A DNA stretch of 64,000 bases from Burkholderia ubonensis subsp. mesacidophila (lineage in GTDB: Bacteria > Pseudomonadota > Gammaproteobacteria > Burkholderiales > Burkholderiaceae): positions 2,480,001 to 2,544,000 of the forward strand of contig NZ_CP020738.1 in the NCBI RefSeq assembly GCF_002097715.1, read 5' to 3'. The notes under the pieces are model-generated. The model did no database searches and was not told where the DNA came from. It saw only the letters and a program-made list of their open reading frames with translations. Shown here one piece after another: positions 1-64,000 of this stretch. How positions within the stretch are numbered: position 1 is the first letter of the stretch; each line of letters starts with the position of its first letter. Position numbers and translations under genes: made by a program.

Positions 1-83
1 GGTGGCCACTCACACTTCGTCGCCCTTGATGCCCGACGCTGCGTCGATCGCCACGCACACCCGCGTCGAGCGCATCTCCGCGC

Positions 84-1496
84 TCAGGCTTTCAGCACCC
101 CGAAGATCTCGCTCAACATCGACTTCGCGTCGCCGAACAACATGCGGTTGTTGTCCTTGTAGAAGAGCGGGTTGTCCACGCCGGCATAGCCCGAGGCCAT
201 GCTGCGCTTCATCACGATCGAGGTCTTCGCCTTCCAGACTTCCAGCACCGGCATGCCGGCGATCGGGCTCGCCGGGTCGTCCTGCGCCGCCGGGTTCACG
301 ATGTCGTTCGCGCCGATCACCATCGACACGTCGGCCTCGGGGAAGTCGCCGTTGATCTCGTCCATTTCGAGCACGATGTCGTAAGGCACCTTGGCTTCGG
401 CCAGCAGCACGTTCATGTGCCCCGGCATGCGGCCTGCCACTGGGTGAATCGCAAAGCGCACGTCGACGCCCTTTTCGCGCAGCAGCTTCGTGAGTTCGAA
501 GACCGTGTGCTGGGCCTGCGCGACGGCCATCCCGTAGCCGGGCACGATGATCACGCGCTTTGCTTCGCGCAGCAGCTCGGCCGTTTCCGAAGCGCTCACC
601 GCGACCGCCTCGCCGGCCGGCTGCGCACCGCCGCCTGCTGCCGCGGGCGCGCCCGCGCCGGTACCGAAGCCGCCCGCGATCACGCTGATGAAGTTGCGGT
701 TCATCGCGCGGCACATGATGTACGACAGGATCGCGCCCGACGAGCCCACCAGCGCGCCGATCACGATCAGCAGGTCGTTGCCGAGCATGAAGCCCGTGGC
801 CGCCGCCGCCCAGCCCGAGTAGCTGTTGAGCATCGACACCACGACGGGCATGTCGGCGCCGCCGATGGCCATCACCATGTGCACGCCGAACAGCAGCGAG
901 ATCACCGTCATCACGACGAGCGGCGTCATGCCGTCCTGAATGCTTTCCGCATGCAGGAACGTGCGGCCATAGGCGATCACCACCAGCAGCGCGGCCAGGT
1001 TGAGCCAGTGCCGCGCCGGCAGCAGCAGCGGCTTGCCGCCGATCTTGCCCGACAGCTTGCCGAACGCGACGACCGAGCCCGCGAAGGTCACCGCGCCGAT
1101 CAGGATGCCGACGTAGATCTCGACTTCGTGGATGGCCTTCTCGGCGCCGGTGAACTGCACCGACGTATCGATGTAGCTGGCGAAGCCCACCAGGCAGGCC
1201 GCGAGGCCGACCAGGCTGTGCATCAGCGCCACCAGCTCGGGCATCTGCGTCATCTGCACCTTCTTCGCGGCGATGAGGCCGACGGCACCGCCGACGACCA
1301 GCGCAGCGACGACGTACGGAATGCCCTCGGCCGACACGCGCGGACCGAGCACGGTGGCGAGCACGGCGATGAGCATGCCGATCATGCCGAGCAGGTTGCC
1401 GCGCCGCGCGGTCTCGGGATTGGCCAGCCCGCCGAGGCTGAGGATGAAGAGGATGGCCGCGCCGATGTAGGAGACGGTAGTCAGGTTGGAACTCAT
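84..1496 (-). CDS. pntB: NAD(P) transhydrogenase subunit beta
   Basis: Beta subunit of the inner-membrane proton-translocating transhydrogenase, which uses the proton gradient to transfer hydride from NADH to NADP+. The 470-aa product has the family's usual length. Its first ~270 residues are a run of hydrophobic helices, followed by an Ala/Gly-rich linker and a C-terminal NADP-binding domain with the [12 protein letters not shown] signature near residue 318. The C-terminal stretch containing [11 protein letters not shown] is also typical of domain III. It lies 13 bp downstream of pntA on the same strand, so the two are an operon. The call is firm. Confidence 0.97.
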
Positions 1497-1509
1497 TGTT
1501 GTCGCCCCC

Positions 1510-3114
1510 TTATTTGCGGAACATCGCCAGCATGCGCCGCGTCACCGCGAAACCGCCGAACATGTTGACGGCCGTGAGCGTCAGAGCGCCCACCGCTAGG
1601 CCCAGGATCAGCCCCGACGGCCGGTCGCCCGCGCCGCCTGCCAGTTCGCCCAGCGGAGGCGCGACCTGCACCAGCGCACCGATCGCGATGATCGACGAGA
1701 TCGCGTTGGTCACGCTCATCAGCGGCGTGTGCAGCGACGGCGTGACGTTCCAGATCACCATGTAGCCGACGAAGCACGCGAGTACGAACACCGTGAAGTG
1801 CGACAGGAAGCTGGCCGGCGCATACTGGCCGACCAGCAGGAAAGCCAGCGCGCCGATCGCGAACACGATCGCGAGCGCCTTGGCCGACATCGGTTCGCCG
1901 CTGTGGCCGTGGCCTTTCGACTTCGCTGCTGCGGCCGCTGCGGGCACGGCCGCTTGCGGCTTGGGCGCGACGGCCGCCTGCTTGATCGGCGGTGGCGGCC
2001 ACGTGACGTTGCCCTCGTTGATGACGGTGAGGCCGCGGATCGCGTCGTCGTCGAAGTCGACGTTGATCGTGCCGTCCTTGGCCTTGCACAGCTCCTCGAT
2101 CACGCGCAGCAGGTTGTTCGCATACAGCGTGGACGACTGCCTGGCGAGGCGCGACGCGAGATCCGTGTAGCCGACGATGGTCACGCCGTGGCGCACCACC
2201 GCCTCGCCGGGCACCGTGAGTTCGCAGTTGCCACCCTGTTCGGCGGCCATGTCGACGATCACGCTGCCGGGCTTCATCGACTGCACCATCTCGGCCGTGA
2301 TCAGCTTCGGCGCCGGCTTGCCGGGAATCAGCGCGGTGGTGATGATGATGTCGGCGTCCTTGGCCTGCTGCGCGTACATCGCGCGCTGCGCCTGCTGGAA
2401 GCCCTCGCTCATCACCTTGGCGTAGCCGCCGCCGCCCGAGCCTTCTTCCTCGTAGTCGACCTTGACGAACTCGCCGCCCAGCGACTTGACCTGGTCGGCC
2501 ACTTCGGCGCGCGTGTCGTTGGCGCGCACGATCGCGCCGAGATTGGCGGCGGTGCCGATGGCAGCCAGGCCCGCCACGCCGGCCCCGGCGATGAACACCT
2601 TGGCCGGCGGAACCTTGCCGGCAGCGGTGACCTGCCCGTTCAGGAAGCGGCCGAACGCATGCGCGGCCTCGATCACCGCGCGGTAGCCGCTGATGCCGGC
2701 CATCGACGTGAGCGCGTCCATCTTCTGTGCGCGCGACAAGGTGCGCGGCAGCGAATCGATCGCCAGCACCGTGGCCCGCTTGGCGGCCAGCTGCTGCATC
2801 AGCTCGGGGTTCTGCGCCGGCCAGACGAAGCCGATCAGCGTGCCGCCGTCGCGCATCAGCGCCACTTCGTCGCTGCCCGGAGGGCGCACCTTGAACACGA
2901 TGTCGCTGCCGGCCCAGAGTTCGGCGGCCGAAGCCACGACCTCGGCGCCGGCCGCGCGGTAGGCGTCGTCGTCAAAGTTCGCGGCCGCGCCGGCGCCGCT
3001 TTGCACGGCCACCGGGAACCCCAGCTTGATCAGTTTCTCGACCACCTCGGGCACGGTCGCCACGCGCCGTTCCCCAGTGGCTGTCTCCAGAGGAATTCCA
3101 ATCCGTAATGTCAT
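1510..3114 (-). CDS. pntA: NAD(P) transhydrogenase subunit alpha (single-chain PntA)
   Basis: NAD(H)-binding alpha subunit of the transhydrogenase. Residues 1-370 carry the alanine-dehydrogenase/PntA N- and C-terminal folds (start [11 protein letters not shown], Rossmann region [17 protein letters not shown]). An Ala/Lys-rich linker follows, then a membrane part of about 100 residues with three hydrophobic helices. Many beta-proteobacteria split this subunit into PntAA and PntAB. Here both parts are in one frame of 534 aa, close to the length of single-chain PntA. I chose the ATG at 3114 because the family begins at MTLRIG; the frame stays open 10 codons further upstream. First gene of the pntA-pntB operon. 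Confidence 0.95.
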
Positions 3115-3455
3115 ATTGAGAATTATTCGTAGTGGCCGTCGCAAGGATCTCGGGCCGGCCTGTCAAGCTACCAGATTCAAGTGTGGATTGTGTGGCGGGC
3201 GCTCGGCTGCGGCGCACGAACCGACTCCGCATTGACCATCACGCCGCCGCTCTGCGCCCTCATCATCCTGCCCGCCTCTACCGACATGAAGAAGTCGCCG
3301 CCGCGTTGTCGACGACGACAATCCGGCTCCCTTGCCAAACGGATCGGAGGTGCCAAGCATATCGAGCGTCAGAGTCTTCCTGAAATTTATCTTTTGAATC
3401 GAGCGGCATTCATTTCGTGAATCCCCTGCCGGGATGCGCTTGACCTGCGGCGTGA

Positions 3456-3770
3456 CCGCGATCGGGGCATCGGAGCGCGCGTCACGGCTTCATCGACCGG
3501 ATAGCATCAGCGTTCGCCTGCAAGACGTGGAGCGTCGACGCGTTCGAGACCCTGCTCGCGAACCCCGACGCCCGTGACCTGATGAATCTCGCGTTTCAGT
3601 CGATCCGTGAAAGCTACGTGCGGTTCCAGCAGTTGCTGGCCGACATCCTGCGCGATGCCGCCGGCGCCCGCCAGACCGACGAATCTCCCGACGAACTGGC
3701 GCGCGTGATCGTCTTGTTACCCAAACGAAACGTGTTTCGGGCGAACCGCCCCGCAATCGGTCACGACTGA
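3456..3770 (+). pseudogene. Remnant of a TetR-type regulator (C-terminal domain only)
   Basis: The frame is open from the stop at 3453-3455 and reads through FIDRIASAFA, WSVDAFETLLANPDARDLM and AFQSIRESYVRFQQLLADIL, an amphipathic helical pattern like the ligand-binding half of TetR/AcrR regulators. No helix-turn-helix precedes it, and the first ATG (3582) lies inside the helices, so the DNA-binding half is gone. The end (RNVFRANRPAIGHD) looks like random read-through. The surrounding stretches 3115-3455 and 3774-4106 show no convincing gene. The family assignment rests on general appearance and is tentative. Confidence 0.4.
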
Positions 3771-3799
3771 AACATTTTCAGCCGGCCAGCTTTCATTAC

Positions 3800-3809
3800 G
3801 TAACGTTAC
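3800..3809. promoter_or_regulatory. Perfect 10-bp palindrome upstream of the deacetylase locus
   Basis: GTAACGTTAC lies in the ~330-bp gap before the small secreted protein, inside a short AT-rich patch. It could be an operator, for instance for the regulator whose remnant lies just upstream, but nothing else supports that. The rest of 3774-4106 shows nothing recognisable. Confidence 0.2.
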
Positions 3810-4106
3810 TTCAACGGAATGAAGGGCTTCCGGCCGCTGGCACATAGTTCGCTTTCCAAATCAACCGGATTCGAGCGCACGCATGGCGGCCGTCCCCGCC
3901 CGCATGCGCAATCGATCCGCAGTCGTCCGTTCCCGCTCACTCCCGGCCGGCCGGATCGAAATATCCTGGCCCGTACGGAAGCGTTCCGGTTCGAACGCAC
4001 TGGCGTTCGCGGCAACGGCCCGGCCCGACATGCCGGACCGTTCGCGCCGCCCACCTGATCATTTCTGAAACGCGCCGCATCACACCGGCGGCGTCGGGAG
4101 GACACC

Positions 4107-4361
4107 ATGCAAACCCTTGGACCGAAACGGTCGTCACGCTGGCCGGGCGTCGTGCTCTGCGGCGTTTTCTCGGCGCTGGTCGCGGCAGCCGCGATCGCGC
4201 CGCCGAACGCATACGCGGACGGCAAGCCCCCACCGCACGGTCACGGCCAGCTTCCGTCCGGCAAGGAAGCCTGGGGCAAGCCGGCCTATCCGCCATCGGG
4301 CCCGCATCCGGGCGACACCGTCAACAAGACGACGACGAAAAATCGGACTTCGAACCAATAA
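4107..4361 (+). CDS. Small secreted hypothetical protein
   Basis: 84 aa. A cleavable Sec signal peptide is evident: basic start, hydrophobic core VVLCGVFSALVAAAAIA, and a likely cleavage site after AYA near residue 37. The mature part is about 46 residues, rich in Pro, Gly, His, Lys and Thr, with no globular pattern, so it is probably a short disordered periplasmic or extracellular peptide. A ribosome-binding-like GGGAGGAC sits just upstream of the ATG. It lies 73 bp before the large secreted deacetylase on the same strand, so co-expression is likely. I do not recognise a family. Confidence 0.7.
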   Translation: MQTLGPKRSSRWPGVVLCGVFSALVAAAAIAPPNAYADGKPPPHGHGQLPSGKEAWGKPAYPPSGPHPGDTVNKTTTKNRTSNQ

Positions 4362-4434
4362 CGACAGACGCCACACCTTTCTCGAATGTCGGGGGACTCG
4401 TCCGAACCTTCGGACACGACGCGTGAGGATTGAC

Positions 4435-6564
4435 ATGAGCGTTTTGCGAACACTATCCCGCCGGTTCGGGCCGCTGGCGCGCTGTGCGGCCGCGACAGGA
4501 CTGCTTGGGGCGGCCGGCGTCTGCCATGCGGTGCCGAGCGATGCCCAGATCGACCTGAAGATCCTGATCGTCGCGAGCCAGCAGGCCGGCAGCTCGCCCG
4601 AACTGACCGCCGCCCAGTCGATCCTCGATCGCGTGGGCATCCCGTACACGGTCTACGCGTACGACACCAACAACCCGACTCTGCCGCCGCTGGAAAACGG
4701 CGACCACGCGCTGTACCAGGGCATCATCCTGCCGATCAGCGACTACCGCTACATGAACCCGTTCGCCGGCGGCGCGCTCGCGCAGACCCTCGCGCGCTAC
4801 CAGTTCAAGTACAACGTGCGGCTCGCGAGCTTCTACACGTGGCCGAGCGACAGCGGCTGCCTGCAGTACGTCAACTACCAGGACACGACCGCGACGCCGC
4901 TGTCGTCGCTGCTGACGTCGACGGGGCAGAGCCTGTTCCCATACATGAACGCGGGCACCTCTTCGGGCAATCCGCTGACGATCGCGAACGCGTGGACGTA
5001 TTTCGCGTCGCCGGCCAGCCCGCTGCCGATCGGCACGACCGTCACGCCGATCGTGCAGGCCACCGGCCCGGGCAACACGACGTACTCGGTCGGCGCCACC
5101 TGTTTGTTCGCGAACACGACGCCGCTCACCGGCGACAGCGCGTCGCGCGAGACGATGTCGCTGATGTTCGACAACAGCCAGTACCTAACGCACTCGATCA
5201 CGCTGTCCTACGGAATCGCGAACTGGCTCACGCGCGGCCTGTTCGTCGGCAGCCGCCACGTGTACGTCGATCCGCAGGTCGACGACAACGGCATTCCCGA
5301 CGAGATCTTCCCGTACGCGCAATCCGAGGCGACCGGCCTGTGGTACGACGCGAGGACCGGCGCCACGACCAGCACGACCCCGCCCGGCCAGTGCCCGCTC
5401 GGTTCGACGAACCCGTTGACCGGCCTCACCGCGTGCGAATACCGGACCACCGGCGCGGACTTCGCCAACGCCGTGACCTGGCAGTCGCTCGTGAACACGA
5501 CAACCCCGAACGCATCCGCGGTCAAGCTCTCGCTGGCGTTCAACGGCGAAGGCTACAGCACGGTGTATGGCGGCCAGGGCCTCTACCCGCCGGGCGGCAT
5601 CGATTCGCTGTCGCTGCAGACGGCCTTGCAGCAGGGCAGTTTCAAATGGATCAGCCACACCTACGACCACGAACTGCTGGATCCGCCGTATACGACGACC
5701 GCCGCGCAAGTCCAGGCCGAGATGCAGAGCAACGTGAAGGTCGCGAACAGGTTCAGGTTCACGAACTTCAGCAAGTGGACGCTCGTGACGCCGGAAATCT
5801 CGGGGCTGTACAACCCGACGACGCTCGGCGCGCTCGTCGCGTTCGGCACGCAGGTGCTCGTATCCGACAGCTCGAAGCCGACGCCGCCCGTCGGCACGGC
5901 CGGCTGCCCGACGAACAACAGCGGCGTGGCCTGGGCGCTGCCGGCGTTCAATGCGGGCAAGTACAACTGCGTGAACCAGGGCATCTTCGAAGTGCCGCGC
6001 TACGCGACCGCGCTGTTCTACAACGTGTCGCAGCCGTCTGAATGGGTCGCCGAATACAACTACTTCTACGGCGCGAACGGGATCGACCCGACCCGCTGGG
6101 GCTATGACCTGACCTACGCGCAGGTGCTCGACAAGGTGTCCGACCAGCTCGTCGTCTACCTGCTCACGTTCGACAACCGGCCGCTGATGTTCCACCAGAC
6201 GAACCTGCGTGCGTACAGCGGCACGAGCACACTGCTGGGCGACCTGCTGAACGCGACGTTCAAGAAGTACGACACGTACTACAAGAACCTGCCGATCCAA
6301 AGTCCGTACCTGTCGACGATCGGTACGCTCGCGAACCAGCGGATGGTGTACGACTCGTCGAGCGTCGCGGCGACGCTCACGCCCGGCAAGTCGATCGTGG
6401 TCAGCGCATCGCGCACCGACGGGAAGTCGGTCGCCGTGCCGGTGACGGGCGTCACGTTCGGCGGGTCGACCGAAACCTATGGCGGGCAGAAGATTTCCAA
6501 CCTCACGCTGCTGCCGGCAACCGCCTATACGACGCAGATCACGCCGGCGCCGGCGTGGCAGTGA
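4435..6564 (+). CDS. Secreted Agd3-like polysaccharide deacetylase
   Basis: 709 aa from the ATG at 4435. The same frame is open further upstream, but the signal peptide (RCAAATGLLGAAGVCHA) fixes this start. After the signal comes a domain beginning LKILIVASQQ that resembles the N-terminal carbohydrate-binding part (CBM87) of the fungal galactosaminogalactan deacetylase Agd3. A deacetylase domain follows: an Asp pair in VDPQVDDNG (D283, D284), a metal-binding HxxxH in SHTYDHE (H408, H412) and the TPEISGLYNP stretch. Family knowledge places such enzymes in carbohydrate esterase family CE18, removing N-acetyl groups from exopolysaccharide. The substrate here is unknown. The same-strand small secreted protein upstream is its only obvious partner. 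Confidence 0.72.
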   Translation: MSVLRTLSRRFGPLARCAAATGLLGAAGVCHAVPSDAQIDLKILIVASQQAGSSPELTAAQSILDRVGIPYTVYAYDTNNPTLPPLENGDHALYQGIILPISDYRYMNPFAGGALAQTLARYQFKYNVRLASFYTWPSDSGCLQYVNYQDTTATPLSSLLTSTGQSLFPYMNAGTSSGNPLTIANAWTYFASPASPLPIGTTVTPIVQATGPGNTTYSVGATCLFANTTPLTGDSASRETMSLMFDNSQYLTHSITLSYGIANWLTRGLFVGSRHVYVDPQVDDNGIPDEIFPYAQSEATGLWYDARTGATTSTTPPGQCPLGSTNPLTGLTACEYRTTGADFANAVTWQSLVNTTTPNASAVKLSLAFNGEGYSTVYGGQGLYPPGGIDSLSLQTALQQGSFKWISHTYDHELLDPPYTTTAAQVQAEMQSNVKVANRFRFTNFSKWTLVTPEISGLYNPTTLGALVAFGTQVLVSDSSKPTPPVGTAGCPTNNSGVAWALPAFNAGKYNCVNQGIFEVPRYATALFYNVSQPSEWVAEYNYFYGANGIDPTRWGYDLTYAQVLDKVSDQLVVYLLTFDNRPLMFHQTNLRAYSGTSTLLGDLLNATFKKYDTYYKNLPIQSPYLSTIGTLANQRMVYDSSSVAATLTPGKSIVVSASRTDGKSVAVPVTGVTFGGSTETYGGQKISNLTLLPATAYTTQITPAPAWQ

Positions 6565-6611
6565 GCGCCGTCCCGGCATGCGCACGACGGCGACACCCGC
6601 CGCGCGACAGG

Positions 6612-6637
6612 CGCCCGCCACCAGGCGGGCGTCTTCC
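6612..6637 (+). terminator. Probable rho-independent terminator after the deacetylase gene
   Basis: CGCCCGCC (6612-6619) pairs with GGCGGGCG (6624-6631) around a 4-nt loop and is followed by TCTTCC. It begins 48 bp after the deacetylase stop. The U-tract is weak. Confidence 0.45.
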
Positions 6638-6645
6638 ATGCCGCG

Positions 6646-6858
6646 TCAAATCGTGCCGTCCACCGTGCCCCCTCCAAGCTTGCGCAGCAACTCCGAGCCG
6701 CGCTGCGTCAACCGGGCGATCCTTGCACCGCTCTCGCGCCGCTCGATCTCGACCAGCGCCTGACGCTGAAGCGTCACGAAATCGAGGCGCTGGACTGCCA
6801 CTTGATACGGGGAACGCTGCACGAGCAGCAACGTGGATAATTCGTGGGGACTGAGCAT
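6646..6858 (-). CDS. Small winged-helix-like hypothetical protein
   Basis: 70 aa from the ATG at 6858, chosen because GGAG lies 7 nt upstream; an in-frame ATG four codons earlier has no such site. The pattern (LSPHELSTLLLVQ, then a helix LDFVTLQRQALVEIE, then ARLTQRGSELLRKL) looks like the recognition helix and wing of a MarR/PadR-type domain. It could be a small transcriptional regulator. No partner is evident. The next 240 bases upstream (6859-7102) hold nothing I can support. Confidence 0.6.
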   Translation of the reverse strand: MLSPHELSTLLLVQRSPYQVAVQRLDFVTLQRQALVEIERRESGARIARLTQRGSELLRKLGGGTVDGTI

Positions 6859-7102
6859 TCGCTTCTCCAATCGACGTGAGTCGCTATCCAGCCGTCCGAA
6901 GCATCCTAGCCGGCAAAAAAAGCCGAACCGCTACCGGCTTGTTTCAACGCGTTACGCCGTTACATTCGCCAAACGGCGCAGCCCCTGTTCATGAGGCCGC
7001 GCCGCCGCGTTGTCATCGATCGTATCAAGTGCGCGACACACGTCGAACGATCACGCGTGCGTGACAGTGAGCATCGTCCAGACGAAGACGCGGAAGATGA
7101 GG

Positions 7103-7571
7103 CTATCCGCGCAGCAGCGGCGTGATGATGCGCTCGTGCCGCTCGGCCGTCCACGATGGATGCGGGTCGTCCCAGCCGTTGTCGACGAGGAGCCCGTTGC
7201 GGTCGATCGTGAAGTTCACCGGGATGCGCCAGACGCGACCATAGGCGCTGGCGTGCGCACTGCCGAGGAGGCCGACCGGAAAACTCCGGCCGGCCGCCAC
7301 TTGCCGGACGTCCGCGAGATTCTCCGGCCCGTCCAGGCTGAAGCCGAGCACGCGCAAGCCTTTGGCCGCATGACGCGCGGCATAGGCGGACAACAGCGGC
7401 AGTTCGGTTCGGCAGGGCTCGCACCAGGCCGCCCAAATGTTCAGGATGACGACGTTTCAGCGCAGGTCTTCGGTGGAGATGCTTGGTCCATCGTGCGTGT
7501 GCAGGACCACTCCGGGCGCGGGACGCGCCGACCGCCAGGCTGCCGGCCGCGCGCAGCCAGTCGCGCCGCAT
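7103..7571 (-). pseudogene. Broken TlpA-like periplasmic thioredoxin
   Basis: The C-terminal part encodes a thioredoxin fold with the active site WCEPC in NIWAAWCEPCRTELPLL, then GLRVLGFSLDG and RIPVNFTIDRNG, as in TlpA/ResA membrane-anchored thiol-disulfide reductases. Two lesions break it. An in-frame TGA (complement of 7457-7459) stands between DLR and NVVILN. Further upstream the signal-peptide frame (ATG at 7571, MRRDWLRAAGSLAVGAS) is out of register with the mature frame (ARPAPGVVLHTHDG). Repaired, it would give about 155 aa, a normal TlpA-like length. The lesions could also be sequencing errors. Confidence 0.7.
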
Positions 7572-7780
7572 CCGGCTGACCGGCTGGTAACAGGCTAATG
7601 GCGCTGCCCGATCTGTGCGCGCAAGCGCAGCAGGACAGCCCCGGCTTCACGGCAGCGCAAGGTCGCTTCGACGCGTGGCTGACCGCTGAAGCGCTCGCCA
7701 TGCTGGCCGCGCTCGTGATCGCGGCGGTGCTCGGGCATATGTCTGCGACGATCCGCTGACGCCGCCCCGGTCGGACGATG

Positions 7781-8005
7781 CTAGCGGCCACGCAGCAAGG
7801 CCGTCAGACAGTATTTCCCGTAAATCAGGCAATGGTCCGGACCGGCTTCCGGGGCCCCGCTGCCGGACGCGACGTCAGCGGCGGCGCTTCCGGCAACGGG
7901 CGTGTGCAAGACGAGGCCCAGGGCCGCCAGCGCGGCAACGAGTGCGAGTGCGCCGGCGACGCACAGTGCGAATGCCTTCTTGTGATGCGGATGCGCGCGA
8001 TTCAT
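7781..8005 (-). CDS. Small single-pass membrane protein
   Basis: 74 aa. A His/Lys-rich start (NRAHPHHKK) is followed by one hydrophobic helix (LCVAGALALVAALAALGLVL), then a short outer tail ending DHCLIYGKYCLTALL with two cysteines. It belongs to a minus-strand run of small envelope genes with the broken TlpA-like thioredoxin downstream. The cysteines might have been a thioredoxin substrate or a metal site, which is speculation. The gap to the thioredoxin remnant (7572-7780) holds no gene I can defend. Confidence 0.55.
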   Translation of the reverse strand: MNRAHPHHKKAFALCVAGALALVAALAALGLVLHTPVAGSAAADVASGSGAPEAGPDHCLIYGKYCLTALLRGR

Positions 8006-8050
8006 CGCAGTGCCCCCGTGAGCGTCTCCCCAGCGAGTCCGGTCCCCCGA

Positions 8051-8266
8051 TTACCGGCTGGCGCCGGATGCGGGCGACGCCGATGCCGTATCGTTCGCCG
8101 AAGCCGAGTCGTCCGAAGCCGCGGCGCTGCCGTCCGATGCGGCGACGGATCCGGATGCCGACGCCGCATTGCCCGGCGTGCTGCCCACGTCATCGTCGTC
8201 GGCATGACTGCACGCTGCGAGTGCCATGACTGCCGTCAGCGCTGCGACGTAAAGAAATTTCTTCAT
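8051..8266 (-). CDS. Small Ser/Ala/Asp-rich lipoprotein
   Basis: 71 aa with a textbook lipoprotein signal: MKKF, hydrophobic core, then lipobox LAAC at residues 16-19. The mature part is a low-complexity repeat of Ala, Ser and Asp (SDGSAAASDDSASANDTAS) without globular character. It is probably anchored to an envelope membrane as a flexible acidic tail. The start is supported by GGA about 9 nt upstream. It is same-strand and close to the neighbouring membrane-protein genes. Function unknown. Confidence 0.65.
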   Translation of the reverse strand: MKKFLYVAALTAVMALAACSHADDDDVGSTPGNAASASGSVAASDGSAAASDDSASANDTASASPASGASR

Positions 8267-8348
8267 GTTTCGATTCCGTTGTTTGCGTGTGAACTGCGTT
8301 TGAAAATTCAGGGGCTGCCGCGCGTCGCGGCGACGTGAGGCGCCGGCG

Positions 8349-8621
8349 TCACGGTACGACTCGCATGGCGCGAATGACGCCGACGAGCAACGACACCCAG
8401 ACGAGCGACGTCAGGAAACACGCCCACATCACCAGCAAGATGCGCTCGATCAGGCTCAACGGCGCACCGCGCAAAGTGCGTCGAACGCGTGCCAGACGAA
8501 CGCGAGTATGTCGCCCCGCCAGTCTCAGCGAGCGTGCCGAAGCGGCTCGAATCCGGCTCAAGATGTCCACCCTTTTGTCGACCTGAACGCACGGCGCGCG
8601 GCAGGCATGGTTGCAACGCAT
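8349..8621 (-). CDS. Small membrane protein, hypothetical
   Basis: 90 aa if begun at 8621. The first half is Arg-rich (RLAGRHTRVRLARVRRTLRG) and the second half is one or two hydrophobic segments (IERILLVMWACFLTSLVWVSLLVGVIRAM). The true start may be internal, such as the GTG at VDILSRIR, since the first 13 residues look unlike coding sequence. It sits between the NRAMP-type transporter and the small lipoprotein on the same strand. No family recognised. Confidence 0.5.
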   Translation of the reverse strand: MRCNHACRAPCVQVDKRVDILSRIRAASARSLRLAGRHTRVRLARVRRTLRGAPLSLIERILLVMWACFLTSLVWVSLLVGVIRAMRVVP

Positions 8622-8664
8622 GCGGGCATGCCGCGCGGCTCGTGCGAGCCGCGCGGCGCCGCGA

Positions 8665-10017
8665 CTACTTCAGGAAAGTCATCTGCACCACCTTCACGAC
8701 GACCAGCGCAACCGCAATCAGCAGATAACCGCGCAGCACGCCCATCCAGACGCGCTTGGCCAGCGTCAGGTTCGGCGGCGGCAGTTCGTCGAGCGGCGGC
8801 ATCCGCCATGTGTCACGTGCGCCTTTCGGCCACGCCTGCACCGTGCTCGCGCCGTCCGACGACTCGCGGCGCAGCTTGCGAACGGCAACCGTCGCCGCAT
8901 AGCCGACGATGGCCAGCAGCGTGCCGCCTGCGAGCAGCTCGAGAATCGTTTCACCGGCCATGTCCGGATACAGCACCGACGCGGTCAGGATGATCGACAG
9001 CATCACGAGCACCCAGATGACCGCGCCGGTAAACAGGTTCAGCTTCTTCGAGTTGACCCACGGACCCAGCACCGCCCTGTCGTTGCAGAGCAGCAGCAGG
9101 AATACCGTCGCGCTCGGCAGCAGCACGCCGGCCAGCGTCTGCACGGCTTCGGTCAAGAGGCCGAGCGGGCTGCCGGGAATCAGCACGATGGCGGCGGCGG
9201 CGGCGATGATGCCGAAATACACCAGATAGAAGCCCTTCGCATCCGTCACGCTGCGATGCAGCGAATGGCGAATCCTGAACACGTCGCCGATCGCGTAAGC
9301 GGTCGACAGCGATACCGCGGCTGCGCCGATGACGGCCGCATCGAACAACGCAATGGCAAACAGCACGGCCGCCGTATGGCCCGCGTATTTGTCCAGCCCG
9401 GCGATGATGCCGCCGGCGTCGGTAAAGTTGCCGAACTCGGCCTTGCCCGCAAAGAGCTGTGCGCAGAACGCGATCATCGCCACGGCGCCGATCAGCACGA
9501 ACGCGATGCCGATCCACAGGTCGGCCTTCTCGTACTTCATGAAGCGCGGCGTGATGCGCTTGTCGACCACGTAGCTCTGCTGGAAAAACAGTTGCCACGG
9601 CGCCACCGTCGTCCCGACGATACCAATCACGAGCAGCATCACGTCGGAAAGCTTCGAGTGCGCGGGCCAGTTCGGGATGAAGAAATCCCGCGCCATCTGG
9701 CCGACCGGCGGGTGGATCGAGACCAGCACCGGCACCAGCAGCAGCATGGTCCACAGCAACGTGGTGCCATAATTCTGCCCGGCCTGCGTGTAGGTACCGA
9801 ACGCGCCTGCGTCGTTGTCGCCGACCATCACGATGAGGCCGGGGCCGAGAATCGCGAGCAGCGTCCGGAAGCGCGCCCACCAGCTGGTGCGTGGCGCGAC
9901 GTCGTGGTGGGCGATGGTGCCGAGCGCGCCCTTGATGTCGCCGAGATGCGCGTCGTCGAGGACTGCACTGCGTTCGCGCACAGTGTCGTGCGGCGAGATG
10001 TTTGCGGGTGAGAACAT
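8665..10017 (-). CDS. NRAMP-type transporter, apparently lacking TM3-5
   Basis: 450 aa inner-membrane protein related to NRAMP (SLC11) divalent-metal transporters. TM1 reads GDNDAGAFGTYTQAG, which aligns with the canonical DPGN...QAG motif but gives D69-A-G-A72. The TM6-like segment reads IGIVGTTVAPWQLFFQQS, where MPH is replaced by A139-P-W141. The metal-ligand Asn and Met are therefore absent. Only ~65 residues separate TM1 from TM6 (about 170 in typical NRAMPs): TM2 (LLWTMLLLVPVLV) runs straight into SIHPPVGQMARDF. The ATG at 10017 is preferred over one eight codons upstream. Substrate and activity cannot be inferred. Confidence 0.8.
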   Translation of the reverse strand: MFSPANISPHDTVRERSAVLDDAHLGDIKGALGTIAHHDVAPRTSWWARFRTLLAILGPGLIVMVGDNDAGAFGTYTQAGQNYGTTLLWTMLLLVPVLVSIHPPVGQMARDFFIPNWPAHSKLSDVMLLVIGIVGTTVAPWQLFFQQSYVVDKRITPRFMKYEKADLWIGIAFVLIGAVAMIAFCAQLFAGKAEFGNFTDAGGIIAGLDKYAGHTAAVLFAIALFDAAVIGAAAVSLSTAYAIGDVFRIRHSLHRSVTDAKGFYLVYFGIIAAAAAIVLIPGSPLGLLTEAVQTLAGVLLPSATVFLLLLCNDRAVLGPWVNSKKLNLFTGAVIWVLVMLSIILTASVLYPDMAGETILELLAGGTLLAIVGYAATVAVRKLRRESSDGASTVQAWPKGARDTWRMPPLDELPPPNLTLAKRVWMGVLRGYLLIAVALVVVKVVQMTFLK

Positions 10018-10138
10018 TTTCTCTGCTTCCCTGATGAGCAATTAGTAGAACGAAAATGTGCGCCAGCCGGCATGTGCAAGGGCGTGAGTCGTCGAACGAC
10101 GGGCGTCGTTTGCGCAGGCCGGAGCGGCGCGCCTGCGG

Positions 10139-10279
10139 TTACGAAACAAGGGCTTTGAGCTTGAGCCAGAAAGCGGCGATCCGGTGCGATTCGCGTGATT
10201 TCAGCGACAGCATCGCGGCGTAGCTGGCGCGCGATTCGTCGATATGCGGCAGGTTCGATAGAAGAAGGCCGAAATTCAT
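10139..10279 (-). CDS. 46-codon small ORF upstream of the NRAMP-type gene
   Basis: Encodes 46 aa starting MNFGLLLSNLPHIDES and ending AAFWLKLKALVS. It has a good ribosome-binding site (CACGGAGAAAATC before the ATG at 10279). The composition is protein-like: an amphipathic N-terminus, then a basic middle (LKSRESHR) and a hydrophobic end. It lies 121 bp before the transporter start on the same strand, so it could be a leader or regulatory peptide or an independent small protein. No family recognised. Confidence 0.5.
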   Translation of the reverse strand: MNFGLLLSNLPHIDESRASYAAMLSLKSRESHRIAAFWLKLKALVS

Positions 10280-11099
10280 GATTTTCTCCGTGCGTCCGGC
10301 TTGACGCGCTATTGCGAAAAGCCAGCAGACACGGAGACCGGGCGCATCATGGGCGCGGCGACAGAGGTCTACTCACTTTTCTCGATCAATGATGAAAGCA
10401 GAGGTGAGCGGCATAAGGGATAACTGTCAGTGCCCGGCATTTCGGCTCCTTATCAACGGTGGTTGCGCACGATTGCTACGTACGCGTTTATCCACGCGCC
10501 CAGGAACGAATCGTCCAGGCGCGAACGAGCGTGGCCGCGCGTTGATGCTCGCGACGCAATGCCATGCGGAACGCACGCAAACGCGCGCGCCCATATGGCG
10601 CTAATCAACAAGGTGCACGGAGGTACTGCCGGGCGCGCACCGTCTGCCTGATGGCAAGACGGCGGCTGGGAAAAAGGAGCGCGGACGTCCTGCCGATCAG
10701 GCAGCGAAACTGGTCGAAGGTCTACAACTACAACTGTCCAAGGTATCAGCCCCTTTTGTGACGACTTTTAAATTCTAGGCGTCATGAGAACGCGAAGTCA
10801 ACACGATTCGCTAAGCATAACCAAGGTATTTTCAATACATCCTTTCGTCAGCATTGTGTCCTTTCAAATCCCCCCTTTCAGATTCGCAACGACGAAACAC
10901 AAATGAAAGAAATGCAGGCGGAAACGCAAATCATGCACATCGACGCAACGATTTTCCTGAACATTCAGCATCCGGTTTCATTTATGCGATTTTTACTTGC
11001 GCTTTGAAGCGCACCGCGGCCAGGTCAACTGGAAGCGCGACGAGATCGTTGATGGAGAGTGTGATCTCAACGACGCCCCCTTCCCTTCGAGGATCCACG
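10280..11099. other. Long intergenic region between divergent genes
   Basis: About 820 bp between the small ORF (minus) and the creatininase gene (plus), with no convincing gene. The minus strand 10300-10400 could fold: GAGTAGACC followed by GCGCCC...GCGCCCGGTCTCC suggests a structured leader for the NRAMP-type gene. From about 10740 to 11000 the base composition turns AT-rich, as expected for a promoter. A 34-codon ORF (10903-11007, plus strand) lies there, but I cannot tell whether it is translated. Confidence 0.4.
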
Positions 11100-11912
11100 A
11101 TGAAACGCCCGCCACGCGCTGCTTTCGCATCCGTCGTTTTCGCCATCGCTCAAGCCGCCATGGCGCAGGCGCCGGCAACGGTGCAGCTGGAGGACATGAC
11201 CTGGACCGAACTGCGCGACAACGTACACGCGGGCAAGACCACGATCCTCGTCCCGATCGGCGGGACCGAGCAAAGCGGACCGTATGTCGCGCTCGGCAAG
11301 CACAACGCGCGGGTCAAGGCGCTGTCCGAACGCATCGCGGCCGGCCTCGGCAATGCCATCGTCGCGCCGGTCATCGCCTACGTGCCCGAGGGCAGCTACG
11401 CGCCGCCGACCTCTCACATGCGCTTCCCGGGCACGATCACCGTGCCCGACGACGCATTCGAAAAAACGCTCGAGTCCGCGGCCAACGGCTTCAGGATTCA
11501 CGGTTTCCGGAACATCGTCTTTCTCGGCGATCACGGCGGCTACCAGAACGACATCCGGCAGGCGGTTGCCCGGCTCAACAAATCCTGGGCCGGCTCCGGC
11601 GCGCGCGCGTTCGCGCCGCCCGAGTACTACGCCGCCAGCTCCGACGGCTATGCGCAGATCCTGCGCCAGCACGGCGTGCCGGACGCCGATATCGGCACCC
11701 ACGCGGGGCTCGCCGACACGTCGCTGCTGCTGGCGGTCGCCCCGCAGATGGTGAGGCTCGACAGGCTGCGCGGCGCGCCGAAACCCGGCGCGGCCGATGG
11801 CGTCTACGGAGGCGATCCGCGTCACGCCAGTGTCGAGCTCGGCCGGCTGGGCACCGATGCGATCGTGTCGCGCACGATCGATGCCATCAGGAAGGACATC
11901 GCTGGCCGCTGA
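11100..11912 (+). CDS. Exported creatininase-family protein
   Basis: 270 aa from the ATG at 11100, which has GAGGA 6 nt upstream and begins a Sec signal peptide ending near AMAQA. The mature part has the creatininase fold signatures: LVPIGGTEQSGPYVALGKHN, YVPEGSY, HMRFPGTI, FLGDHGG. Family members are metal-dependent amidohydrolases. Typical members have EQHGPH or EQNGPH and GHGGN, so the residues here (EQSGPY, GDHGG) suggest one or more metal ligands are changed. It is exported, so it acts in the periplasm. The next gene starts 46 bp downstream on the same strand, so they probably form one operon. Confidence 0.82.
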   Translation: MKRPPRAAFASVVFAIAQAAMAQAPATVQLEDMTWTELRDNVHAGKTTILVPIGGTEQSGPYVALGKHNARVKALSERIAAGLGNAIVAPVIAYVPEGSYAPPTSHMRFPGTITVPDDAFEKTLESAANGFRIHGFRNIVFLGDHGGYQNDIRQAVARLNKSWAGSGARAFAPPEYYAASSDGYAQILRQHGVPDADIGTHAGLADTSLLLAVAPQMVRLDRLRGAPKPGAADGVYGGDPRHASVELGRLGTDAIVSRTIDAIRKDIAGR

Positions 11913-11958
11913 CGCACGCGGCCCCAGTCTTCTCATCCAACCGCTCACGGACCTTGTC

Positions 11959-13137
11959 ATGCAAGCGTGCTCCCGCCGCCCCATCCGCTTCTCCCGTCTC
12001 GCGATCTTCATGGCCGCCGCGCTCGCCGGGTTCGACGCCGGCGGCGCGCTTGCCGCGCCCGCCGTCACGACCGTGCCCGGCATGCCGCCCGTGTCGAACC
12101 CGGCCAATCTTTACGACGACACGCAATCGGGCCACATGAGCACCGCCGTGGCGGGCGCGCTGCCGCGCGTCTACGTGCCGAACCTGCGCTCGAACGACAT
12201 CTACGTGATCGATCCGGCCACGTTCAAGGTCGTCGACCGATTCCCCGTCGGCCGCAGTCCGCAGCACGTCGTGCCATCGTGGGACCTGCGCACGCTATGG
12301 GTCGCCAACAACGCCGAAGGCCGTACCGACGGCAGCCTGACGCCGATCGATCCGAAATCGGGCAAGCCCGGCAAGGAAGTCACGGTGGACGACCCGTACA
12401 ACATGTATTTCACCCCCGACGGCAAGGAAGCGATCGTCGTGGCCGAAGCGCATGCGCGGCTCGACTTCCGCGATCCGCACACGATGGCGCTCAAGTCGAG
12501 CCTCGACGTCCCGCAATGCAAGGGCATCAACCACGCCGACTTTTCCATCGACGGCAGGTACGCGATCTTCACGTGCGAGTTCGGCGGCAAGCTGGCCAGG
12601 ATCGATCTCGTAAACCGCCAGGTGACCGGCTACCTGGAACTCGACAAGAAGGGCATGCCGCAGGACATCCGCGTGTCGCCGGACGGCAAGGTGTTCTACG
12701 TCGCCGACATGATGGCCGACGGCGTGTACCTCGTCGACGGCGACCGCTTCACGAAGACGGGCTTCATCAGGACGGGCGTCGGCGCGCACGGGCTGTATCC
12801 GAGCCGCGACGGCACGAAGCTCTACGTGGCCAATCGCGGCTCCAACCTCGTCCACGGGACGCGCCGCGGCAAGGGGAGCGTGTCGGTGCTCGACTTCGCG
12901 ACGCGCAGCGTGCTCGCGACCTGGCCGATTCCGGGCGGCGGCAGCCCCGACATGGGCAACGTCAGCGCGGACGGCAAGACGCTGTGGCTGTCCGGCCGCT
13001 TCGACGACGTGGTCTATGCGATCGACACCACGAGCGGAACGGTCAGGTCGATTCCCGTCGGCATGGAGCCGCACGGCCTGGCGGTCTGGCCGCAACCCGG
13101 ACGCTTTTCGCTCGGCCACACGGGGAACATGCGTTGA
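11959..13137 (+). CDS. Exported YVTN-type beta-propeller protein
   Basis: 392 aa. The signal peptide (FMAAALAGFDAGGALA) is followed by repeated propeller blades of the YVTN/cytochrome-cd1-like kind: RVYVPNLRSNDIYVIDPATF, KLYVANRGS, VSVLDFATRSV, TLWLSGRFDDVVYAID. Such periplasmic seven-bladed propellers bind partners or cofactors and are common near quinoprotein or metal systems. The start at 11959 is set by the signal peptide; the frame runs upstream into the previous gene. It follows the creatininase gene and precedes the bufferin precursor by 132 bp, suggesting a functional group. Confidence 0.82.
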   Translation: MQACSRRPIRFSRLAIFMAAALAGFDAGGALAAPAVTTVPGMPPVSNPANLYDDTQSGHMSTAVAGALPRVYVPNLRSNDIYVIDPATFKVVDRFPVGRSPQHVVPSWDLRTLWVANNAEGRTDGSLTPIDPKSGKPGKEVTVDDPYNMYFTPDGKEAIVVAEAHARLDFRDPHTMALKSSLDVPQCKGINHADFSIDGRYAIFTCEFGGKLARIDLVNRQVTGYLELDKKGMPQDIRVSPDGKVFYVADMMADGVYLVDGDRFTKTGFIRTGVGAHGLYPSRDGTKLYVANRGSNLVHGTRRGKGSVSVLDFATRSVLATWPIPGGGSPDMGNVSADGKTLWLSGRFDDVVYAIDTTSGTVRSIPVGMEPHGLAVWPQPGRFSLGHTGNMR

Positions 13138-13269
13138 CGGAAGACCGTGCCGCCGGTTGCAGGACAGCGGCCGGGCCAACGCCTCCGCCCGCACACACGC
13201 GGCACGAGACGTTGCGGCATACTCGTGGCACGATCCGCGAAGCCTGTTCGCTACACGGGAGAAACCACG

Positions 13270-13533
13270 ATGAATTCGAATCTCAGCCGGCGAACGCTGC
13301 TTGCCTTCGCGCTCGCCGGCGTTGCCGCGGCGGCCGCCGCCCCCGCGCGGGCCGAAGACACGGTGCGGTGTTTCGGCATCGCGAAGGCTGGCCAGAACGA
13401 CTGCGCAAGCAAGACCGGTGTGCACGACTGCGCGGGCGAGGCCCGGGTCGACAACGACAAGGGCGACGTCAAGAACGTCCCGAAAGGCACCTGCGTAAGA
13501 ACGGGCGGCACGACCGGCGCCTGGTTTGCGTGA
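13270..13533 (+). CDS. DUF2282/BufA1-type bufferin precursor (orphan)
   Basis: 87 aa: signal peptide ending APARA, then a mature region with the DUF2282 pattern [26 protein letters not shown] and [11 protein letters not shown]. The four conserved cysteines are C34, C45, C54 and C75. DUF2282 proteins are precursors of bufferins, copper-buffering peptides whose cysteines are normally modified by a DUF692 (MNIO) enzyme, BufB, with BufC. No bufB- or bufC-like gene lies in this window. Its same-strand neighbours are the propeller and creatininase genes. The start has GGGAG about 8 nt upstream. Confidence 0.8.
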
Positions 13534-13608
13534 CGACGGCACGCTGATCGTCGCGCGTCCACGCGCGCGGCACCTGCCGGCCCGCCCCAACGCGCCCACC
13601 CGGTCCGC

Positions 13609-14559
13609 TCAGCCGGCCTGCCGCGCGCCCGATCGGCGGCCACCATCGACAATTGCGCTTGCCCTTCCCGCCGCGTCCACCAGATGATCGATGAATGCCC
13701 GCACCGTCGCGGGCAGGTGCCTGCGCTGCGGATAGGCGACATACAGCTCCAGCGGCGCGGCCGGCTTGTCGAGCGCGATCGGCACCAGCTCCCCGCGCTC
13801 GATCAGGTCGCGGCACGCGGCCTCGACGACGATCGCAAAGCCGACGCCGCGCAGCGCGGCCGCCACCGCAAGCGTGCCGCTGTCGACACGCAGCCGCTCC
13901 TGCACACGCAGGGTGATCACGCGCCCGCCCGCGCCCAGGAAACGCCACGGCCGACCGTCCAGCGCGCCGACGGTCGTGATGCACGGCAACGCCTCGAGCG
14001 ACTCGATGCGTTCCGGACAGCCATGCGCATCGATCACCGACGGCGCCGCGACGACCACGCTCGGCCAGCTCAGCATCGGCTTCACGACGCATGAACTGTC
14101 CGGCAACGCCCCGCGGCCGACGATGACCGCCAGATCGAGATCCTCGAGCCCCGTCTCGAGCCCGGCGAGACTCGTCGAGCAGCGCAGGTCCACGGCCGGG
14201 TGACGGCACGCGAAATCGGCCACGGCCGCACCGAACAGTTGCGGGCCGACCTCGCTCGGCAGGCTCACGCGCAGCCGGCCCTGCAGGCTGGTCTGCTCGG
14301 ACGCCAGTTCGTCGAGGGTTTCGTCGAGCGCATCGAGCATCGGCCAGCATCGCTCGAACAGCAGCCGGCCCGCGTCGGTCAACGTCAGGCGGCGCGCGTG
14401 CCGCTCGATCAGGCGCGTCTGCAGGCTCGCCTCCAGTTGCGCGACATGCCGGCTCACGTTGGAAGTCGGGATCTGCAATTCCCGCCCGGCCGCGGTGAAG
14501 CTGCCTTTCGCCGCCACCGTCGCAAAGACCCGAACCGCATTGAGATTCATCCGCGCCAT
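13609..14559 (-). CDS. LysR-family transcriptional regulator
   Basis: 316 aa, normal LysR length. The N-terminal winged helix-turn-helix is clear (NAVRVFATVAAKGSFTAAGR, TSNVSRHVAQLEASLQTRL), followed by a two-lobed effector domain beginning GRLRVSLPSEVG. It is transcribed divergently from the MFS transporter gene, with 110 bp between them. By the usual LysR logic it probably regulates that transporter from the shared intergenic region. The inducer is unknown. The sequence resembles the large group of AaeR/DsdC-like Burkholderia regulators without pointing to one. Confidence 0.92.
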   Translation of the reverse strand: MARMNLNAVRVFATVAAKGSFTAAGRELQIPTSNVSRHVAQLEASLQTRLIERHARRLTLTDAGRLLFERCWPMLDALDETLDELASEQTSLQGRLRVSLPSEVGPQLFGAAVADFACRHPAVDLRCSTSLAGLETGLEDLDLAVIVGRGALPDSSCVVKPMLSWPSVVVAAPSVIDAHGCPERIESLEALPCITTVGALDGRPWRFLGAGGRVITLRVQERLRVDSGTLAVAAALRGVGFAIVVEAACRDLIERGELVPIALDKPAAPLELYVAYPQRRHLPATVRAFIDHLVDAAGRASAIVDGGRRSGARQAG

Positions 14560-14669
14560 TCGAGCGTTCTCCTTTTGATCATCGCGTGTTCCATTTCAGC
14601 GACTAGGCGACGCGCCCCGCCTGAGGCGACCATCGCGGCTTTGCGTACGAGAAAGCACGAGAGAAGCCC

Positions 14670-15851
14670 ATGGCCGCACCGAATCCGTCAACCGGACAGC
14701 ACCGTCCGCCCCCTTCCGCACGCGGTATCGCCGTCGTCGTCGCGGCGATCCAGTTCACCAACGCGCTCGAGTACATGGCCGTCAGCCCGCTGTTCCGGCG
14801 GATGGCGCCCGACTTCGGCGTACCCGACTCGTACGCGGGCTATGTCACGGGCGTCTATACGCTGACGGCGATCCTGTCGGGGCTCGCCGCGTATTTCCGG
14901 TTGAACCGCCATGATCCGCGACGCACGCTGATCGTCACGCTGTCGACGCTCGCCGCGACGACGCTCGCCATCGCCGAAACGCACAGCTTCGCATGGCTGC
15001 TCGTGCTGCGCGCGCTGGCCGGCATCGCCGGCGGCATCACGATGGGCTGCGGGCTCGGCGTGTTGCTGGCCTGCGCATCCGCCGCCGAGCGGCCGCGCCT
15101 GCTCGCGACGGTCATCGCGTCGTTTTCGCTCGTCAGCATCGTCGGCATCCCGATGGTGCTGCATACGGCCGAACGAGTCGGCTGGCCTGCGGCGTTCCGG
15201 CTGATCGCCGCATGCTGCGCCGGCTGCGCGCTCGTCGCGGCGACGCGGATACCCGCGATCGCGCCGCCGGCCGTCCGGCCGCGCGCGCTCGACCTCGACG
15301 CCGGGACGGTCCTGCATGCCGCCGCGAACGCCGTCTCGCAATTGCCGTCGCTGCTGATCGTGCCCGTGCTGGCGCCGCTGCTCGCGCTGCTTTCCGCCGA
15401 TCCGGGCAGCCTGCCGCGGCTCTTCTTCGCGGGCGGCGTCGCCGGCTTCGTCGCATCGCACGCGGCCGGCCGCCTCGCGCGCCGGCTCGGCGAACGGCGG
15501 CTCGCGTGGCTCGCGACGGCCGGCATGGTGATCGATATCGCGCTGCTGATGGGCGACGCGATCGGCGCCCAGGGCTTCATGATCGTGTTCATGGCGTCGA
15601 CCTATGTGCGCCTCGTCGCGACCTCCAGCGTGAGCGCGGCGTTTCCCGCGCCGGAGCGCCGCGCCGGTTTCGGCGCGCTGCAAACGGCGGCGACGCATCT
15701 CGGCACGACCGTCGCGTTCGCGCTCAGCGCGTGGCTGCTCGGCGGCCGCACGGTCACGCTCGCCGGCATCGCGCCGCTTCTGTGGGCCAGCCTGATCGGC
15801 TCGCTGGCGTTGCCGGCCTATCTCCGCTTGCTGCGTGGCGGGCACGCGTGA
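14670..15851 (+). CDS. MFS transporter
   Basis: 393 aa inner-membrane protein with about twelve hydrophobic segments. The N-terminal half has the MFS layout (FTNALEYMAVSPLFRRMAPDFGV in TM1, GYVTGVYTLTAILSGLAAYF in TM2, RALAGIAGGITMGCGLGVLL around TM4-5). The second half matches (MIVFMASTYVRLVATSSVSAAF). It is likely an exporter of a small molecule, perhaps sugar-efflux or drug-type. The divergent LysR gene is its probable regulator. Substrate cannot be read from sequence. Confidence 0.9.
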   Translation: MAAPNPSTGQHRPPPSARGIAVVVAAIQFTNALEYMAVSPLFRRMAPDFGVPDSYAGYVTGVYTLTAILSGLAAYFRLNRHDPRRTLIVTLSTLAATTLAIAETHSFAWLLVLRALAGIAGGITMGCGLGVLLACASAAERPRLLATVIASFSLVSIVGIPMVLHTAERVGWPAAFRLIAACCAGCALVAATRIPAIAPPAVRPRALDLDAGTVLHAAANAVSQLPSLLIVPVLAPLLALLSADPGSLPRLFFAGGVAGFVASHAAGRLARRLGERRLAWLATAGMVIDIALLMGDAIGAQGFMIVFMASTYVRLVATSSVSAAFPAPERRAGFGALQTAATHLGTTVAFALSAWLLGGRTVTLAGIAPLLWASLIGSLALPAYLRLLRGGHA

Positions 15852-16009
15852 AGGCGCACGGCGGCGACGCGGCAGGCGGCGCCGATTCGACGGCTCCGGC
15901 GCCGGGTCGCAGGCCGAAGCCCGTCCCGACGGCCTCGCCGACTGTACCTTTCCTCCGCCGAAATCGAGGTCGATAATGATGCTGTTCCTGACCAGCCAGG
16001 AGAGACGCC

Positions 16010-17548
16010 ATGACCGAGCGCGCTCCGTCCCCCGACGACCCCGATCTTGCCCAGGGCGTGCCGTTGGCCGATGTTCCCGAAGGCGGCATGATCGCGGGCC
16101 ATGTCGGCGATGAACCGGTGCTGCTCGTGAGGCAGGCGAACGCATGCTTCGCGGTCGGCGCAACCTGCACGCATTACGGCGCCCCGCTCGCCGACGGCCT
16201 GCTGGTCGGCGACACGCTCCGCTGCCCGTGGCATCACGCGTGCTTCAGCGTTCGCACCGGCGAGGTGCTCGGCGCGCCGGCGCTGACCGACCTGACATGC
16301 TGGCGCGTCGAGCAGCAGGACGGCAAGGTGTTCGTGCGCGACGCGCTGCCGGCGGGGCCGGCGCCAATCCCGTCAACGGCGTCGGCCGCGGCGCACCCCG
16401 AATCGGTGGTGATCGTCGGCGGCGGCGCGGCCGGCAACGCGGCGGCCAGCACGTTGCGGCGGCAAGGCTATCAGGGCCCCATTACGCTGCTGAGTGCCGA
16501 TCGCGCGTTGCCGTACGACCGGCCGAACCTGTCGAAAGACTATCTCGCCGGCACCGCGCAGCCCGACTGGCTGCCGCTGCATCCTCCGACGTTCTATGCG
16601 GATCACGACATCTCCGTGCACTGCGGCATGCGCGCGGTCAGTCTCGAGCCCGGCCGGAAATCCCTCACGTTATCGGACGGCAGCGAGGTCGACTACGGCG
16701 CGTTGCTGCTCGCCACCGGCGCCGAACCGGTGCACCTCACGGTCCCCGGCGCCACGCTGGCGCACGTCGCGGTGCTCCGTACGCTGGCCGACTGCAATGC
16801 GCTGATCGCGCAGGTTGGCGCTGCACGCCGATGCGTGGTGGTGGGCGCGAGCTTCATCGGGCTCGAAGTCGCGGCTGCGTTGCGCACGCGCGGGCTCGAC
16901 GTGCAGGTGGTCGCCCCCGAAGCGCGTCCGATGGAGCGGATCCTCGGCGCGGCGCTCGGCGACATGGTCAGGGCGCTGCACGAAGCGCACGGCGTCGTGT
17001 TCCATCTGGGGGCGACAGTCGCCGCGATAGAAGTGGATCGCGTGACCTTGTCGACCGGCGTCGCGCTGCCCGCCGACCTGGTCGTCGTCGGAATCGGCGT
17101 GCGCCCCGACCTCGCACTCGCCGAGGATGCCGGCCTCGCGACGGATCGCGGCGTGACGGTCGACGCCTTTCTGCAGACGAGCGCACCGGGCGTCTACGCG
17201 GCGGGCGACATCGCGCGCTGGCCGGACCCGCGAACCGGCGAGCGCATCCGCGTCGAACACTGGGTGGTCGCCGAGCGCCAGGGCGCGACGGCCGCGCGGA
17301 ACATCCTCGGCGAGCGGCAGCGCTTCGCGGCGGTGCCGTTCTTCTGGAGCCAGCACTACGACGTGGCGATCAACTACGTCGGCCACGCGGAGCACTGGGA
17401 TCGCATCGACGTCGACGGCGATCCGGCCGCGCACGATTGCACGGTCACCTACTGGCGCGACGGCCAGCAGCTTGCGGTTGCCACCGTCGGGCGCGACCGG
17501 GCGAGTCTCGAAGCGGAAGCCGCGTTCGAGCAAGCGACGCCGGCATGA
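16010..17548 (+). CDS. Rieske-FAD oxidoreductase (AIFM3-like)
   Basis: 512 aa. Residues ~10-110 are a Rieske [2Fe-2S] domain with CTH...CPWHH (C53, H55, C72, H75 as cluster ligands). From ~130 a pyridine-nucleotide-disulphide-type reductase follows: FAD site VVIVGGGAAGNAAASTLRR, NAD site CVVVGASFIGLEVAAALR, and FAD-binding GVYAAGDIAR. This arrangement matches AIFM3-like and ferredoxin-reductase-like proteins that carry their own Rieske domain. It is soluble and probably passes electrons from NAD(P)H to an unknown acceptor. A DUF2945-type remnant and a DUF488 gene follow closely on the same strand. Confidence 0.92.
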   Translation: MTERAPSPDDPDLAQGVPLADVPEGGMIAGHVGDEPVLLVRQANACFAVGATCTHYGAPLADGLLVGDTLRCPWHHACFSVRTGEVLGAPALTDLTCWRVEQQDGKVFVRDALPAGPAPIPSTASAAAHPESVVIVGGGAAGNAAASTLRRQGYQGPITLLSADRALPYDRPNLSKDYLAGTAQPDWLPLHPPTFYADHDISVHCGMRAVSLEPGRKSLTLSDGSEVDYGALLLATGAEPVHLTVPGATLAHVAVLRTLADCNALIAQVGAARRCVVVGASFIGLEVAAALRTRGLDVQVVAPEARPMERILGAALGDMVRALHEAHGVVFHLGATVAAIEVDRVTLSTGVALPADLVVVGIGVRPDLALAEDAGLATDRGVTVDAFLQTSAPGVYAAGDIARWPDPRTGERIRVEHWVVAERQGATAARNILGERQRFAAVPFFWSQHYDVAINYVGHAEHWDRIDVDGDPAAHDCTVTYWRDGQQLAVATVGRDRASLEAEAAFEQATPA

Positions 17549-17579
17549 TGGCGATACGCACGACAGGAGGACGCTCACG

Positions 17580-17684
17580 ATGACGACGCAGTTCAAGCTG
17601 GGGGACCGGGTCCGCTGGACCGATCACATCGCCGCGCATCGGGGCCGCGTGCTCACGCGCATCGCCGACGAGGACGACGCATGA
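17580..17684 (+). CDS. Shortened DUF2945/HVA1-type protein
   Basis: 34 aa, well placed: AGGAGG lies about 10 nt upstream of the ATG, and the end overlaps the DUF488 start (ATGA). It begins FKLGDRVRW and continues directly into TDHIAAHRGRVLTRI. In full-length DUF2945 (HVA1, Tudor-like) proteins of about 70 aa, the first motif opens the domain and the second ends it, with about 35 residues between. The reading frame is kept, so this looks like an internal in-frame deletion that removes the core. It may be non-functional. Confidence 0.6.
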   Translation: MTTQFKLGDRVRWTDHIAAHRGRVLTRIADEDDA

Positions 17685-18265
17685 AGCTCCCGTTCTTCAC
17701 GGTCGGCCATTCCGACCGCTCGCTCGAAGACTTCATCGGATTGCTGAACGACGCCGACATCGCGCTGCTCGCGGACGTCAGGAAGATGCCGAGGTCGCGC
17801 ACCAATCCGCAGTTCAACGAAGCGACGCTGCCGGTCGCGCTGGCGCCGTTCGACATCGCCTATGAGCACGTCGCAGCGCTCGGCGGCCTGCGCGGCCCAG
17901 CGCGAGCCGTGCCGGACGACGTCAACGGCTTCTGGACCAACGACAGCTTTCATCGCTACGCCGACTACGCACTGTCCGCGGCATTTCGCGCGGGCCTCGA
18001 TCACCTGATCGAACAGGGGCATCGGCGGCGCTGCGCCGTCATGTGCGCGGAAGCCGTGTGGTGGCGCTGTCACCGGCGCATCGTCGCCGACTATCTGATC
18101 GCGCGCGGCGAGACCGTCTTCCACATCATCGGGCCGAACCGCATCGAGCCCGCGCGCCTCACGCCGGGCGCCGCCGTTCAACCGGACGGAACGATCGTCT
18201 ATCCGCGCAGCGACGCCGACGCCGACATCGAAGCGCCGGACGCGGGTTCGGGCCGGGCCGAATGA
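17681..18265 (+). CDS. DUF488 domain protein
   Basis: 194 aa. DUF488 signatures are clear: FFTVGHSDRSLEDFIGLL at the start, LLADVRKMPRSRTNPQF, and the cysteine-containing core RCAVMCAEAVWWRCHRRIVADYL. The function of the family is not settled; members are small soluble proteins with conserved Cys and Arg residues. It overlaps the upstream DUF2945-like gene by 4 nt, implying translational coupling, and is probably co-transcribed with the Rieske oxidoreductase gene. Confidence 0.88.
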   Translation: MKLPFFTVGHSDRSLEDFIGLLNDADIALLADVRKMPRSRTNPQFNEATLPVALAPFDIAYEHVAALGGLRGPARAVPDDVNGFWTNDSFHRYADYALSAAFRAGLDHLIEQGHRRRCAVMCAEAVWWRCHRRIVADYLIARGETVFHIIGPNRIEPARLTPGAAVQPDGTIVYPRSDADADIEAPDAGSGRAE

Positions 18266-18421
18266 ATCCGGCGCGCGTCCGGTCGCACGACGTGCGCGCG
18301 ACCCCGCCGCAGCCGGGCCTTCCGGCGTCCGCGATCCTGCATTACCATCTCGCGTCCGCCGCGCCCGGCCCGGCGTCGTAGCCGGCCCCGCCACCCACGC
18401 CATCCTTCCGCTCCCGCACCG

Positions 18422-19159
18422 ATGCTCACGCTCGTCATCCTCGCCGGCCTCTGGGCCGGCCTGCAAAACTCCCTCGCGGGCGGCGGCTCGTTCGTCACGC
18501 TGCCCGCGCTGATCGTGTCGGGCCTGTCGCCGCTCTCCGCCAACATCACGTCGACGGTCGCGCTCTTTCCCGCGCAGGTGACGACCGGCTGGGCCAGCCG
18601 CCACCATGTGCGGGGCGCGGGCCAGTTGCCGTTTCGCGCGCTGTTCCTGATCAGCATCGTCGGCGGCGCGCTCGGCGGCCTGCTGCTGCTGAAGACGCCG
18701 TCGTCGATCTTCTCGCGGCTCGTGCCGTGGCTCGTGCTGTTCGCGACGGCCGTGTTCGCGTGGGGCAGCTTCCTGCGCAGGCCGAGCGAGGAGACGGTCC
18801 ATCTCGGCCCCGTCCCGACCGCCGTCGCGCAGTTCGCGATCGCGATCTACGGCGGCTACTTCGGCGGGGGCATCGGCTTCCTGATGATGGCGGCGCTGAC
18901 GATGGCGGGCCTGTCGCCGCGTCACGCGGCCTCGACGAAGAACGCGCTCGCGGGCGTGATGAACGCGTCGGCGGTCGTGCTGTTCCTGACCTCGCCGCAC
19001 CTGCACTGGCCCGCCGCGCTTGCGCTCGGCGGCGGCGCCGTCGTCGGCGGGCTGTGCGGGTCGTGGGCGCTGCACCGCGTCAACGAGCGGGTGCTGCGGA
19101 TCGGCATCGTGGGCATCGGCGTCGCGCTGACCATCGGGCTGTTCGTCAGGCCGCTGTGA
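18422..19159 (+). CDS. TSUP (TauE/SafE-type) membrane permease
   Basis: 245 aa with about eight hydrophobic helices and the two-fold repeat of the TSUP family: AGLQNSLAGGGSFVTLPALI in the first half and YGGYFGGGIGFLMMAAL in the second. Members move sulfur-containing anions such as sulfite or sulfoacetate, or other organic anions, across the inner membrane. Substrate unknown. The gene begins 156 bp after DUF488 on the same strand and converges with the NnrU-type gene. Confidence 0.9.
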   Translation: MLTLVILAGLWAGLQNSLAGGGSFVTLPALIVSGLSPLSANITSTVALFPAQVTTGWASRHHVRGAGQLPFRALFLISIVGGALGGLLLLKTPSSIFSRLVPWLVLFATAVFAWGSFLRRPSEETVHLGPVPTAVAQFAIAIYGGYFGGGIGFLMMAALTMAGLSPRHAASTKNALAGVMNASAVVLFLTSPHLHWPAALALGGGAVVGGLCGSWALHRVNERVLRIGIVGIGVALTIGLFVRPL

Positions 19160-19198
19160 CGCACGCGGCGCACGCCGCGACTGCCGCGCCCCGCCCGT

Positions 19199-19777
19199 TC
19201 AGCCGAATGGCCGCACGCCGATCAGCCAGCCGTGCAGGAACAGCGCGAACACGGCCCAGGCCACGAGCCCGACCGCAATGGCGACCACATTACGGGACGT
19301 GTTGCCCGCCGGATAGCGCACGCCGTTGCGGCGATCGCGTGCGCGCGAGGTGAGGAAGTCGACCAGCGACCAGACGAAGAACGCGCCGAACAGCACGACC
19401 GCGTGCAGCGTGCCGTTCGCGAGCAGGTGCGCGACGGCCCACACCATCACGCCGGCCAGCATCGGGTGGCCGACGAGCCGCTTGATGCGGTTGCCCGGCA
19501 CGTACGCCGCCGCGATCAGCACGAACGCGAGCGCGGTCAGCACGCCGGTCAGGTGCCGCACGCCGACCGGCGGCATCCACAGGAAGCTGGCGCCGGCGCG
19601 CGCGAGCCCGTAGCCCCAGACGATCAGCACGAAGCCGACGATCGACGCGATCGCATAGCCCCCTTTCCAGCCTTTTTCGCCAAGCCGCGCGATCTGCGCG
19701 GACCGCCAGTCGTCCGCGACGATGCGGATCGAATGCACACCAAGAAAGATCACTAAACCAAGAATCAGGACAAGCAT
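19199..19777 (-). CDS. NnrU-family membrane protein
   Basis: 192 aa from the ATG at 19777 (MLVLILGLVIFLGVHSIRIV). The frame runs upstream another 70 codons, but that part lacks coding character. About six helices and conserved stretches GEKGWKGGYAIASIVGF, VPGNRIKRLVGHPML and HLLANGTLHAVVLFGAF match the NnrU family, related to heme-binding isoprenylcysteine-methyltransferase-like membrane proteins. NnrU itself is linked to nitrite/NO reduction; no denitrification gene is nearby. The region 19778-20050 (273 bp) holds nothing I recognise. Confidence 0.88.
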   Translation of the reverse strand: MLVLILGLVIFLGVHSIRIVADDWRSAQIARLGEKGWKGGYAIASIVGFVLIVWGYGLARAGASFLWMPPVGVRHLTGVLTALAFVLIAAAYVPGNRIKRLVGHPMLAGVMVWAVAHLLANGTLHAVVLFGAFFVWSLVDFLTSRARDRRNGVRYPAGNTSRNVVAIAVGLVAWAVFALFLHGWLIGVRPFG

Positions 19778-20050
19778 CGGCTGTCTCCGTCTGGACGTGA
19801 GTGGGGAAGCGTGCGCCACGACAAACGCGCCGATCATAAACGCCGGGCCGGCCGTTGTGAAGCGCGCGGGCTGCGGCAAGCTACCGCCCCTGTCCGTCAT
19901 CACGGCAACGCCGTAAGCAGGTTGGAGGCGAGAAAGCGAAAGGAGAAAGCCGGACCGACTCACGCCGATCGAACGGCGTCGCGGCAATGGCGCATGCCGC
20001 GCCGGGAAACTGCGGCATCCAAACGCCCGCAGTGGGAACTGCTGTAAAAA

Positions 20051-20437
20051 CTAACGCGCGCGCGGCGCTGCCGCTGCGCGCTTCGCCTTGCGCTTCGGCG
20101 GCCCTGCCAGCAACGCGGCCCGATACGCGCCGCGACACCAGTCGAACAGCGCGCCCGCATCCTCGAGCACGTCGGCCGGGGTTTCGTAATAACCCTCGAG
20201 GTTGACGGTGCGCGTGCGACCCGAATAGGAAAACGGCCCCATCCCGGCCGCGACGAACGCGGGCCGGCTCACGTCGTCGACGCGCAGGAACAGCGACCCG
20301 CGCGACATGAACCCGAACATCACGCCGTCGATCCGCAACGCCGCGCCGCTGAAGAATCGCGCGACCTCGACCGTGCCGAGCGCCCCGAGCCGACAGGCGA
20401 TTTCCTCGCCGTGCGCCTTTTCCGCCTGCCAGCTCAT
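20051..20437 (-). CDS. TfoX N-terminal domain protein
   Basis: 128 aa from ATG 20437 (MSWQAEKAHGEEIACRLGALG). The TfoX-N pattern is plain: VEVARFFSGAALRIDGVMFGF, SLFLRVDDVSRPAFVAAGMGPF, YYETPADVLEDAGALFDW. A basic tail (KRKAKRAAAAPRAR) follows. Proteins with only this domain are of uncertain function; the full TfoX/Sxy regulates competence. The start overlaps the stop of the upstream Ldh-type fragment by 4 nt, an arrangement probably produced when that gene was truncated. Confidence 0.85.
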   Translation of the reverse strand: MSWQAEKAHGEEIACRLGALGTVEVARFFSGAALRIDGVMFGFMSRGSLFLRVDDVSRPAFVAAGMGPFSYSGRTRTVNLEGYYETPADVLEDAGALFDWCRGAYRAALLAGPPKRKAKRAAAAPRAR

Positions 20438-20733
20438 GCGCACTCCGTGCAGCGCTGCGTCCACGCGTCGAGCACCGCGTCGGCGTCGCGGACGATCGCC
20501 GCATGGCGATTCAACTGCAACTGCCCTTCAAGCCACGACGCGACATAGTTCGGGATCGTGCCGATCCCGTGCGAATCGTGGCCCGCGAGGTTCGCGCCGA
20601 CCAGCCGATCGGCGACGAGACGCGCCTCGCGCTCGCTGCTGCCCGCCTGCGCCCGGATCGCGGCGACGAACGCGTGCAGCGGTTCGGCGCGCACGCGCAG
20701 CGGGTCGGTTTCGGGCGGCCGCGGCTCGGCCAT
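20434..20733 (-). pseudogene. N-terminal fragment of a malate/L-lactate dehydrogenase (Ldh_2 family)
   Basis: 99 aa. Residues 15-88 carry the family's N-terminal signatures: AGSSEREARLVADRLVGANLAGHDSHGIGTIPNYV and GQLQLNRHAAIVRDADAVLD. Real enzymes of this family are about 350 aa. Here the sequence breaks after VLD and ends WTQRCTECA, running into the TfoX start, so about 70% of the gene, including the NAD site, is missing. A deletion joining this gene to the upstream edge of the TfoX-type gene is the simplest reading. It is unlikely to make an active enzyme. Confidence 0.7.
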
Positions 20734-20751
20734 CGGCGCGTCTCCTCGTAG

Positions 20752-22206
20752 TCAGCGCGCGGTGGCGATCACGTCGGCGACCGCCGCGGTCAGCTTCTTC
20801 GCGTACGGCACGTGCAGGAACTCGTTCGGGCCGTGCGCGTTCGACTTCGGCCCGAGCACGCCGCACACCATGAACTGCGCGGCCGGGAAGCCTGCTTGCA
20901 GCACGTTCATCAGCGGGATCGTGCCGCCGAGGCCCATGTAAGCGCAGTCCGCGCCGAAGTGGCGGCGCGACGCGGCGTCGAGCGACGCCGCCAGCCACGG
21001 CGCGACGTCGGGCGCCGCCCAGCCGGTCGCCGCCCCCGCGTCGGGCTTGAACGTGACCTTCGCGTTGTACGGCGGGTCGACTTCGAGCAGTTCCTTCAAC
21101 TGCTGCACGGCCTGCGCGGCGTCGACGAGCGGCGGCAGGCGCAGCGACAGCTTGAACGCGGTGCGCGGACGCAGCACGTTGCCCGCGTCGGCGAGCGGCG
21201 GCATGCCCGCCGCGCCCGTCACCGACAGCGACGGCCGCCATGTCGAGTTGAGCAGCGCCTCGCGCGGGTCGGTCGTGGTCGGCAGCACCGGCTTGCCGTC
21301 CGCGCCGCACGCCCACGGCAGTCCCTTCCACACCGTGTCGCCGAGAATCGCGGCGGTCGCCTCCGCTTCGCGCAGGCGGCTCGCCGGAATCTCGCAATGG
21401 AACCCGCCCGGCAGCAGGTTGCCGTTCTTCGCGTCCTCGAGCCGTTCGAACAGCTGGCGCATCACGCGGAAGCTCGACGGCGCGATGCCGCCGAACACGC
21501 CCGAATGCACGCCTTCTTCGAGCACCTCGACCTGCAGGTCGCCGGACACGAGCCCGCGCAGCGACGTCGTGAGCCACATCTGGTCGTAGTTGCCGGCGCC
21601 GGAATCGAGGCACACGACGAGCGACACCTGGCCGAGCCGGTCGCGCAGCGCGTCGACGTACGGCAGCAGGTCGTAGCTGCCCGACTCCTCGCAGGTCTCG
21701 ATCAGGCCGACGCAGCGCGGCCGCTCGATGCCCTGCTCGTCGAGCGCGCCGAGCGCCGCGAGGCTCGCGTAGATCGCATAGCCGTCGTCCGCGCCGCCGC
21801 GGCCGTACAGCTTGCCGTTCTCGAACTTCGGCGTCCACGGGCCGAGGTCCGCGCGCCAGCCGTCGAATTCGGGCTGCTTGTCAAGGTGGCCGTACAGCAG
21901 GATCGTGTCGGTGCTGCCCGAGCGCGTCGCGGGCGTCTCGAAGAAGATCACCGGCGTGCGGCCCGGCAGACGCACGATCTCGAGCTTCAGGCCCTTGACC
22001 GGCTGGCGCTCGGCCCACTGGGCGGCGTCGGTGACGACGCGCTCGAGGTAACCGCGCTTCTCCCAGTCGGGATCGAACGCGGGACTCTTCGCGGGAATCG
22101 CGATGTAGTCGGTCAGCGCATGGAGGATTTCATCGTTCCACTTGCGCTCGATGAAGGTAACGAGCTTGTCATGGTCGAGGACGGGGGTAGTGTCGACGGA
22201 GGTCAT
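20752..22206 (-). CDS. M20-family metallopeptidase
   Basis: 484 aa. Zinc-ligand motifs of the M20 (ArgE/DapE/carnosinase) family are present: LLYGHLDKQPEF, GRGGADDGYA and the catalytic IETCEESGS. A lid domain lies between roughly residues 220 and 390. Length and the DKQPEF variant resemble the cytosolic dipeptidase group (carnosinase-like) rather than DapE. It would hydrolyse dipeptides or N-acyl amino acids. It lies 18 bp upstream of the Ldh fragment on the same strand. The start ATG at 22206 is the natural one. Confidence 0.93.
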   Translation of the reverse strand: MTSVDTTPVLDHDKLVTFIERKWNDEILHALTDYIAIPAKSPAFDPDWEKRGYLERVVTDAAQWAERQPVKGLKLEIVRLPGRTPVIFFETPATRSGSTDTILLYGHLDKQPEFDGWRADLGPWTPKFENGKLYGRGGADDGYAIYASLAALGALDEQGIERPRCVGLIETCEESGSYDLLPYVDALRDRLGQVSLVVCLDSGAGNYDQMWLTTSLRGLVSGDLQVEVLEEGVHSGVFGGIAPSSFRVMRQLFERLEDAKNGNLLPGGFHCEIPASRLREAEATAAILGDTVWKGLPWACGADGKPVLPTTTDPREALLNSTWRPSLSVTGAAGMPPLADAGNVLRPRTAFKLSLRLPPLVDAAQAVQQLKELLEVDPPYNAKVTFKPDAGAATGWAAPDVAPWLAASLDAASRRHFGADCAYMGLGGTIPLMNVLQAGFPAAQFMVCGVLGPKSNAHGPNEFLHVPYAKKLTAAVADVIATAR

Positions 22207-22284
22207 CGTGGGTGCCTGGATCGGGCTGACGAAAAACCAGATGATACGCCGATGACCTCCTGCCCGCGCCCCTTTCCGCGCCGT

Positions 22285-23427
22285 TCAGTCGGTCTGCGGA
22301 AACGCAGCGCGAAGCCCCGCCGCGCAAGCCAGCGCATCGTCCCACAGGCGGCGCGTCAACGCGAGCGCGTCCTCGTCGCGCGCGAGCGCCGCGGCCTCGC
22401 CCGCCCACAGCACCGAGAAGTCGTCGCGGCCCTGCCGCTCGAACGCGTGGCGCAGCGGATCGACGACGGCCGTCGCGAGCGGAAACGCGGGCGCGAGCGC
22501 GCTCATCGGCCCCTGCTCGCGCATGAAGCGGGTCAGCAGGCCGCGCGCGGGGCGGCCGGTATACAGGTTGGTCAAGCGCGTGCCGTCGTCGCGCGCCGCC
22601 TTCACAGCTGCGCGATGCAGCGCCGAGCGGCCGGCCTGCGCCGTCAGCAGGTAGCCGGTGCCGATCTGCACCGCGCGCGCGCCGAGCGCGAACGCGCCCG
22701 CGATGCCGCGGCCGTCGGCGATCGCGCCCGCCGCGATCACCGGCGCGCGCACCGCATCGACGATCTGCGGCAGCAAGGCGAACAGGCCCGGCTGCGCATG
22801 GATGTCATCGGTCAGGAACATCCCGCGATGGCCGCCCGCCTCGGCGCCTTGCGCGATGATCGCGTCGACGCCGCGCGCGTCGAGCCAGCGCGCTTCCTTG
22901 ACGGTCGTCGCGGACGAGACGACCAGCGCGCCCGTGCGCCGCACCCGCTCGAGCAGCGCCGCCTCCGGCAGGCCGAAATGGAAGCTCACGACGGCCGGCC
23001 GCAGGTCCTCGACGACCGCGCACATCGCGTCGTCGAACGGCGCGCGCCCGGGTCCGCCCTTCCCCGTCGACGGATCGAGTCCGGCTTCGGCGTAGTAGCC
23101 CGCGAGCGCCGCGCGCCAGCGCGCGTCCACCGCGTCGTCCGGCGCGTCGTCCGGCGCGGGCGGCGTGTGACAGAAGAAATTGACGTTGAACGGCGCCGGC
23201 GTGCGCGCGCGGATCGCCGCGATCTCGTCGCGCAACTGCTGCGGGCCGAGCGCCGCGCAGGCCAGCGAGCCGAGCCCGCCCGCTTCGCAGACGGCGATCG
23301 CAAGCGGACTGAAGGAACCGACCATCGGCGCCTGAACCAGCGGCAGGCGCGAAGGCAGCGGGGAAGGCAGCGGCGCGCCGGACGCCGTGCGCGTGCCGTG
23401 ATCGAGAGCGGAATCGACGATGTTCAT
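22285..23427 (-). CDS. Nitronate monooxygenase (2-nitropropane dioxygenase type)
   Basis: 380 aa from ATG 23427 (MNIVDSALDHGTRT). The flavin TIM-barrel signatures are visible: PLVQAPMVGSFSPLAIAV near the start, VVSFHFGLPE, IIAQGAEAGGHRG with the catalytic-type His, and ARAVQIGTGYLLTAQAG for FMN phosphate binding. These enzymes oxidise alkyl nitronates such as propionate-3-nitronate to carbonyl compounds. The frame continues upstream but without coding signs. It lies 78 bp upstream of the M20 peptidase gene on the same strand. Confidence 0.92.
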   Translation of the reverse strand: MNIVDSALDHGTRTASGAPLPSPLPSRLPLVQAPMVGSFSPLAIAVCEAGGLGSLACAALGPQQLRDEIAAIRARTPAPFNVNFFCHTPPAPDDAPDDAVDARWRAALAGYYAEAGLDPSTGKGGPGRAPFDDAMCAVVEDLRPAVVSFHFGLPEAALLERVRRTGALVVSSATTVKEARWLDARGVDAIIAQGAEAGGHRGMFLTDDIHAQPGLFALLPQIVDAVRAPVIAAGAIADGRGIAGAFALGARAVQIGTGYLLTAQAGRSALHRAAVKAARDDGTRLTNLYTGRPARGLLTRFMREQGPMSALAPAFPLATAVVDPLRHAFERQGRDDFSVLWAGEAAALARDEDALALTRRLWDDALACAAGLRAAFPQTD

Positions 23428-23661
23428 GGGCGAAATCGAAATCGGGGTCAAGTAACGCACGATGATACGCCGCAAGGCAATTCGCCGCCGGCGGAGTCGC
23501 GCAGCCCGCGAGGCCACCGCGGCACCCCCGGTGAAATTCAGATTTCCTTGAGATTTCTTGTGGCTCGTTCGTCCATTCAATATCGTGCAGCGCGGGTCGC
23601 ATCCGACGACCGCTCACGATGAACCAAATTTTTCGGCACGAACTTGCTTATGGCGATTGAA

Positions 23662-24504
23662 ATGAATCTCAGAAAACTGGCGCCGCTCGCGGTCGCCCTG
23701 GCCTTGGCCGGCTGCGGTGGAGACGCGTCCGTTTCGTCCTTGCCGCAACCGGGTGAAGCGACGACGCAGCAACCGGCCGCGATAGCGAACCTGAACGAAG
23801 CGACCTCCGGCAAGCTGGATGCCTTGCTGGCGATACGCGCGGCGCATCAGGGCGACGATGCCGGCCAGCTCGTCGAAGCGCTGTCCCGCGAATTTCTTGG
23901 CACGCCTTATCGCGACAACATGCTCAAGGGATCGGCAACCACGCCGGAACAACTGGTGATCGACTTCAGCGGGCTCGATTGCTTTACCTATCTCGACTAT
24001 GTCGAGGCCGCGAGACGGGCAACGACGAGGACCGAATACGCGAGTCGTCTCGTCCAGACGCGCTACGTGAACGGCGACATCAGCTTCCAGCACCGCCGTC
24101 ATTTCTTCACCGACTGGGCCGCCCGGCCGCAGGTGCTGGCCGACGACTTGACCGCGTCGATCAGCGCGCGCGCCGCCACGGTCACGAAGCAGCTCAACCG
24201 GAAAGGCGACGGCGGCGCGTACCTGCCGGGATTGCCGGTCGTCCAGCGCGACGTCGTGCATATCCCGAGCGAATTCGTCGACGACTACGTCGTCAGCCAG
24301 CTTCGGACCGGCGACTTCATCGGCATCTACGCGAAGGCGGACGGCCTCGACGTCACGCACGTCGGCTTCTTCGTCGAAACGCGCGACGGGCCGATGCTGC
24401 GCAATGCGTCGTCGAAAAAGGCCAACATGAAAGTCGTCGATTCGCCGTTTCTCGAGTACGTGAAGAACACGCCGGGCATCGTGGTGCTGCGGCCACGCGC
24501 GTGA
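23662..24504 (+). CDS. DUF1460 lipoprotein, NlpC/P60-like amidase
   Basis: 280 aa from ATG 23662 (MNLRKLAPLAVALALAGC); an in-frame ATG at 23650 is also possible. The lipobox is LAGC. The catalytic Cys is in SGLDCFTYLDYVEAARR and the catalytic-type His in LDVTHVGFFV, matching DUF1460, a permuted NlpC/P60-type fold. Structural work on the family suggests N-acetylmuramoyl-alanine amidase or related peptidoglycan-fragment activity. It acts at an envelope membrane. It converges with the ftrA-like gene, whose stop is 24 bp away. Confidence 0.87.
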   Translation: MNLRKLAPLAVALALAGCGGDASVSSLPQPGEATTQQPAAIANLNEATSGKLDALLAIRAAHQGDDAGQLVEALSREFLGTPYRDNMLKGSATTPEQLVIDFSGLDCFTYLDYVEAARRATTRTEYASRLVQTRYVNGDISFQHRRHFFTDWAARPQVLADDLTASISARAATVTKQLNRKGDGGAYLPGLPVVQRDVVHIPSEFVDDYVVSQLRTGDFIGIYAKADGLDVTHVGFFVETRDGPMLRNASSKKANMKVVDSPFLEYVKNTPGIVVLRPRA

Positions 24505-24527
24505 GCGATGGCGTGGCGCCGCCCCGG

Positions 24528-25496
24528 TCAGCGCGCCGTCACGCCACGACCCATCCCGCGCCGGTACGCGGCCGGACTCGTCGCCGCGATGCGCCGGAAA
24601 TGCCGGCGCAGCGACTCCTCCGACCCGAAGCCCGCGCGCGCCGCGACCTGCGCGAGCGGCAGCGCCGGATTCGCTTCGAGCAGGTCCTTCGCGACGTTCA
24701 CGCGTTCGCGGATCAACCACGCGAGCGGCGACATGCCGGTCGCGTCGGCGAACTGCCGCTGCAGCGTGCGCGGGCTCATCGCGGCCTGCGCGGCGAGCGA
24801 CGCGAGTGTATGCGGCTCGGCCGCGTGCGCGCGCATCCAGTCGATCAGCCTGGCGAGCCGGTCGCTGCCGCCCGGCGCGACCGGACGCGGCACGAACTGC
24901 GCCTGGCCGCCGTCGCGATGCGGCGGCAGCACGAGGCGCTGCGCGACGCGATTGGCGATCGCGCCGCCGTGATCGCGGCGCACGAGATGCAGCAGCATGT
25001 CGAGCCCCGCCGCCGATCCGGCCGACGTGACGACCTGCCCTTCGTCGATGTACAGCGCGTCCGGATTCACGCGCACCGCCGGATAGCGCGCCTGCAGGCG
25101 CTCCGCGTAGCGCCAGTGGGTCGTCGCGGCCAGGCCGTCGAGCACGCCCGCCGCGGCCAGCACGAACACGCCGGAACAGATCGAGCAGAGTCGCGCGCCG
25201 CGCCGGTGCGCGGCGCGCAGTTTCTTCAGCAGCGGTTCAGGCGGCAGCTCGTCCGGATCGCGCCAGCCGGGAATCACGATCGTGTCCGCGCGGTCGAGCA
25301 TCGCGAGCCGGTACGGCGCGGCAACCGTGATGCCGCCGGCCGCGCGCACCGGGCCCGGCTCGCTCGCGCACACCGCGAAGCGATACCAGTCGACGCCCAG
25401 TTCCGGGCGTTCGAGCGCGAACAGTTCGACCACGCAGCCGAATTCGAACGTGCAGAGGCGATCGTAGGCGAGCGCGACGACGAGATGGTTTTGCAT
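24528..25496 (-). CDS. ftrA: GlxA/FtrA-type AraC-family regulator
   Basis: 322 aa. Residues 1-190 are a DJ-1/PfpI amidotransferase-like domain (LCTFEFGCVVELFAL, nucleophile-elbow Cys in LCSICSGVFVLAAAG), and residues 220-310 an AraC helix-turn-helix pair (SPRTLQRQFADATGMSPLAWL, VAARAGFGSEESLRRHFRR). This arrangement defines GlxA-type regulators; the FtrA group is adjacent to rhodanese genes, as here. It is divergent from the rhodanese gene, 106 bp apart, and probably controls it. The symbol follows that known pairing and is a family label. Confidence 0.92.
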   Translation of the reverse strand: MQNHLVVALAYDRLCTFEFGCVVELFALERPELGVDWYRFAVCASEPGPVRAAGGITVAAPYRLAMLDRADTIVIPGWRDPDELPPEPLLKKLRAAHRRGARLCSICSGVFVLAAAGVLDGLAATTHWRYAERLQARYPAVRVNPDALYIDEGQVVTSAGSAAGLDMLLHLVRRDHGGAIANRVAQRLVLPPHRDGGQAQFVPRPVAPGGSDRLARLIDWMRAHAAEPHTLASLAAQAAMSPRTLQRQFADATGMSPLAWLIRERVNVAKDLLEANPALPLAQVAARAGFGSEESLRRHFRRIAATSPAAYRRGMGRGVTAR

Positions 25497-25602
25497 GGCG
25501 CGATGTTACCGGAACTTGTCGATCGCGCCACTGCCGCGCGGCGTGCCGAACCGCGATACTGGCCCCATGTTCACCGCGCATCGCCACCTGGAGAAACCTC
25601 GC

Positions 25603-26022
25603 ATGTCCTGCGTCACCGACGTTCCCGCCGCCGACAGCCCCGCCGCCCTCGCGCATTTCGAAGCGTCGCTGCGCTTCGAGACCGATTGCTGGGACGTGCA
25701 CGACGCGCTCGCGTCCGGCGCGCCCGATTTCGTGCTGCTCGACGTCCGCGGCCCCGAGCAGTTCGCCGCCGGCCACGTGCCCGGCGCCCGCAACCTGCCG
25801 CATCGCAAGATCGTCGCGGGCAAGCTCGCCGGCTACCCGGCCGGGACGCTGTTCGTCGTCTACTGCGCCGGGCCGCACTGCAACGGCGCCGCCCGCGCCG
25901 CAGTCCGCCTCGCGCGGCTCGGCCGGCCGGTCAAGCTGATGATCGGCGGCATCACGGGCTGGCGCGATGAAGGTTTCGCGTTGCGTAACGAAGCCGGCCC
26001 GGCGGACCATCTGGCCGCCTGA
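25603..26022 (+). CDS. Rhodanese-like protein
   Basis: 139 aa from ATG 25603, which has GGAG 8 nt upstream; the open frame before it lacks coding character. The domain is complete: FVLLDVRGPEQFAAGHVPGARNLP, then active-site loop VVYCAGPHCNGAARAA with Cys as the persulfide carrier, and VKLMIGGITGWRDEGF. Rhodaneses transfer sulfane sulfur to cyanide or protein acceptors. It is divergently paired with the FtrA-type regulator gene. A cytoplasmic location is likely since there is no signal peptide. Confidence 0.92.
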   Translation: MSCVTDVPAADSPAALAHFEASLRFETDCWDVHDALASGAPDFVLLDVRGPEQFAAGHVPGARNLPHRKIVAGKLAGYPAGTLFVVYCAGPHCNGAARAAVRLARLGRPVKLMIGGITGWRDEGFALRNEAGPADHLAA

Positions 26023-26112
26023 TCGAATCCAAAAACGCAACAATCAATTGCCGGCACGCGTACGAGAAAAGCGCGACAATCGGTCCCATTGCAGTCCGGA
26101 TGGAGCAGCAAC

Positions 26113-26439
26113 ATGCAGACCGAAGTCCTGATTCAAGCCGCCGGCTCAGTCGCCGCGGTCGCGCTCTATTTTCTGCCGGCGATCATCGCCGACCGGCGCC
26201 GCCGCCACGACAAGCTGACGATCGCGCTGTTCAACGCGCTGTTCGCGTGGACCGGCATCGGCTGGCTGATGACCCTGTACTGGGCCTGCCAGCCGAATCC
26301 GCAAGCCGACGTCGCGCAGACGATCCTCGCCCAGCGCCGCGGCATCAGCATGCGCACCTTCTCGACCGGCCTCATCGAACGCGTGCAGCGCCGCGTCGCC
26401 GCCCAGGAGGAATGGGCGCAGAAGCAGGGCTGCCGCTGA
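26113..26439 (+). CDS. Superinfection-immunity (Imm_superinfect) family membrane protein
   Basis: 108 aa from ATG 26113 with GGAG 8 nt upstream. Two transmembrane helices flank the characteristic LYFLPAIIADRRRRHDKLTIALFNALFAWTGIGW stretch of the family named after the T4 Imm protein; the tail is basic and soluble. Chromosomal copies are widespread and their role is unproven, so the phage-immunity name should not be taken literally. Converges with the P450 gene 21 bp away. Confidence 0.88.
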   Translation: MQTEVLIQAAGSVAAVALYFLPAIIADRRRRHDKLTIALFNALFAWTGIGWLMTLYWACQPNPQADVAQTILAQRRGISMRTFSTGLIERVQRRVAAQEEWAQKQGCR

Positions 26440-26460
26440 ACGCCAACTCCTGTCGTTCAC

Positions 26461-27615
26461 TCATCGCACCGCCTCGAACTTCGGCATCCTGACGTTGGTC
26501 GAGTCCCGGTAGCGCCAGCCCGGCGCGTCGCCCGGCGGCAAGCCGCCGCCGCGCAACAGCGCCCTGATCGCCCCCACCGTCACCGCCCGCGCGATCCGCT
26601 CGCCAGGACAGCCGTGCGGCCCCGCGCCGAAGCCGAACCCGGGCCCCGGCGGCCGGTCCGGCACGAAACGGTGCGGATCGCGCTGCACGGCCGGATCGCG
26701 GTTCGCCGCCGCGAGCACGACCAGGATCGCGTCGCCCGCGTCGACGGTCACGCCGTCCAGCGTCGTGCGCGCCGCAACGAAGCGGCGTGTGTTCTGCACC
26801 GGCGCGTCGAAACGCGCGACTTCCGCGACGAACGCATCGAGCGTCGCGTCGTCCGTCACCGGCGGTTCTCCGGCGGGACGCTTGGCCGGGTCGAGCCACG
26901 CGGCCGTCGCCTCGCAAGTCTGCGACAGCAACCCGACCAGATTCGCGATCAGCGCGCCGCTCGCGTGCCAGCCGGCCTCGTGCGCGGCGCATTGCACCGC
27001 CGCGACGAGGCTGCTGTCGTCCGCGCGCGCCGCGGCGACGAGTGCCGTCATCCGCTCGAGCAGCCGCCCGGCCGCGTCGCTTGCACGGGCCAGTTGCGCC
27101 GCCGTCGACAGCGGCGACAGCGCGGCGACGAAGTCGGTCACCCACGCGGCGACGTCATCCAGCTGCGCGTCGTCGAAACCGAGCAGCTCGGCCACCGCGC
27201 ACACCGGCACCGTCAGGCACCACGCATTCAGCGCATCCGGCGCCGCGTGCGCCGGCAAGCGCTGCGCGGCGAGCGCGGCCGTGCGGCGGCGCAACGCGCC
27301 GGCGTCGACCGACGCGAGCGCCGCCTGCATTGCCCGCTTCGGCGCGTCGTGCCGCAGCGCGCCGTCGTTCATGCGGATCAGCTGGCCGAACAGCTCGCCC
27401 GCCGTCGTGCCGCGCAACGCGGGCGGCACCGGCGCGGCGAGCGGCCGGACCCGGCACGCGGGATGGCCGAGCACGGCGCTCACGGTCGCGGCGCGGCTCG
27501 CCACCCACAAGCCGAGCGTCGCGTCGAACACGAGCGGCGGCCCGTCGACGAGCGCCGCATAGTAGGGGTAGGGATCGCGGTGCGTGACCGCGGCAATCGG
27601 ATCGGTCGGGTTCAT
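26461..27615 (-). CDS. Cytochrome P450
   Basis: 384 aa, typical of soluble bacterial P450s. The heme-binding loop is FGFGAGPHGCPG with the proximal Cys, and the ExxR region is EVARFDAPVQNTRRF. The I-helix reads LVGLLSQTCEATAAWL, so the usual acidic-Thr oxygen-activation pair is altered to a E-A-T pattern. It is likely a monooxygenase of a small hydrophobic molecule with an unlinked redox partner, since no ferredoxin gene is adjacent. Substrate unknown. Confidence 0.94.
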   Translation of the reverse strand: MNPTDPIAAVTHRDPYPYYAALVDGPPLVFDATLGLWVASRAATVSAVLGHPACRVRPLAAPVPPALRGTTAGELFGQLIRMNDGALRHDAPKRAMQAALASVDAGALRRRTAALAAQRLPAHAAPDALNAWCLTVPVCAVAELLGFDDAQLDDVAAWVTDFVAALSPLSTAAQLARASDAAGRLLERMTALVAAARADDSSLVAAVQCAAHEAGWHASGALIANLVGLLSQTCEATAAWLDPAKRPAGEPPVTDDATLDAFVAEVARFDAPVQNTRRFVAARTTLDGVTVDAGDAILVVLAAANRDPAVQRDPHRFVPDRPPGPGFGFGAGPHGCPGERIARAVTVGAIRALLRGGGLPPGDAPGWRYRDSTNVRMPKFEAVR

Positions 27616-27730
27616 GCACGCAGTATCGGCCCGGCCGCGCGCCGCATGTTTCCGGCCGGCGTGAAACGTCGATGCAGCCGGCGCCGCCGCCTGGCCGGGC
27701 CGCCGACCGCGCGATTTGCCCGGGTGCGCG

Positions 27731-27997
27731 CTATGCGGCGGACCGGTAGCGCTGCGCCTGCATCCTCACGCGCACCCGGCCGGCCGAAATCGCGCGCGGT
27801 TCCGGCACGACCGTCTCGTGATGGAACATCTCCTGCCGGAAGTGCCCGCTGTCGTCGAACCACTGGCAAATCAGCCAGTCGGCGTCGTCAAACACGACCG
27901 GGCCGGCATAGATCACCGTCATGCGCGGCCCGCCGGTTTTCAACGTCACGACGTCGCCGACGCGAAACCGGGTACGGTGCATATCTCGGATCGTCAT
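27731..27997 (-). CDS. DUF2158 (YodC-like) protein
   Basis: 88 aa. The DUF2158 core is clear: FRVGDVVTLKTGGPRMTVIY at residues 10-29, then the ICQWFDDSGHFRQEMFHHETV block. These small beta-barrel proteins (SH3/KOW-like in outline) have no assigned function. It stands alone on the minus strand, 115 bp upstream of the P450 gene, with its own AT-rich upstream region. Confidence 0.85.
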   Translation of the reverse strand: MTIRDMHRTRFRVGDVVTLKTGGPRMTVIYAGPVVFDDADWLICQWFDDSGHFRQEMFHHETVVPEPRAISAGRVRVRMQAQRYRSAA

Positions 27998-28329
27998 GGC
28001 TCTCTCAGAAAATTTATATATTCATTTTCCGGCGCCCTTCCGCCGGTATTTTTACATCGCCATGGAGATTATCAATCACAATAAAAACCGGCAACTGCCA
28101 GATGCAAAAAAACACAAAATACACCCCGCAAACGCCCGCCAGCCGGGCGATTTACCGGAATGATCCGCGGGAATCTGCCGCTTCTGCTTATAAACCCTGA
28201 TCAAAAAGACAGGGGACCGGGATTTCGGCGCGCCCCTGTTGGCCAGCAGTTATTTAATCGAAAGCCGCCACGATTGATTAACGTCAATCGGAATTTCGGC
28301 TGGAAACGATCCCACGCTTAATTTCGGCG
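27998..28329. other. AT-rich intergenic region
   Basis: 332 bp with much lower GC than its neighbours. It contains the likely promoter of the DUF2158 gene, a terminator-like hairpin for the gene to the right (listed separately), and a second hairpin on the plus strand (CCGGCG, 6-nt loop, CGCCGG, then TATTTTT at 28029-28053) with no plus-strand gene to end. No coding sequence seen. Confidence 0.5.
28203..28239 (-). terminator. Probable rho-independent terminator
   Basis: On the minus strand ACAGGGG and CCCCTGT (28209-28215 and 28233-28239) form a 7-bp stem with an inner CCG/CGG pairing, followed by CTTTTT. It lies 91 bp past the stop of the PEP-mutase-like gene. Confidence 0.5.
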
Positions 28330-29190
28330 TCAGTTTTCGAACGATAGCGGCAGATTATTCTCCGCGGCGAACCAATGGTCGAGCTGGCGCGACGGAATCG
28401 CGTCATTCGCGAACAAAAACGTGCCGTCCCGCATCATTTCCGTCGCGCCGCGCAGGAAGGCGCCGAGCGCGGCCCGCGCCAGCGCGCTGCCCACGCTCAT
28501 GCGCTTCACGCCCAGCGCCGCGAGCGCATCGACGCTGAGCGACACACCCTGCAGCCCCATCACGACGTTGACCGGCGCGTCGACCGCGCGCGTGAGCTCG
28601 GCGATCTCGCCGGGATCGCTCAGGCCCGGCGCGTACAGCACGTCGGCGCCCGCGTCGCGATACGCGACGAGGCGCGCGATCGTGTCGGCCAGGTCGCGCC
28701 GGCCGTGCAGGTAGTTTTCGCAACGCGCGGTCAGCGTGAACGGGAACGGCAGCGCACGCGCCGCGGCGACCGCCGCCGCGATGCGCTCGACCGCCGCGTC
28801 GTGCGGATAGATCGGCGCGTCGGCGCGGCCCGTCGCGTCCTCGATCGAGCCGCCGACCGCACCGGCCTCGGCGGCGAGCCGGATCGTCTCGGCGACCGTG
28901 TCCGGCGCGTCGCCAAAGCCGTTCTCGAGGTCCGCGCTCACCGGCAAGCCGCCTGCCGCGGCGATCTCGGCGATATGCGCCAGCATCGCGTCGAGGCCGA
29001 CCGCGTTGTCCGGCAGCCCGCGCGCATACGCGTAGCCGGCGCTCGTCGTCGCCAGCGCGCGGAAGCCGGCCATCGCGAGCAGGCGCGCGGTGCCGGCATC
29101 CCACGGATTCGGCAGGATGAACGCGCCGGGCTGCGCATGCAGCGCGCGGAATGCGTGCGCGTGGCGGGACTGAAGGTCAGGATGGGTCAT
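28330..29190 (-). CDS. Isocitrate lyase/PEP mutase-superfamily protein
   Basis: 286 aa from ATG 29190 (MTHPDLQSRHAHAFRALH). It shows the PEP mutase/ICL barrel pattern: AFILPNPWDAGTARLLAMAGFRALATTSAG, LPVSADLENGFGD (the usual D-E/N-G metal region), GGSIEDATG, and a late VKRMSVGSALARAALGAF. Catalytic lyases such as PrpB or oxaloacetate hydrolase carry KxCGH, which is not present here, so this is the shorter group with unknown carbon-carbon or phosphonate chemistry. Confidence 0.88.
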   Translation of the reverse strand: MTHPDLQSRHAHAFRALHAQPGAFILPNPWDAGTARLLAMAGFRALATTSAGYAYARGLPDNAVGLDAMLAHIAEIAAAGGLPVSADLENGFGDAPDTVAETIRLAAEAGAVGGSIEDATGRADAPIYPHDAAVERIAAAVAAARALPFPFTLTARCENYLHGRRDLADTIARLVAYRDAGADVLYAPGLSDPGEIAELTRAVDAPVNVVMGLQGVSLSVDALAALGVKRMSVGSALARAALGAFLRGATEMMRDGTFLFANDAIPSRQLDHWFAAENNLPLSFEN

Positions 29191-29310
29191 CGCGGGCTCC
29201 GTCGGAATGGGGAAGCCCCAGCATACGCGCGTGGCGTGCAGCGACGATTCGGCGCGCGTTGAAATGTGGATGCGCGAAGCGGGCGGGCCGCGCTTCGCCA
29301 TCCATCGGAA

Positions 29311-30171
29311 TCAGGCCACGTAGGCGCCCTTCGCGTGCAGTTCGGCTTCCGCGCGTTCGAGCTCGGCGATCGCGTCGCTGCCCTCGAGCGCGAGCAGCTG
29401 CGCGACGAGCGCTTCGGTGAGCGCATGCGCGGCGACGAGCGACGGGAAGAACGACGGGCTGTCGTGCGTGAAGATCAGTTGCGCATCGGCATGCAGCGCG
29501 ATCGGCGACACCGCGCTGTCGGTGATCGCGACGATCCGGCTGCCCTGCGCCTTCGCGGCCTGCGCGACGCGCGTCGCCTCCGCCGAATACGGCGCGAAGC
29601 TGACGATCACGGTCACGCTGTGCTTCGCGATCGTGCGCAGTTCCATTTCGAGCGAGCCGGCGACGCCGGCGAGCAGCGACACGGTCGGCCGGAACAGCCG
29701 GTAGCCGTACACGAGCCCGAACGCGACCGGGTAGCACGAGCGGAATCCCGCGACGTGCACGTGCGATGCCTTGCGGATCAGCTTCGCCGCTTCGGCGAGT
29801 GCGTCCGCGTTTTGCGCGGCGGTCGCGGCGAGGTTGTGCTGCTGCGCGGCGAGCAGGTCGTGCGCGAGCGACGCCTTCGCGTCGGGCCGCACGAGCGAGC
29901 GCGCGCGCTGCGTCAACGGCTCGGGGCGCGTGCGCACGCGCGCGACGCACAGGTCGCGCAACTCGTTCCAGCCGGGGAAACCGAATTGCTGCGCGAGCCG
30001 CACGAGCGACGCGGGCTGCACCTGCGCGCGCTGCGCGACCTTGCGCATCGACGACACGGCGACTTCGTCGGGATGATCGAGCAGGAATGCCGCGCCCGCC
30101 TGGAATTGCGGGCTCAGCTCGGAAAATTGCGCCCGGATCCGGGACGCGAGTTCGTCGAAATTGGCGGCCAT
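29311..30171 (-). CDS. MurR/RpiR-family transcriptional regulator
   Basis: 286 aa. An N-terminal RpiR helix-turn-helix (AAFLLDHPDEVAVSSMRKVAQRAQVQPASLVRLAQQFGFPGWNEL) precedes a SIS sugar-phosphate-binding domain (LIRKASHVHVAGFRSCYPVAFGL, ITDSAVSPIALHADAQLIFT). Such regulators respond to phosphorylated sugars. No sugar catabolic gene is adjacent; the PEP-mutase-like gene 120 bp downstream on the same strand is the only candidate target here. Confidence 0.92.
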   Translation of the reverse strand: MAANFDELASRIRAQFSELSPQFQAGAAFLLDHPDEVAVSSMRKVAQRAQVQPASLVRLAQQFGFPGWNELRDLCVARVRTRPEPLTQRARSLVRPDAKASLAHDLLAAQQHNLAATAAQNADALAEAAKLIRKASHVHVAGFRSCYPVAFGLVYGYRLFRPTVSLLAGVAGSLEMELRTIAKHSVTVIVSFAPYSAEATRVAQAAKAQGSRIVAITDSAVSPIALHADAQLIFTHDSPSFFPSLVAAHALTEALVAQLLALEGSDAIAELERAEAELHAKGAYVA

Positions 30172-30226
30172 CTTGGTGAGAACGGGAACCGGTCGCTCAT
30201 GGTATCACCGGCCCCGTCCGCGCCCG

Positions 30227-30580
30227 TCAGCGCACCACGTCGATCCGGTCGGCGTCGACCTTCACGCGGCCCGACCATTTACGCTCGAATTCGCCGGTCA
30301 GCTTCACTTCGCTCTTGTCGCTGACGGGCTGGCCGCCGGCCCACAGCTTGTCGTCGATCTCGACGCGGATCGTGCCGGTCGCATCGGCGAATTCGTAGTC
30401 CTCGCCGCCGACGTGCTTGACGATGCGGCCCTGCAGCTGCACGTGCTGATCGTCCTTGCCGTTCGCGAGCAGTTCCTTCACGGTGGTGGGCGTCAGCGCG
30501 GACGGCCCGGTGTATTGCGCATAGACGGCGGCCGGCAGCGCGGCGAGCGCGATCGTCAGGATTCTGGCCAGTTGCTTCAT
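30227..30580 (-). CDS. ygiW: YgiW/YdeI-type OB-fold periplasmic stress protein
   Basis: 117 aa from ATG 30580 (MKQLARILTIALAALPAAVYA, a Sec signal). The BOF domain is complete: VKELLANGKDDQHVQLQGRIV, YEFADATGTIRVEIDD, and KVDADRIDVV. E. coli YgiW is a periplasmic stress-tolerance protein linked to the QseBC system, and here the gene is divergent from qseBC, with a shared promoter region that carries QseB/PmrA-like repeats on this side too. An in-frame ATG 4 codons upstream is less likely. Confidence 0.92.
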   Translation of the reverse strand: MKQLARILTIALAALPAAVYAQYTGPSALTPTTVKELLANGKDDQHVQLQGRIVKHVGGEDYEFADATGTIRVEIDDKLWAGGQPVSDKSEVKLTGEFERKWSGRVKVDADRIDVVR

Positions 30581-30651
30581 GATGAGCTCCATTTGTTGTC
30601 GTGATGCCGCGTTCCCGATGAACGCGACGCCCGCAGATTACGGAACGTAAG

Positions 30652-30668
30652 ATTAAGCAAAGCTGAAG
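30652..30668 (-). promoter_or_regulatory. QseB/PmrA-like box upstream of ygiW
   Basis: Read on the minus strand the site is CTTCAG-CTTTG-CTTAAT, two CTT half-sites spaced 11 bp, as in PmrA/QseB-type direct-repeat operators (CTTAA-N6-CTTAA). It lies ~72 bp upstream of the ygiW start. Confidence 0.45.
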
Positions 30669-30787
30669 GCCACGGCGACGCGACGTGGAGACGCATTGGA
30701 CGAGTACGAAGCCGCCTTTCACGACATGCGCGGGATTTTGCCGCGCAACCTCAATGTCTCGCACCGGCGTGGCCGGCACCTGAATTT

Positions 30788-30806
30788 GTGCAGCAACCTG
30801 CTGCAC
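30788..30806. promoter_or_regulatory. Perfect inverted repeat upstream of qseB
   Basis: GTGCAGCA, 3-nt spacer, TGCTGCAC; with flanking TT/AA pairs the symmetry extends further. It lies ~100 bp upstream of qseB and next to the QseB-like box. No U-tract follows, so an operator is more likely than a terminator. Confidence 0.4.
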
Positions 30807-30820
30807 AATTGCTCGCCTCG

Positions 30821-30837
30821 CTTAAGCTCCCGCTAAG
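30821..30837 (+). promoter_or_regulatory. QseB/PmrA-like box upstream of qseB
   Basis: CTTAAG-CTCCC-GCTAAG; its complement reads CTTAGC-GGGAG-CTTAAG, again two CTT half-sites with 11-bp periodicity. It lies ~65 bp upstream of the qseB start and suggests autoregulation. Confidence 0.5.
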
Positions 30838-30901
30838 ACGCCCGCGCTTATCATGGGCGCATCGGGCGCGGCCTTGCGCCCTCACGGAGAAACACGAACC
30901 C

Positions 30902-31564
30902 ATGCGCGTACTGCTCGTCGAAGACGATCCGCTGATCGGCAGCGGGCTCGAACAGGGTCTGAAGCAGGAAGGCTTCGCGGTCGACTGGGTGAAGGACGGC
31001 GACGCCGCGTCGCTCGCGCTGCGCACGACCGGCTACGGCCTGCTGCTGCTCGATCTCGGCCTGCCCAACCGCGACGGCCTGTCAGTGCTCGCCGCGCTGC
31101 GCCGCCGCGACGAGAACCTGCCGGCGATCGTCATCACCGCGCGCGACGGCCTGTCCGACCGCATCGCCGGACTCGACAGCGGCGCTGACGATTACCTCGT
31201 GAAGCCGTTCGCGCTCGAGGAACTGCTCGCGCGCATCCGCGCGGTCAACCGGCGCCACGCGGGACGCGCGCAGACCACGCTCGCGGTCGGTCCGCTGCGG
31301 CTCGACCCCGTCAAGCACGAGGTCTGGCTCGACGACGCCGAAGTGACGCTGTCGCCGAAGGAATTCGTGCTGCTGCACGAGCTGATGCGCGAGCCGGGCG
31401 CGGTGATTTCCCGCGAGCAGTTCGAGGAGCGCCTGTACAGCTGGGGCGAGGAAATCGAAAGCAACGCGGTGCAGGTGCATATCCACAACTTGCGCAAGAA
31501 GCTCGGCCACGACATGATCCGCACGGTGCGCGGCGTCGGCTACCGGATCGGTGACGCGGCATGA
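30902..31564 (+). CDS. qseB: OmpR-family response regulator, QseB-like
   Basis: 220 aa. Receiver domain: acidic pair in LLVEDDPLIG, phosphoacceptor Asp in LLLLDLGLPNRDG, Lys in YLVKPF. A winged-helix output domain follows, with TLSPKEFVLLHELM and the recognition region VQVHIHNLRKKLG, VRGVGYRIG. Start at 30902 chosen by the receiver beginning MRVLLVED. It overlaps the kinase gene by 4 nt (ATGA), so translation is coupled. With the divergent ygiW gene it reproduces the known ygiW/qseBC context. Confidence 0.93.
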   Translation: MRVLLVEDDPLIGSGLEQGLKQEGFAVDWVKDGDAASLALRTTGYGLLLLDLGLPNRDGLSVLAALRRRDENLPAIVITARDGLSDRIAGLDSGADDYLVKPFALEELLARIRAVNRRHAGRAQTTLAVGPLRLDPVKHEVWLDDAEVTLSPKEFVLLHELMREPGAVISREQFEERLYSWGEEIESNAVQVHIHNLRKKLGHDMIRTVRGVGYRIGDAA

Positions 31565-32931
31565 CGAGCGTACGGCGCGCGCTCATGCGCTGGCGCGGCG
31601 CATCGCTGCGGCGCCGCCTGCTGTTCTGGCTGCTGCCCGCCGCCTGCGTGATCGGCCTGCTCGCGAGCGCGGGCACCTACTGGGGCGCGCTGCGCGAACT
31701 CGACGACCTGCTCGACGACCAGATGCGCAGCATGACGAAACAGATCGTCGTCGGCCCGAACGGCGAGCTGTCGTTCAGCCGCGACGCCGGCGGCAAGCAC
31801 CACTTCAAGGTCGACGATCCCGACGCGGTGCTGCTGCAGGTGTGGCGCAACGGCGCGCTCGTCTATTCGACCGACCGCGATCTGACGCTGCCGCCGCCGG
31901 CGCAGACCGGCATCGCGAGCGTCGACGTCGGCGGCCAGTCGTGGCGCACCTACGTGACCGAACGCGGCGGCACGACGATACGTGTCGCGCAGGCGCGCCA
32001 CGCGCGCTGGGAAGCGATCGCAGGGATCGCCGTCCACCTGCTGTGGCCGGTGCTGTCGATGCTGCCCGTGCTGGCGATCGGGCTGTGGTTCGGCATCGGC
32101 GCGGGGCTGCGGCCGCTGCGCCTGATCGCCGCCGGGCTCAAGCGCCGCAATGCGAACAATCTCGAACCGGTGGACGTCGCGTCCATGCCGAACGAGGTGC
32201 GTCCGCTCGCCGAAGCGATCAACGACCTGCTCGCCCGCCTCGACCGCTCGTTCACGCTGCAGCGGCATTTCATCGCCGACGCCGCGCACGAGCTGCGCAC
32301 GCCGATCATGGGCCTGTCGATCCAGTCGCAGCTGCTGCGTCGCGCGACGACGCCCGACGAACGCGAGCGCATCCTCGCGCAGATCCACGCCGGCACGACG
32401 CGGCTCGGCCATCTCGCCGAACAGCTGCTCACGCTCGCCCGCCTCGAACCGGACGCGCAGACGGCGGCTTTCGCGCCGATCGATCTCGCCGCGCTGTGCC
32501 GCGCGGTGGTCGCGGATCGCGCGCGCGTCGCCGACGCGCATCGCGTCGACCTCGGTGTGATCGGCACGTCGCCCGTCACGGTCGCCGGCAACGCCGACAC
32601 GTTGCGCGTGCTGCTGAACAATCTCGTCGACAACGCGATCCGCTACGCGGGCGATGGCGCCTGCATCGACGTCAGCGCGCGCGTCGACGGCGCGACGCCC
32701 GTGCTCGAAGTGTCGGACGACGGCCCCGGCATTCCGGAAGCGGAACGGGCGGACGTGTGGGAGCGGTTCTATCGCGGCGCCGGCGCGCAGACGGCGACGT
32801 CGTCGGGCAGCGGGCTCGGCCTGTCGATCGTCAAGCGGATCGCCGAGCAGCATCGCGCGACCGTCACGCTCGGCACGAGCTCGGGCGGACGCGGACTCAC
32901 CGTCACGGTGCGCTTCAATGCACCAGTGTGA
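31561..32931 (+). CDS. qseC: Sensor histidine kinase, QseC-like
   Basis: 456 aa. Two transmembrane segments (about 20-42 and 155-180) bracket a periplasmic sensor region; a HAMP linker follows. H-box FIADAAHELRTPIMG with H243, N-box LLNNLVDNAIRYAG, G1 VSDDGPGIP and G2 GSGLGLSIVKRI are intact, so the kinase should be active. QseC-type kinases phosphorylate QseB; the ligand in Burkholderia is not shown by sequence. Overlaps qseB start-to-stop. The first of the eight dispersed repeats begins 20 bp past its stop. Confidence 0.93.
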   Translation: MTSVRRALMRWRGASLRRRLLFWLLPAACVIGLLASAGTYWGALRELDDLLDDQMRSMTKQIVVGPNGELSFSRDAGGKHHFKVDDPDAVLLQVWRNGALVYSTDRDLTLPPPAQTGIASVDVGGQSWRTYVTERGGTTIRVAQARHARWEAIAGIAVHLLWPVLSMLPVLAIGLWFGIGAGLRPLRLIAAGLKRRNANNLEPVDVASMPNEVRPLAEAINDLLARLDRSFTLQRHFIADAAHELRTPIMGLSIQSQLLRRATTPDERERILAQIHAGTTRLGHLAEQLLTLARLEPDAQTAAFAPIDLAALCRAVVADRARVADAHRVDLGVIGTSPVTVAGNADTLRVLLNNLVDNAIRYAGDGACIDVSARVDGATPVLEVSDDGPGIPEAERADVWERFYRGAGAQTATSSGSGLGLSIVKRIAEQHRATVTLGTSSGGRGLTVTVRFNAPV

Positions 32932-32950
32932 AGCCGTCGCGATGCCCGGC

Positions 32951-32993
32951 TTGTCCACAGATTTTGTTGGCAAGCTTGTGGATATCCTGCGCA
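32951..32993 (+). repeat. DnaA-box-like repeat, unit 1
   Basis: Core begins TTGTCCACAGATTTTGTTGG and ends TTGTGGATATCCTGCGCA. Two inverted 9-mers, TTGTCCACA and (complement) ATATCCACA, each differ from the DnaA box TTATCCACA by one base. A weaker conserved tail with CTAA and TTGATCCGA extends to ~33018. Confidence 0.8.
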
Positions 32994-33155
32994 CCATCGC
33001 GCTAAGCCCTTGATCCGACGGGCTTTGGCATGCGTGATGCAGGGCGGGCGCGCGGAAGCGGCGCGCCGCGTGCGATTGTTTCGCGGCTCGCACCGCGCCC
33101 GTTGCGCGCGCCACCTGCCGATGCTGCGTCCGGCGCAAGCGCCGCATCGCGCCAT

Positions 33156-33198
33156 TTACCCACAGATTTTGTTGGCAAGCTTGTGGATATCCTGCGCA
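33156..33198 (+). repeat. DnaA-box-like repeat, unit 2
   Basis: Same core, with TTACCCACA as the first 9-mer and TGTGGATATCCTGCGCA as the second half. Tail ATAACCCCTTGATC to ~33220. It begins 205 bp after unit 1. Confidence 0.8.
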
Positions 33199-33409
33199 AG
33201 CCCGCGATAACCCCTTGATCGCGCAGCGAAACACGCTGCGCGTCACGGATGCGGCACCGCGGCGCGCCGGCAACTTGACGCCCGCGCGTGCGACACCTCA
33301 AGATCGAGCTTGCCGCATGAGGCTAGGCGGGCGCCGGCTTCGTACGACACGCACAGCGACACCCTGTCCACGCCGCACAACGACCGTCAACGTGTCCGAG
33401 GGGAAGGCC

Positions 33410-33613
33410 ATGCATCATTTCAGCGCGCTGAAGTTGCTCGCCGTACTCGTCGTCTTCGCCGTCTGCTTCTATCCGTATGTCCGCATCGTCCGCCGAACCG
33501 GCCACTCGGGCTGGTGGGTGCTGACGATGATCGTGCCGATCCTGAACTTCATCATGCTCTGGGTGTTCGCGTTCGTGCGCTGGCCGGCCGTCGACGATCA
33601 GCAAAGCAGCTGA
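33410..33613 (+). CDS. Small two-helix membrane protein
   Basis: 67 aa from ATG 33410, chosen because GGGGAAGG lies just upstream and the product then begins with its first helix. Two hydrophobic helices (LKLLAVLVVFAVCFYPY and WWVLTMIVPILNFIMLWVFAF) are separated by a short basic turn (RIVRRTGHSG). The pattern resembles small DUF805-like or phospholipase-D N-terminal-like membrane proteins. It sits inside the repeat cluster, between units 2 and 3. Function unknown. Confidence 0.7.
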   Translation: MHHFSALKLLAVLVVFAVCFYPYVRIVRRTGHSGWWVLTMIVPILNFIMLWVFAFVRWPAVDDQQSS

Positions 33614-33708
33614 GCGTCGCCGTATCGCGAAGCGGCCGGCCGGTTCGCGACGCTTCGCACACCCTCGCCGTCCGTCGACACGCGATCGCACGATCGCGGC
33701 GGCCCGAC

Positions 33709-33751
33709 TTTTCCCCAGATTTTGTTGGCAACGATGTGGATAGCCTGCGCA
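33709..33751 (+). repeat. DnaA-box-like repeat, unit 3
   Basis: The most diverged copy: TTTTCCCCAG at the left box and ATGTGGATAGCCTGCGCA on the right. The tail GATCAAGCACTTGATCAGA is followed by TTTCTTGCGCTGTCGCGAATGA, shared with unit 4. Confidence 0.75.
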
Positions 33752-33865
33752 TACCGCGATCAAGCACTTGATCAGAAAGGCCTTTCTTGCGCTGTCGCGA
33801 ATGAGGCACCGGCACGTCGATCCACGCGACGCACGCCATCGCGGGCAGGCGCAGGCCCGGCGCTT

Positions 33866-33908
33866 TTGTCCACAGATTTTGTTGGCAAGCATGTGGATAG
33901 CCTGCGCA
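33866..33908 (+). repeat. DnaA-box-like repeat, unit 4
   Basis: Canonical left box TTGTCCACA; right side CATGTGGATAGCCTGCGCA. The tail CTTGATCCGAAAGACTTTCC matches unit 3 closely, so the repeat unit extends to about 110 bp. Confidence 0.8.
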
Positions 33909-33985
33909 TACCCCGATCAACCGCTTGATCCGAAAGACTTTCCTCGCGCGGGCGCGAATGAGGCACGCATGCGCAAGCCGGCCGC

Positions 33986-34028
33986 TTGTCCACAGATTTT
34001 GTTGGCAAGCGTGTGGATATCCTGAGCA
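33986..34028 (+). repeat. DnaA-box-like repeat, unit 5
   Basis: TTGTCCACA left box, GTGTGGATATCCTGAGCA right side. It begins 120 bp after unit 4 and ends 84 bp from the penA stop. Confidence 0.8.
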
Positions 34029-34112
34029 TGCGTGACGTAAGTGGTTGATCTCACAACGCTTCGACACGCGCGCCACGCATGTGGCACGGACTTGCGCCGC
34101 GTCTTGCTTCGC

Positions 34113-35006
34113 TCAGCCGAGCGCCGCGATCGCGATGCGCGTCGCCGCCACGATCACGCCGTCGTCCCTCTTCGCATCGGCGTGCGCCTGCGTGTAGTAC
34201 ACGGTCAGCACGATCGGCCCGCGCGCGGGCGGCCAAAGTACGCCGATGTCGTTGAGCGTCCCGTAGTCGCCGGTGCCGGTCTTGTCGCCGACCTGCCATC
34301 CCGGCGGCACGCCCGCGCGAATCCGCTTGTCGCCCGTCTTGTTGCCGCGCAGCCATTGCGCGAACTGCGCACGCTGGGGCGCCGGCAACGCATCGCCGAG
34401 CGCCAGTGCGCGCAGGCTCGCCGCCATCGCGGCGGGCGTCGTCGTATCGCGCGCGTCGCCCGGCAGCGCGGTATTCAATTCGAGTTCCCAACGGTCGAGC
34501 CGGAACGTATCGTCGCCGATCGAGCGTGCGAACGCGGTCACCGCCGCCGGCCCGCCGAGCAGTTTCATCAGCAGGTTCGCGGCCCCATTGTCGCTGTACT
34601 GGGCCGTCGCCTCGCACAGCTCGCCGACCGTCATGCTCGTGCCGACGTGTTTCTTCGTCACCGGCGACCACCCCACGGGATCAGTCTGCCGAACCGTCAC
34701 GCGCTGCGCGAGCAACGCCGGACGCGCGACGGACTGCGCAAGCACCGCCGCGATCAGCATGGCCTTGAACGTGCTGCAGAACGGGAACCGCTCGCCGGCG
34801 CGATGCTCCACGCGCCGGCCGGTCGCAGTGTCGAGCGCGCACACGCCGAGGCGGCCACCCACGGCGCGTTCGAGTTCCGCGAGCGATGTCGCCGAACCCG
34901 CGGAGGCGGCATTCGCCTGCGGCGACGCGCCCGCCTTCAGGGTCAGCGCGAGCGGCGCCGTCAAGGCGGCAAGCAGCAGGGTTCGGCGTTGCGATGAGTA
35001 GGTCAT
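34113..35006 (-). CDS. penA: Class A beta-lactamase, PenA type
   Basis: 297 aa from ATG 35006. The signal peptide carries a twin-arginine-like motif (SSQRRTLLLAAL), so Tat export is plausible. Catalytic motifs are all present: STFK with the active-site Ser preceded by Cys (FPFCSTFK, Cys69-type), YSDN, omega-loop WELELN with the general base Glu, and DKTGTGDYG. Such PenA/PenB enzymes hydrolyse penicillins and some cephalosporins in the periplasm. It is divergent from a LysR/AmpR-type gene, 114 bp apart, its expected regulator. Confidence 0.95.
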   Translation of the reverse strand: MTYSSQRRTLLLAALTAPLALTLKAGASPQANAASAGSATSLAELERAVGGRLGVCALDTATGRRVEHRAGERFPFCSTFKAMLIAAVLAQSVARPALLAQRVTVRQTDPVGWSPVTKKHVGTSMTVGELCEATAQYSDNGAANLLMKLLGGPAAVTAFARSIGDDTFRLDRWELELNTALPGDARDTTTPAAMAASLRALALGDALPAPQRAQFAQWLRGNKTGDKRIRAGVPPGWQVGDKTGTGDYGTLNDIGVLWPPARGPIVLTVYYTQAHADAKRDDGVIVAATRIAIAALG

Positions 35007-35074
35007 TCCGTTTATCTCGTGGTGGATAGAATCAAGTTGCCGGCCCGGCGAGACGAAATATCGCGACTTTACGG

Positions 35075-35085
35075 TTGTCTGACAA
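35075..35085. promoter_or_regulatory. Palindrome in the penA-penR intergenic region
   Basis: TTGTCTGACAA is a 5+1+5 inverted repeat between the divergent beta-lactamase and regulator genes, inside the AT-rich part. It fits a LysR-type operator region (T-N11-A family) and may be part of the PenR site. Confidence 0.45.
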
Positions 35086-35120
35086 GCAACGATAATTGAG
35101 TGCTGACAAAAGAATTTCTT

Positions 35121-36011
35121 ATGACAAAGCTCCGCCCTCACCTTCCGCTGAATGCGTTGCGCGCCTTCGAATCGTCGGCGCGCCACCTGAACTTCACGCG
35201 CGCCGGCCTTGAGCTGAGCGTGACCCAGGCCGCGGTCAGCCAGCAAGTCCGCGCGCTCGAGGAGCGGCTCGGCTGCACGCTGTTCACGCGCCTGCCGCGC
35301 GGGCTAGGTCTCACCGACGAGGGTCGCGCGCTGCTGCCCGTGCTGAGCGATGCGTTCAGCCGCATCGAGACGGTGCTCAAGCAGTTCGAGGGCGGGCGCT
35401 TCCGCGAGGTGTTGTCGCTCGGGGTTGTCGGCACGTTTGCCCTAGGCTGGCTAATGCCGCGACTAAAGCGCTTCGGCGACGTCCATCCGTTCGTCGAACT
35501 GCGGCTGCGGACCAACAACAACGTGGTCGACCTCGCGGCCGAGGGGCTCGATTTCGCGATCCGCTTCGGCGTCGGCAACTGGCCGGGGACGCGCAACGAA
35601 CGGCTGCTCGACGCGCCGCTCACCGCGCTGTGCACGCCGGAGATCGCCACGCGCCTCGCGCAGCCCGGCGATCTCGCGAACGAAACGCAGCTGCGCTCGT
35701 ACCGCACCGACGAATGGCTCGGCTGGTTTGCGGCCGCGCAGCTCGAACCGTGGCCGGTCAACGGCCCCGTGTTCGACTCGTCGCGGCTGATGGTCGAGGC
35801 AGCCATGCAGGGCGCGGGCGTCGCGCTCGCGCCGGCCTGCATGTTCACGCACGAGCTGCAGCTCGGCCAGCTCGCGCGGCCGTTCGACATCGACGTGCAG
35901 GCGGGCGGCTACTGGCTCACATCGCTGAAATCGAAGCCGCTCACGCCGGCGATGACGCTGTTTCGCGACTGGATCGCGAGCGAGGCGGCCGGCGCAGCGC
36001 CCGTCGAGTGA
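35121..36011 (+). CDS. penR: LysR-type regulator of the beta-lactamase (PenR/AmpR-like)
   Basis: 296 aa from ATG 35121 (MTKLRPHLPLNALRAFESSARHL, the usual AmpR/PenR beginning); a GTG seven codons upstream is the alternative. The helix-turn-helix reads LNFTRAGLELSVTQAAVSQQVRALEERLGCTLF, followed by the effector domain with LPRGLGLTDEG. By family knowledge it senses muropeptides released during beta-lactam exposure and switches the divergent beta-lactamase gene. Repeat unit 6 begins 27 bp past its stop. Confidence 0.92.
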   Translation: MTKLRPHLPLNALRAFESSARHLNFTRAGLELSVTQAAVSQQVRALEERLGCTLFTRLPRGLGLTDEGRALLPVLSDAFSRIETVLKQFEGGRFREVLSLGVVGTFALGWLMPRLKRFGDVHPFVELRLRTNNNVVDLAAEGLDFAIRFGVGNWPGTRNERLLDAPLTALCTPEIATRLAQPGDLANETQLRSYRTDEWLGWFAAAQLEPWPVNGPVFDSSRLMVEAAMQGAGVALAPACMFTHELQLGQLARPFDIDVQAGGYWLTSLKSKPLTPAMTLFRDWIASEAAGAAPVE

Positions 36012-36037
36012 TCGCCCGATGGCGCGTCCGCCCCCAT

Positions 36038-36080
36038 TTGTCCACAGTTTGTGTTGGCAAGGATGTGGATATCCTGGGTA
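36038..36080 (+). repeat. DnaA-box-like repeat, unit 6
   Basis: TTGTCCACAG left box, with altered middle (TTTGTGTTGG), then GATGTGGATATCCTGGGTA. Tail AACCCATTGATCCC. The array resumes here after the penA-penR pair. Confidence 0.78.
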
Positions 36081-36213
36081 TCTGGCCCTTAACCCATTGA
36101 TCCCACACGACTTCTCATTGCGATGCACGGATCGGGCAGGCCGCCCGGGCAGCGCCGCGGCGAATGTGCCGCGGCCCCGCATTGCCAACCTTGGCGACGC
36201 AATGGCGCGCAGC

Positions 36214-36257
36214 TTGTCCACAGATTTTGTTGGCAAGCCTGTGGATATCCTGCTGAC
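36214..36257 (+). repeat. DnaA-box-like repeat, unit 7
   Basis: TTGTCCACAGATTTTGTTGG is exactly the unit 1 start; right side CCTGTGGATATCCTGCTG. Tail GTAAGCATTTGACGCA is slightly diverged. Confidence 0.8.
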
Positions 36258-36367
36258 GCGGCGCGTAAGCATTTGACGCAACAGGGAATTCGATCTGGCG
36301 CCACCCAGGTGGCAAGCACGAGGCACGCGTGATGCGATCGCCGCGCGCCGCACCGGTGGCGCGTACG

Positions 36368-36410
36368 TTCTCCACAGATTTTGTTGGCAAGCTTGTGGAT
36401 ATCCTGCGCA
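36368..36410 (+). repeat. DnaA-box-like repeat, unit 8
   Basis: TTCTCCACAGATTTTGTTGG and CTTGTGGATATCCTGCGCA; tail CTAACTCATTGAGCGCA to ~36434. It begins 154 bp after unit 7 and is the last copy seen. Confidence 0.8.
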
Positions 36411-36525
36411 TGCGCCCCCTAACTCATTGAGCGCACGGCATTTTGTGTCGCGCATGCACGATTGGGCAGCGCGGTTGGAACCCGCATGGAAGCGCGGCGG
36501 CGCGAGCGCGCCGCCGCGTAGGGGC

Positions 36526-36777
36526 TCAGCGCTTGTCGAGCGAGCCGCGCAGTTCACGCGCCTTGTCGCGCAGCGCCTCGTAGCCGGAGCGCGCATGCTC
36601 GGGCAGGTCCGGGTCGCCGATCAGCGCGCCCAGGGTTTCGATCAGGCTGAAGAGAATGCCTTTCGCCGCGCCGACGGCAATGCTCTGCGATTCGATCGAC
36701 TCGTGCAGGTGGTTGACCGCCGCTTCGAGATGCTCGAGCTTCTGCTCGCCGTCGTCGGGCCGCTTGTCGGTCGTCAT
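36526..36777 (-). CDS. Small helical hypothetical protein
   Basis: 83 aa from ATG 36777 (MTTDKRPDDGEQKLEHLEAAV). The frame is open 10 codons further up without a better start. The product is acidic-basic and helical (LEAAVNHLHESIESQSIAVGAAKGILFSLIETLGALIG), soluble, with no motif I recognise. It stands 108 bp upstream of the repeat cluster and downstream of the glucosidase gene on the same strand. Confidence 0.65.
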   Translation of the reverse strand: MTTDKRPDDGEQKLEHLEAAVNHLHESIESQSIAVGAAKGILFSLIETLGALIGDPDLPEHARSGYEALRDKARELRGSLDKR

Positions 36778-36884
36778 CGTGTGCCTCCGGGAATGTTCGA
36801 GGGTCATGTCGCGATTCTATGCCGCTGCGCGCGAACGTGGCGCGACTTCGCGCAACGTTCGTGCGGCCGCAGCCGGCCGCGCCC

Positions 36885-39104
36885 CTACAGCACCGCGACG
36901 ACCTTCACGCGCCCCGGCTCCGCCGCCGCGACCACCTGGCCGTCGACGCGCCGGAACGTCAGCGACACGCTGTCGTCGCCGACCCGCAGATCGTCGATCC
37001 GCAGCCAGTCGACGCCTTCCGGCAGTGCCGGCCGCTCGACCCGCACTTCGTGACGCGCGGCGTCGACGCTCACGCCGAGGCATGCCTGCAGCATCATGAA
37101 CGGCGCGCCGGCCGCCCACGCCTGCGGCAGGCACGCGACCGGATACGCGGTCGGCGGCTCGCCGCGCCGGCGCGGGAACCCGCAGAACAGTTCCGGTAGC
37201 CGCATCTCGAAGCTCACCGCCGCCTCGAACAGCGAGCGCAGCAGGTTCAGCACGGCGGCCTTGTCGCCGTAGCGTGCGAGCCCGCGCGCGGCGAGCGCAT
37301 TGTCGTGCGGCCACACCGAGCCGTTGTGATACGCCATCGGATTGAAGCGCGGCTGGCCGGCCGCCAGCGTGCGCACGCCCCAGCCGGTCTGGAACAGCGT
37401 CGAGCCGAGCGCGTCCGCGACCGCCGCGCCGCGCGCCGGCTCCGGCAGGCCGAACGCGAGCAGATGCCCGGCGTTCGACGCGAGCACGCGGCACAGCTCG
37501 CCGTGGCCGTCGAGCGCGATCCCGTAGAAATTCGCGTCGGGCATCCAGAACAGCGCCTCGACCTGCTCGCGCAGCATCTTCGCGCGCAGCGCATAGCGCG
37601 TCGCGTCAGCCGCATGGCCGCGCCGCTGCGAGCACGCCGACATCGCCTCGAACGCCGCGCACGCATACGCCTGCACTTCGACGAGCGCGATCGGCCCATC
37701 GGGGAAACGCCCGTCCGCGTGGAACACCGAATCGTGGCTGTCCTTCCAGCCCTGGTTCGCGAGCCCGCGCTCCGACGTGCGCTGGTAATCGAGCAGTCCG
37801 TACGGATTGCGGTCGCACTTGTCGCTCACCCACTGGATCGCGCGTTCGAGCGCGGGCCACAGTTCGTCGATCAGCGCGTCGTCGCCGGTGTGCTCGACAT
37901 ACGCGCCCGCCAGCACGACGAACAGCGGCGTCGTGTCGACGCCGCCGTAGTACAGCGCGAACGGCACCTCGCCCGTCGCCGCCATCTCGCTCTTGCGGAA
38001 CTCGTGCATGATCTTGCCCGGCTCGGCGTCGCGGAACGCCGACGTCTCGCGCGCCTGATTCGCAGCCAGAAAACGCAGCACGCCGCGCGCGAGCGACGGC
38101 TGCAGCCACAGCATCTGCAGCGACGTGATCACCGCGTCGCGGCCGAACGGCGTCGAGAACCACGGAATCCCGGCATACGGATACGGGCCGGTGTCGAGCT
38201 GCGTCGTCAGCAGCCCGAGATCCGCGAGCGAACGGTCGAGCCACGCGTTGAACAGCGGGTTGCCGGTGCGCACGCGGGCCATCGTCGCGCGCCGCGCGCG
38301 CATCGCGCGGTGCACCGCGACGAGCGCGGTGCGCAACGGGGCGCGGCCGCACCCCGGCGCCTCGCCGCGCGCCGCGCCGACCGTCGCCTCGACGGTCAGG
38401 TAGATCGACACGCACGCCTGCGCGGCGATCGTCAGCCGGTAATCGGCGCGGTCGACCGACAGCGCGTCGGGCGCCGGCGAGAAATAGAGCGTCACCGCGC
38501 GCTCGACGCGATCGAGCCCGTCGTAGCGCAACCGCACCGCGCCCGCGTCGATGCGCGGCGGCGCGATCGTGCCGCGCCGCGTGCGGCGCGTGCCGCGTAC
38601 CTCGAACATGTCCTTGAAATCGGCTGCGAACGACAGCGACAGCGGCACTTCGGCCTCGCTCGCGCCGTAGTTCGTCAACGTCAGCGCTTCGTACAGCACG
38701 TTGTTCGCGAGCACGCGCATCCGCTCGATATGGATCACGCCTTCGGGCGTCTCGTGGCCGCCGAGCGGCGGCAACGGCCGGTTCGTCAGGTGCGCGGTGA
38801 ACGACGCGTTGTCGGCGCTGGTCGCGCCCGACAGCAGCGACGGCGCGCGGCCCCCGAAGGTCAGCCGCCATTTCGACAGCACGCGCATGTCGTCGACGAA
38901 CAGGCCGTCGTCGTGCCCGCCGATGTCGCCGAGCGCGTCGCTGACCACGAACGCGTCGCCGGCCTTCAGCACGTACTGGTTGTTGCGCGCGGCCGCCTGC
39001 GGGTCGGCCTCGGGCGCGATGAATGCGGGGCCCGACGCCTGGGTCGGGGGCACAGGCGCGACCTGGGGGCCGCGCGTCGTCGTCTCGTCGGCGTGATTCG
39101 GCAT
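36885..39104 (-). CDS. Glycogen-debranching-type amylo-alpha-1,6-glucosidase
   Basis: 739 aa from ATG 39104, with AGGAG 6 nt upstream. The N-terminal third is a beta-sandwich (N-terminal glycogen-debranching domain: NNQYVLKAGDAFVVSDALGDI, GLFVDDMRVLSKWRL). The C-terminal part is an (alpha/alpha)6 glucosidase: YPYAGIPWFSTPFGRDAVIT, KIMHEFRKSEMA, NQGWKDSHDSVFH with acidic catalytic candidates, NPMAYHNGSVWPHDNA. It probably hydrolyses alpha-1,6 or related glucan links in the cytoplasm. A terminator separates it from the autotransporter gene upstream. Confidence 0.93.
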   Translation of the reverse strand: MPNHADETTTRGPQVAPVPPTQASGPAFIAPEADPQAAARNNQYVLKAGDAFVVSDALGDIGGHDDGLFVDDMRVLSKWRLTFGGRAPSLLSGATSADNASFTAHLTNRPLPPLGGHETPEGVIHIERMRVLANNVLYEALTLTNYGASEAEVPLSLSFAADFKDMFEVRGTRRTRRGTIAPPRIDAGAVRLRYDGLDRVERAVTLYFSPAPDALSVDRADYRLTIAAQACVSIYLTVEATVGAARGEAPGCGRAPLRTALVAVHRAMRARRATMARVRTGNPLFNAWLDRSLADLGLLTTQLDTGPYPYAGIPWFSTPFGRDAVITSLQMLWLQPSLARGVLRFLAANQARETSAFRDAEPGKIMHEFRKSEMAATGEVPFALYYGGVDTTPLFVVLAGAYVEHTGDDALIDELWPALERAIQWVSDKCDRNPYGLLDYQRTSERGLANQGWKDSHDSVFHADGRFPDGPIALVEVQAYACAAFEAMSACSQRRGHAADATRYALRAKMLREQVEALFWMPDANFYGIALDGHGELCRVLASNAGHLLAFGLPEPARGAAVADALGSTLFQTGWGVRTLAAGQPRFNPMAYHNGSVWPHDNALAARGLARYGDKAAVLNLLRSLFEAAVSFEMRLPELFCGFPRRRGEPPTAYPVACLPQAWAAGAPFMMLQACLGVSVDAARHEVRVERPALPEGVDWLRIDDLRVGDDSVSLTFRRVDGQVVAAAEPGRVKVVAVL

Positions 39105-39190
39105 CGATGCTCCTGTGTTGGGCAGCACGCGCAGCGCGCGTCGCTCGTTCCGCACAGGATAGGCCAGATTGCGCCGCCTCCGCAGCGACG

Positions 39191-39236
39191 AAAAAACCGC
39201 GGCCCCGCGCGGCGTCGGTGCCGTGCGGGGCCGCTC
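39191..39236 (-). terminator. Strong rho-independent terminator after the autotransporter gene
   Basis: On the minus strand GCGGCCCCGC and GCGGGGCCGC (39225-39234 and 39199-39208) form a perfect 10-bp stem with a 16-nt loop, then GG and six U. It begins ~28 bp past the autotransporter stop and ends 87 bp before the glucosidase start. Confidence 0.85.
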
Positions 39237-39263
39237 CCGTGCCAGGCGCGGGTCAGAGGCGGG

Positions 39264-42200
39264 TCAGAACTTCCACAGGATGTTGCCGAGCACCGCGTTG
39301 TCGCGCACGCCGCTGCCGAACTGGCCGCTGTACGACACGCCGAGCGTCAGGTTCTTCGTGACGCTCGCATCGAGCCCGAGCTCGAGCACCGCGCTGTCGC
39401 GCGCGATCGGCACGCCCGCGACCTGGAACGACGTGCTGCCGGCCGCGAACGCGAACGTCGACGTCGGCCGCACGTTGCCGAACGCGTGCCGCCAGCCGAC
39501 CGTCGTGTGCGCGGTCAACGCGCTCGTCGCGAGCACGCCGAGTTCCGTCGCCGCGCGCACGCCGAGCGTCGAGAAGCCGACGTGGCTCGTGTCCGAACCC
39601 GTGCTCAGCGCGGCCGCGCCGCCGCTTTCCGTGTAGGCGTTCGTATGCAGGCGCACGTAAGCGAGCCCCGCGAACGGCTCGAGCGCGAAGCGCCCGACGG
39701 GAAGCGCGTAGCCGACCTCGCCGAATACCTGCGCGGTGTTCGCGTCGTAGCTGGCCGAGTTGCTGTCGCTGAAGCCCGCATACGACGGATGGCGGTCGGC
39801 GTTGATCCGGTGCCACGTATAGGCCGCGCCGCCGCGCACGCCGAGCGCGTCGAACTGCGCGCCGCCGTACAGCACGACCGAGTAGCTGTTCAGCGAGGCC
39901 GACGAAGCCTGGTCGTTGTCGAGCGAGCTGTGCGTGACGCTGCCCGCGAGGCCGACGCGCGTGCGGTCGTTGAGCGCCATGTCCGCGCCGGCGATGAAGC
40001 CCGTCATGCTGCGGTTGATCGTCGACGCGTTGCCGTCGCCGGCCAGCCGGCTGCGGCCGCCGAAGCCCTGCCCCCACACGACCGGCCGGTACGGCACGTT
40101 GCTGACGCAGCCGGCGTGCGAGCCGAGCCGCCGCTCGGGCGGCAGCGCGTTGCCGCGCGCCGCGGCGGCGCCCGTGTCGTCGCACAGCGCCGAGCCGCCC
40201 GACGACAGCGCCGCGAGCGGTCCCGACCCTGCCGCGAGCCCCTGGCGCACGCGGTCCGACACCGCATCGCGCACATAGCGGCTGTCGGTCATCAGCATGC
40301 TCTTCGCGCTCGCGTAGAACTCGCCGTCGAGCTGCCGGAACGCGGTGCGCGCGGTGGGCGCGTCCGCGACGAGCACCGAGTCGTACACCGGATTGCCGTC
40401 CTTCAGCGAGCCGATCGCCTGGGCGACCGCCACTTCGTTCGGCGTGGTCGCGACCGACGTGAACGACGTGCCGTTCGTCGACAGCTGCAGGTACACGTGA
40501 CTCGCGTCATAGCTGAGCGTCGGCGTCACGAACGCATAGGTCGAGCTCACGCCCGCGAACTGCCCCGTCACGCCGCCGCCCGCGCTCATGATCGTGTACT
40601 GCTGGTTCGCCTGGTACGACGCCTGGCTCGCGATTACCTGCACGTTGCCGCCGTTCAGCGTCGCGCTGCCCGTCGCAGCGAGGCTGCCGCTTTGCTGCGG
40701 CGTCGTGGCGACCTGCATCGTCGAGCCCGGCTGGAACGTCACGTTGCCCGCGACGTTCAGCGCCTGCCCCGGCTGCGACAGCGACGCGGTGCCGCCGCTC
40801 GAGACGACGAGGCCGCCGATCGTGCCGGTGCCCGTCACCGTCGCGCCGCCCTGCACGGTCACGGTCGACGCGGCCAGCGAGCCGTTGACGGCCAGCGTGC
40901 CGGCCCCGACCGTGGTCGGCCCGGACAGCGTGCTGGTGCCCGTCAGCGTCAGCTGTCCGCTGCCCGCCTGCGTGAGCGAGCCGGTGCCGGACAGTACGCT
41001 GGCGACCGTCACGTTGCCGGACTGGTTGAAGACGAGCGCGCCGTTGTTGGCGATGTTGCCCGCAACGCTGCCCGACGTGCCGCCGTTGCCGAGCTGCAGC
41101 GTGCCGCCGGCCGCGATCGTGGTGCCGCCCGTGTACGTGTTGCTGCCGGTCAGCACCTGCGTGCCGCTCGCCACCGTGACGCCGGCCGAGCCGGCGATCG
41201 TGCCGCCAAACGCCGCGCCGTTGCCGTTCAGCGCCAGCGCATTCGCACCCAGGTTCACGTTGGTGCCGGCCACGCCGGACAGCGCGCCGATCGTCTGCGC
41301 GCCCGTCGCGCCGCTCGCGTCGAAGGTCGCGCCCGTGCCGGCGAGGTTCACCGCGCCCGTCGATGCCAGGCTGCCGCCCTCGCCGAGCGCGAGCGTGCCG
41401 GCGTTGATCGTCGTGCCGCCGGTGTAGTTGTTCGCGCCCGTCAGCGTCGTCGTCGCCGCACCGTTCTTGACGAGACCGCCTCCGCCGGAAATCGTGCCGC
41501 TCAGCGCGAGCGCGTTGCTGCCGCCGAGCGCCAGCGACGCGCCCGTTCCGAGGTTGACCGCGTTGCCGAGCGTCATGCTCGTGGTCGTATCGAGCGTCGC
41601 CGCGCCGCCGACGTTCACCACGCCGACGCCGAGCGCCGCGTTGTTGCCGAGCACCAGGCTGCCGCCGTTCAGGTTCGTACCGCCCGTGAACACGTTCGCG
41701 CCGGTCAGCGTCTGCGTGCCGGTACCGGCCAGCGTCAGGCTGCCGGCACCGCCGATCGTGCCGTTGTACGTCGCGTTGCCGCTGCCGGCCAGCGTCAGCG
41801 TGTTGCCGCCGAGGCTCACGTTCGTGCCGGCCACGCCCGCCAACCCGCCGATCGTCTGCGCGCCGCCTTCGCTGATGTCGAAGGCAGCGCCCGCGTTGGC
41901 CAGGTTCACCGTGCCCGTCGCCGCCAGGCTGCCGCCCAAGCCGATCGCCAGCGTGCCGGCGTTGATCGTCGTGCCGCCCGTATAGTTGTTCGCACCGGTC
42001 AGCGTCGTCGTCGTATCGCCGTTCTTGACGAGACCGCCCCCGCCGGAAATCGGGCCGCTCAGCCCGAGGGCGTTGCTGCCGCCGAGCGTCAGCGCCGTGC
42101 CGGTGCCGAGGTTGATCGCGTTGCCGAGCGTCATGCTCGTGGTCGTATCGAGCGTCGCCGCGCCGCCGACGTTCACCACGCCGACGCCGAGCGCCGCGTT

Positions 42201-44036
42201 GTTGCCGAGCACCAGGCTGCCGCCGTTCAGGTTCGTACCGCCCGTGTAGGTGCTCGCGCCGTTCAGCGTCTGCGTGCCGCTGCCGGCGAGCGTCAGGCTG
42301 CCGGGGCCGCCGATCGCGCCGTTATACGTCGCGTTGCCGCTGCCGGCCAGCGTCAGCGTGTTGCCGCCGAGGCTCACGTTCGTGCCGGCCACGCCCGTCA
42401 ACCCGCCGATCGTCTGCGCGCCGCCTGCGCTGATGTCGAAGGCAGCGCCCGCGTTGGCCAGGTTCACCGTGCCCGTCGCCGCCAGGCTGCCGCCCAAGCC
42501 GATCGCCAGCGTGCCGGCGTTGATCGTCGTGCCGCCCGTGTACGTGTTCACGCCGCTCAGCGTCGTCCTCCCCGCGCCGTTCTTCACGAGGCCGCCGTTG
42601 CCGTTGATCGCGCCGGCCAGCCCGAGATCGTTGCTGCCGCCGATCGTCAGCGTCGAGCTGTTGGCGAGATTGACCGTGTTGCTGAGCGTCACGTTCGTGC
42701 TCGTGTCGAGCGACGCCGACGCATTGACGTTCAGGTCGCCGGTGCCGAGCGACGCATTGTTGCCGACCACCAGGCCGCCGCCGTTCAGGTTCGTGCCGCC
42801 CGTAAAGTTGTTCGCCCCCGACAGCGTCAGCGTGCCGCCGTCGTTCTTCGTCAGCGCGCCGCCGCCCGACACCGTGCCCGACAGCGTAAGCCCGGTCGCG
42901 CCCTGCACCGTCAGCCCGCCCCCGGTGAGCGTCACGGTGTTGGCGACGTTGAGCCCCGCCGTGCCCGCCTGCAGCGCGCCGCCGGAGGCCGTGATGTTGC
43001 CGGTGCCGAGCGACGCGTTGTTGTTGATGATCGCGACGCCGCCCGCCAGCGTCGCGTCCTGCGCGGTGGACGCGCCGTTGATCGTCCAGTTGCCGCTCGT
43101 GAGGTTCAGGTGATTGAAGTTGATGTAGTTGTTGACCGCGATCGTGCCGTTCGCGGGGGTGCCCTGCTGCAGCACGAGGGTGTTGTTGCCGCCCGCGCCG
43201 CCGTCGACGATGCCTGTCTGCGCCACGTTGAGCGTGTTCGGGCCGACCGTGATGTTGAACGCGCCCCCGGTGCCGCCCGCCGCGTTGACCGACGAGCCGG
43301 TGACCGCGGTGAACGTGTTGTTGCTGTTCGCGCCCATCGACACGCCGCCGTTGATCGTGCCCGAGTTCACGAACGTGTTGCCCTGCCCGGGCGTGCCGTT
43401 CGAGCCGAACGAGACGCGGCCGTTGATCGTCCCGCTGTTCGTCATCTCGACCTTGCCGCCGCCGTACGCGGCGACCACGGGCGCATCCGCGCCGACGAGG
43501 GTCGCGCCGACCAGCGGGTTCGAGCCGATCGTGCCTGTGTTCGTGATGTGCGACGTGCCGCCCGTGCCGTTCTGGACCGACAGCGCCATGCCCGTCACGC
43601 CGCTGACCGCGACCCCGGTCGAGCCGTTCATCGTGCCGTTGTTGATGACGTTGGTCGAAATGCTCGCCGACGCGTTGCCGACGACCGCGCCGCTCGACAG
43701 CACGCCGAGCCCCGAGCCGAGCGCCGACGGGTCGATCGTGCCGTTGTTGGTCAGCGTGGTGTTGTTGCCCGTCAGCGACATCGCCGTGCCGCCGACGCCG
43801 AGCAGCACGCCGACGCTCGCGCCCGGGTTGACGGTCGCGTTGATGTTGTTCGCGCTGTTCGCATAGCTCGGCTGGAGCGGGTTGGCGACGCCCGAGCAGG
43901 TCACGGTGGTGCCCGCCGTGCTGCAGGTCGCGTACGCGGGCACGATGCCGGCCCCGCTGAGCGCAAGGCAGACGCCGGTGGGCAGCAGGAATCGCGGAAG
44001 TGGCTCTCTGATTTTTCTCGTACGCATGCGGCTCAT
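39264..44036 (-). CDS. PATR-type autotransporter (type Va) adhesin-like
   Basis: 1590 aa from ATG 44036, which has GGGAGAG upstream; an ATG three codons later is possible. Residues ~1-35 are an extended signal peptide (PRFLLPTGVCLALSGAGIVPAYA). The passenger of ~1270 residues is made of Gly/Asn/Thr-rich beta-helix repeats with many autotransporter-associated strand units (TYTGGTTINAGTLAIG). Two near-identical 186-residue blocks (period 558 bp, ~41.4-42.5 kb) stand out. The last ~280 residues form a beta-barrel domain ending NILWKF with terminal Phe. It is likely surface-displayed; function unknown. Confidence 0.93.
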   Translation of the reverse strand: MSRMRTRKIREPLPRFLLPTGVCLALSGAGIVPAYATCSTAGTTVTCSGVANPLQPSYANSANNINATVNPGASVGVLLGVGGTAMSLTGNNTTLTNNGTIDPSALGSGLGVLSSGAVVGNASASISTNVINNGTMNGSTGVAVSGVTGMALSVQNGTGGTSHITNTGTIGSNPLVGATLVGADAPVVAAYGGGKVEMTNSGTINGRVSFGSNGTPGQGNTFVNSGTINGGVSMGANSNNTFTAVTGSSVNAAGGTGGAFNITVGPNTLNVAQTGIVDGGAGGNNTLVLQQGTPANGTIAVNNYINFNHLNLTSGNWTINGASTAQDATLAGGVAIINNNASLGTGNITASGGALQAGTAGLNVANTVTLTGGGLTVQGATGLTLSGTVSGGGALTKNDGGTLTLSGANNFTGGTNLNGGGLVVGNNASLGTGDLNVNASASLDTSTNVTLSNTVNLANSSTLTIGGSNDLGLAGAINGNGGLVKNGAGRTTLSGVNTYTGGTTINAGTLAIGLGGSLAATGTVNLANAGAAFDISAGGAQTIGGLTGVAGTNVSLGGNTLTLAGSGNATYNGAIGGPGSLTLAGSGTQTLNGASTYTGGTNLNGGSLVLGNNAALGVGVVNVGGAATLDTTTSMTLGNAINLGTGTALTLGGSNALGLSGPISGGGGLVKNGDTTTTLTGANNYTGGTTINAGTLAIGLGGSLAATGTVNLANAGAAFDISEGGAQTIGGLAGVAGTNVSLGGNTLTLAGSGNATYNGTIGGAGSLTLAGTGTQTLTGANVFTGGTNLNGGSLVLGNNAALGVGVVNVGGAATLDTTTSMTLGNAVNLGTGASLALGGSNALALSGTISGGGGLVKNGAATTTLTGANNYTGGTTINAGTLALGEGGSLASTGAVNLAGTGATFDASGATGAQTIGALSGVAGTNVNLGANALALNGNGAAFGGTIAGSAGVTVASGTQVLTGSNTYTGGTTIAAGGTLQLGNGGTSGSVAGNIANNGALVFNQSGNVTVASVLSGTGSLTQAGSGQLTLTGTSTLSGPTTVGAGTLAVNGSLAASTVTVQGGATVTGTGTIGGLVVSSGGTASLSQPGQALNVAGNVTFQPGSTMQVATTPQQSGSLAATGSATLNGGNVQVIASQASYQANQQYTIMSAGGGVTGQFAGVSSTYAFVTPTLSYDASHVYLQLSTNGTSFTSVATTPNEVAVAQAIGSLKDGNPVYDSVLVADAPTARTAFRQLDGEFYASAKSMLMTDSRYVRDAVSDRVRQGLAAGSGPLAALSSGGSALCDDTGAAAARGNALPPERRLGSHAGCVSNVPYRPVVWGQGFGGRSRLAGDGNASTINRSMTGFIAGADMALNDRTRVGLAGSVTHSSLDNDQASSASLNSYSVVLYGGAQFDALGVRGGAAYTWHRINADRHPSYAGFSDSNSASYDANTAQVFGEVGYALPVGRFALEPFAGLAYVRLHTNAYTESGGAAALSTGSDTSHVGFSTLGVRAATELGVLATSALTAHTTVGWRHAFGNVRPTSTFAFAAGSTSFQVAGVPIARDSAVLELGLDASVTKNLTLGVSYSGQFGSGVRDNAVLGNILWKF
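41428..42543 (-). repeat. 558-bp tandem duplication inside the autotransporter passenger
   Basis: Two consecutive 558-bp blocks (41428-41985 and 41986-42543) are almost the same, with a third partial match beyond. Each encodes 186 residues of beta-helix. Length variation by recombination is expected here. Confidence 0.75.
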
Positions 44037-44651
44037 GCTTTCTCTCCCTGAGTCGGAAACAGACGGCAAGAAACGAATCGAAGGCGCGAAACGACAACTG
44101 CGGGCCACCGCGGCAAGCGGAAAACACGGGACGAACGAAGCCCCTCCGACGGTCCGGAAATGGAGTCGGATTCATTCAGGTTGCAATGCGGAAAATCAGC
44201 CCGGAAACGCGAAAGCGGTGTTAGCCGAATGACATGACGGTGGCCCCTCTGGCAGCGACGTTCTGGTTGATTTGATAACTGCCCTGCTAATTGTCAGACA
44301 AGGTATATCAAAGAGGCCCTATTTGCCAAACGATATGTCGTCGTTGGCGTGAAAATTAGAATACGTCGGTATTTTCCCGCACTGAATTTCCCGTACTGGC
44401 GGGCGTCGCATTGCGCTCCGATTTCACTGGCAAATCAGAAGAGCGCCAAATCCAAATTAATTGAACGATTCCCTGAATTCTTGCATCGCGATAAATGGAT
44501 GCCCGTAGAATTATTAAATACATCCATAATTCAAATCCGAATGCACCGCATCAAAATCGATTACATCCGCTCAATTTGATCTGGATCATTTCGATTTTCG
44601 ATTCGCCTGAATCGAATGGCATGAAAGCTGCTGTTGCAACGGCCTGATCCG
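44037..44651. other. AT-rich intergenic region with nested palindromes
   Basis: 615 bp, much richer in A and T than its flanks, between the autotransporter gene and the ydcF-like stop. Nested inverted repeats lie ~235 bp upstream of the autotransporter start: TTTGATA (44271-44277), TTGTCAGACAA (44291-44301) and TATCAAA (44306-44312). TTCGATTC/GAATCGAA (44597-44616) forms another perfect inverted repeat. Together they suggest regulator binding. No coding sequence is convincing. Confidence 0.45.
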
Positions 44652-45311
44652 TTACGAAAACAGGCTTTGCAGGAACAGCATCGGACGGAACGAGATTGGC
44701 CGGGCATCCGGATCCAGCCACAAACGGATCGCATACACGGCGTAGGCCGGCGCCTCGCGCCAGCTCGAGTAGAGGTCGCGCAGCTGGAATTGGCGCGGAT
44801 ACGCGGCGTAGATCCGCACGTCGCCCGCCCCTATGCGCTGGAACGCGAGCCGCGCCCGCGCGAGGTGGTAGTACTGGCTGACGAGCAGCACGCGCGACGC
44901 CCGATGCGCGCGCAGGTAGGCCATCGCATGCTGCGCCGTCGCGAGCGTGTTGTCGCCCTGGTCGTCGACGACGATCCGGTCGGCCGGCACGCCGCGCGCG
45001 ATCAGGTAAGCGCGCATCGCGGCGGCTTCGTCGAGCCCGGGCCCGTCGATCGCGCCGCTGACGAAAATCACCGGGCACCGGCCGGCCTGGTGGCAACGCA
45101 CGCCCACGTCGAGGCGGGCGGCCAGCAGCGGCTTCGGGGCGCCTTGCGCATCGAGCGCATTGCCGAAAATCACCGCGACGTCGGCCGCCCCGTCGGGCAT
45201 GCGCAAACCACCGACGACCAGCCCGACGGCGCACAGCAGCCACACGAACGCGACGAACGCGCATGCGCGGCCGATCCGGCCGATGATTCCCCGGTTTCCT
45301 GCCTGCTTCAA
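44652..45311 (-). CDS. YdcF/SanA-type DUF218 membrane protein
   Basis: 219 aa with a TTG start at 45311 (GAGAGG upstream); a GTG at 45368 is the alternative and no ATG is available in frame. One N-terminal helix (CAFVAFVWLLCAVGLVVGGL), then the DUF218 core: VAVIFGNALDAQGAPKPLLAARLDVG, CPVIFVSGAIDGPGLDEAAAMRAYLI, DNTLATAQHAMAYLRAH and VSQYYHLARARLAFQRIG. E. coli SanA and YdcF belong here and are linked to envelope integrity. It probably faces the periplasm, anchored in the inner membrane. Confidence 0.88.
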   Translation of the reverse strand: MKQAGNRGIIGRIGRACAFVAFVWLLCAVGLVVGGLRMPDGAADVAVIFGNALDAQGAPKPLLAARLDVGVRCHQAGRCPVIFVSGAIDGPGLDEAAAMRAYLIARGVPADRIVVDDQGDNTLATAQHAMAYLRAHRASRVLLVSQYYHLARARLAFQRIGAGDVRIYAAYPRQFQLRDLYSSWREAPAYAVYAIRLWLDPDARPISFRPMLFLQSLFS

Positions 45312-45529
45312 TATGGTTGGCCTCTCAGGTCGCCCGATTCCGCAACCGGCGTCGCCGGTGCGCGTCACGCGCCGCTCGCGCGGACGCGACGGCGCGTGAC
45401 ACTAGCATGCCGCGCCGAAACCTGTCCACGAACCGGGGAGACGGAGATCGCCGGCCGACGCCGGCAGCGGGCACCGGGAGCCGGGCCGCGTGGAAGGAAA
45501 GGAAGAAAGGAAGCGGAACGCGCCGCGTG

Positions 45530-46564
45530 TCAGGCCGCCGCGCGCATCGGCACGCGGCCCATCGCCGCCGCCGCGCCGCGGACCGCGCAGGTCAGCGGAT
45601 CGTCGGCGACCCGCGCCGCGAGCCCGGTCTCGTCGTGCAGCCGCTTGCCGAGGTTCGCGAGCAGCGAGCCGCCGCCCGTCAGCACGATGCCGCGGTCCGC
45701 GATGTCGGTGACGAGTTCGGGCGGCGCGTTCTCGAGGGTGCGCTTGACCGCGCCCACCACCGCGTTCAGCGGCGCGACAAGCGCGTCGGCGACGTCGTGG
45801 TTGCTGAGCTCGATCGTGCGCGGCAGGCCGTCGACGACGCTGCGCCCGACCACCCGCATTGTTTCGCGCGGCACGCCGGCGCTCGCGGTGCCGATCGTCT
45901 TCTTCACGTGCTCGGCGGTCTGCTCGCCGAGCTGCACGCCGTACAGCGCGCGGACGTGGTTGACGATCGCCGCGTCGAACTGTTCGCCGCCGACGCGGAT
46001 CGCCTCGCGATAGACGACGCCGCCCAGCGCGACTACCGCGACCTCGGTCGTGCCGCCGCCGATATCGACGACCAGCGAGCCGATCGCGTCGGTCACCGGC
46101 AGGCCCGCGCCGAACGCGGCGGCGAGCGCCTCGTCGACCAGCGTGACGCGCGCGGCGCCGGCCGCGAGCGCCGCCTCGGACAACGCATGCCGCTCGACGG
46201 CCGTAGCGCCTGACGGCACGCACAGCGTGACCTCGACGCGCCGGCCGAACCGCGAGCGCGTGCGCGACATGTCGATGAAGTGACGGATCATCTGCTCGGC
46301 CGCGTGCGCGTCGGCGATCACGCCGTGCTGCAGCGGCCGCACCGCCTCCAGATGGACGGGCTCGCGGCCGAGCAGCGCTTTCGCGCGCTCGCCGACCGCC
46401 TCGAGCGTCGGCCGCGTGACCACGCTGTCCGGCTTGCGGAAACAGATGACCGAAGGCTGATTCAGCACCACGCCCCGGTCATGCGTGTAGATCCGCGTGC
46501 TCGCGGTACCCGGATCGATCGCGACGGGGTGCGCGAACAGCTTTCCGAACAGCGGTGTCGACAT
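45530..46564 (-). CDS. MreB-like rod-shape protein (stand-alone paralogue)
   Basis: 344 aa from ATG 46564, typical MreB length. Actin-fold phosphate motifs: VAIDPGTASTRIY (phosphate 1), LVVDIGGGTTEVAVVALGG (phosphate 2) and GIVLTGGGSLLANLGKRL (adenosine). It begins MSTPLFGKLFAHPVAIDPG. No mreC, mreD or rodA gene is near, so it is probably a second copy besides the usual mreBCD operon. Its role in cell shape is unproven. It is divergent from the patatin gene, whose start lies 257 bp away. Confidence 0.9.
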   Translation of the reverse strand: MSTPLFGKLFAHPVAIDPGTASTRIYTHDRGVVLNQPSVICFRKPDSVVTRPTLEAVGERAKALLGREPVHLEAVRPLQHGVIADAHAAEQMIRHFIDMSRTRSRFGRRVEVTLCVPSGATAVERHALSEAALAAGAARVTLVDEALAAAFGAGLPVTDAIGSLVVDIGGGTTEVAVVALGGVVYREAIRVGGEQFDAAIVNHVRALYGVQLGEQTAEHVKKTIGTASAGVPRETMRVVGRSVVDGLPRTIELSNHDVADALVAPLNAVVGAVKRTLENAPPELVTDIADRGIVLTGGGSLLANLGKRLHDETGLAARVADDPLTCAVRGAAAAMGRVPMRAAA

Positions 46565-46820
46565 GATCAAACCTTTACGAGCGGGCAAAAACGTTTCCGG
46601 CGACGCACGACGCGTGCCGGCCCATCCCCGCCTTAGCGGCAAATTATGCCGACACTTTAGACAGTTCACGTGATTTTTTCGCGAAGGTATCGTTTGCGCC
46701 ACGCCGACTGCGTCCCGACAACGCGCTCCGGGTCTCGCTTCCGCCCCGCAAAACACGTTAATCTCTCGGTTTTGCCTGCTTCCCGCAGGCTTCCGACGCC
46801 CATCACGCCTGCTAACCACG

Positions 46821-49202
46821 ATGACAGCGCCTGATTCTTACCGCTGGCGAGGGGTGCGCAGCCTCTGCCCGACGCTCGCCGCCCTGTGGTGCTGCGCCGC
46901 CATCGCGCAACCCGTGCCGGCCGCGGGCGCGTCCGCTTCGCCCGACGCCGCCCCGCCCCCGAATGCTTCGCACGCCTGCCATCCCGACGGCGGCCCGGCC
47001 GGCCGGCCGGCGGTCGGCCTCGTGCTGTCCGGCGGCGGCGCGCGCGGCTACGCCCATCTCGGCGTGCTGAAGGTGCTCGAGGAAAACCGCATCCCGATCG
47101 ATTGCATCGCCGGCACCAGCATGGGCGCCGTGGTCGGCGGCCTGTACGCCAGCGGGATGCCCGCCGCCGACATGCAGAAGCGCCTGTCGGAAACGAATCT
47201 CGCGGACGTCGCGTTCGACGTGACCGAGCGCGCGGACCTGCCGCAGAGCCGCCGCGAGGACGAGCGGCTGTACGCGAACGGCGTGACGCTCGGCTTCAGC
47301 GGCAAGGGCGTGAAAGCCCCGGCCGGGCTCGTGCAGGGCAACCGGCTGCAGGCGCTGCTCGCCGACTGGACCGCCGCCATGCCGATCAACCAGCCGTTCG
47401 ACCAGCTGCCGATCCCGTATCGCGCGATCGCGACCGACCTGCAGACCGGGCAGATGGTGGTGCTCGACCGCGGCTCGCTGCCGCTCGCGATCCGCGCGAG
47501 CATGGCGATGCCGGGCCTGTTCGCGCCCGCCGAGATCAACGACCGGGCGCTGGTGGACGGCGGCCTCGTCAGCAACCTGCCCGTCGATACCGCGCGGCAG
47601 ATGGGCGCGGACGTCGTGATCGCGGTCGACATCGGCTCGCAGTTGCGGCCGCTCGACGCGCTCGCGTCGCCTGCCGACGTGATGCAGCAGATGGTCGGCA
47701 TCCTGATCCGCCAGAACGTGGCGTCGCAACGCAAGCAGCTCACGTCGCAGGATGTGCTGCTCACGCCCGAGCTCGGCTCGCTCACGTTCACCGACTTCCA
47801 GAAGGCGAACGAGGCGATCGCCGCCGGCGCGGCCGCCGCGACCGCGGCGCTGCCGCGCCTGAAGCGCTACGCGCTCACGCCGGAGCAGTACGCCGCCTAC
47901 CGGGCGTCGCACACGCAGCCGCTGCCGCCGGCGGTCCGGATCACCGACATCGAGATCCGGACCAACGGCGGCGTGCCGAAACGGGTCGTCCGGGACGCGC
48001 TGCACGTGAAGCCCGGCGACACCTACGACCCGAACGCGGTCAGCCGGGACCTGCTGTCGCTCACGACGAGCGGCAATTTCGAGAGCGTCACGCAGCAGGT
48101 CGTCAGCCACGGCGACGAGAACCGGCTCGTGATCGACGCGCGCGAGAAATATTGGGGTCCGAACTTCCTGCTGTTCGGCCTCGGCATGTCGAGCAGTTCG
48201 ACCGACCAGGGCGGGTTCCGGCTGCACGTCGGCTACCGGCGCCCGTGGCTCACCGAATCCGGCCTCGAGTTCCGCACGGACGCGACGGTCGGCAGCGACC
48301 TGGATGCGGTGCACGTCGAGCTGCGCCAGCCGCTGTCGGTGAAGTACGGCGACTACATCGCGCCGTACGCCGAATACCAGCGCCGCTACGCGAATCTGTA
48401 CGACGAAAACGTCGACGTGAAGGTCACGCAGTACATGATCCAGACGGCGCGCGCCGGCATCGACTTCGGCGTGCCGATAGGGCGGCTCGGCGATTTCCGG
48501 ATCGGCCTCGCCTATACGCACAGCCACGGCTCGCCGACCTACAACCTGCCATTCAACTTCGACGACAACGGCCAGACGACGCTGCTGTTCTCCAGCTACT
48601 CCGCGGACGCGCTGTCGGCCCGTGCGCGGCTCGTGATCGACCAGCTCGACGATCCGATGTTCCCGCGCAAGGGCTACTTCGCCGATTTCCGCGTCGAACG
48701 CTCGCTGATGTCGCGCAACGGCGCGTCGTCGGATACGATCGATTCCAGGATCACCGACGCGCCGTACACCGAGCTGTACGGCAAGCTGATGGTCGCGCAG
48801 CAGTTCGGCCGGCACAGCGTCAGCGCGGGCGTCGAGGGCGGCAAGAGCATCGGCGGCACGAACCTGATCAACGCATTCAACTTCACGCTCGGCGGGTTCC
48901 AGCACCTGTCGGCCTACGCGGCCGACCAGCTGAACGGCGATTCGCTCGTCTACGGGCAGATGACCTACATGAACCAGCTGGCGACGTTCACTTCGTCGCC
49001 CGTCAAGGCGCTCTTCGTCGGTGCGAGCGCGGAGGTCGGCAACGTGTGGTCGGGCGGCTCGGGGATCGGCGGCGGCGCGCTCAAGCAGAGCTACACGTTC
49101 TTCACCAGCCTGACGACCACGTTCGGTCCGGTGTACATGGGTATCGCGCTCGCGCCGGGCGGCCGGCGCAACATCTACGTGCAGCTCGGCCGCACGTACT
49201 GA
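46821..49202 (+). CDS. PlpD-type patatin phospholipase with outer-membrane barrel (type Vd)
   Basis: 793 aa. A signal peptide (LAALWCCAAIAQPVPA) is followed by a patatin domain (about 62-270): oxyanion GGGARGYAHLGVLK, nucleophile GTSMG with S100, and catalytic Asp in LVDGG (D246). A POTRA-like region (about 370-450) leads into a BamA/TamA-like 16-strand barrel to the C-terminus ending YVQLGRTY. This fits PlpD-type self-secreting phospholipases that expose or release the lipase. It is divergent from the mreB-like gene. Lipid substrate unknown. Confidence 0.92.
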   Translation: MTAPDSYRWRGVRSLCPTLAALWCCAAIAQPVPAAGASASPDAAPPPNASHACHPDGGPAGRPAVGLVLSGGGARGYAHLGVLKVLEENRIPIDCIAGTSMGAVVGGLYASGMPAADMQKRLSETNLADVAFDVTERADLPQSRREDERLYANGVTLGFSGKGVKAPAGLVQGNRLQALLADWTAAMPINQPFDQLPIPYRAIATDLQTGQMVVLDRGSLPLAIRASMAMPGLFAPAEINDRALVDGGLVSNLPVDTARQMGADVVIAVDIGSQLRPLDALASPADVMQQMVGILIRQNVASQRKQLTSQDVLLTPELGSLTFTDFQKANEAIAAGAAAATAALPRLKRYALTPEQYAAYRASHTQPLPPAVRITDIEIRTNGGVPKRVVRDALHVKPGDTYDPNAVSRDLLSLTTSGNFESVTQQVVSHGDENRLVIDAREKYWGPNFLLFGLGMSSSSTDQGGFRLHVGYRRPWLTESGLEFRTDATVGSDLDAVHVELRQPLSVKYGDYIAPYAEYQRRYANLYDENVDVKVTQYMIQTARAGIDFGVPIGRLGDFRIGLAYTHSHGSPTYNLPFNFDDNGQTTLLFSSYSADALSARARLVIDQLDDPMFPRKGYFADFRVERSLMSRNGASSDTIDSRITDAPYTELYGKLMVAQQFGRHSVSAGVEGGKSIGGTNLINAFNFTLGGFQHLSAYAADQLNGDSLVYGQMTYMNQLATFTSSPVKALFVGASAEVGNVWSGGSGIGGGALKQSYTFFTSLTTTFGPVYMGIALAPGGRRNIYVQLGRTY

Positions 49203-49242
49203 CGCGGCGCGCGGGCGCGCGCAAGGCCGGCTGCCGCGCCGG

Positions 49243-50400
49243 TCATGCGGGCCAGCTGATTTCGAAGCGCGCGCCGCCGAGTTCGGCCGGATCGACCGCC
49301 GCGATCCGGCCGTTGTGCGCATGCAGCACCTGCCGCGTGATCGCGAGGCCGAGGCCGTAGCCGCCGGTGCGGCGGTCGAGCCGCACGAACGCGTCGAAGA
49401 TCCGCTCGCGCTCGGATTCGGGCACGCCGGGGCCGTCGTCCTCGACGTAGACGCCGATGTTGCCGTGGTCGATCGCGATGCCGACCGCGATGCGCGAACG
49501 CGCGTACTTGCTCGCGTTGCGCAGCAGGTTGCGCATCGCGTACGACATCAGCCGCCGGTCCATCTCCACGCGCACGTCGGTCGCGATCGCGATGCGCGTC
49601 TCGATCGTCTTCTCCGGATACAGCAGCGCGGCGTCGTTGACCTGATGCTCGAGCCATGCGGCCAGCGCCGTCGGCTCGAGGTTCGACTGCAGCGAACTGT
49701 ATTCGAGCCGCGCGTAGGTCAGGCTCATGTCGATCAGGTCGTCGAGCTCGGTGACGTCCAGCGCGATGCTGTCGAGCGCGCTCTCGTACTCGGCCGCCGA
49801 GCCGGGCTCGCGCAGGATCTCGAGCGCGAAGCGCACGCGTGCGAGCGGCGTGCGCAGCTCGTGCGAGATGCCGTTCGTGAGGTCGCGCTGCGCGGCGATC
49901 AGGCGCTCCATCCGCATCGCGAGCGCGTTCAGCGTGCGCGCGAGCGGGCCGATGATCACGCTGTGCGATTCGCGCGCGCGCGTGTTGAAGCGCCCGCCCG
50001 TGAAGTCGATCGCGCGCTCGCGCACCATCACGAGGTCCGACCACACCGGCCGCATCCAGCGGTACGCGGCCAGCGCGGGCGCGGCGAACACGAACGCAAG
50101 CACGAGCCACACGTCGCCCGGCAGCGCGTCGAACGCATGCCACACGAGGCGCGGCGACAGCACGAAGCAGAGCGCGAGCGCCGGCACGAGCGCCGTCAGC
50201 AGCACGAGGCCGAGCAGATGCAGGTAGGTGCGCACGTACAGGCGCGACCAGCTCGGGATGCGGTCGGCGCGCGTGTCGGTCCATGCGCGGCGGAAATGCA
50301 TCCAGCGCCATTTGACGTAGCGCAGCGGCGACAGGGGGGGCGCATCGGGATGCGCGGCGGTTCGTTTGATCATCTCGGGTCTCGGCCAGGGCCTGTTCAC
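49243..50400 (-). CDS. Sensor histidine kinase, RstB-like
   Basis: 385 aa from GTG 50400; an ATG at 50373 is an alternative. Two transmembrane segments (about 60-83 and 95-110) with almost no periplasmic domain, then HAMP, H-box GISHELRTPLARVRFALE, N-box RNLLRNASKYA, G1 VEDDGPGVP and G2 GGYGLGLAITR. The short sensor region suggests intramembrane or membrane-stress sensing. It lies 33 bp downstream of the response regulator, in an operon. Confidence 0.92.
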   Translation of the reverse strand: MNRPWPRPEMIKRTAAHPDAPPLSPLRYVKWRWMHFRRAWTDTRADRIPSWSRLYVRTYLHLLGLVLLTALVPALALCFVLSPRLVWHAFDALPGDVWLVLAFVFAAPALAAYRWMRPVWSDLVMVRERAIDFTGGRFNTRARESHSVIIGPLARTLNALAMRMERLIAAQRDLTNGISHELRTPLARVRFALEILREPGSAAEYESALDSIALDVTELDDLIDMSLTYARLEYSSLQSNLEPTALAAWLEHQVNDAALLYPEKTIETRIAIATDVRVEMDRRLMSYAMRNLLRNASKYARSRIAVGIAIDHGNIGVYVEDDGPGVPESERERIFDAFVRLDRRTGGYGLGLAITRQVLHAHNGRIAAVDPAELGGARFEISWPA

Positions 50401-50433
50401 GCTAACAACGGGCTTGCGCCGGCCCGCGCGGCG

Positions 50434-51144
50434 TCAGTCCCACGCATGCTTGCTGAACTGGTAGCCCTTGCTGCGGATCGTCTTGATCCGCTGCGGGTTG
50501 CTCGCGTCGTCGCGCAGCTTGCGGCGCAGCTTCGAGATACGCCCGTCGATCGTGCGGTCGAGGCCGTCGAATTCGACGCCGCGCAGCTGCAGCATCAGGT
50601 CGTCGCGGCTGACGACCTCGCCCGCATGGCAGACGAGCACCCACAGCAGGTCGAACTCGGCCGACGTCAGGTCCGGCAAGCTGCCGTCCGGCAGCACGAC
50701 GGTGCGGTCGGTGCGGTCGATCGAGAACTTGCCGAACGTATGGCGCTCCGGCTGCGGGGCCGAGCTGTCGGCGACGCGCGCCGGCGCGCGGCGCAGTTGC
50801 GCCTTGATCCGTGCGAGCAGGATGCGCGGCTCGACCGGCTTGTGCACGTAGTCGTCCGCGCCGATCTCGAGGCCGAGCAGCTCGTCGAACGGCTCGTCGC
50901 GCGCGGTCACCATGATGATCACGCCGTCGTACTGCTTGCGCGCCTCGCGGCATATCTCGAAACCGTCCTTGCCCGGCAGGTTCACGTCGAGGATGACGAG
51001 ATCCGGGCGGGTGGACAGGATCGCCGGCACGGCGGCATCACCGTGCAGCACGGTGTCGACTTCATAGTCGTTCTTGCGCAGATAGCCGGCGATCAGCGTG
51101 GATAGGCGAGTGTCGTCTTCGACGAGCAGGATCCGGAAAGACAT
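50434..51144 (-). CDS. OmpR-family response regulator, RstA-like
   Basis: 236 aa from ATG 51144 (MSFRILLVEDDTRLS). Receiver: acidic pair LVEDD, phosphoacceptor in LVILDVNLPGKDG, conserved Thr/Lys in MVTARD and YVHKPV. Output winged helix with LTSAEFDLLWVLVCHAG and TIDGRISKLRRKLRD, GYQFSKHAWD. It resembles RstA/OmpR-type regulators of envelope or acid stress. Partner kinase gene is directly downstream. Confidence 0.92.
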   Translation of the reverse strand: MSFRILLVEDDTRLSTLIAGYLRKNDYEVDTVLHGDAAVPAILSTRPDLVILDVNLPGKDGFEICREARKQYDGVIIMVTARDEPFDELLGLEIGADDYVHKPVEPRILLARIKAQLRRAPARVADSSAPQPERHTFGKFSIDRTDRTVVLPDGSLPDLTSAEFDLLWVLVCHAGEVVSRDDLMLQLRGVEFDGLDRTIDGRISKLRRKLRDDASNPQRIKTIRSKGYQFSKHAWD

Positions 51145-51366
51145 GGGCAAACAATCGGTTCAACAGGGAAGCGGCGCCGAAACGGACAAGGTTCGGCGGC
51201 CGAAACGTACCGCATGATACTGCGCCTGCCGGTCGCGCATCTTCATATCTCAAAAATGAGGGCACAAATGCCGCCCGGCGACGCATGGCGCTTGACGAAT
51301 CCGCGCCGAGACGGTTCCATACGGGCTCGCCGCAATCCGGGCGCCGCGCCGCCCTCGCCTGACGTC

Positions 51367-52281
51367 ATGAAATACCAAGCGATCCTCGAACGCATCCATA
51401 CCGAACTCGCCCCCTGGATCGGCCAGGGCCGTGTCGCCGACTACATCCCCGAACTCGCGAAAGTGCCCGCCGACAAGTTCGGCATGGCGGTCGTGACGCT
51501 CGACGGAAACGTTTACGCGGTCGGTGACGCGCATGAGCGCTTCTCGATCCAGAGCATCTCGAAGCTGTTTGCGTGCACGCTCGCGTTCCAGCTACTCGGC
51601 GACGCGCTGTGGGAGCGGGTCGGGCGCGAGCCGTCGGGCAACGCGTTCAACTCGCTCGTCCAGCTCGAGACCGAGCGCGGCAAGCCGCGCAACCCGTTCA
51701 TCAACGCGGGCGCGCTCGTCGTCACCGACGTGCTGTGCCGCCGCTTCGTGAAGGCCGAGACCGCGCTCGTCGAATTCGTGCGGCGGCTGATCGGCGCGAC
51801 CGACATCGACTACGATTCGCGCGTCGCGCTGTCGGAGCTGCAGCACGCCGAGCGCAACCGCGCGATGGCGCACTTCATGGCGAGCTTCGGCAACATGCAG
51901 ATGCCGCCCGAGACGGTCGTCGACGCGTACTGCCGCCAGTGCGCGATCGAGATGAACTGCGTCGAGCTCGCGCGCGCCGCGCTGTTCCTCGCGAACGGCG
52001 GCGTCGCGCCGGCCACCGGCGAACGGATCGTCGATTCGAGCTCCGCGAAACGGCTTTCGGCGCTGATGCTGACCTGCGGCACCTACGACGCGGCCGGCGA
52101 CTTCGTGTACCGGGTCGGCCTGCCCGCGAAGAGCGGCGTCGGCGGCGGGATCGTCGCGGTGCTGCCCGGCGAGATGGCCGTGTGCGTGTGGGCGCCGGGG
52201 CTGGACGCGAATGGGAACTCGCTTGCGGGGACGTTGGCGCTGGAGTGGTTGACGACTTATTCGGGAAGGTCGATTTTTTGA
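51367..52281 (+). CDS. glsA: Glutaminase
   Basis: 304 aa from ATG 51367. The serine-dependent glutaminase family is clear: FSIQSISKLFACTLAF with the S-x-x-K nucleophile, RNPFINAGALVVTD, SALMLTCGTYDAAGDFVYRVG and SGVGGGIVAVLPG. It converts glutamine to glutamate and ammonia. The last 51 bp are repeated, with five differences, 5.2 kb downstream. So the present C-terminus (LEWLTTYSGRSIF) may come from an inserted element rather than the original gene; the alternate end is LEWLTTYSGRSSF. Confidence 0.94.
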   Translation: MKYQAILERIHTELAPWIGQGRVADYIPELAKVPADKFGMAVVTLDGNVYAVGDAHERFSIQSISKLFACTLAFQLLGDALWERVGREPSGNAFNSLVQLETERGKPRNPFINAGALVVTDVLCRRFVKAETALVEFVRRLIGATDIDYDSRVALSELQHAERNRAMAHFMASFGNMQMPPETVVDAYCRQCAIEMNCVELARAALFLANGGVAPATGERIVDSSSAKRLSALMLTCGTYDAAGDFVYRVGLPAKSGVGGGIVAVLPGEMAVCVWAPGLDANGNSLAGTLALEWLTTYSGRSIF

Positions 52282-52370
52282 AGCGGCGAAGTTAGGCGCG
52301 CCTCATCTGGCGCAACGGCGGCAGATTCCTATCGGCGCGCGCCGGCGCGCTCAATGGGGAATTCGGCCAT
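52231..52370. repeat. Left island repeat (glsA 3' end plus downstream)
   Basis: Contains the real glsA stop and about 90 bp after it, similar to 57422-57560 at roughly 70% in the downstream part and 46 of 51 in the coding part. The core is at 52250-52265. Confidence 0.6.
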
Positions 52371-52624
52371 CGGCAGCAATCGGCCCACCTCGGCCGTTCG
52401 ACATCGGGTAGGCCGGACGTCTCTTGATGACGGGCAGCGGTCAATCGAGCGCGAGGCACGCTGGCAAGTCATCGGTATTTGCGGGCGGTTCACCACCGTC
52501 AGCGGGACGGCGACCGCTCAACGATCAAGACCGCCCGTTTAGAGCAACTCGGCCTCCGTGACTACTGGCTGCCTCGGGCCAAGCGGGATTCGTCTTACAG
52601 CTACACTATCAGAAGTCGCGCGGG

Positions 52625-53497
52625 CTACGCCCTACGAATAGAATCGCTCATCAGCAAAAGAAGGTCGTGTACGAGCTGGCGATTCGATAGATAGAACAGC
52701 AACATCTCAACATCAACGAAAGCGGGAAAACTCACGCGACCAATCACGTCTTGTACGCGCCTCATCACCATCAAGTAAAACTCATAGGCGTCGCCTTCAG
52801 CGATAGTGCCCGATTTCAGCCAGTCGGCCAGCGTATTGACATACTCACCGTTCGGGACGTCTGGGATGTGCTTGCGTTGTCGCTTGAGGTAGCTCAGCGC
52901 CGCCAGTGTTTGTGAGTCCAAGGTGCTGAGCAGCTTATCGCGGCCAGGGGGAACCGGAAACGCCCGCGCATCAACCCCCTTCATAACGTGGATCGCATTC
53001 AGCGCGAAGGCGATCCGGGCGTCATAAATCAACGCCCATTCAGGCCAAACGAAGTTCAGCCATTTCGACCAACTTGCGATGCCCTTGAAAGGAAAATTGC
53101 AGTTCGCTTGAACACGTAGTTCCTGGAGTGAGCATATGGCAGAGAGGTCCGGGATGGCGGCATTCGTGTACACGCGCGCATATGCTTCAATGGTATCGTC
53201 CCCGTTGCTTCCCAGCGCGCCCCACTGACAGATCACAAATTTGCAAAGCTCGTTCATCTTGAACTGCCGCGTGTTTCCAGCCAGCAGGTGAACTTCTCTC
53301 GCCTTTCTCGCGACGTCAGACCGCAGTGCATTGGTGGCGGCCACACCACCTTCCTTGTCGATCGCGATAAGACCCAGCTTTGCAGCCTCTTTCGGAACGC
53401 CCTTACCCATCTTCCACTTGTAGTCCTTTAGTACCCCGACGTGCGGATCCAAATACGCCGCTACTGCGTCCCCGAACCTCTTTGCCTCTTGATTCAT
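52625..53497 (-). CDS. Island hypothetical protein with an OGG/HhH-like stretch
   Basis: 290 aa from ATG 53497 with AGGA close upstream. No firm family. One stretch, KWLNFVWPEWALIYDARIAFALNAI, has the look of the fold segment seen in some DNA-glycosylase-like and defence-associated proteins (lysine, Pro-Glu, Tyr-Asp-Arg), a weak resemblance. The rest is helical, with Arg/Lys-rich C-terminus. It is soluble, with no signal. Codon use is less GC-biased than outside the island. The function cannot be assigned. The gap 52282-52624 holds only repeat-like, GC-rich non-coding sequence. Confidence 0.7.
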   Translation of the reverse strand: MNQEAKRFGDAVAAYLDPHVGVLKDYKWKMGKGVPKEAAKLGLIAIDKEGGVAATNALRSDVARKAREVHLLAGNTRQFKMNELCKFVICQWGALGSNGDDTIEAYARVYTNAAIPDLSAICSLQELRVQANCNFPFKGIASWSKWLNFVWPEWALIYDARIAFALNAIHVMKGVDARAFPVPPGRDKLLSTLDSQTLAALSYLKRQRKHIPDVPNGEYVNTLADWLKSGTIAEGDAYEFYLMVMRRVQDVIGRVSFPAFVDVEMLLFYLSNRQLVHDLLLLMSDSIRRA

Positions 53498-53661
53498 ATT
53501 CCTGTCGAATCCTTTCCGTCATCCAATATCGTCGCCGGGCCTTGAATGCGGGCTTCTGGTCGTAAGTACATGTTCGTGGCGAGAAAGACTCTCCACAATC
53601 GCCATATCGACAAACTGTTTGACTCAGTCACCTGATTGCCCGCCCGCACCGAGTTCAACCG

Positions 53662-54327
53662 TTAACGATACGGGCCGCCCCCCTGCGAAAGCACTTCCAT
53701 AATGCGCTGGACCTGTATCGACTCACTAACGCCGGTTGCACACCAGACAGCAAAGTGTTCGCAATTGTTGAACACAAGGTCATAGCCGCCCTTCCCCAAC
53801 TGGCCGAGCGCTCGGTCTGCAATCTCATCGGCAGAAAATGTCTTGTATAGATTAGCATTTGGACTGAGCACCGGGCGGCTCCACGGTTGTCGCGGCTTTG
53901 CAATGAAGGACGAAACCCGATAGGTTTCGTGCCTGCGAGACTCATAAATCGATGCCGGGAACGTCACTACCTTCAGTTCCGTTGAGCCGTCCATGAACTC
54001 TTTGAGCGTCGTTTTGATAATTCGGTTGGCGTCGCCTGATAGTTCGCCTGCCCCATTCCTGTTGTTGAAGTGCACGACGGCCGAATCTGAAATGTAGATA
54101 CCGTAATGGTCGTATAACCCGAGACGGCGGCTAACCTTGACCACTGCACCCTTTGTAAGCGCATTGTTCATCGAGAGCTTCGGCACCGTTCCGTGCCCAA
54201 TCGAAACGGCGTACGGGTCTTTCATGATCGCGGGGAAGCTTTCCACTGCGTCTTTGATCCCACTGAATGCGTCCGCAATTGAATCCCAGATGGACATGAC
54301 TCGATCGCTGAATTTAGTTGTCGGCAT
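53662..54327 (-). CDS. LRAT-domain protein (papain-like fold)
   Basis: 221 aa from ATG 54327; a start at 54297 is possible. The LRAT/H-REV107 signatures are present: GLYDHYGIYISDSAVVHF with H74 and H86, and NNCEHFAVWC with catalytic C189. This is the permuted papain fold of lecithin:retinol acyltransferase and related acyltransferase/phospholipase enzymes; bacterial members are poorly characterised. An N-terminal helix (IWDSIADAFSGIKDAVESF) precedes the domain. It lies between two other island genes on the same strand, with ~160 and ~540 bp gaps. Confidence 0.78.
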   Translation of the reverse strand: MPTTKFSDRVMSIWDSIADAFSGIKDAVESFPAIMKDPYAVSIGHGTVPKLSMNNALTKGAVVKVSRRLGLYDHYGIYISDSAVVHFNNRNGAGELSGDANRIIKTTLKEFMDGSTELKVVTFPASIYESRRHETYRVSSFIAKPRQPWSRPVLSPNANLYKTFSADEIADRALGQLGKGGYDLVFNNCEHFAVWCATGVSESIQVQRIMEVLSQGGGPYR

Positions 54328-54866
54328 CCCTTTTATCGACACGTGCGCTGTAATCTTTAGAGTTTTCGTGGCTCTTGGGCGCGATCTTCTGATGCGTCTC
54401 CAGCGCCATTCGTTGCACGTGTATCGAGAAGCATCGGATGGAAAGGCGCGCAACTGCGCGAATCGTGGGGTGCTCTCGAATCGAATGGCGGTTTTTCGTG
54501 CCCGATTAGACATTTGGATGTCTAGGCTGCGGCGATCGCGAGCGGCTGAAGCTGGCCGGCAACTGCCGGTGGTGATCGGCGGAAACCGACCCAGAACGGT
54601 CTGTCGAATTTGCCGCTAGCGGTCATTCGTTATAGCGTTTCGGCGTCGGTATAATTTGATCCACTACAGTGCTCCCGCGCTCTTGCCAAATGCCATACGA
54701 GGCCATATGTCGGCGACATGGACAATGCTCAGTTCACGACTTCGAAGATAATCGACGATGCCGGAGCCAGGGCGTAATGGAGCGTAGCGATTCCCTATCG
54801 GGTTGACGCGTATCGGTTTGTCGGATAACTGCTATCGTGCGGCACGAGGCTCCTCCCATGCAACAA

Positions 54867-55541
54867 TCAACGTGGTACCGGCGACGCATTCGATGATGAG
54901 ATTGGCGTCGAAACTCGAACTCCCGTATTGTTGATCGCAAGCGCATCGTTGACGATCTTGGCCACAATTCGTGCGTTACCCATTACCAACGCATCTACAC
55001 CATGTGCGGCATCGGGGGTGGGCGAATTTTCAAACTTAGACAAAAGAGGTTCCCGCTGATAAATGGAGATCAGATGTTTAATATCATCGTTTGATAGATG
55101 AGCCGCATCGATTCTATTAATCGTTGCGAAATAGAGAGAAGAAGGCATATTGGTCGAGTACAGTGCGAAAATGTCTTCATTCATCGTTTGACGAGTAGCA
55201 TTCCACACTTCGGGAGCAATCTGAGGGTTACGCTTTTGGACATCAGCGAGCAGATTTTCCGCCATTGAATGCTCGACTCGCATTGGATCTCCACCACCAA
55301 TGCACGCCACCAGTTGTTTGATTAGATCTTCTCGTTCCAAATCACGCCGGATCGCAGGCGGACGCAACGCGCCGGGAGCACGCTTGATAATTTGCACTGC
55401 TGCGTCGACGGCAGCGGATTCCTCTGGTGTCAGCGCAATTGTTGAATTTTTGGCGACTTCTTTATCAACCTGTGCAGCGCAACCTTGAGCAACACGTGTG
55501 GTCAGTAGAAGTACGAAAAACGACAGTTTGAGAATTTTCAT
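54867..55541 (-). CDS. Secreted island protein of unknown function
   Basis: 224 aa with a signal peptide (LKLSFFVLLLTTRVAQGCAA) that could be a lipoprotein signal, as Cys is at residue 21. The mature part is helical; YFATINRIDAAHLSNDDIKHLISIYQREP faintly recalls DUF2059, which I do not insist on. It is the only clearly exported island product and might act with the LRAT-domain enzyme next to it. Low GC supports island membership. 54328-54866 has no clear gene. Confidence 0.7.
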   Translation of the reverse strand: MKILKLSFFVLLLTTRVAQGCAAQVDKEVAKNSTIALTPEESAAVDAAVQIIKRAPGALRPPAIRRDLEREDLIKQLVACIGGGDPMRVEHSMAENLLADVQKRNPQIAPEVWNATRQTMNEDIFALYSTNMPSSLYFATINRIDAAHLSNDDIKHLISIYQREPLLSKFENSPTPDAAHGVDALVMGNARIVAKIVNDALAINNTGVRVSTPISSSNASPVPR

Positions 55542-56054
55542 TTAAATTCACTAAAGGATCGCTGACGCCTCACGCAGCGATTTCGAATGGTCAACATTGG
55601 TCCCTATGCACCGCTATCGATTGGTCTTCCGGCATCTGGATTTTGTCTTTGGAATATCGGCGCCATTGCTAAATCTATCGCACCGGCACACGCGTGCAAA
55701 GTGATCTGCCGCGCATCCGGCGGATTGTCGAGGATCTTGCACCTGCTGTCGACTGTCCGGTTGTGGCCGGCTACTGTCCGATGCGGTCGACCGAGATCGA
55801 CCCGGAACGGTCTTTCGGCATGTCGAAGCACCAACGGCTCTTTACGAAGTCAAGCGGACTTCCGTCGCAGGAAGGCTACTGGCGGATCATCGCACTTTAT
55901 CGACGTGGGCGCGGGTCGGGGCCTTCGTCTGCACTCTGGCGGATTGCCGAAGGTGGTGCGTCGAGCATGGGCGTCGCCGACAAGGCACAATATGGCGCGA
56001 AAGCATAGCAATTGCTGAGATCCTGTAACTCATTCGCGGATAGCCGACTCGAAT
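55542..56054. other. Intergenic region inside the island
   Basis: About 510 bp. It is GC-richer than the island genes and contains stretches resembling other non-coding segments of the island, for example ACCGAGATCGACCCGGAACG near 55790 and a related CGACCCAGAACGGTCTGTCG near 54590. It may be a decayed spacer or small element. No supported gene. Confidence 0.4.
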
Positions 56055-57056
56055 ATGCCCATCAAGAAGATCACTGACACCGGTCAAACATCAACTACTC
56101 TCGACCAATTCGGTCGCGCAGGATTTCCCTCTCGACTCACTATCGTGCCAGTCTATAAAGATGAGACTGAGACAATGTCACGTGCCAGAGTGAACGACAC
56201 TTCCGCCCGTTCGTTCCATGTGAGAGCGCGCCTAGCAAAAGCTATGACACACCCTAAGGGAATTGAAGTCAACTTCGATGCGGAGACAGGTGGCTCTTTC
56301 TTCATTGCCAGTACCGGGGAGGCCTATGAGATCTCAACAACCAATGACGTCAAGTGCACGATTGAACTGAATTCCCGGCGGGAGCTTGCAGCGGTCAGTT
56401 TCCGATGTGACGCGTACTCGTCAGGCGAGGCACGTTTAGTTTTTCACAACGTCGTCCGGCCGTTACTCGATTACTTTTGTTATCTCGCGGATGTTCCATA
56501 CCACATCGACCAGATTTCAATCGTTGATGAGCTTCACCACATACAAGATGTCGAAGTATTTCACTCTGAGATCTCGAAAGTGCTGGGAACTGGCGCAACT
56601 CCCGTGCTAGGGCTATTGGTCCCTTACTACGCCATGTACCGAGAGGGGAAGAACTCGACCAGTATGATCTATAAGTTTTTTTGTTACTACAAGATACTCG
56701 ACGGTCTTATGACCGCACTCCAGCCAAAGCTGAAGAAGGCGGCTAAGGCGGCTGGGATTTCTTCCGAGTCCCTTGTACACTTGGTTCCGGAACCAACCGA
56801 GCACGACTTCTACGATTCGAAGCAGATGGAGTACGTCGGGAAATCGATGCAACTCTTCATGAGCGAATATCTGACCAAGCGATACAGAGACGCCGTGGCC
56901 CACTTTGTCTTGAAGGATGGCACGACCTTAAATGTTAGCGACCTTCGACAGATAGACAAGTACGTTAGTATTCTTCCGATCGTGGAAAACTGTTGCCGAA
57001 AAGCTATCGGAACGTTTGAGCATTTCCTATCGCAAAATTCATTGGCGGTAGGCTAG
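56055..57056 (+). CDS. Island protein with a HEPN-like RxxxxH motif
   Basis: 333 aa, soluble, no signal peptide. The C-terminal third contains YRDAVAHF, in which R278 and H283 form an R-x4-H as in HEPN ribonuclease-like domains, surrounded by helices. The middle (VVRPLLDYFCYLADVPYHIDQ, YKFFCYYKILDGLMTAL) is also helical and recalls uncharacterised proteins sometimes labelled MauJ. HEPN domains are frequent in defence and toxin systems, but a single short motif is weak evidence. It is the only plus-strand gene in the island. Confidence 0.7.
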   Translation: MPIKKITDTGQTSTTLDQFGRAGFPSRLTIVPVYKDETETMSRARVNDTSARSFHVRARLAKAMTHPKGIEVNFDAETGGSFFIASTGEAYEISTTNDVKCTIELNSRRELAAVSFRCDAYSSGEARLVFHNVVRPLLDYFCYLADVPYHIDQISIVDELHHIQDVEVFHSEISKVLGTGATPVLGLLVPYYAMYREGKNSTSMIYKFFCYYKILDGLMTALQPKLKKAAKAAGISSESLVHLVPEPTEHDFYDSKQMEYVGKSMQLFMSEYLTKRYRDAVAHFVLKDGTTLNVSDLRQIDKYVSILPIVENCCRKAIGTFEHFLSQNSLAVG

Positions 57057-57421
57057 GCAAACCTCGCAGAAATTGGGCTACCGACGTCCGGGACCGTATC
57101 AAGTCATGAATTATATCGACTTCTGACAGCGCTTAGAATTGGAAGGTCATTGATCGGGCGCGCAATTCGCTATTGACTCGTTTTCCCAAAACACCCGCTC
57201 GTTTCGTGCCGGCTCATCAGTAGAAGGGACCGAAGACGCGACGCTAATTCTCGGCGATCGAGCGACCACTTTATGAATGAAGCCGCCACTTGAGTGTCAG
57301 CGTGACGACGTTGGGCGATTGTCGCTTCACGGCCGAACCCGGTCATCGAAGGCAGCACAGCGCTCGCCCGCTTGGGTGGCGCCGGGATGACATAGTCGGT
57401 TTATATTGCCGGAGTTCCAGC
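57057..57421. other. Non-coding right part of the island
   Basis: 365 bp before the duplicated glsA end. No supported gene; short frames here show no coding character. The junction at 57422 is sharp: upstream of it nothing matches glsA. Confidence 0.45.
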
Positions 57422-57560
57422 ACGTTGGCGCTGGAATGGCTGACGACTTATTCGGGGCGGTCGAGTTTTTGACGTGCCGAGGTCGAGCGCGACTGATCCG
57501 GCGCCACGGCGGCGGGTCAATCGCGGCGCGCGCTGGCCTGCGCAACGGAGAATTCGCCCT
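57422..57560. repeat. Right island repeat: displaced glsA 3' end
   Basis: 57422-57472 encodes LEWLTTYSGRSSF and a stop, the last codons of a glsA allele, followed by ~90 bp similar to the sequence after the intact gene. It is probably the original chromosomal end of glsA. The remaining stretch to 57632 has nothing recognisable. Confidence 0.65.
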
Positions 57561-57632
57561 TCTGCAGCAGTCGCCCCGGATCCGACGCTCGAAGCGACGC
57601 CGCTCAACGCGCATCGGTCAATGCCGGCCACC

Positions 57633-59261
57633 TCAATGCTGGCCAAGATACAGCCTGGCCTGGCGAACCTCCGGCCGAACCGTGTCCGCGTCTTGCGTGA
57701 GCGCAACGAGCTTTCCGTAGTAGAGCCTCGCCTTCTGTTTTTCCTGCGCCAGATCTGCCGCCGTCGCCGCGCCATACAGGCCGCGCAAGCGGTTGGGAGT
57801 CGCCTGCATGGATGCTTCATATTCCTTCAGCGCATCGGCAGGCCGCTTCAGATCGAGCAACATCTCGCCCAACTGTTCGCGCATCGGGTAAAGCCGGTTC
57901 TCCATCGCAACATTCTTCTCGCTCCCATCCTCGAGGTCGGCCGCAGCGCGCATCTGCTTGAGCGCGTCGTCGTCCTTGCCCCGGGCATGAGCCAGCCACG
58001 CCGACGCGGCCAGAATCTGCACCTGGACCTGCTCGGCCCAGTAAGGCTGGCTTGACTGTTCGAGTTTCGCGCGCAACTGCGTGAGCATGTCGATATTCGT
58101 CTGCGCGATGTCCGCCTTGCCGCTGCGAGCGCAGCCCAGCGCGCGGGCAAAGTACGTGATCGCCTCGGCCTGCGGCCAGCGGCTGCCGCGCGGCTCCAGC
58201 GCGGCAGCTTCTTGCCAGGCGCCGCGCTCGAGCGCATAGCGTGCCGGGATGGCTTCCAGCCCGGTATAGGTTCCCAGTCGGTCGAACGGGAATTTCGTGG
58301 CGGCGTTGGCGTCGTCGCGGACCTGTCTTGCTAGCGCCTCCTGGCCCAGCTGCAGGTACGCGTACTCCATGAAGTCCCATGAATGAGGCGCCGACGGGTG
58401 GGTGGCACCCGGCCAGCTCCTCGCGGTTTCTTCGCGCATCACCTTCAGCGCCGCTTCGTTCGATTTGACCGACGCGGCCCACATGCCGAGCATCGAGTAG
58501 ATGTGCGAGGGCATATGCACTGCGTGCGGCGCCGCCGGCGCGATCTTCGCGTATTTGTCGGCGAACGGCAATCCACGCTGCGCGAGCGGTGGATAGTCGT
58601 AGCTGTGGATCAGGTAGTGCGCGATACCGGGATGGTCGGACTGCTCACGGTAGATCTTCTCCAGGATTGCCGCCGCCTTGAGTTGATTGGCGTACGTCTT
58701 GTCACTGGGCAGCGCGGCCTCGTTGAGTGCAAGCGCGTAGAAAATCGCGGCTTCCGAATCGTCGGGATATTTCTGCGTCAAGCGCGCCATGGCGTGCTCG
58801 TATGCCAGCGTGCGCTGACTTTGGGGGACCTTGTCGTAATCCTTGTAAAACGCCTCGGCCGCCAACAGCCAGTCGCGCTCCCGTTCGGTCCCGGGACCCA
58901 GCGCGAGGCCTTTCTCCACCGCATCCGAACCGCGCTTGAGCATCGTCTCGTCGAAAGGCGGCACCAGCGGATTGGGAGGCTGCGCCATCGCAAGGCCCCA
59001 ATACGCAATCGCACAGTGCGGATCGGTATTGATCACGGCCTCGAACGCCTTGAGCGTCGCAGGGTAAAAGAACGAATGCAGCATCGCCAGTGCCTTTTCG
59101 AACTGGACTTGTGCCGCGGCGCTGCATGAAGTCGGGAACTTCACCGTGCCGAACTTCCCGCCCCCCGACGCCGCAGCGACATGTTCTTCGTGTTGAGCGA
59201 GCACGGGAGCGGCTGCGAGGATCGCGAGCGCGCATGCGCTGATTACCTGCTTGTGATTCAT
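57633..59261 (-). CDS. Secreted TPR-like repeat protein
   Basis: 542 aa from ATG 59261 (MNHKQVISACALAILAAAPVLAQ, Sec signal). The mature part has repeated paired helices of the TPR kind, such as AQVQFEKALAMLHSFFYPATLKAFEAVINTDPHCAIAYWGLAMA and PADALKEYEASMQATPNRLRGLYGAA. Conserved His and Tyr stretches (IAHYLIHSYDYP, PHAVHMPSHIYSMLGMW) recur in a widespread group of exported proteins of unknown function. It is probably periplasmic. It stands alone, 264 bp from the response regulator. Confidence 0.88.
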   Translation of the reverse strand: MNHKQVISACALAILAAAPVLAQHEEHVAAASGGGKFGTVKFPTSCSAAAQVQFEKALAMLHSFFYPATLKAFEAVINTDPHCAIAYWGLAMAQPPNPLVPPFDETMLKRGSDAVEKGLALGPGTERERDWLLAAEAFYKDYDKVPQSQRTLAYEHAMARLTQKYPDDSEAAIFYALALNEAALPSDKTYANQLKAAAILEKIYREQSDHPGIAHYLIHSYDYPPLAQRGLPFADKYAKIAPAAPHAVHMPSHIYSMLGMWAASVKSNEAALKVMREETARSWPGATHPSAPHSWDFMEYAYLQLGQEALARQVRDDANAATKFPFDRLGTYTGLEAIPARYALERGAWQEAAALEPRGSRWPQAEAITYFARALGCARSGKADIAQTNIDMLTQLRAKLEQSSQPYWAEQVQVQILAASAWLAHARGKDDDALKQMRAAADLEDGSEKNVAMENRLYPMREQLGEMLLDLKRPADALKEYEASMQATPNRLRGLYGAATAADLAQEKQKARLYYGKLVALTQDADTVRPEVRQARLYLGQH

Positions 59262-59525
59262 GGTGACCTCCTCCGCAGAGCGAAGGGCGTACTTCACGCA
59301 CGATCGTCGAAAGGGGTGCCGGGCGGCCCGGCGGTGCTGTCCGTCACGATGCCATTGCCGTGGGAAAGGCCTCGGGTCGCCGCGCGTGGCCCGGATGGAA
59401 GGAAGCGAGTGACGAGACTCTTTTGTTTCTAGTCAAGGCAGGTGCCAACCAACACGCTCGGAAACCCTGAGAGGGTTCGCATTCTCGCGCGCGGATCAAG
59501 CGCGCAGGTCGCCGTTCATGACCGG

Positions 59526-60194
59526 CTAAACCATGATGAGGCCGTGCCGCATCCCCTGCATGACGGCCTCGGTGCGGCTGCTTGCGCCGAGCTTGCCGAA
59601 AATGGACGACAGGTGGAACTTCACCGTGTTGTCCGATATGTCGAGCTGGCGCGCGATCTCCTTGTTGCCGAGCCCTTCGGCGAGCATCGTCAGCACTTCG
59701 ATCTCGCGCGGGGTGAGCATTTCGACCAGCGCCGCGGATGCCATCTGGCGCGGCGCCTTGCGCTCCGCCATCAGCCGGGCGAGGATCTCCGGGGATAGCA
59801 CGCAAAGGCCCGCGGCCACGGCTTCGATCGCGGCGCTGATCTCGCCGGGCGTCGCGCCGCGCGGCAGCAGCGCCGTGGCGCCGCCCGCCAGCGCGTCATG
59901 GATCCAGTCGCTGTCGGCCTCGTCCGTGAGCAGGACGAGCGCCGGCATCGCGGGATGGCGGTCCGCGCCCAGCGCCGGCAAGTCGCCGGCCTGCGGCTCC
60001 AGTTCGACCAGGACCACATCCGGCAATTCGCCGGCAAGGCGGTCTGCGAGCGCGGCAACGTCGGCCGCGCTTCCTGCGAAATCCAGCGTCGGCGTGGCAT
60101 CGACAAGCGCCTGCAGGCTTGCGCGCGCTTGCGGCGACGCAGCGACGACGGCGACCCTGACGGGGCTCATCGGTATCATCCCGGCATTCGGCAT
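59526..60194 (-). CDS. NarL/LuxR-type response regulator with an atypical receiver
   Basis: 222 aa from ATG 60194; ATG 60170 is an alternative. Residues 10-130 form a receiver fold, but the phosphoacceptor position reads LVELEPQ (E64) rather than Asp, so normal phosphorylation is unlikely. The C-terminal LuxR helix-turn-helix is intact: LTPREIEVLTMLAEGLGNKEIARQLDISDNTVKFHL. It lies 19 bp downstream of the protease gene on the same strand, which implies an operon. A glutamate can mimic phosphorylation, so it may be constitutively active. Confidence 0.9.
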   Translation of the reverse strand: MPNAGMIPMSPVRVAVVAASPQARASLQALVDATPTLDFAGSAADVAALADRLAGELPDVVLVELEPQAGDLPALGADRHPAMPALVLLTDEADSDWIHDALAGGATALLPRGATPGEISAAIEAVAAGLCVLSPEILARLMAERKAPRQMASAALVEMLTPREIEVLTMLAEGLGNKEIARQLDISDNTVKFHLSSIFGKLGASSRTEAVMQGMRHGLIMV

Positions 60195-60213
60195 GCGGGC
60201 CCTTGCACGATTC

Positions 60214-61152
60214 TCAGCAGCATGAATTCCGTTGCGGGCGTTCGCCCACCGTGACCGAGCACGCGCTGCGCTCGCCGCCCCGGATCAGCCCGATCTTCAA
60301 CGACTGTCCGATGCGGTCGCCGCCAAGCGCGGCATGCATGTCGTCCATGTCGCGGCACGGCTGGCCGTCGAGTTCGATCAGCACGTCCCCGATCAGCACC
60401 CCGCCCTGCTCCGCGGGCCCGCCCGCAGCCAGCGACACCACCAGCAGCCCGCGCTCCGAAGCCAGATTCAGTTTCGTCGCCCACGCCTGCGGCAGGTTCA
60501 CCGTCTGCGTGCCGACGCCCAGGTAGCCGCGTGAGACACGCCCTTTTCTCGACAGCTCGTCGCACACGCGCGCCACGGTCATCGTCGGAATCAGCATGCC
60601 CGCGCCGGGTGCAAGTGCCGAAGTGCACAACCCCATCACCCGTCCCTGCATATCCGCGAGGGCTGCGCCGGAGAAACCGGGGCGCAGTCCGCCGTCCAGT
60701 CGTACGAAGGCGTCGAACTGGCCGCCTCGCCAGGTACGCCATGGCCCGCCGGCCGTGCCGACGACGCCGAAATCCGCGCTGGCGCCGAGCCGGTCCACGC
60801 GCGCCACCGCGAGCACCAGATGGCCTGCCTTGAGCGAGCGCGCGTCACCGGTCTCGACCGGGTTCGGCGCCACGTCACCGATCCTCAGTACGGCCAGGTC
60901 GGTGCCGAGGTCCCGTCCCGCCAGGGCGGCCGCCACGGTGCGACCATCGGCCAGGCTGACTTCAATGCCTTCTTCGTACCTGAGCGTATGCGCCGCCGTG
61001 ACCACCACGCCCGGCTGCCAGATTACTCCACTAGACGGAAAGCGGCGCCGCCCGTGCACCGCGACGACACTCTGGCCGACGCGCTCGGCGATGGCCGCCA
61101 GGTTGTCGGAAAGATCCTGCAAGGGATTTCCGCTGGGGGTTGGGGTTTCCAT
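60214..61152 (-). CDS. Trypsin-like serine protease with PDZ domain
   Basis: 312 aa. Catalytic triad: H55 in VVTAAHTL, D85 in DLGTDLAVL and S161 in PGFSGAAL. A C-terminal PDZ domain follows (GYLGVGTQTVNLP, GGPAEQGGVLIGDVLIELDG). It is DegP/HtrA-like in layout but lacks a visible signal peptide, so it could be cytoplasmic or exported by another route. The final GERPQRNSCC tail is unusual. Co-transcribed with the response regulator downstream. The 300 bp to the cupin gene (61153-61451) show only a divergent promoter region. Confidence 0.9.
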   Translation of the reverse strand: METPTPSGNPLQDLSDNLAAIAERVGQSVVAVHGRRRFPSSGVIWQPGVVVTAAHTLRYEEGIEVSLADGRTVAAALAGRDLGTDLAVLRIGDVAPNPVETGDARSLKAGHLVLAVARVDRLGASADFGVVGTAGGPWRTWRGGQFDAFVRLDGGLRPGFSGAALADMQGRVMGLCTSALAPGAGMLIPTMTVARVCDELSRKGRVSRGYLGVGTQTVNLPQAWATKLNLASERGLLVVSLAAGGPAEQGGVLIGDVLIELDGQPCRDMDDMHAALGGDRIGQSLKIGLIRGGERSACSVTVGERPQRNSCC

Positions 61153-61451
61153 GTGACGACTCCTGCCATGTGCTACCTGAATCGATGCTCGCGCGGCCGA
61201 CCTGCCTGAAGATGACAGGCGGGCAAGCGCGGACGAGTGGATTCACGATGACAGGCGCGCGACGCTCACGCACCACCCTGATGGGTAGCCTGCGCGTCGA
61301 GCCGCTTGTTCATGGACGGCATCCGGCCCGCCGCCCCGCTTCGGGCCCTGGAAACATTCCACTGCAATGGCGGCGTCCGGACTACAGTGGGTATTTTCCC
61401 GACGCCTTTGAGCCAACCGCCTTCACACGAAGGTTGACGCGAGGTCAAGCG

Positions 61452-61784
61452 ATGCCACTTCAAACCGGTAACCTGTTCAGTTTCGAAGCGAAGCGCGGCG
61501 ACGACGAGCGGATCGACGTACTCGTCGCGGGGCAACGCCTGAACGTGGAGCGGATCGTGTCGATGGGACACGCGAGTCCCGAGGGATTCTGGTATGACGA
61601 CTCGCGCGCCGAATGGGTTGTGCTGCTGTCGGGCGCGGCCGTGCTCGAGTTCGAAGACGATTCGACGCTGCACGACATGCGTCCCGGCGACTACGTGCTG
61701 ATCGAGCCGCATTGCCGGCATCGCGTCGCGTGGACGCATGCGGAAGAGCAAACCGTCTGGCTTGCGATCTATTACGAACGCTGA
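61452..61784 (+). CDS. Small cupin protein
   Basis: 110 aa from ATG 61452 (MPLQTGNLFSFEAKRGDDERIDV). A single cupin barrel: EWVVLLSGAAVLEFEDDSTLHDM, then PGDYVLIEPHCRHRVAWTHAEEQTVWLAIYY. His and Glu residues could bind a metal. Similar small proteins of the cupin-like type are common near redox and stress genes. The substrate is unknown. The frame is open upstream but lacks a coding look. Confidence 0.88.
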   Translation: MPLQTGNLFSFEAKRGDDERIDVLVAGQRLNVERIVSMGHASPEGFWYDDSRAEWVVLLSGAAVLEFEDDSTLHDMRPGDYVLIEPHCRHRVAWTHAEEQTVWLAIYYER

Positions 61785-61809
61785 ATCGAGCGCCCAAACG
61801 GACTCCGCG

Positions 61810-61998
61810 TCAGCGTCCGGCGATGTTGACGGCTACGATCTCGTATCCGGGATCGGCGTGCATGGTCGCCGCTTTTTTTGCTTCCTCATACGAGAGAAAG
61901 GACATGGCGTCTTCAATCGCCGGTGCCATGCCGACGTCGCCGTCCTCGGCGGTGCAGAGGAATTGCTCACCGGTCTTTACGACATAGACGGTCGTCAT
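61810..61998 (-). CDS. Small conserved hypothetical protein
   Basis: 62 aa from ATG 61998, preceded by GGAGGGAG, which decides this start over an ATG four codons upstream. Sequence MTTVYVVKTGEQFLCTAEDG is followed by a helical part with EEAKKAATMHADPGYEIVAVNIAGR. It is acidic and probably globular and cytoplasmic. No family recognised. It converges with the cupin gene. Confidence 0.65.
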   Translation of the reverse strand: MTTVYVVKTGEQFLCTAEDGDVGMAPAIEDAMSFLSYEEAKKAATMHADPGYEIVAVNIAGR

Positions 61999-62255
61999 GT
62001 CTCCCTCCATGGTTTGCAGGGGAACTTCCAGTCTAGCAGGCCGGAAGGATTGCGAGCGGTTCGCCGAGCCATTTCCGTATGGCCCCCGCCGGAGGCGTTC
62101 CCACCTCGTTGGGTCCGTGCCTCAATCCACGATTCCGTACGCAACCCGGCAGTCAAGCCTGGCGTAACTTCCCGCCCGCGCGCATCCGTTGAATATAATT
62201 CACGATCCGTCAAAATTTCATGCACGATGCACATGCATCGGCACAAGGAGCCTGG

Positions 62256-63155
62256 ATGACGCTAGCCCAATTGCAGGCACTCGCCGCCGTGGTCGAACTC
62301 GGTTCGCTTACGGCTGCCGCCGACCGGCTCAGTCGCAGTCAATCCGCGATCAGCCATGCGTTGACCGAGCTGGAGGACATCACGCAGGTCAAGCTGCTCA
62401 TGCGTGACCGGCAGCCGGTCGTATTGACCGCTGCCGGCGAACGTCTGTGGCCTTACGTCCGGAACGTGGTGCGGGAAGCGCAGACGCTGCGCCAGCAGTT
62501 CAGCCTGTCGCGCGGCAAGCTCGAAGGGCGGCTGGTGGTCGCCTCGCTGCCGAGCGTATCGCTTGCGTTCGTCGCGCCCGCGCTCGAGGCGTTGAAGGAA
62601 ATGCATCCGGGCGTGTCGGCGGTGCTGCTCGAAGGCACGGACATAGAAGTCGAAGGGTGGATCGAGGACGGCACCGCCGACGTCGGCGTGGTGGCGGGCA
62701 CGAAGACGTTCGCGAACAATCTGCCGCTGCTCGACGAGGATTTCGTCGCGGTAGCGGCAGCCGGCACGTTCGACGGCCGCAAGAGCGTGTCGGCCAAACA
62801 GTTGTCCGCGTTGCCCTTTATTTTCTCGAAGGCAGGTTGCGGGCCGGTGATCGCGGATTACTTCGCGCGTGCTGGCGCGCAACTTCGGGCCGCGTTCAAC
62901 GTGGTCGAGATGCGCACCATTCTTTCGATGGCGGAGGCAGGCATGGGCGTGTCGATCGTCCCGCGCATCACGCTCACTTACACGCCGTTCGGCGGCCGGG
63001 TGCTGGCGTTGTCACCGAGACTGCATCGTTCCGTGCGGCTGTCGTGGAACACGGCCGGCAACGCGGTGATCGATGAATTTGTCAGGCTCGCCGCCGCACA
63101 ACGCGTCAAGGCGGGAAAAGCGACCAGAACGCGGGCGAAGAAGGGAGCGCAATAG
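62256..63155 (+). CDS. LysR-family transcriptional regulator
   Basis: 299 aa from ATG 62256, with AGGAG 6 nt upstream. The helix-turn-helix is MTLAQLQALAAVVELGSLTAAADRLSRSQSAISHALTELE, followed by an effector domain starting GRLVVASLPSVSLAFVAPAL. A basic tail ends GKATRTRAKKGAQ. It stands 123 bp upstream of a LysE-type exporter gene on the same strand, a common pairing in which the regulator responds to the exported amino acid or related compound. Confidence 0.93.
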   Translation: MTLAQLQALAAVVELGSLTAAADRLSRSQSAISHALTELEDITQVKLLMRDRQPVVLTAAGERLWPYVRNVVREAQTLRQQFSLSRGKLEGRLVVASLPSVSLAFVAPALEALKEMHPGVSAVLLEGTDIEVEGWIEDGTADVGVVAGTKTFANNLPLLDEDFVAVAAAGTFDGRKSVSAKQLSALPFIFSKAGCGPVIADYFARAGAQLRAAFNVVEMRTILSMAEAGMGVSIVPRITLTYTPFGGRVLALSPRLHRSVRLSWNTAGNAVIDEFVRLAAAQRVKAGKATRTRAKKGAQ

Positions 63156-63278
63156 GTCGCCGGCGCGATGAAAAGCGCTCATGGGTGGCTTGCAGTTTAT
63201 TCACGCTGAAGGCGACCGATATGCAATATCTTGTACGGCACGCATCAACCCGACTTCTCTGCGCCGAAGGAGACCGCC

Positions 63279-63911
63279 GTGCCTGCCTTGCCCACTCTGC
63301 TTGCTTTCGGACTCGTGTCGCTCGGCATGGCCCTGACGCCCGGCCCGAACATGATCTACCTGATTTCGCGTTCGATCTGCCAAGGCCGCCGTGCGGGTCT
63401 GCTGTCGCTCGGCGGCGTTGCGCTGGGGTTCGTGTTCTATATGTTTTGCGCGGCGTTCGGCATCACCGCGCTGGTGCTGACCGTGCCGTATGCGTACGAC
63501 GCGTTGCGCATTTCCGGCGCGCTGTATCTGCTGTACCTGGCTTGGCAGGCGCTCAGGCCGGGCGGGCGCTCGGCGTTTCAGGTCCGCCGGTTGCCGCACG
63601 ACAGCCGCCGAAAACTCTTCACGATGGGCTTCGTCACGAATCTCGCGAATCCGAAGATCGCGGTGATGTATCTGTCGCTACTGCCGCAGTTCATTTCGCC
63701 GGGACATGGCAGCGTGCTCGCGCAATCGCTGGCGCTCGGCTGCGTGCAGATCGCGGTGAGCGTGAGCGTCAACACGCTGATCGCAAGTATGGCCGGTTCG
63801 ATCGCGGGTTTTCTCGCCGGCCGGCCGGTTTGGGCGTTGGTTCAGCGCGGGTTGATGGGCACCGTGCTGGCCGGATTGGCGGTGCGTATCGCACTCGAAT
63901 CGCGAAGCTAG
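63279..63911 (+). CDS. LysE-family translocator
   Basis: 210 aa from GTG 63279, chosen because AAGGAG lies 6 nt upstream; the frame continues to a TTG at 63231. The LysE/RhtB signature is evident: GLVSLGMALTPGPNMIYLISRS at residues 7-28, then GFVTNLANPKIAVMYLSLLPQF. About six helices. It is an inner-membrane exporter, usually of amino acids or homoserine lactone-like compounds. Possible target of the LysR regulator upstream. The last 89 bp of the window hold no gene I can support. Confidence 0.93.
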   Translation: MPALPTLLAFGLVSLGMALTPGPNMIYLISRSICQGRRAGLLSLGGVALGFVFYMFCAAFGITALVLTVPYAYDALRISGALYLLYLAWQALRPGGRSAFQVRRLPHDSRRKLFTMGFVTNLANPKIAVMYLSLLPQFISPGHGSVLAQSLALGCVQIAVSVSVNTLIASMAGSIAGFLAGRPVWALVQRGLMGTVLAGLAVRIALESRS

Positions 63912-64000
63912 AGCGTGTCGTGCACTTTTCGGAATCGGGACTGTGTCCGCAAGCATCAGTCTGTCGGGCATGCATGGCGAAAACCCCGTTTTTCCTTGTC

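What the first reader, a model, noticed from the sequence alone, without database searches (positions are those of the whole stretch)
32951..36434. Array of eight intergenic repeats, each with two inverted DnaA-box-like motifs
Eight copies, all in the same orientation, at 32951, 33156, 33709, 33866, 33986, 36038, 36214 and 36368. They are confined to spaces between qseC, a small membrane protein gene, penA/penR and the next gene. Each has TTGTCCACA (varied in some) and TGTGGATA, which read as two inverted near-matches to the DnaA box TTATCCACA, plus a weaker tail with TTGATC. The central positions vary without restoring base pairing (AAGCT, AAGCA, AAGCG, AAGCC before TGTGGA), so a DNA-binding role fits better than an RNA hairpin. 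It could be a DnaA-titration or replication-control locus analogous to datA, or an undescribed repeat family that happens to resemble it. The spacing is irregular (120-553 bp within clusters).
Basis: partly seen in the sequence, partly recalled or inferred. Interest (0 to 1): 0.75.

Follow-up and report, generated by a model that had tools for sequence, protein, structure and literature searches.

The report
Eight-copy DnaA switch array, chromosome two
Eight short, identically oriented DNA units on a Burkholderia second chromosome repeat the three-site layout of E. coli's DnaA-reactivating sequences with a likely bending-protein site added, which suggests a built-up control point for when DNA replication starts.

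Summary
The eight copies are real, at the stated coordinates, all on the + strand; the core occurs nowhere else in the 7.84 Mb genome at up to 3 mismatches. Order, orientation and spacing (box I +, box II - at +14, box III - at +26) equal those of the E. coli DARS1 and DARS2 cores. An IHF-like site follows at a fixed place. The array is found in 65 of 65 genomes searched in the genus, own included, and looser units of this design in 200 of 299 family genomes, 10 of 25 genera. It lies 0.33-0.69 (mean 0.51) of the way from repA2 to the opposite point of chromosome 2 in 15 genomes measured. A few units in other genera have a true DnaA box at the middle place. datA layout, dispersed repeat, RNA hairpin and origin are not supported. 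Best reading: a multi-unit DARS-like array that handles DnaA. The array and layout are shown; DnaA and IHF binding are inferred; recharging is inferred, and titration is the main rival.

The parts
32951..33026 (+). Unit 1: box I 32951-32959 (+), box II 32965-32973 (-), box III 32977-32985 (-), IHF-like 33003-33015, T-rich spot 33024-33026
33156..33231 (+). Unit 2: box I 33156-33164, II 33170-33178 (-), III 33182-33190 (-), IHF-like 33208-33220
33709..33784 (+). Unit 3 (box I has 2 mismatches): box I 33709-33717, II 33723-33731 (-), III 33735-33743 (-), IHF-like 33761-33773
33866..33941 (+). Unit 4: box I 33866-33874, II 33880-33888 (-), III 33892-33900 (-), IHF-like 33918-33930
33986..34061 (+). 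Unit 5: box I 33986-33994, II 34000-34008 (-), III 34012-34020 (-), IHF-like 34038-34050
36038..36113 (+). Unit 6: box I 36038-36046, II 36052-36060 (-), III 36064-36072 (-), IHF-like 36090-36102
36214..36289 (+). Unit 7: box I 36214-36222, II 36228-36236 (-), III 36240-36248 (-), IHF-like with 2 mismatches 36266-36278
36368..36443 (+). Unit 8: box I 36368-36376, II 36382-36390 (-), III 36394-36402 (-), IHF-like with 2 mismatches 36420-36432
31561..32931 (+).
   Evidence: Pfam HisKA, HATPase_c
34113..35009 (-).
   Evidence: Pfam Beta-lactamase2
35100..36011 (+).
   Evidence: Pfam

Best explanation
An array of eight DARS-like modules. In each, DnaA is proposed to sit on box III and box II as a same-strand pair 3 bp apart, and another DnaA on box I faces the box II DnaA head to head, as in E. 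coli DARS; IHF is proposed to bind 17 bp past box III and bend the DNA to drive or gate the complex. The proposed output is release of ADP from DnaA, raising ATP-DnaA. Its place, roughly half-way from repA2 to the opposite point, would make the dose of the array double part-way through chromosome 2 replication. Shown: the array, the box layout, the fixed IHF-like motif, conservation, place. Inferred: DnaA and IHF binding. Inferred with less support: recharging rather than holding of DnaA, and the timing role.
For: Layout +14/+12, orientation + - -, equal to MG1655 DARS1 (L040:1108, 1122, 1134) and DARS2 (L041:4136, 4150, 4162); the review passage gives box I opposite to II and III and equal spacing in both DARS (PMC5742627). 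Gap scan in 30 genomes: 462 hits at 26 and 46 at 14, at most 8 at any other gap from 12 to 59. Whole own genome: 10 of 13 exact inverted half-box pairs have the gap of I-III (17) or I-II (5), from four independent loci; the other gaps are 18, 28, 28. In other genera, units searched with no demand on the middle show one DnaA-like register, that of DARS box II: mean 2.89 mismatches in 82 rows and 3.42 in 55 rows, next best 4.66 and 4.53; 6 rows have at most 1 mismatch. IHF-like motif, not used to pick the 232 genus units: AA and TGA in 232 of 232, TTGA in 217. Orthologous units: boxes 0.979/1.000/0.998, IHF motif 0.986, upstream flank 0.575. E. coli DnaA prefers box pairs 2-3 bp apart, one of which may be poor (PMC11317965, abstract and passages); III-II is such a pair. 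Own DnaA keeps the GGRDHTT motif and D269, R285, L290. Array in 65 of 65 genus genomes, own included.
Against: Box II of the array is poor (TTGCCAACA, 3 mismatches), whereas in E. coli DARS box II is the strong one and I and III are weaker; of the 55 rows none has a middle box with 2 or fewer mismatches. The IHF-like motif is at +53; the bases at that place in E. coli DARS1 do not fit it (read) and the near-consensus sites near DARS2 lie elsewhere. Against (A/T)ATCAAnnnnTT(A/G), 13 of 232 units are perfect, 186 have one and 33 two mismatches; against TAAnnnnTTGATW 8, 107, 107 and 10 units have 0, 1, 2 and 3. Own DnaA has H where E. coli has R227. No Fis site was looked for. Nothing here shows nucleotide exchange. 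14/12 triplets also occur singly beside other genes, so the layout may serve promoters as well.
Confidence: 0.6

Rival explanations
1. A DnaA sink: 15 boxes with one mismatch, one with two and eight with three in 3.5 kb simply hold DnaA, with IHF or layout only strengthening binding.
For: Dense boxes at one locus; titration has recent support in E. coli (PMC12371093, passages).
Against: A sink needs no fixed 14/12 spacing, no opposed box I and no IHF-like motif at constant +53, all of which are kept. It lies roughly mid-replichore, while E. coli boxes gather near the origin.
Confidence: 0.22
2. A datA-like locus that drives hydrolysis of DnaA-bound ATP with IHF.
For: DnaA boxes plus IHF-like motif, intergenic.
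Against: Essential datA boxes share one direction and the IHF site lies between boxes (PMC5742627, passages); here box I is opposed and the IHF-like motif is outside.
Confidence: 0.08
3. DnaA-dependent transcription control of the neighbouring genes.
For: Units lie between genes; a single core lies just upstream of a gyrB/parE-type gene in the own genome, and E. coli DnaA regulates promoters through box pairs (PMC11317965, passages).
Against: Eight like-oriented units span 3.5 kb and genes on both strands; the array persists in 6 of 29 relatives where tblastn showed no beta-lactamase over 40% identity.
Confidence: 0.07
4. A mobile or selfish repeat that only resembles DnaA boxes.
For: Units are repeats, and other genera carry copies scattered over several contigs.
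Against: With the strict pattern, one contig and one locus in each of the 21 genomes whose rows were seen, and one strand in all 65; positions keep their own variants across the 11 loci printed; conservation peaks in boxes and IHF motif.
Confidence: 0.03

Closest known systems
E. coli DARS1 and DARS2 (DnaA-reactivating sequences)
   Same: Three DnaA boxes, same order, orientation and spacing; non-coding; DARS2 also needs IHF; both lie away from oriC (DARS2 64.0 min, DARS1 17.5 min, oriC 84.6 min; PMC4585315 passage)
   Different: Eight like-oriented units instead of one; on the secondary chromosome; the poor box is II rather than I and III; IHF-like motif at fixed +53; Fis sites not examined; flanks are not uvrB or mutH
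E. coli datA
   Same: DnaA boxes with an IHF site, non-coding
   Different: datA essential boxes all point one way with IHF between boxes; here opposed and outside
V. cholerae crtS
   Same: A short site on one chromosome thought to inform initiation on the other
   Different: crtS is on chromosome 1 and acts through RctB (PMC6090056 passages; PMC4948915 passage); this array is on chromosome 2 and its boxes are DnaA boxes
Double DnaA box (E. coli ChIP-seq)
   Same: Boxes III and II form a same-strand pair 3 bp apart with one poor member, as in the pairs listed in PMC11317965
   Different: A third, opposed box and an IHF-like motif are added, as a repeated unit

Membership tests
DARS | Core of three DnaA boxes, box I opposite to II and III, fixed spacing | tested here: met
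   +14/+12 in 8 of 8 units and in both E. coli DARS; gap scan 462 at 26, 46 at 14, at most 8 elsewhere. The 232 units were collected at gap 26, so they do not test it again
DARS | All three boxes are functional DnaA boxes | tested here: inconclusive
   By sequence only: boxes I and III have 1-2 mismatches, box II has 3. In other genera the middle box has at most 1 mismatch in 6 of 82 rows and 0 of 55
DARS | IHF site (DARS2) | tested here: inconclusive
   IHF-like motif at a fixed place, 13 of 232 perfect, 186 with one mismatch; place differs from DARS2; binding not testable
DARS | Fis sites (DARS2 only) | not tested
   No Fis motif scan was made
DARS | Binds ADP-DnaA and promotes ADP release | not testable with these tools
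   Needs biochemistry
datA | Same-direction essential boxes with IHF site between | tested here: not met
Replication origin | Initiator gene or iterons close by, AT-rich unwinding element | tested here: not met
   RepA2 (Rep3) at C2:94897-96258, about 0.89 Mb away; GC of 100-bp windows over units not below 0.55, though a 0.45 window without units lies between the beta-lactamase and LysR genes; no 14/12 triplet in the fetched ends of chromosome 1 (L044, L045)
crtS-type chromosome-2 trigger | Lies on chromosome 1 and binds the chromosome 2 initiator | tested here: not met
   Array lies on the RepA2-bearing contig in 15 of 15 genomes examined; initiator binding not testable
Dispersed intergenic repeat/MITE | Copies scattered over the genome | tested here: not met
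   8 of 8 core hits at one locus; looser patterns find three further units on chromosome 1
RNA hairpin | Arms kept complementary | tested here: not met
   Outer pair kept in 65 of 232 and third pair in 166 of 232 units; the other seven in 209-232, as conserved boxes alone would give
Rfam families | Match over gathering score | tested here: not met
   4 matches of window 32500-37000 up to E 5, none at its gathering score

The most novel reading that the evidence does not exclude
A DARS-type superlocus through which chromosome 2 reports back to chromosome 1: when the fork passes mid-chromosome 2 the dose of eight reactivating units doubles, ATP-DnaA rises, and chromosome 1 (and perhaps ori2, which has its own 14/12 core 3-6.4 kb from repA2 in 15 of 15 genomes) is licensed for the next round; the reverse of Vibrio crtS.
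Probability: 0.25. Interest if true: 0.92.

Novelty: new variant of a known kind. Interest (0 to 1): 0.8.

Why it matters
In the papers seen, DARS is described from E. coli and gamma-proteobacterial kin, including V. cholerae chromosome 1 (PMC6090056 passage). A many-copy, genus-wide version on a secondary chromosome would extend DnaA recharging to bacteria with split genomes. The authors of the B. cenocepacia replication study raised a common regulator of c1 and c2 as one possibility and saw no obvious shared control in the origin regions (PMC4948915, passage); a DnaA array on chromosome 2 away from the origins is a concrete candidate and makes the question testable.

Tried and rejected
Rfam search gave only sub-threshold matches. 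BLAST of a stretch around unit 1 against E. coli genomes gave no match, so the likeness to DARS is of layout, not overall sequence. Origin reading: class-wide triplet hits (39 of 229 genomes, own included) were suspected to be oriC; 9 loci from 9 genomes were opened. Flanking genes that could be named were a release-factor gene, a ksgA-like, a methyltransferase, a proS-like and a lon gene and, by eye from the ORF list of L177, an sbcC-like gene; none of those was dnaA or rpmH; not every flanking frame was scanned, several gave no family, and 29 hit genomes were not opened. Whether the single chromosome 1 cores sit beside uvrB or mutH: the flanks identified are a Mg-chelatase (ComM-like) gene, a gyrB/parE-type gene and an ABC transporter (ABC-F-like) gene. 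Iteron reading: the published c2 iteron consensus (PMC4948915) does not resemble the unit by eye. RNA hairpin, MITE, datA and crtS: see membership table. Literature: (open-licence PubMed Central; some searches showed only part of long lists) listed no paper that I could see describing DARS or this array in Burkholderia; the one paper holding both 'DnaA-reactivating sequence' and Burkholderia mentions them apart (PMC10218098, passages). Subscription papers were not searched.
Full report
Observation. With up to three mismatches the core pattern CCACAGATTTTGTTGGCAAGnnTGTGGATA hits the 7.84 Mb genome eight times, all in this locus, on contig C2 at 2.513-2.516 Mb; the reversed control gives none. 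C2 (3.31 Mb) bears RepA (Rep3) and ParB genes of a secondary chromosome at 94-96 kb.

Anatomy. Between the two opposed DnaA boxes lies a third box-like 9-mer, TGTTGGCAA, that is TTGCCAACA on the minus strand. Each unit is box I (+) at p, box II (-) at p+14, box III (-) at p+26. The same scan of E. coli MG1655 upstream of uvrB and mutH gives the DARS1 core (1108 +, 1122 -, 1134 - in L040) and the DARS2 core (4136 +, 4150 -, 4162 - in L041): the same orientation and the same +14 and +12 steps. The III-II pairs found there equal the DARS1 and DARS2 double boxes in a table of PMC11317965 (passage). The review PMC5742627 (passages) states that DARS1 and DARS2 share the box spacing and that box I is opposite to II and III. 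After box III come a run CCTGCGCAT, a little-conserved stretch, and YAAnnnnTTGAT(C) at +53 to +65, the IHF consensus quoted save for its last base, then a T-rich spot at +74 to +76. In 232 genus units picked by boxes I and III alone, AA and TGA of this motif are in 232, TTGA in 217, and at least two T of three in 201. Mismatch counts are in the evidence against. That an A/T tract at about this distance is usual for IHF sites is recalled knowledge.

How solid are the spacing and the middle box? First, in 30 genus genomes (own window and L049-L077) I scanned pairs of opposed boxes at gaps 12-59: 462 hits at 26, 46 at 14, none at 15-25 or 27-36, two at 13, and one to eight at each gap of 37-59. 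The 232 units were then collected at gap 26. Most have TGTTGGCAA in the middle; diverged species have TGTGGTCAA, TGTGCGCAA, TGTCGACAA or TGTTCACAA, which keep DnaA-box-like ends. Second, in 32 genomes of nine other genera, chosen because they had hits before, a pattern that fixes boxes I and III and the IHF motif but not the middle gave 136 rows. In the 82 less redundant rows the minus-strand register at +15 has a mean of 2.89 mismatches to TTATCCACA, the next best register 4.66; 17 rows have two or fewer, six have one or none. In the other 55 rows (one row is in both) the figures are 3.42 and 4.53, with none at two or fewer. So the register is clear, but most middle boxes are poor. Third, all exact TCCACA-N(5-34)-TGTGGA pairs of the own genome: 13, of which seven have gap 17 (I-III) and three gap 5 (I-II); the rest are 18, 28 and 28. 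Six of the ten are array units, so the independent loci are four.

Conservation. The array is present in 65 of 65 genus genomes searched, own included, with 1 to 10 copies at up to three mismatches, on one strand in each; places were listed only for G001 to G020 besides the own genome. In the 11 loci printed, positions in the array keep their own variants across species, so the units look old rather than recent copies. In 13 genomes with nine units, orthologous units agree at 0.979, 1.000 and 0.998 in boxes I, II and III, 0.986 in the IHF motif, 0.961 in the T-rich spot, against 0.575 upstream and 0.784 downstream of the unit; spacers next to boxes and stretches 36-44 and 65-73 are at 0.89-0.92, so constraint or slow change reaches beyond the motifs. 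In 29 relatives the glycogen-debranching-like gene and the small ORF beside it are always found, whereas tblastn showed no beta-lactamase over 40% identity in six (L062, L063, L065, L069, L072, L075), so the array is not tied to penA.

Range. Looser units of this design, IHF motif included, occur in 200 of 299 family genomes and 10 of 25 genera, reversed control 0; 41 of the 299 are of the own genus, all with hits, so 159 of 258 outside it. Across the class the triplet with a loose IHF part was found in 39 of 229 genomes, own included, nearly always one per genome outside the own, many with canonical boxes; 9 of those loci were opened and the flanks that could be named were not dnaA or rpmH. 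In the own genome there are further cores: three units in a row on chromosome 1 at C1:2234338, 2234472 and 2234604 between a PALP-family gene and a penicillin-binding-protein gene, an arrangement shared with G009 of the genus and with G076 of another genus and, on the PBP side only, near the units of G083 of a third; single cores with a canonical box II at C1:3349527 and C1:2806878; and one at C2:90563, with a match at 0 mismatches 3-6.4 kb from repA2 in 15 of 15 genomes examined, taking contigs as circular. The array itself is at 0.51 (SD 0.09, range 0.33-0.69) of the way from repA2 to the opposite point in the same 15 genomes; these are orthologous, so not independent draws.

Mechanism. Own DnaA, read from the start of C1, is 62% identical to E. 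coli DnaA over residues 129-465, keeps GGRDHTT and the residues D269, R285 and L290 that the review ties to DARS or oligomer activity, but has H at R227, a residue the review calls highly conserved. Hda is present. E. coli DnaA binds best to box pairs 2 or 3 bp apart, one of which may be poor (PMC11317965, abstract and passages); box III-box II is such a pair. Boxes I and II opposed are, in E. coli, the pair whose head-to-head DnaA contact drives ADP release (PMC8682772, passage). I therefore judge DnaA binding as likely, and DARS-type reactivation as the best single reading at 0.6. Against it stand the poor box II, the different IHF place, the imperfect IHF motif, and the lack of any biochemical test. 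A pure sink (0.22) does not explain the fixed layout. datA-type hydrolysis (0.08) has the wrong layout.

What would be new. E. coli has one core per DARS; PMC4245941 (passage) calls the DARS2 core specific to gamma-proteobacteria related to E. coli, while the review says beta- or gamma-, and a DARS-like sequence is reported for V. cholerae (PMC6090056 passage). An eight-fold array with a built-in IHF-like motif on a secondary chromosome was not seen in the listings of the searches made (open-licence papers only, long lists cut). Du et al. 2016 (PMC4948915, passages) take their data to suggest that c2 initiation is phased with the cell cycle, and leave open by what link. The array offers one: a dose of DnaA-handling units that doubles in mid chromosome 2.

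Noticed in passing
L161:5339-5670 (G000:C1:2234338-2234666); L163, L165, L166: A second, three-unit 14/12 module with IHF-like tails on chromosome 1, next to a PALP-family gene and a penicillin-binding-protein gene in two genera; may be the ancestral locus.
   Followed up: partly
L042:6563-6608 (G000:C2:90563-90608): Two overlapping, opposed 14/12 DnaA-box cores 4 kb from repA2; a core at 0 mismatches lies near repA2 in 15 of 15 genomes examined.
   Followed up: partly
L178 core at 5528-5561 and L179 core at 5879-5912: Single cores with canonical box II on chromosome 1, one by a Mg-chelatase (ComM-like) gene and one just upstream of a gyrB/parE-type gene; possible DARS counterparts or DnaA-regulated promoters.
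   Followed up: partly
L169-L177: Single DnaA-box triplets with the same 14/12 spacing in distant members of the class, some beside release-factor, ksgA-like, proS-like, lon or sbcC-like genes.
   Followed up: partly
window 32951-33784: Own genome seems to lack the outermost unit with TGTGGACAA seen beside the histidine kinase gene in relatives with nine units, and unit 3 has a poor box I (TTTTCCCCA).
   Followed up: partly
L044:1-1026: The first contig starts inside dnaA, so its oriC side was seen only in part; the first 6 kb and last 6 kb hold just one box at up to 1 mismatch.
   Followed up: no
L162:7755-8063 (family genome G094): A mini-array of three units 145-163 bp apart in another genus, beside a pagP-like gene.
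   Followed up: no
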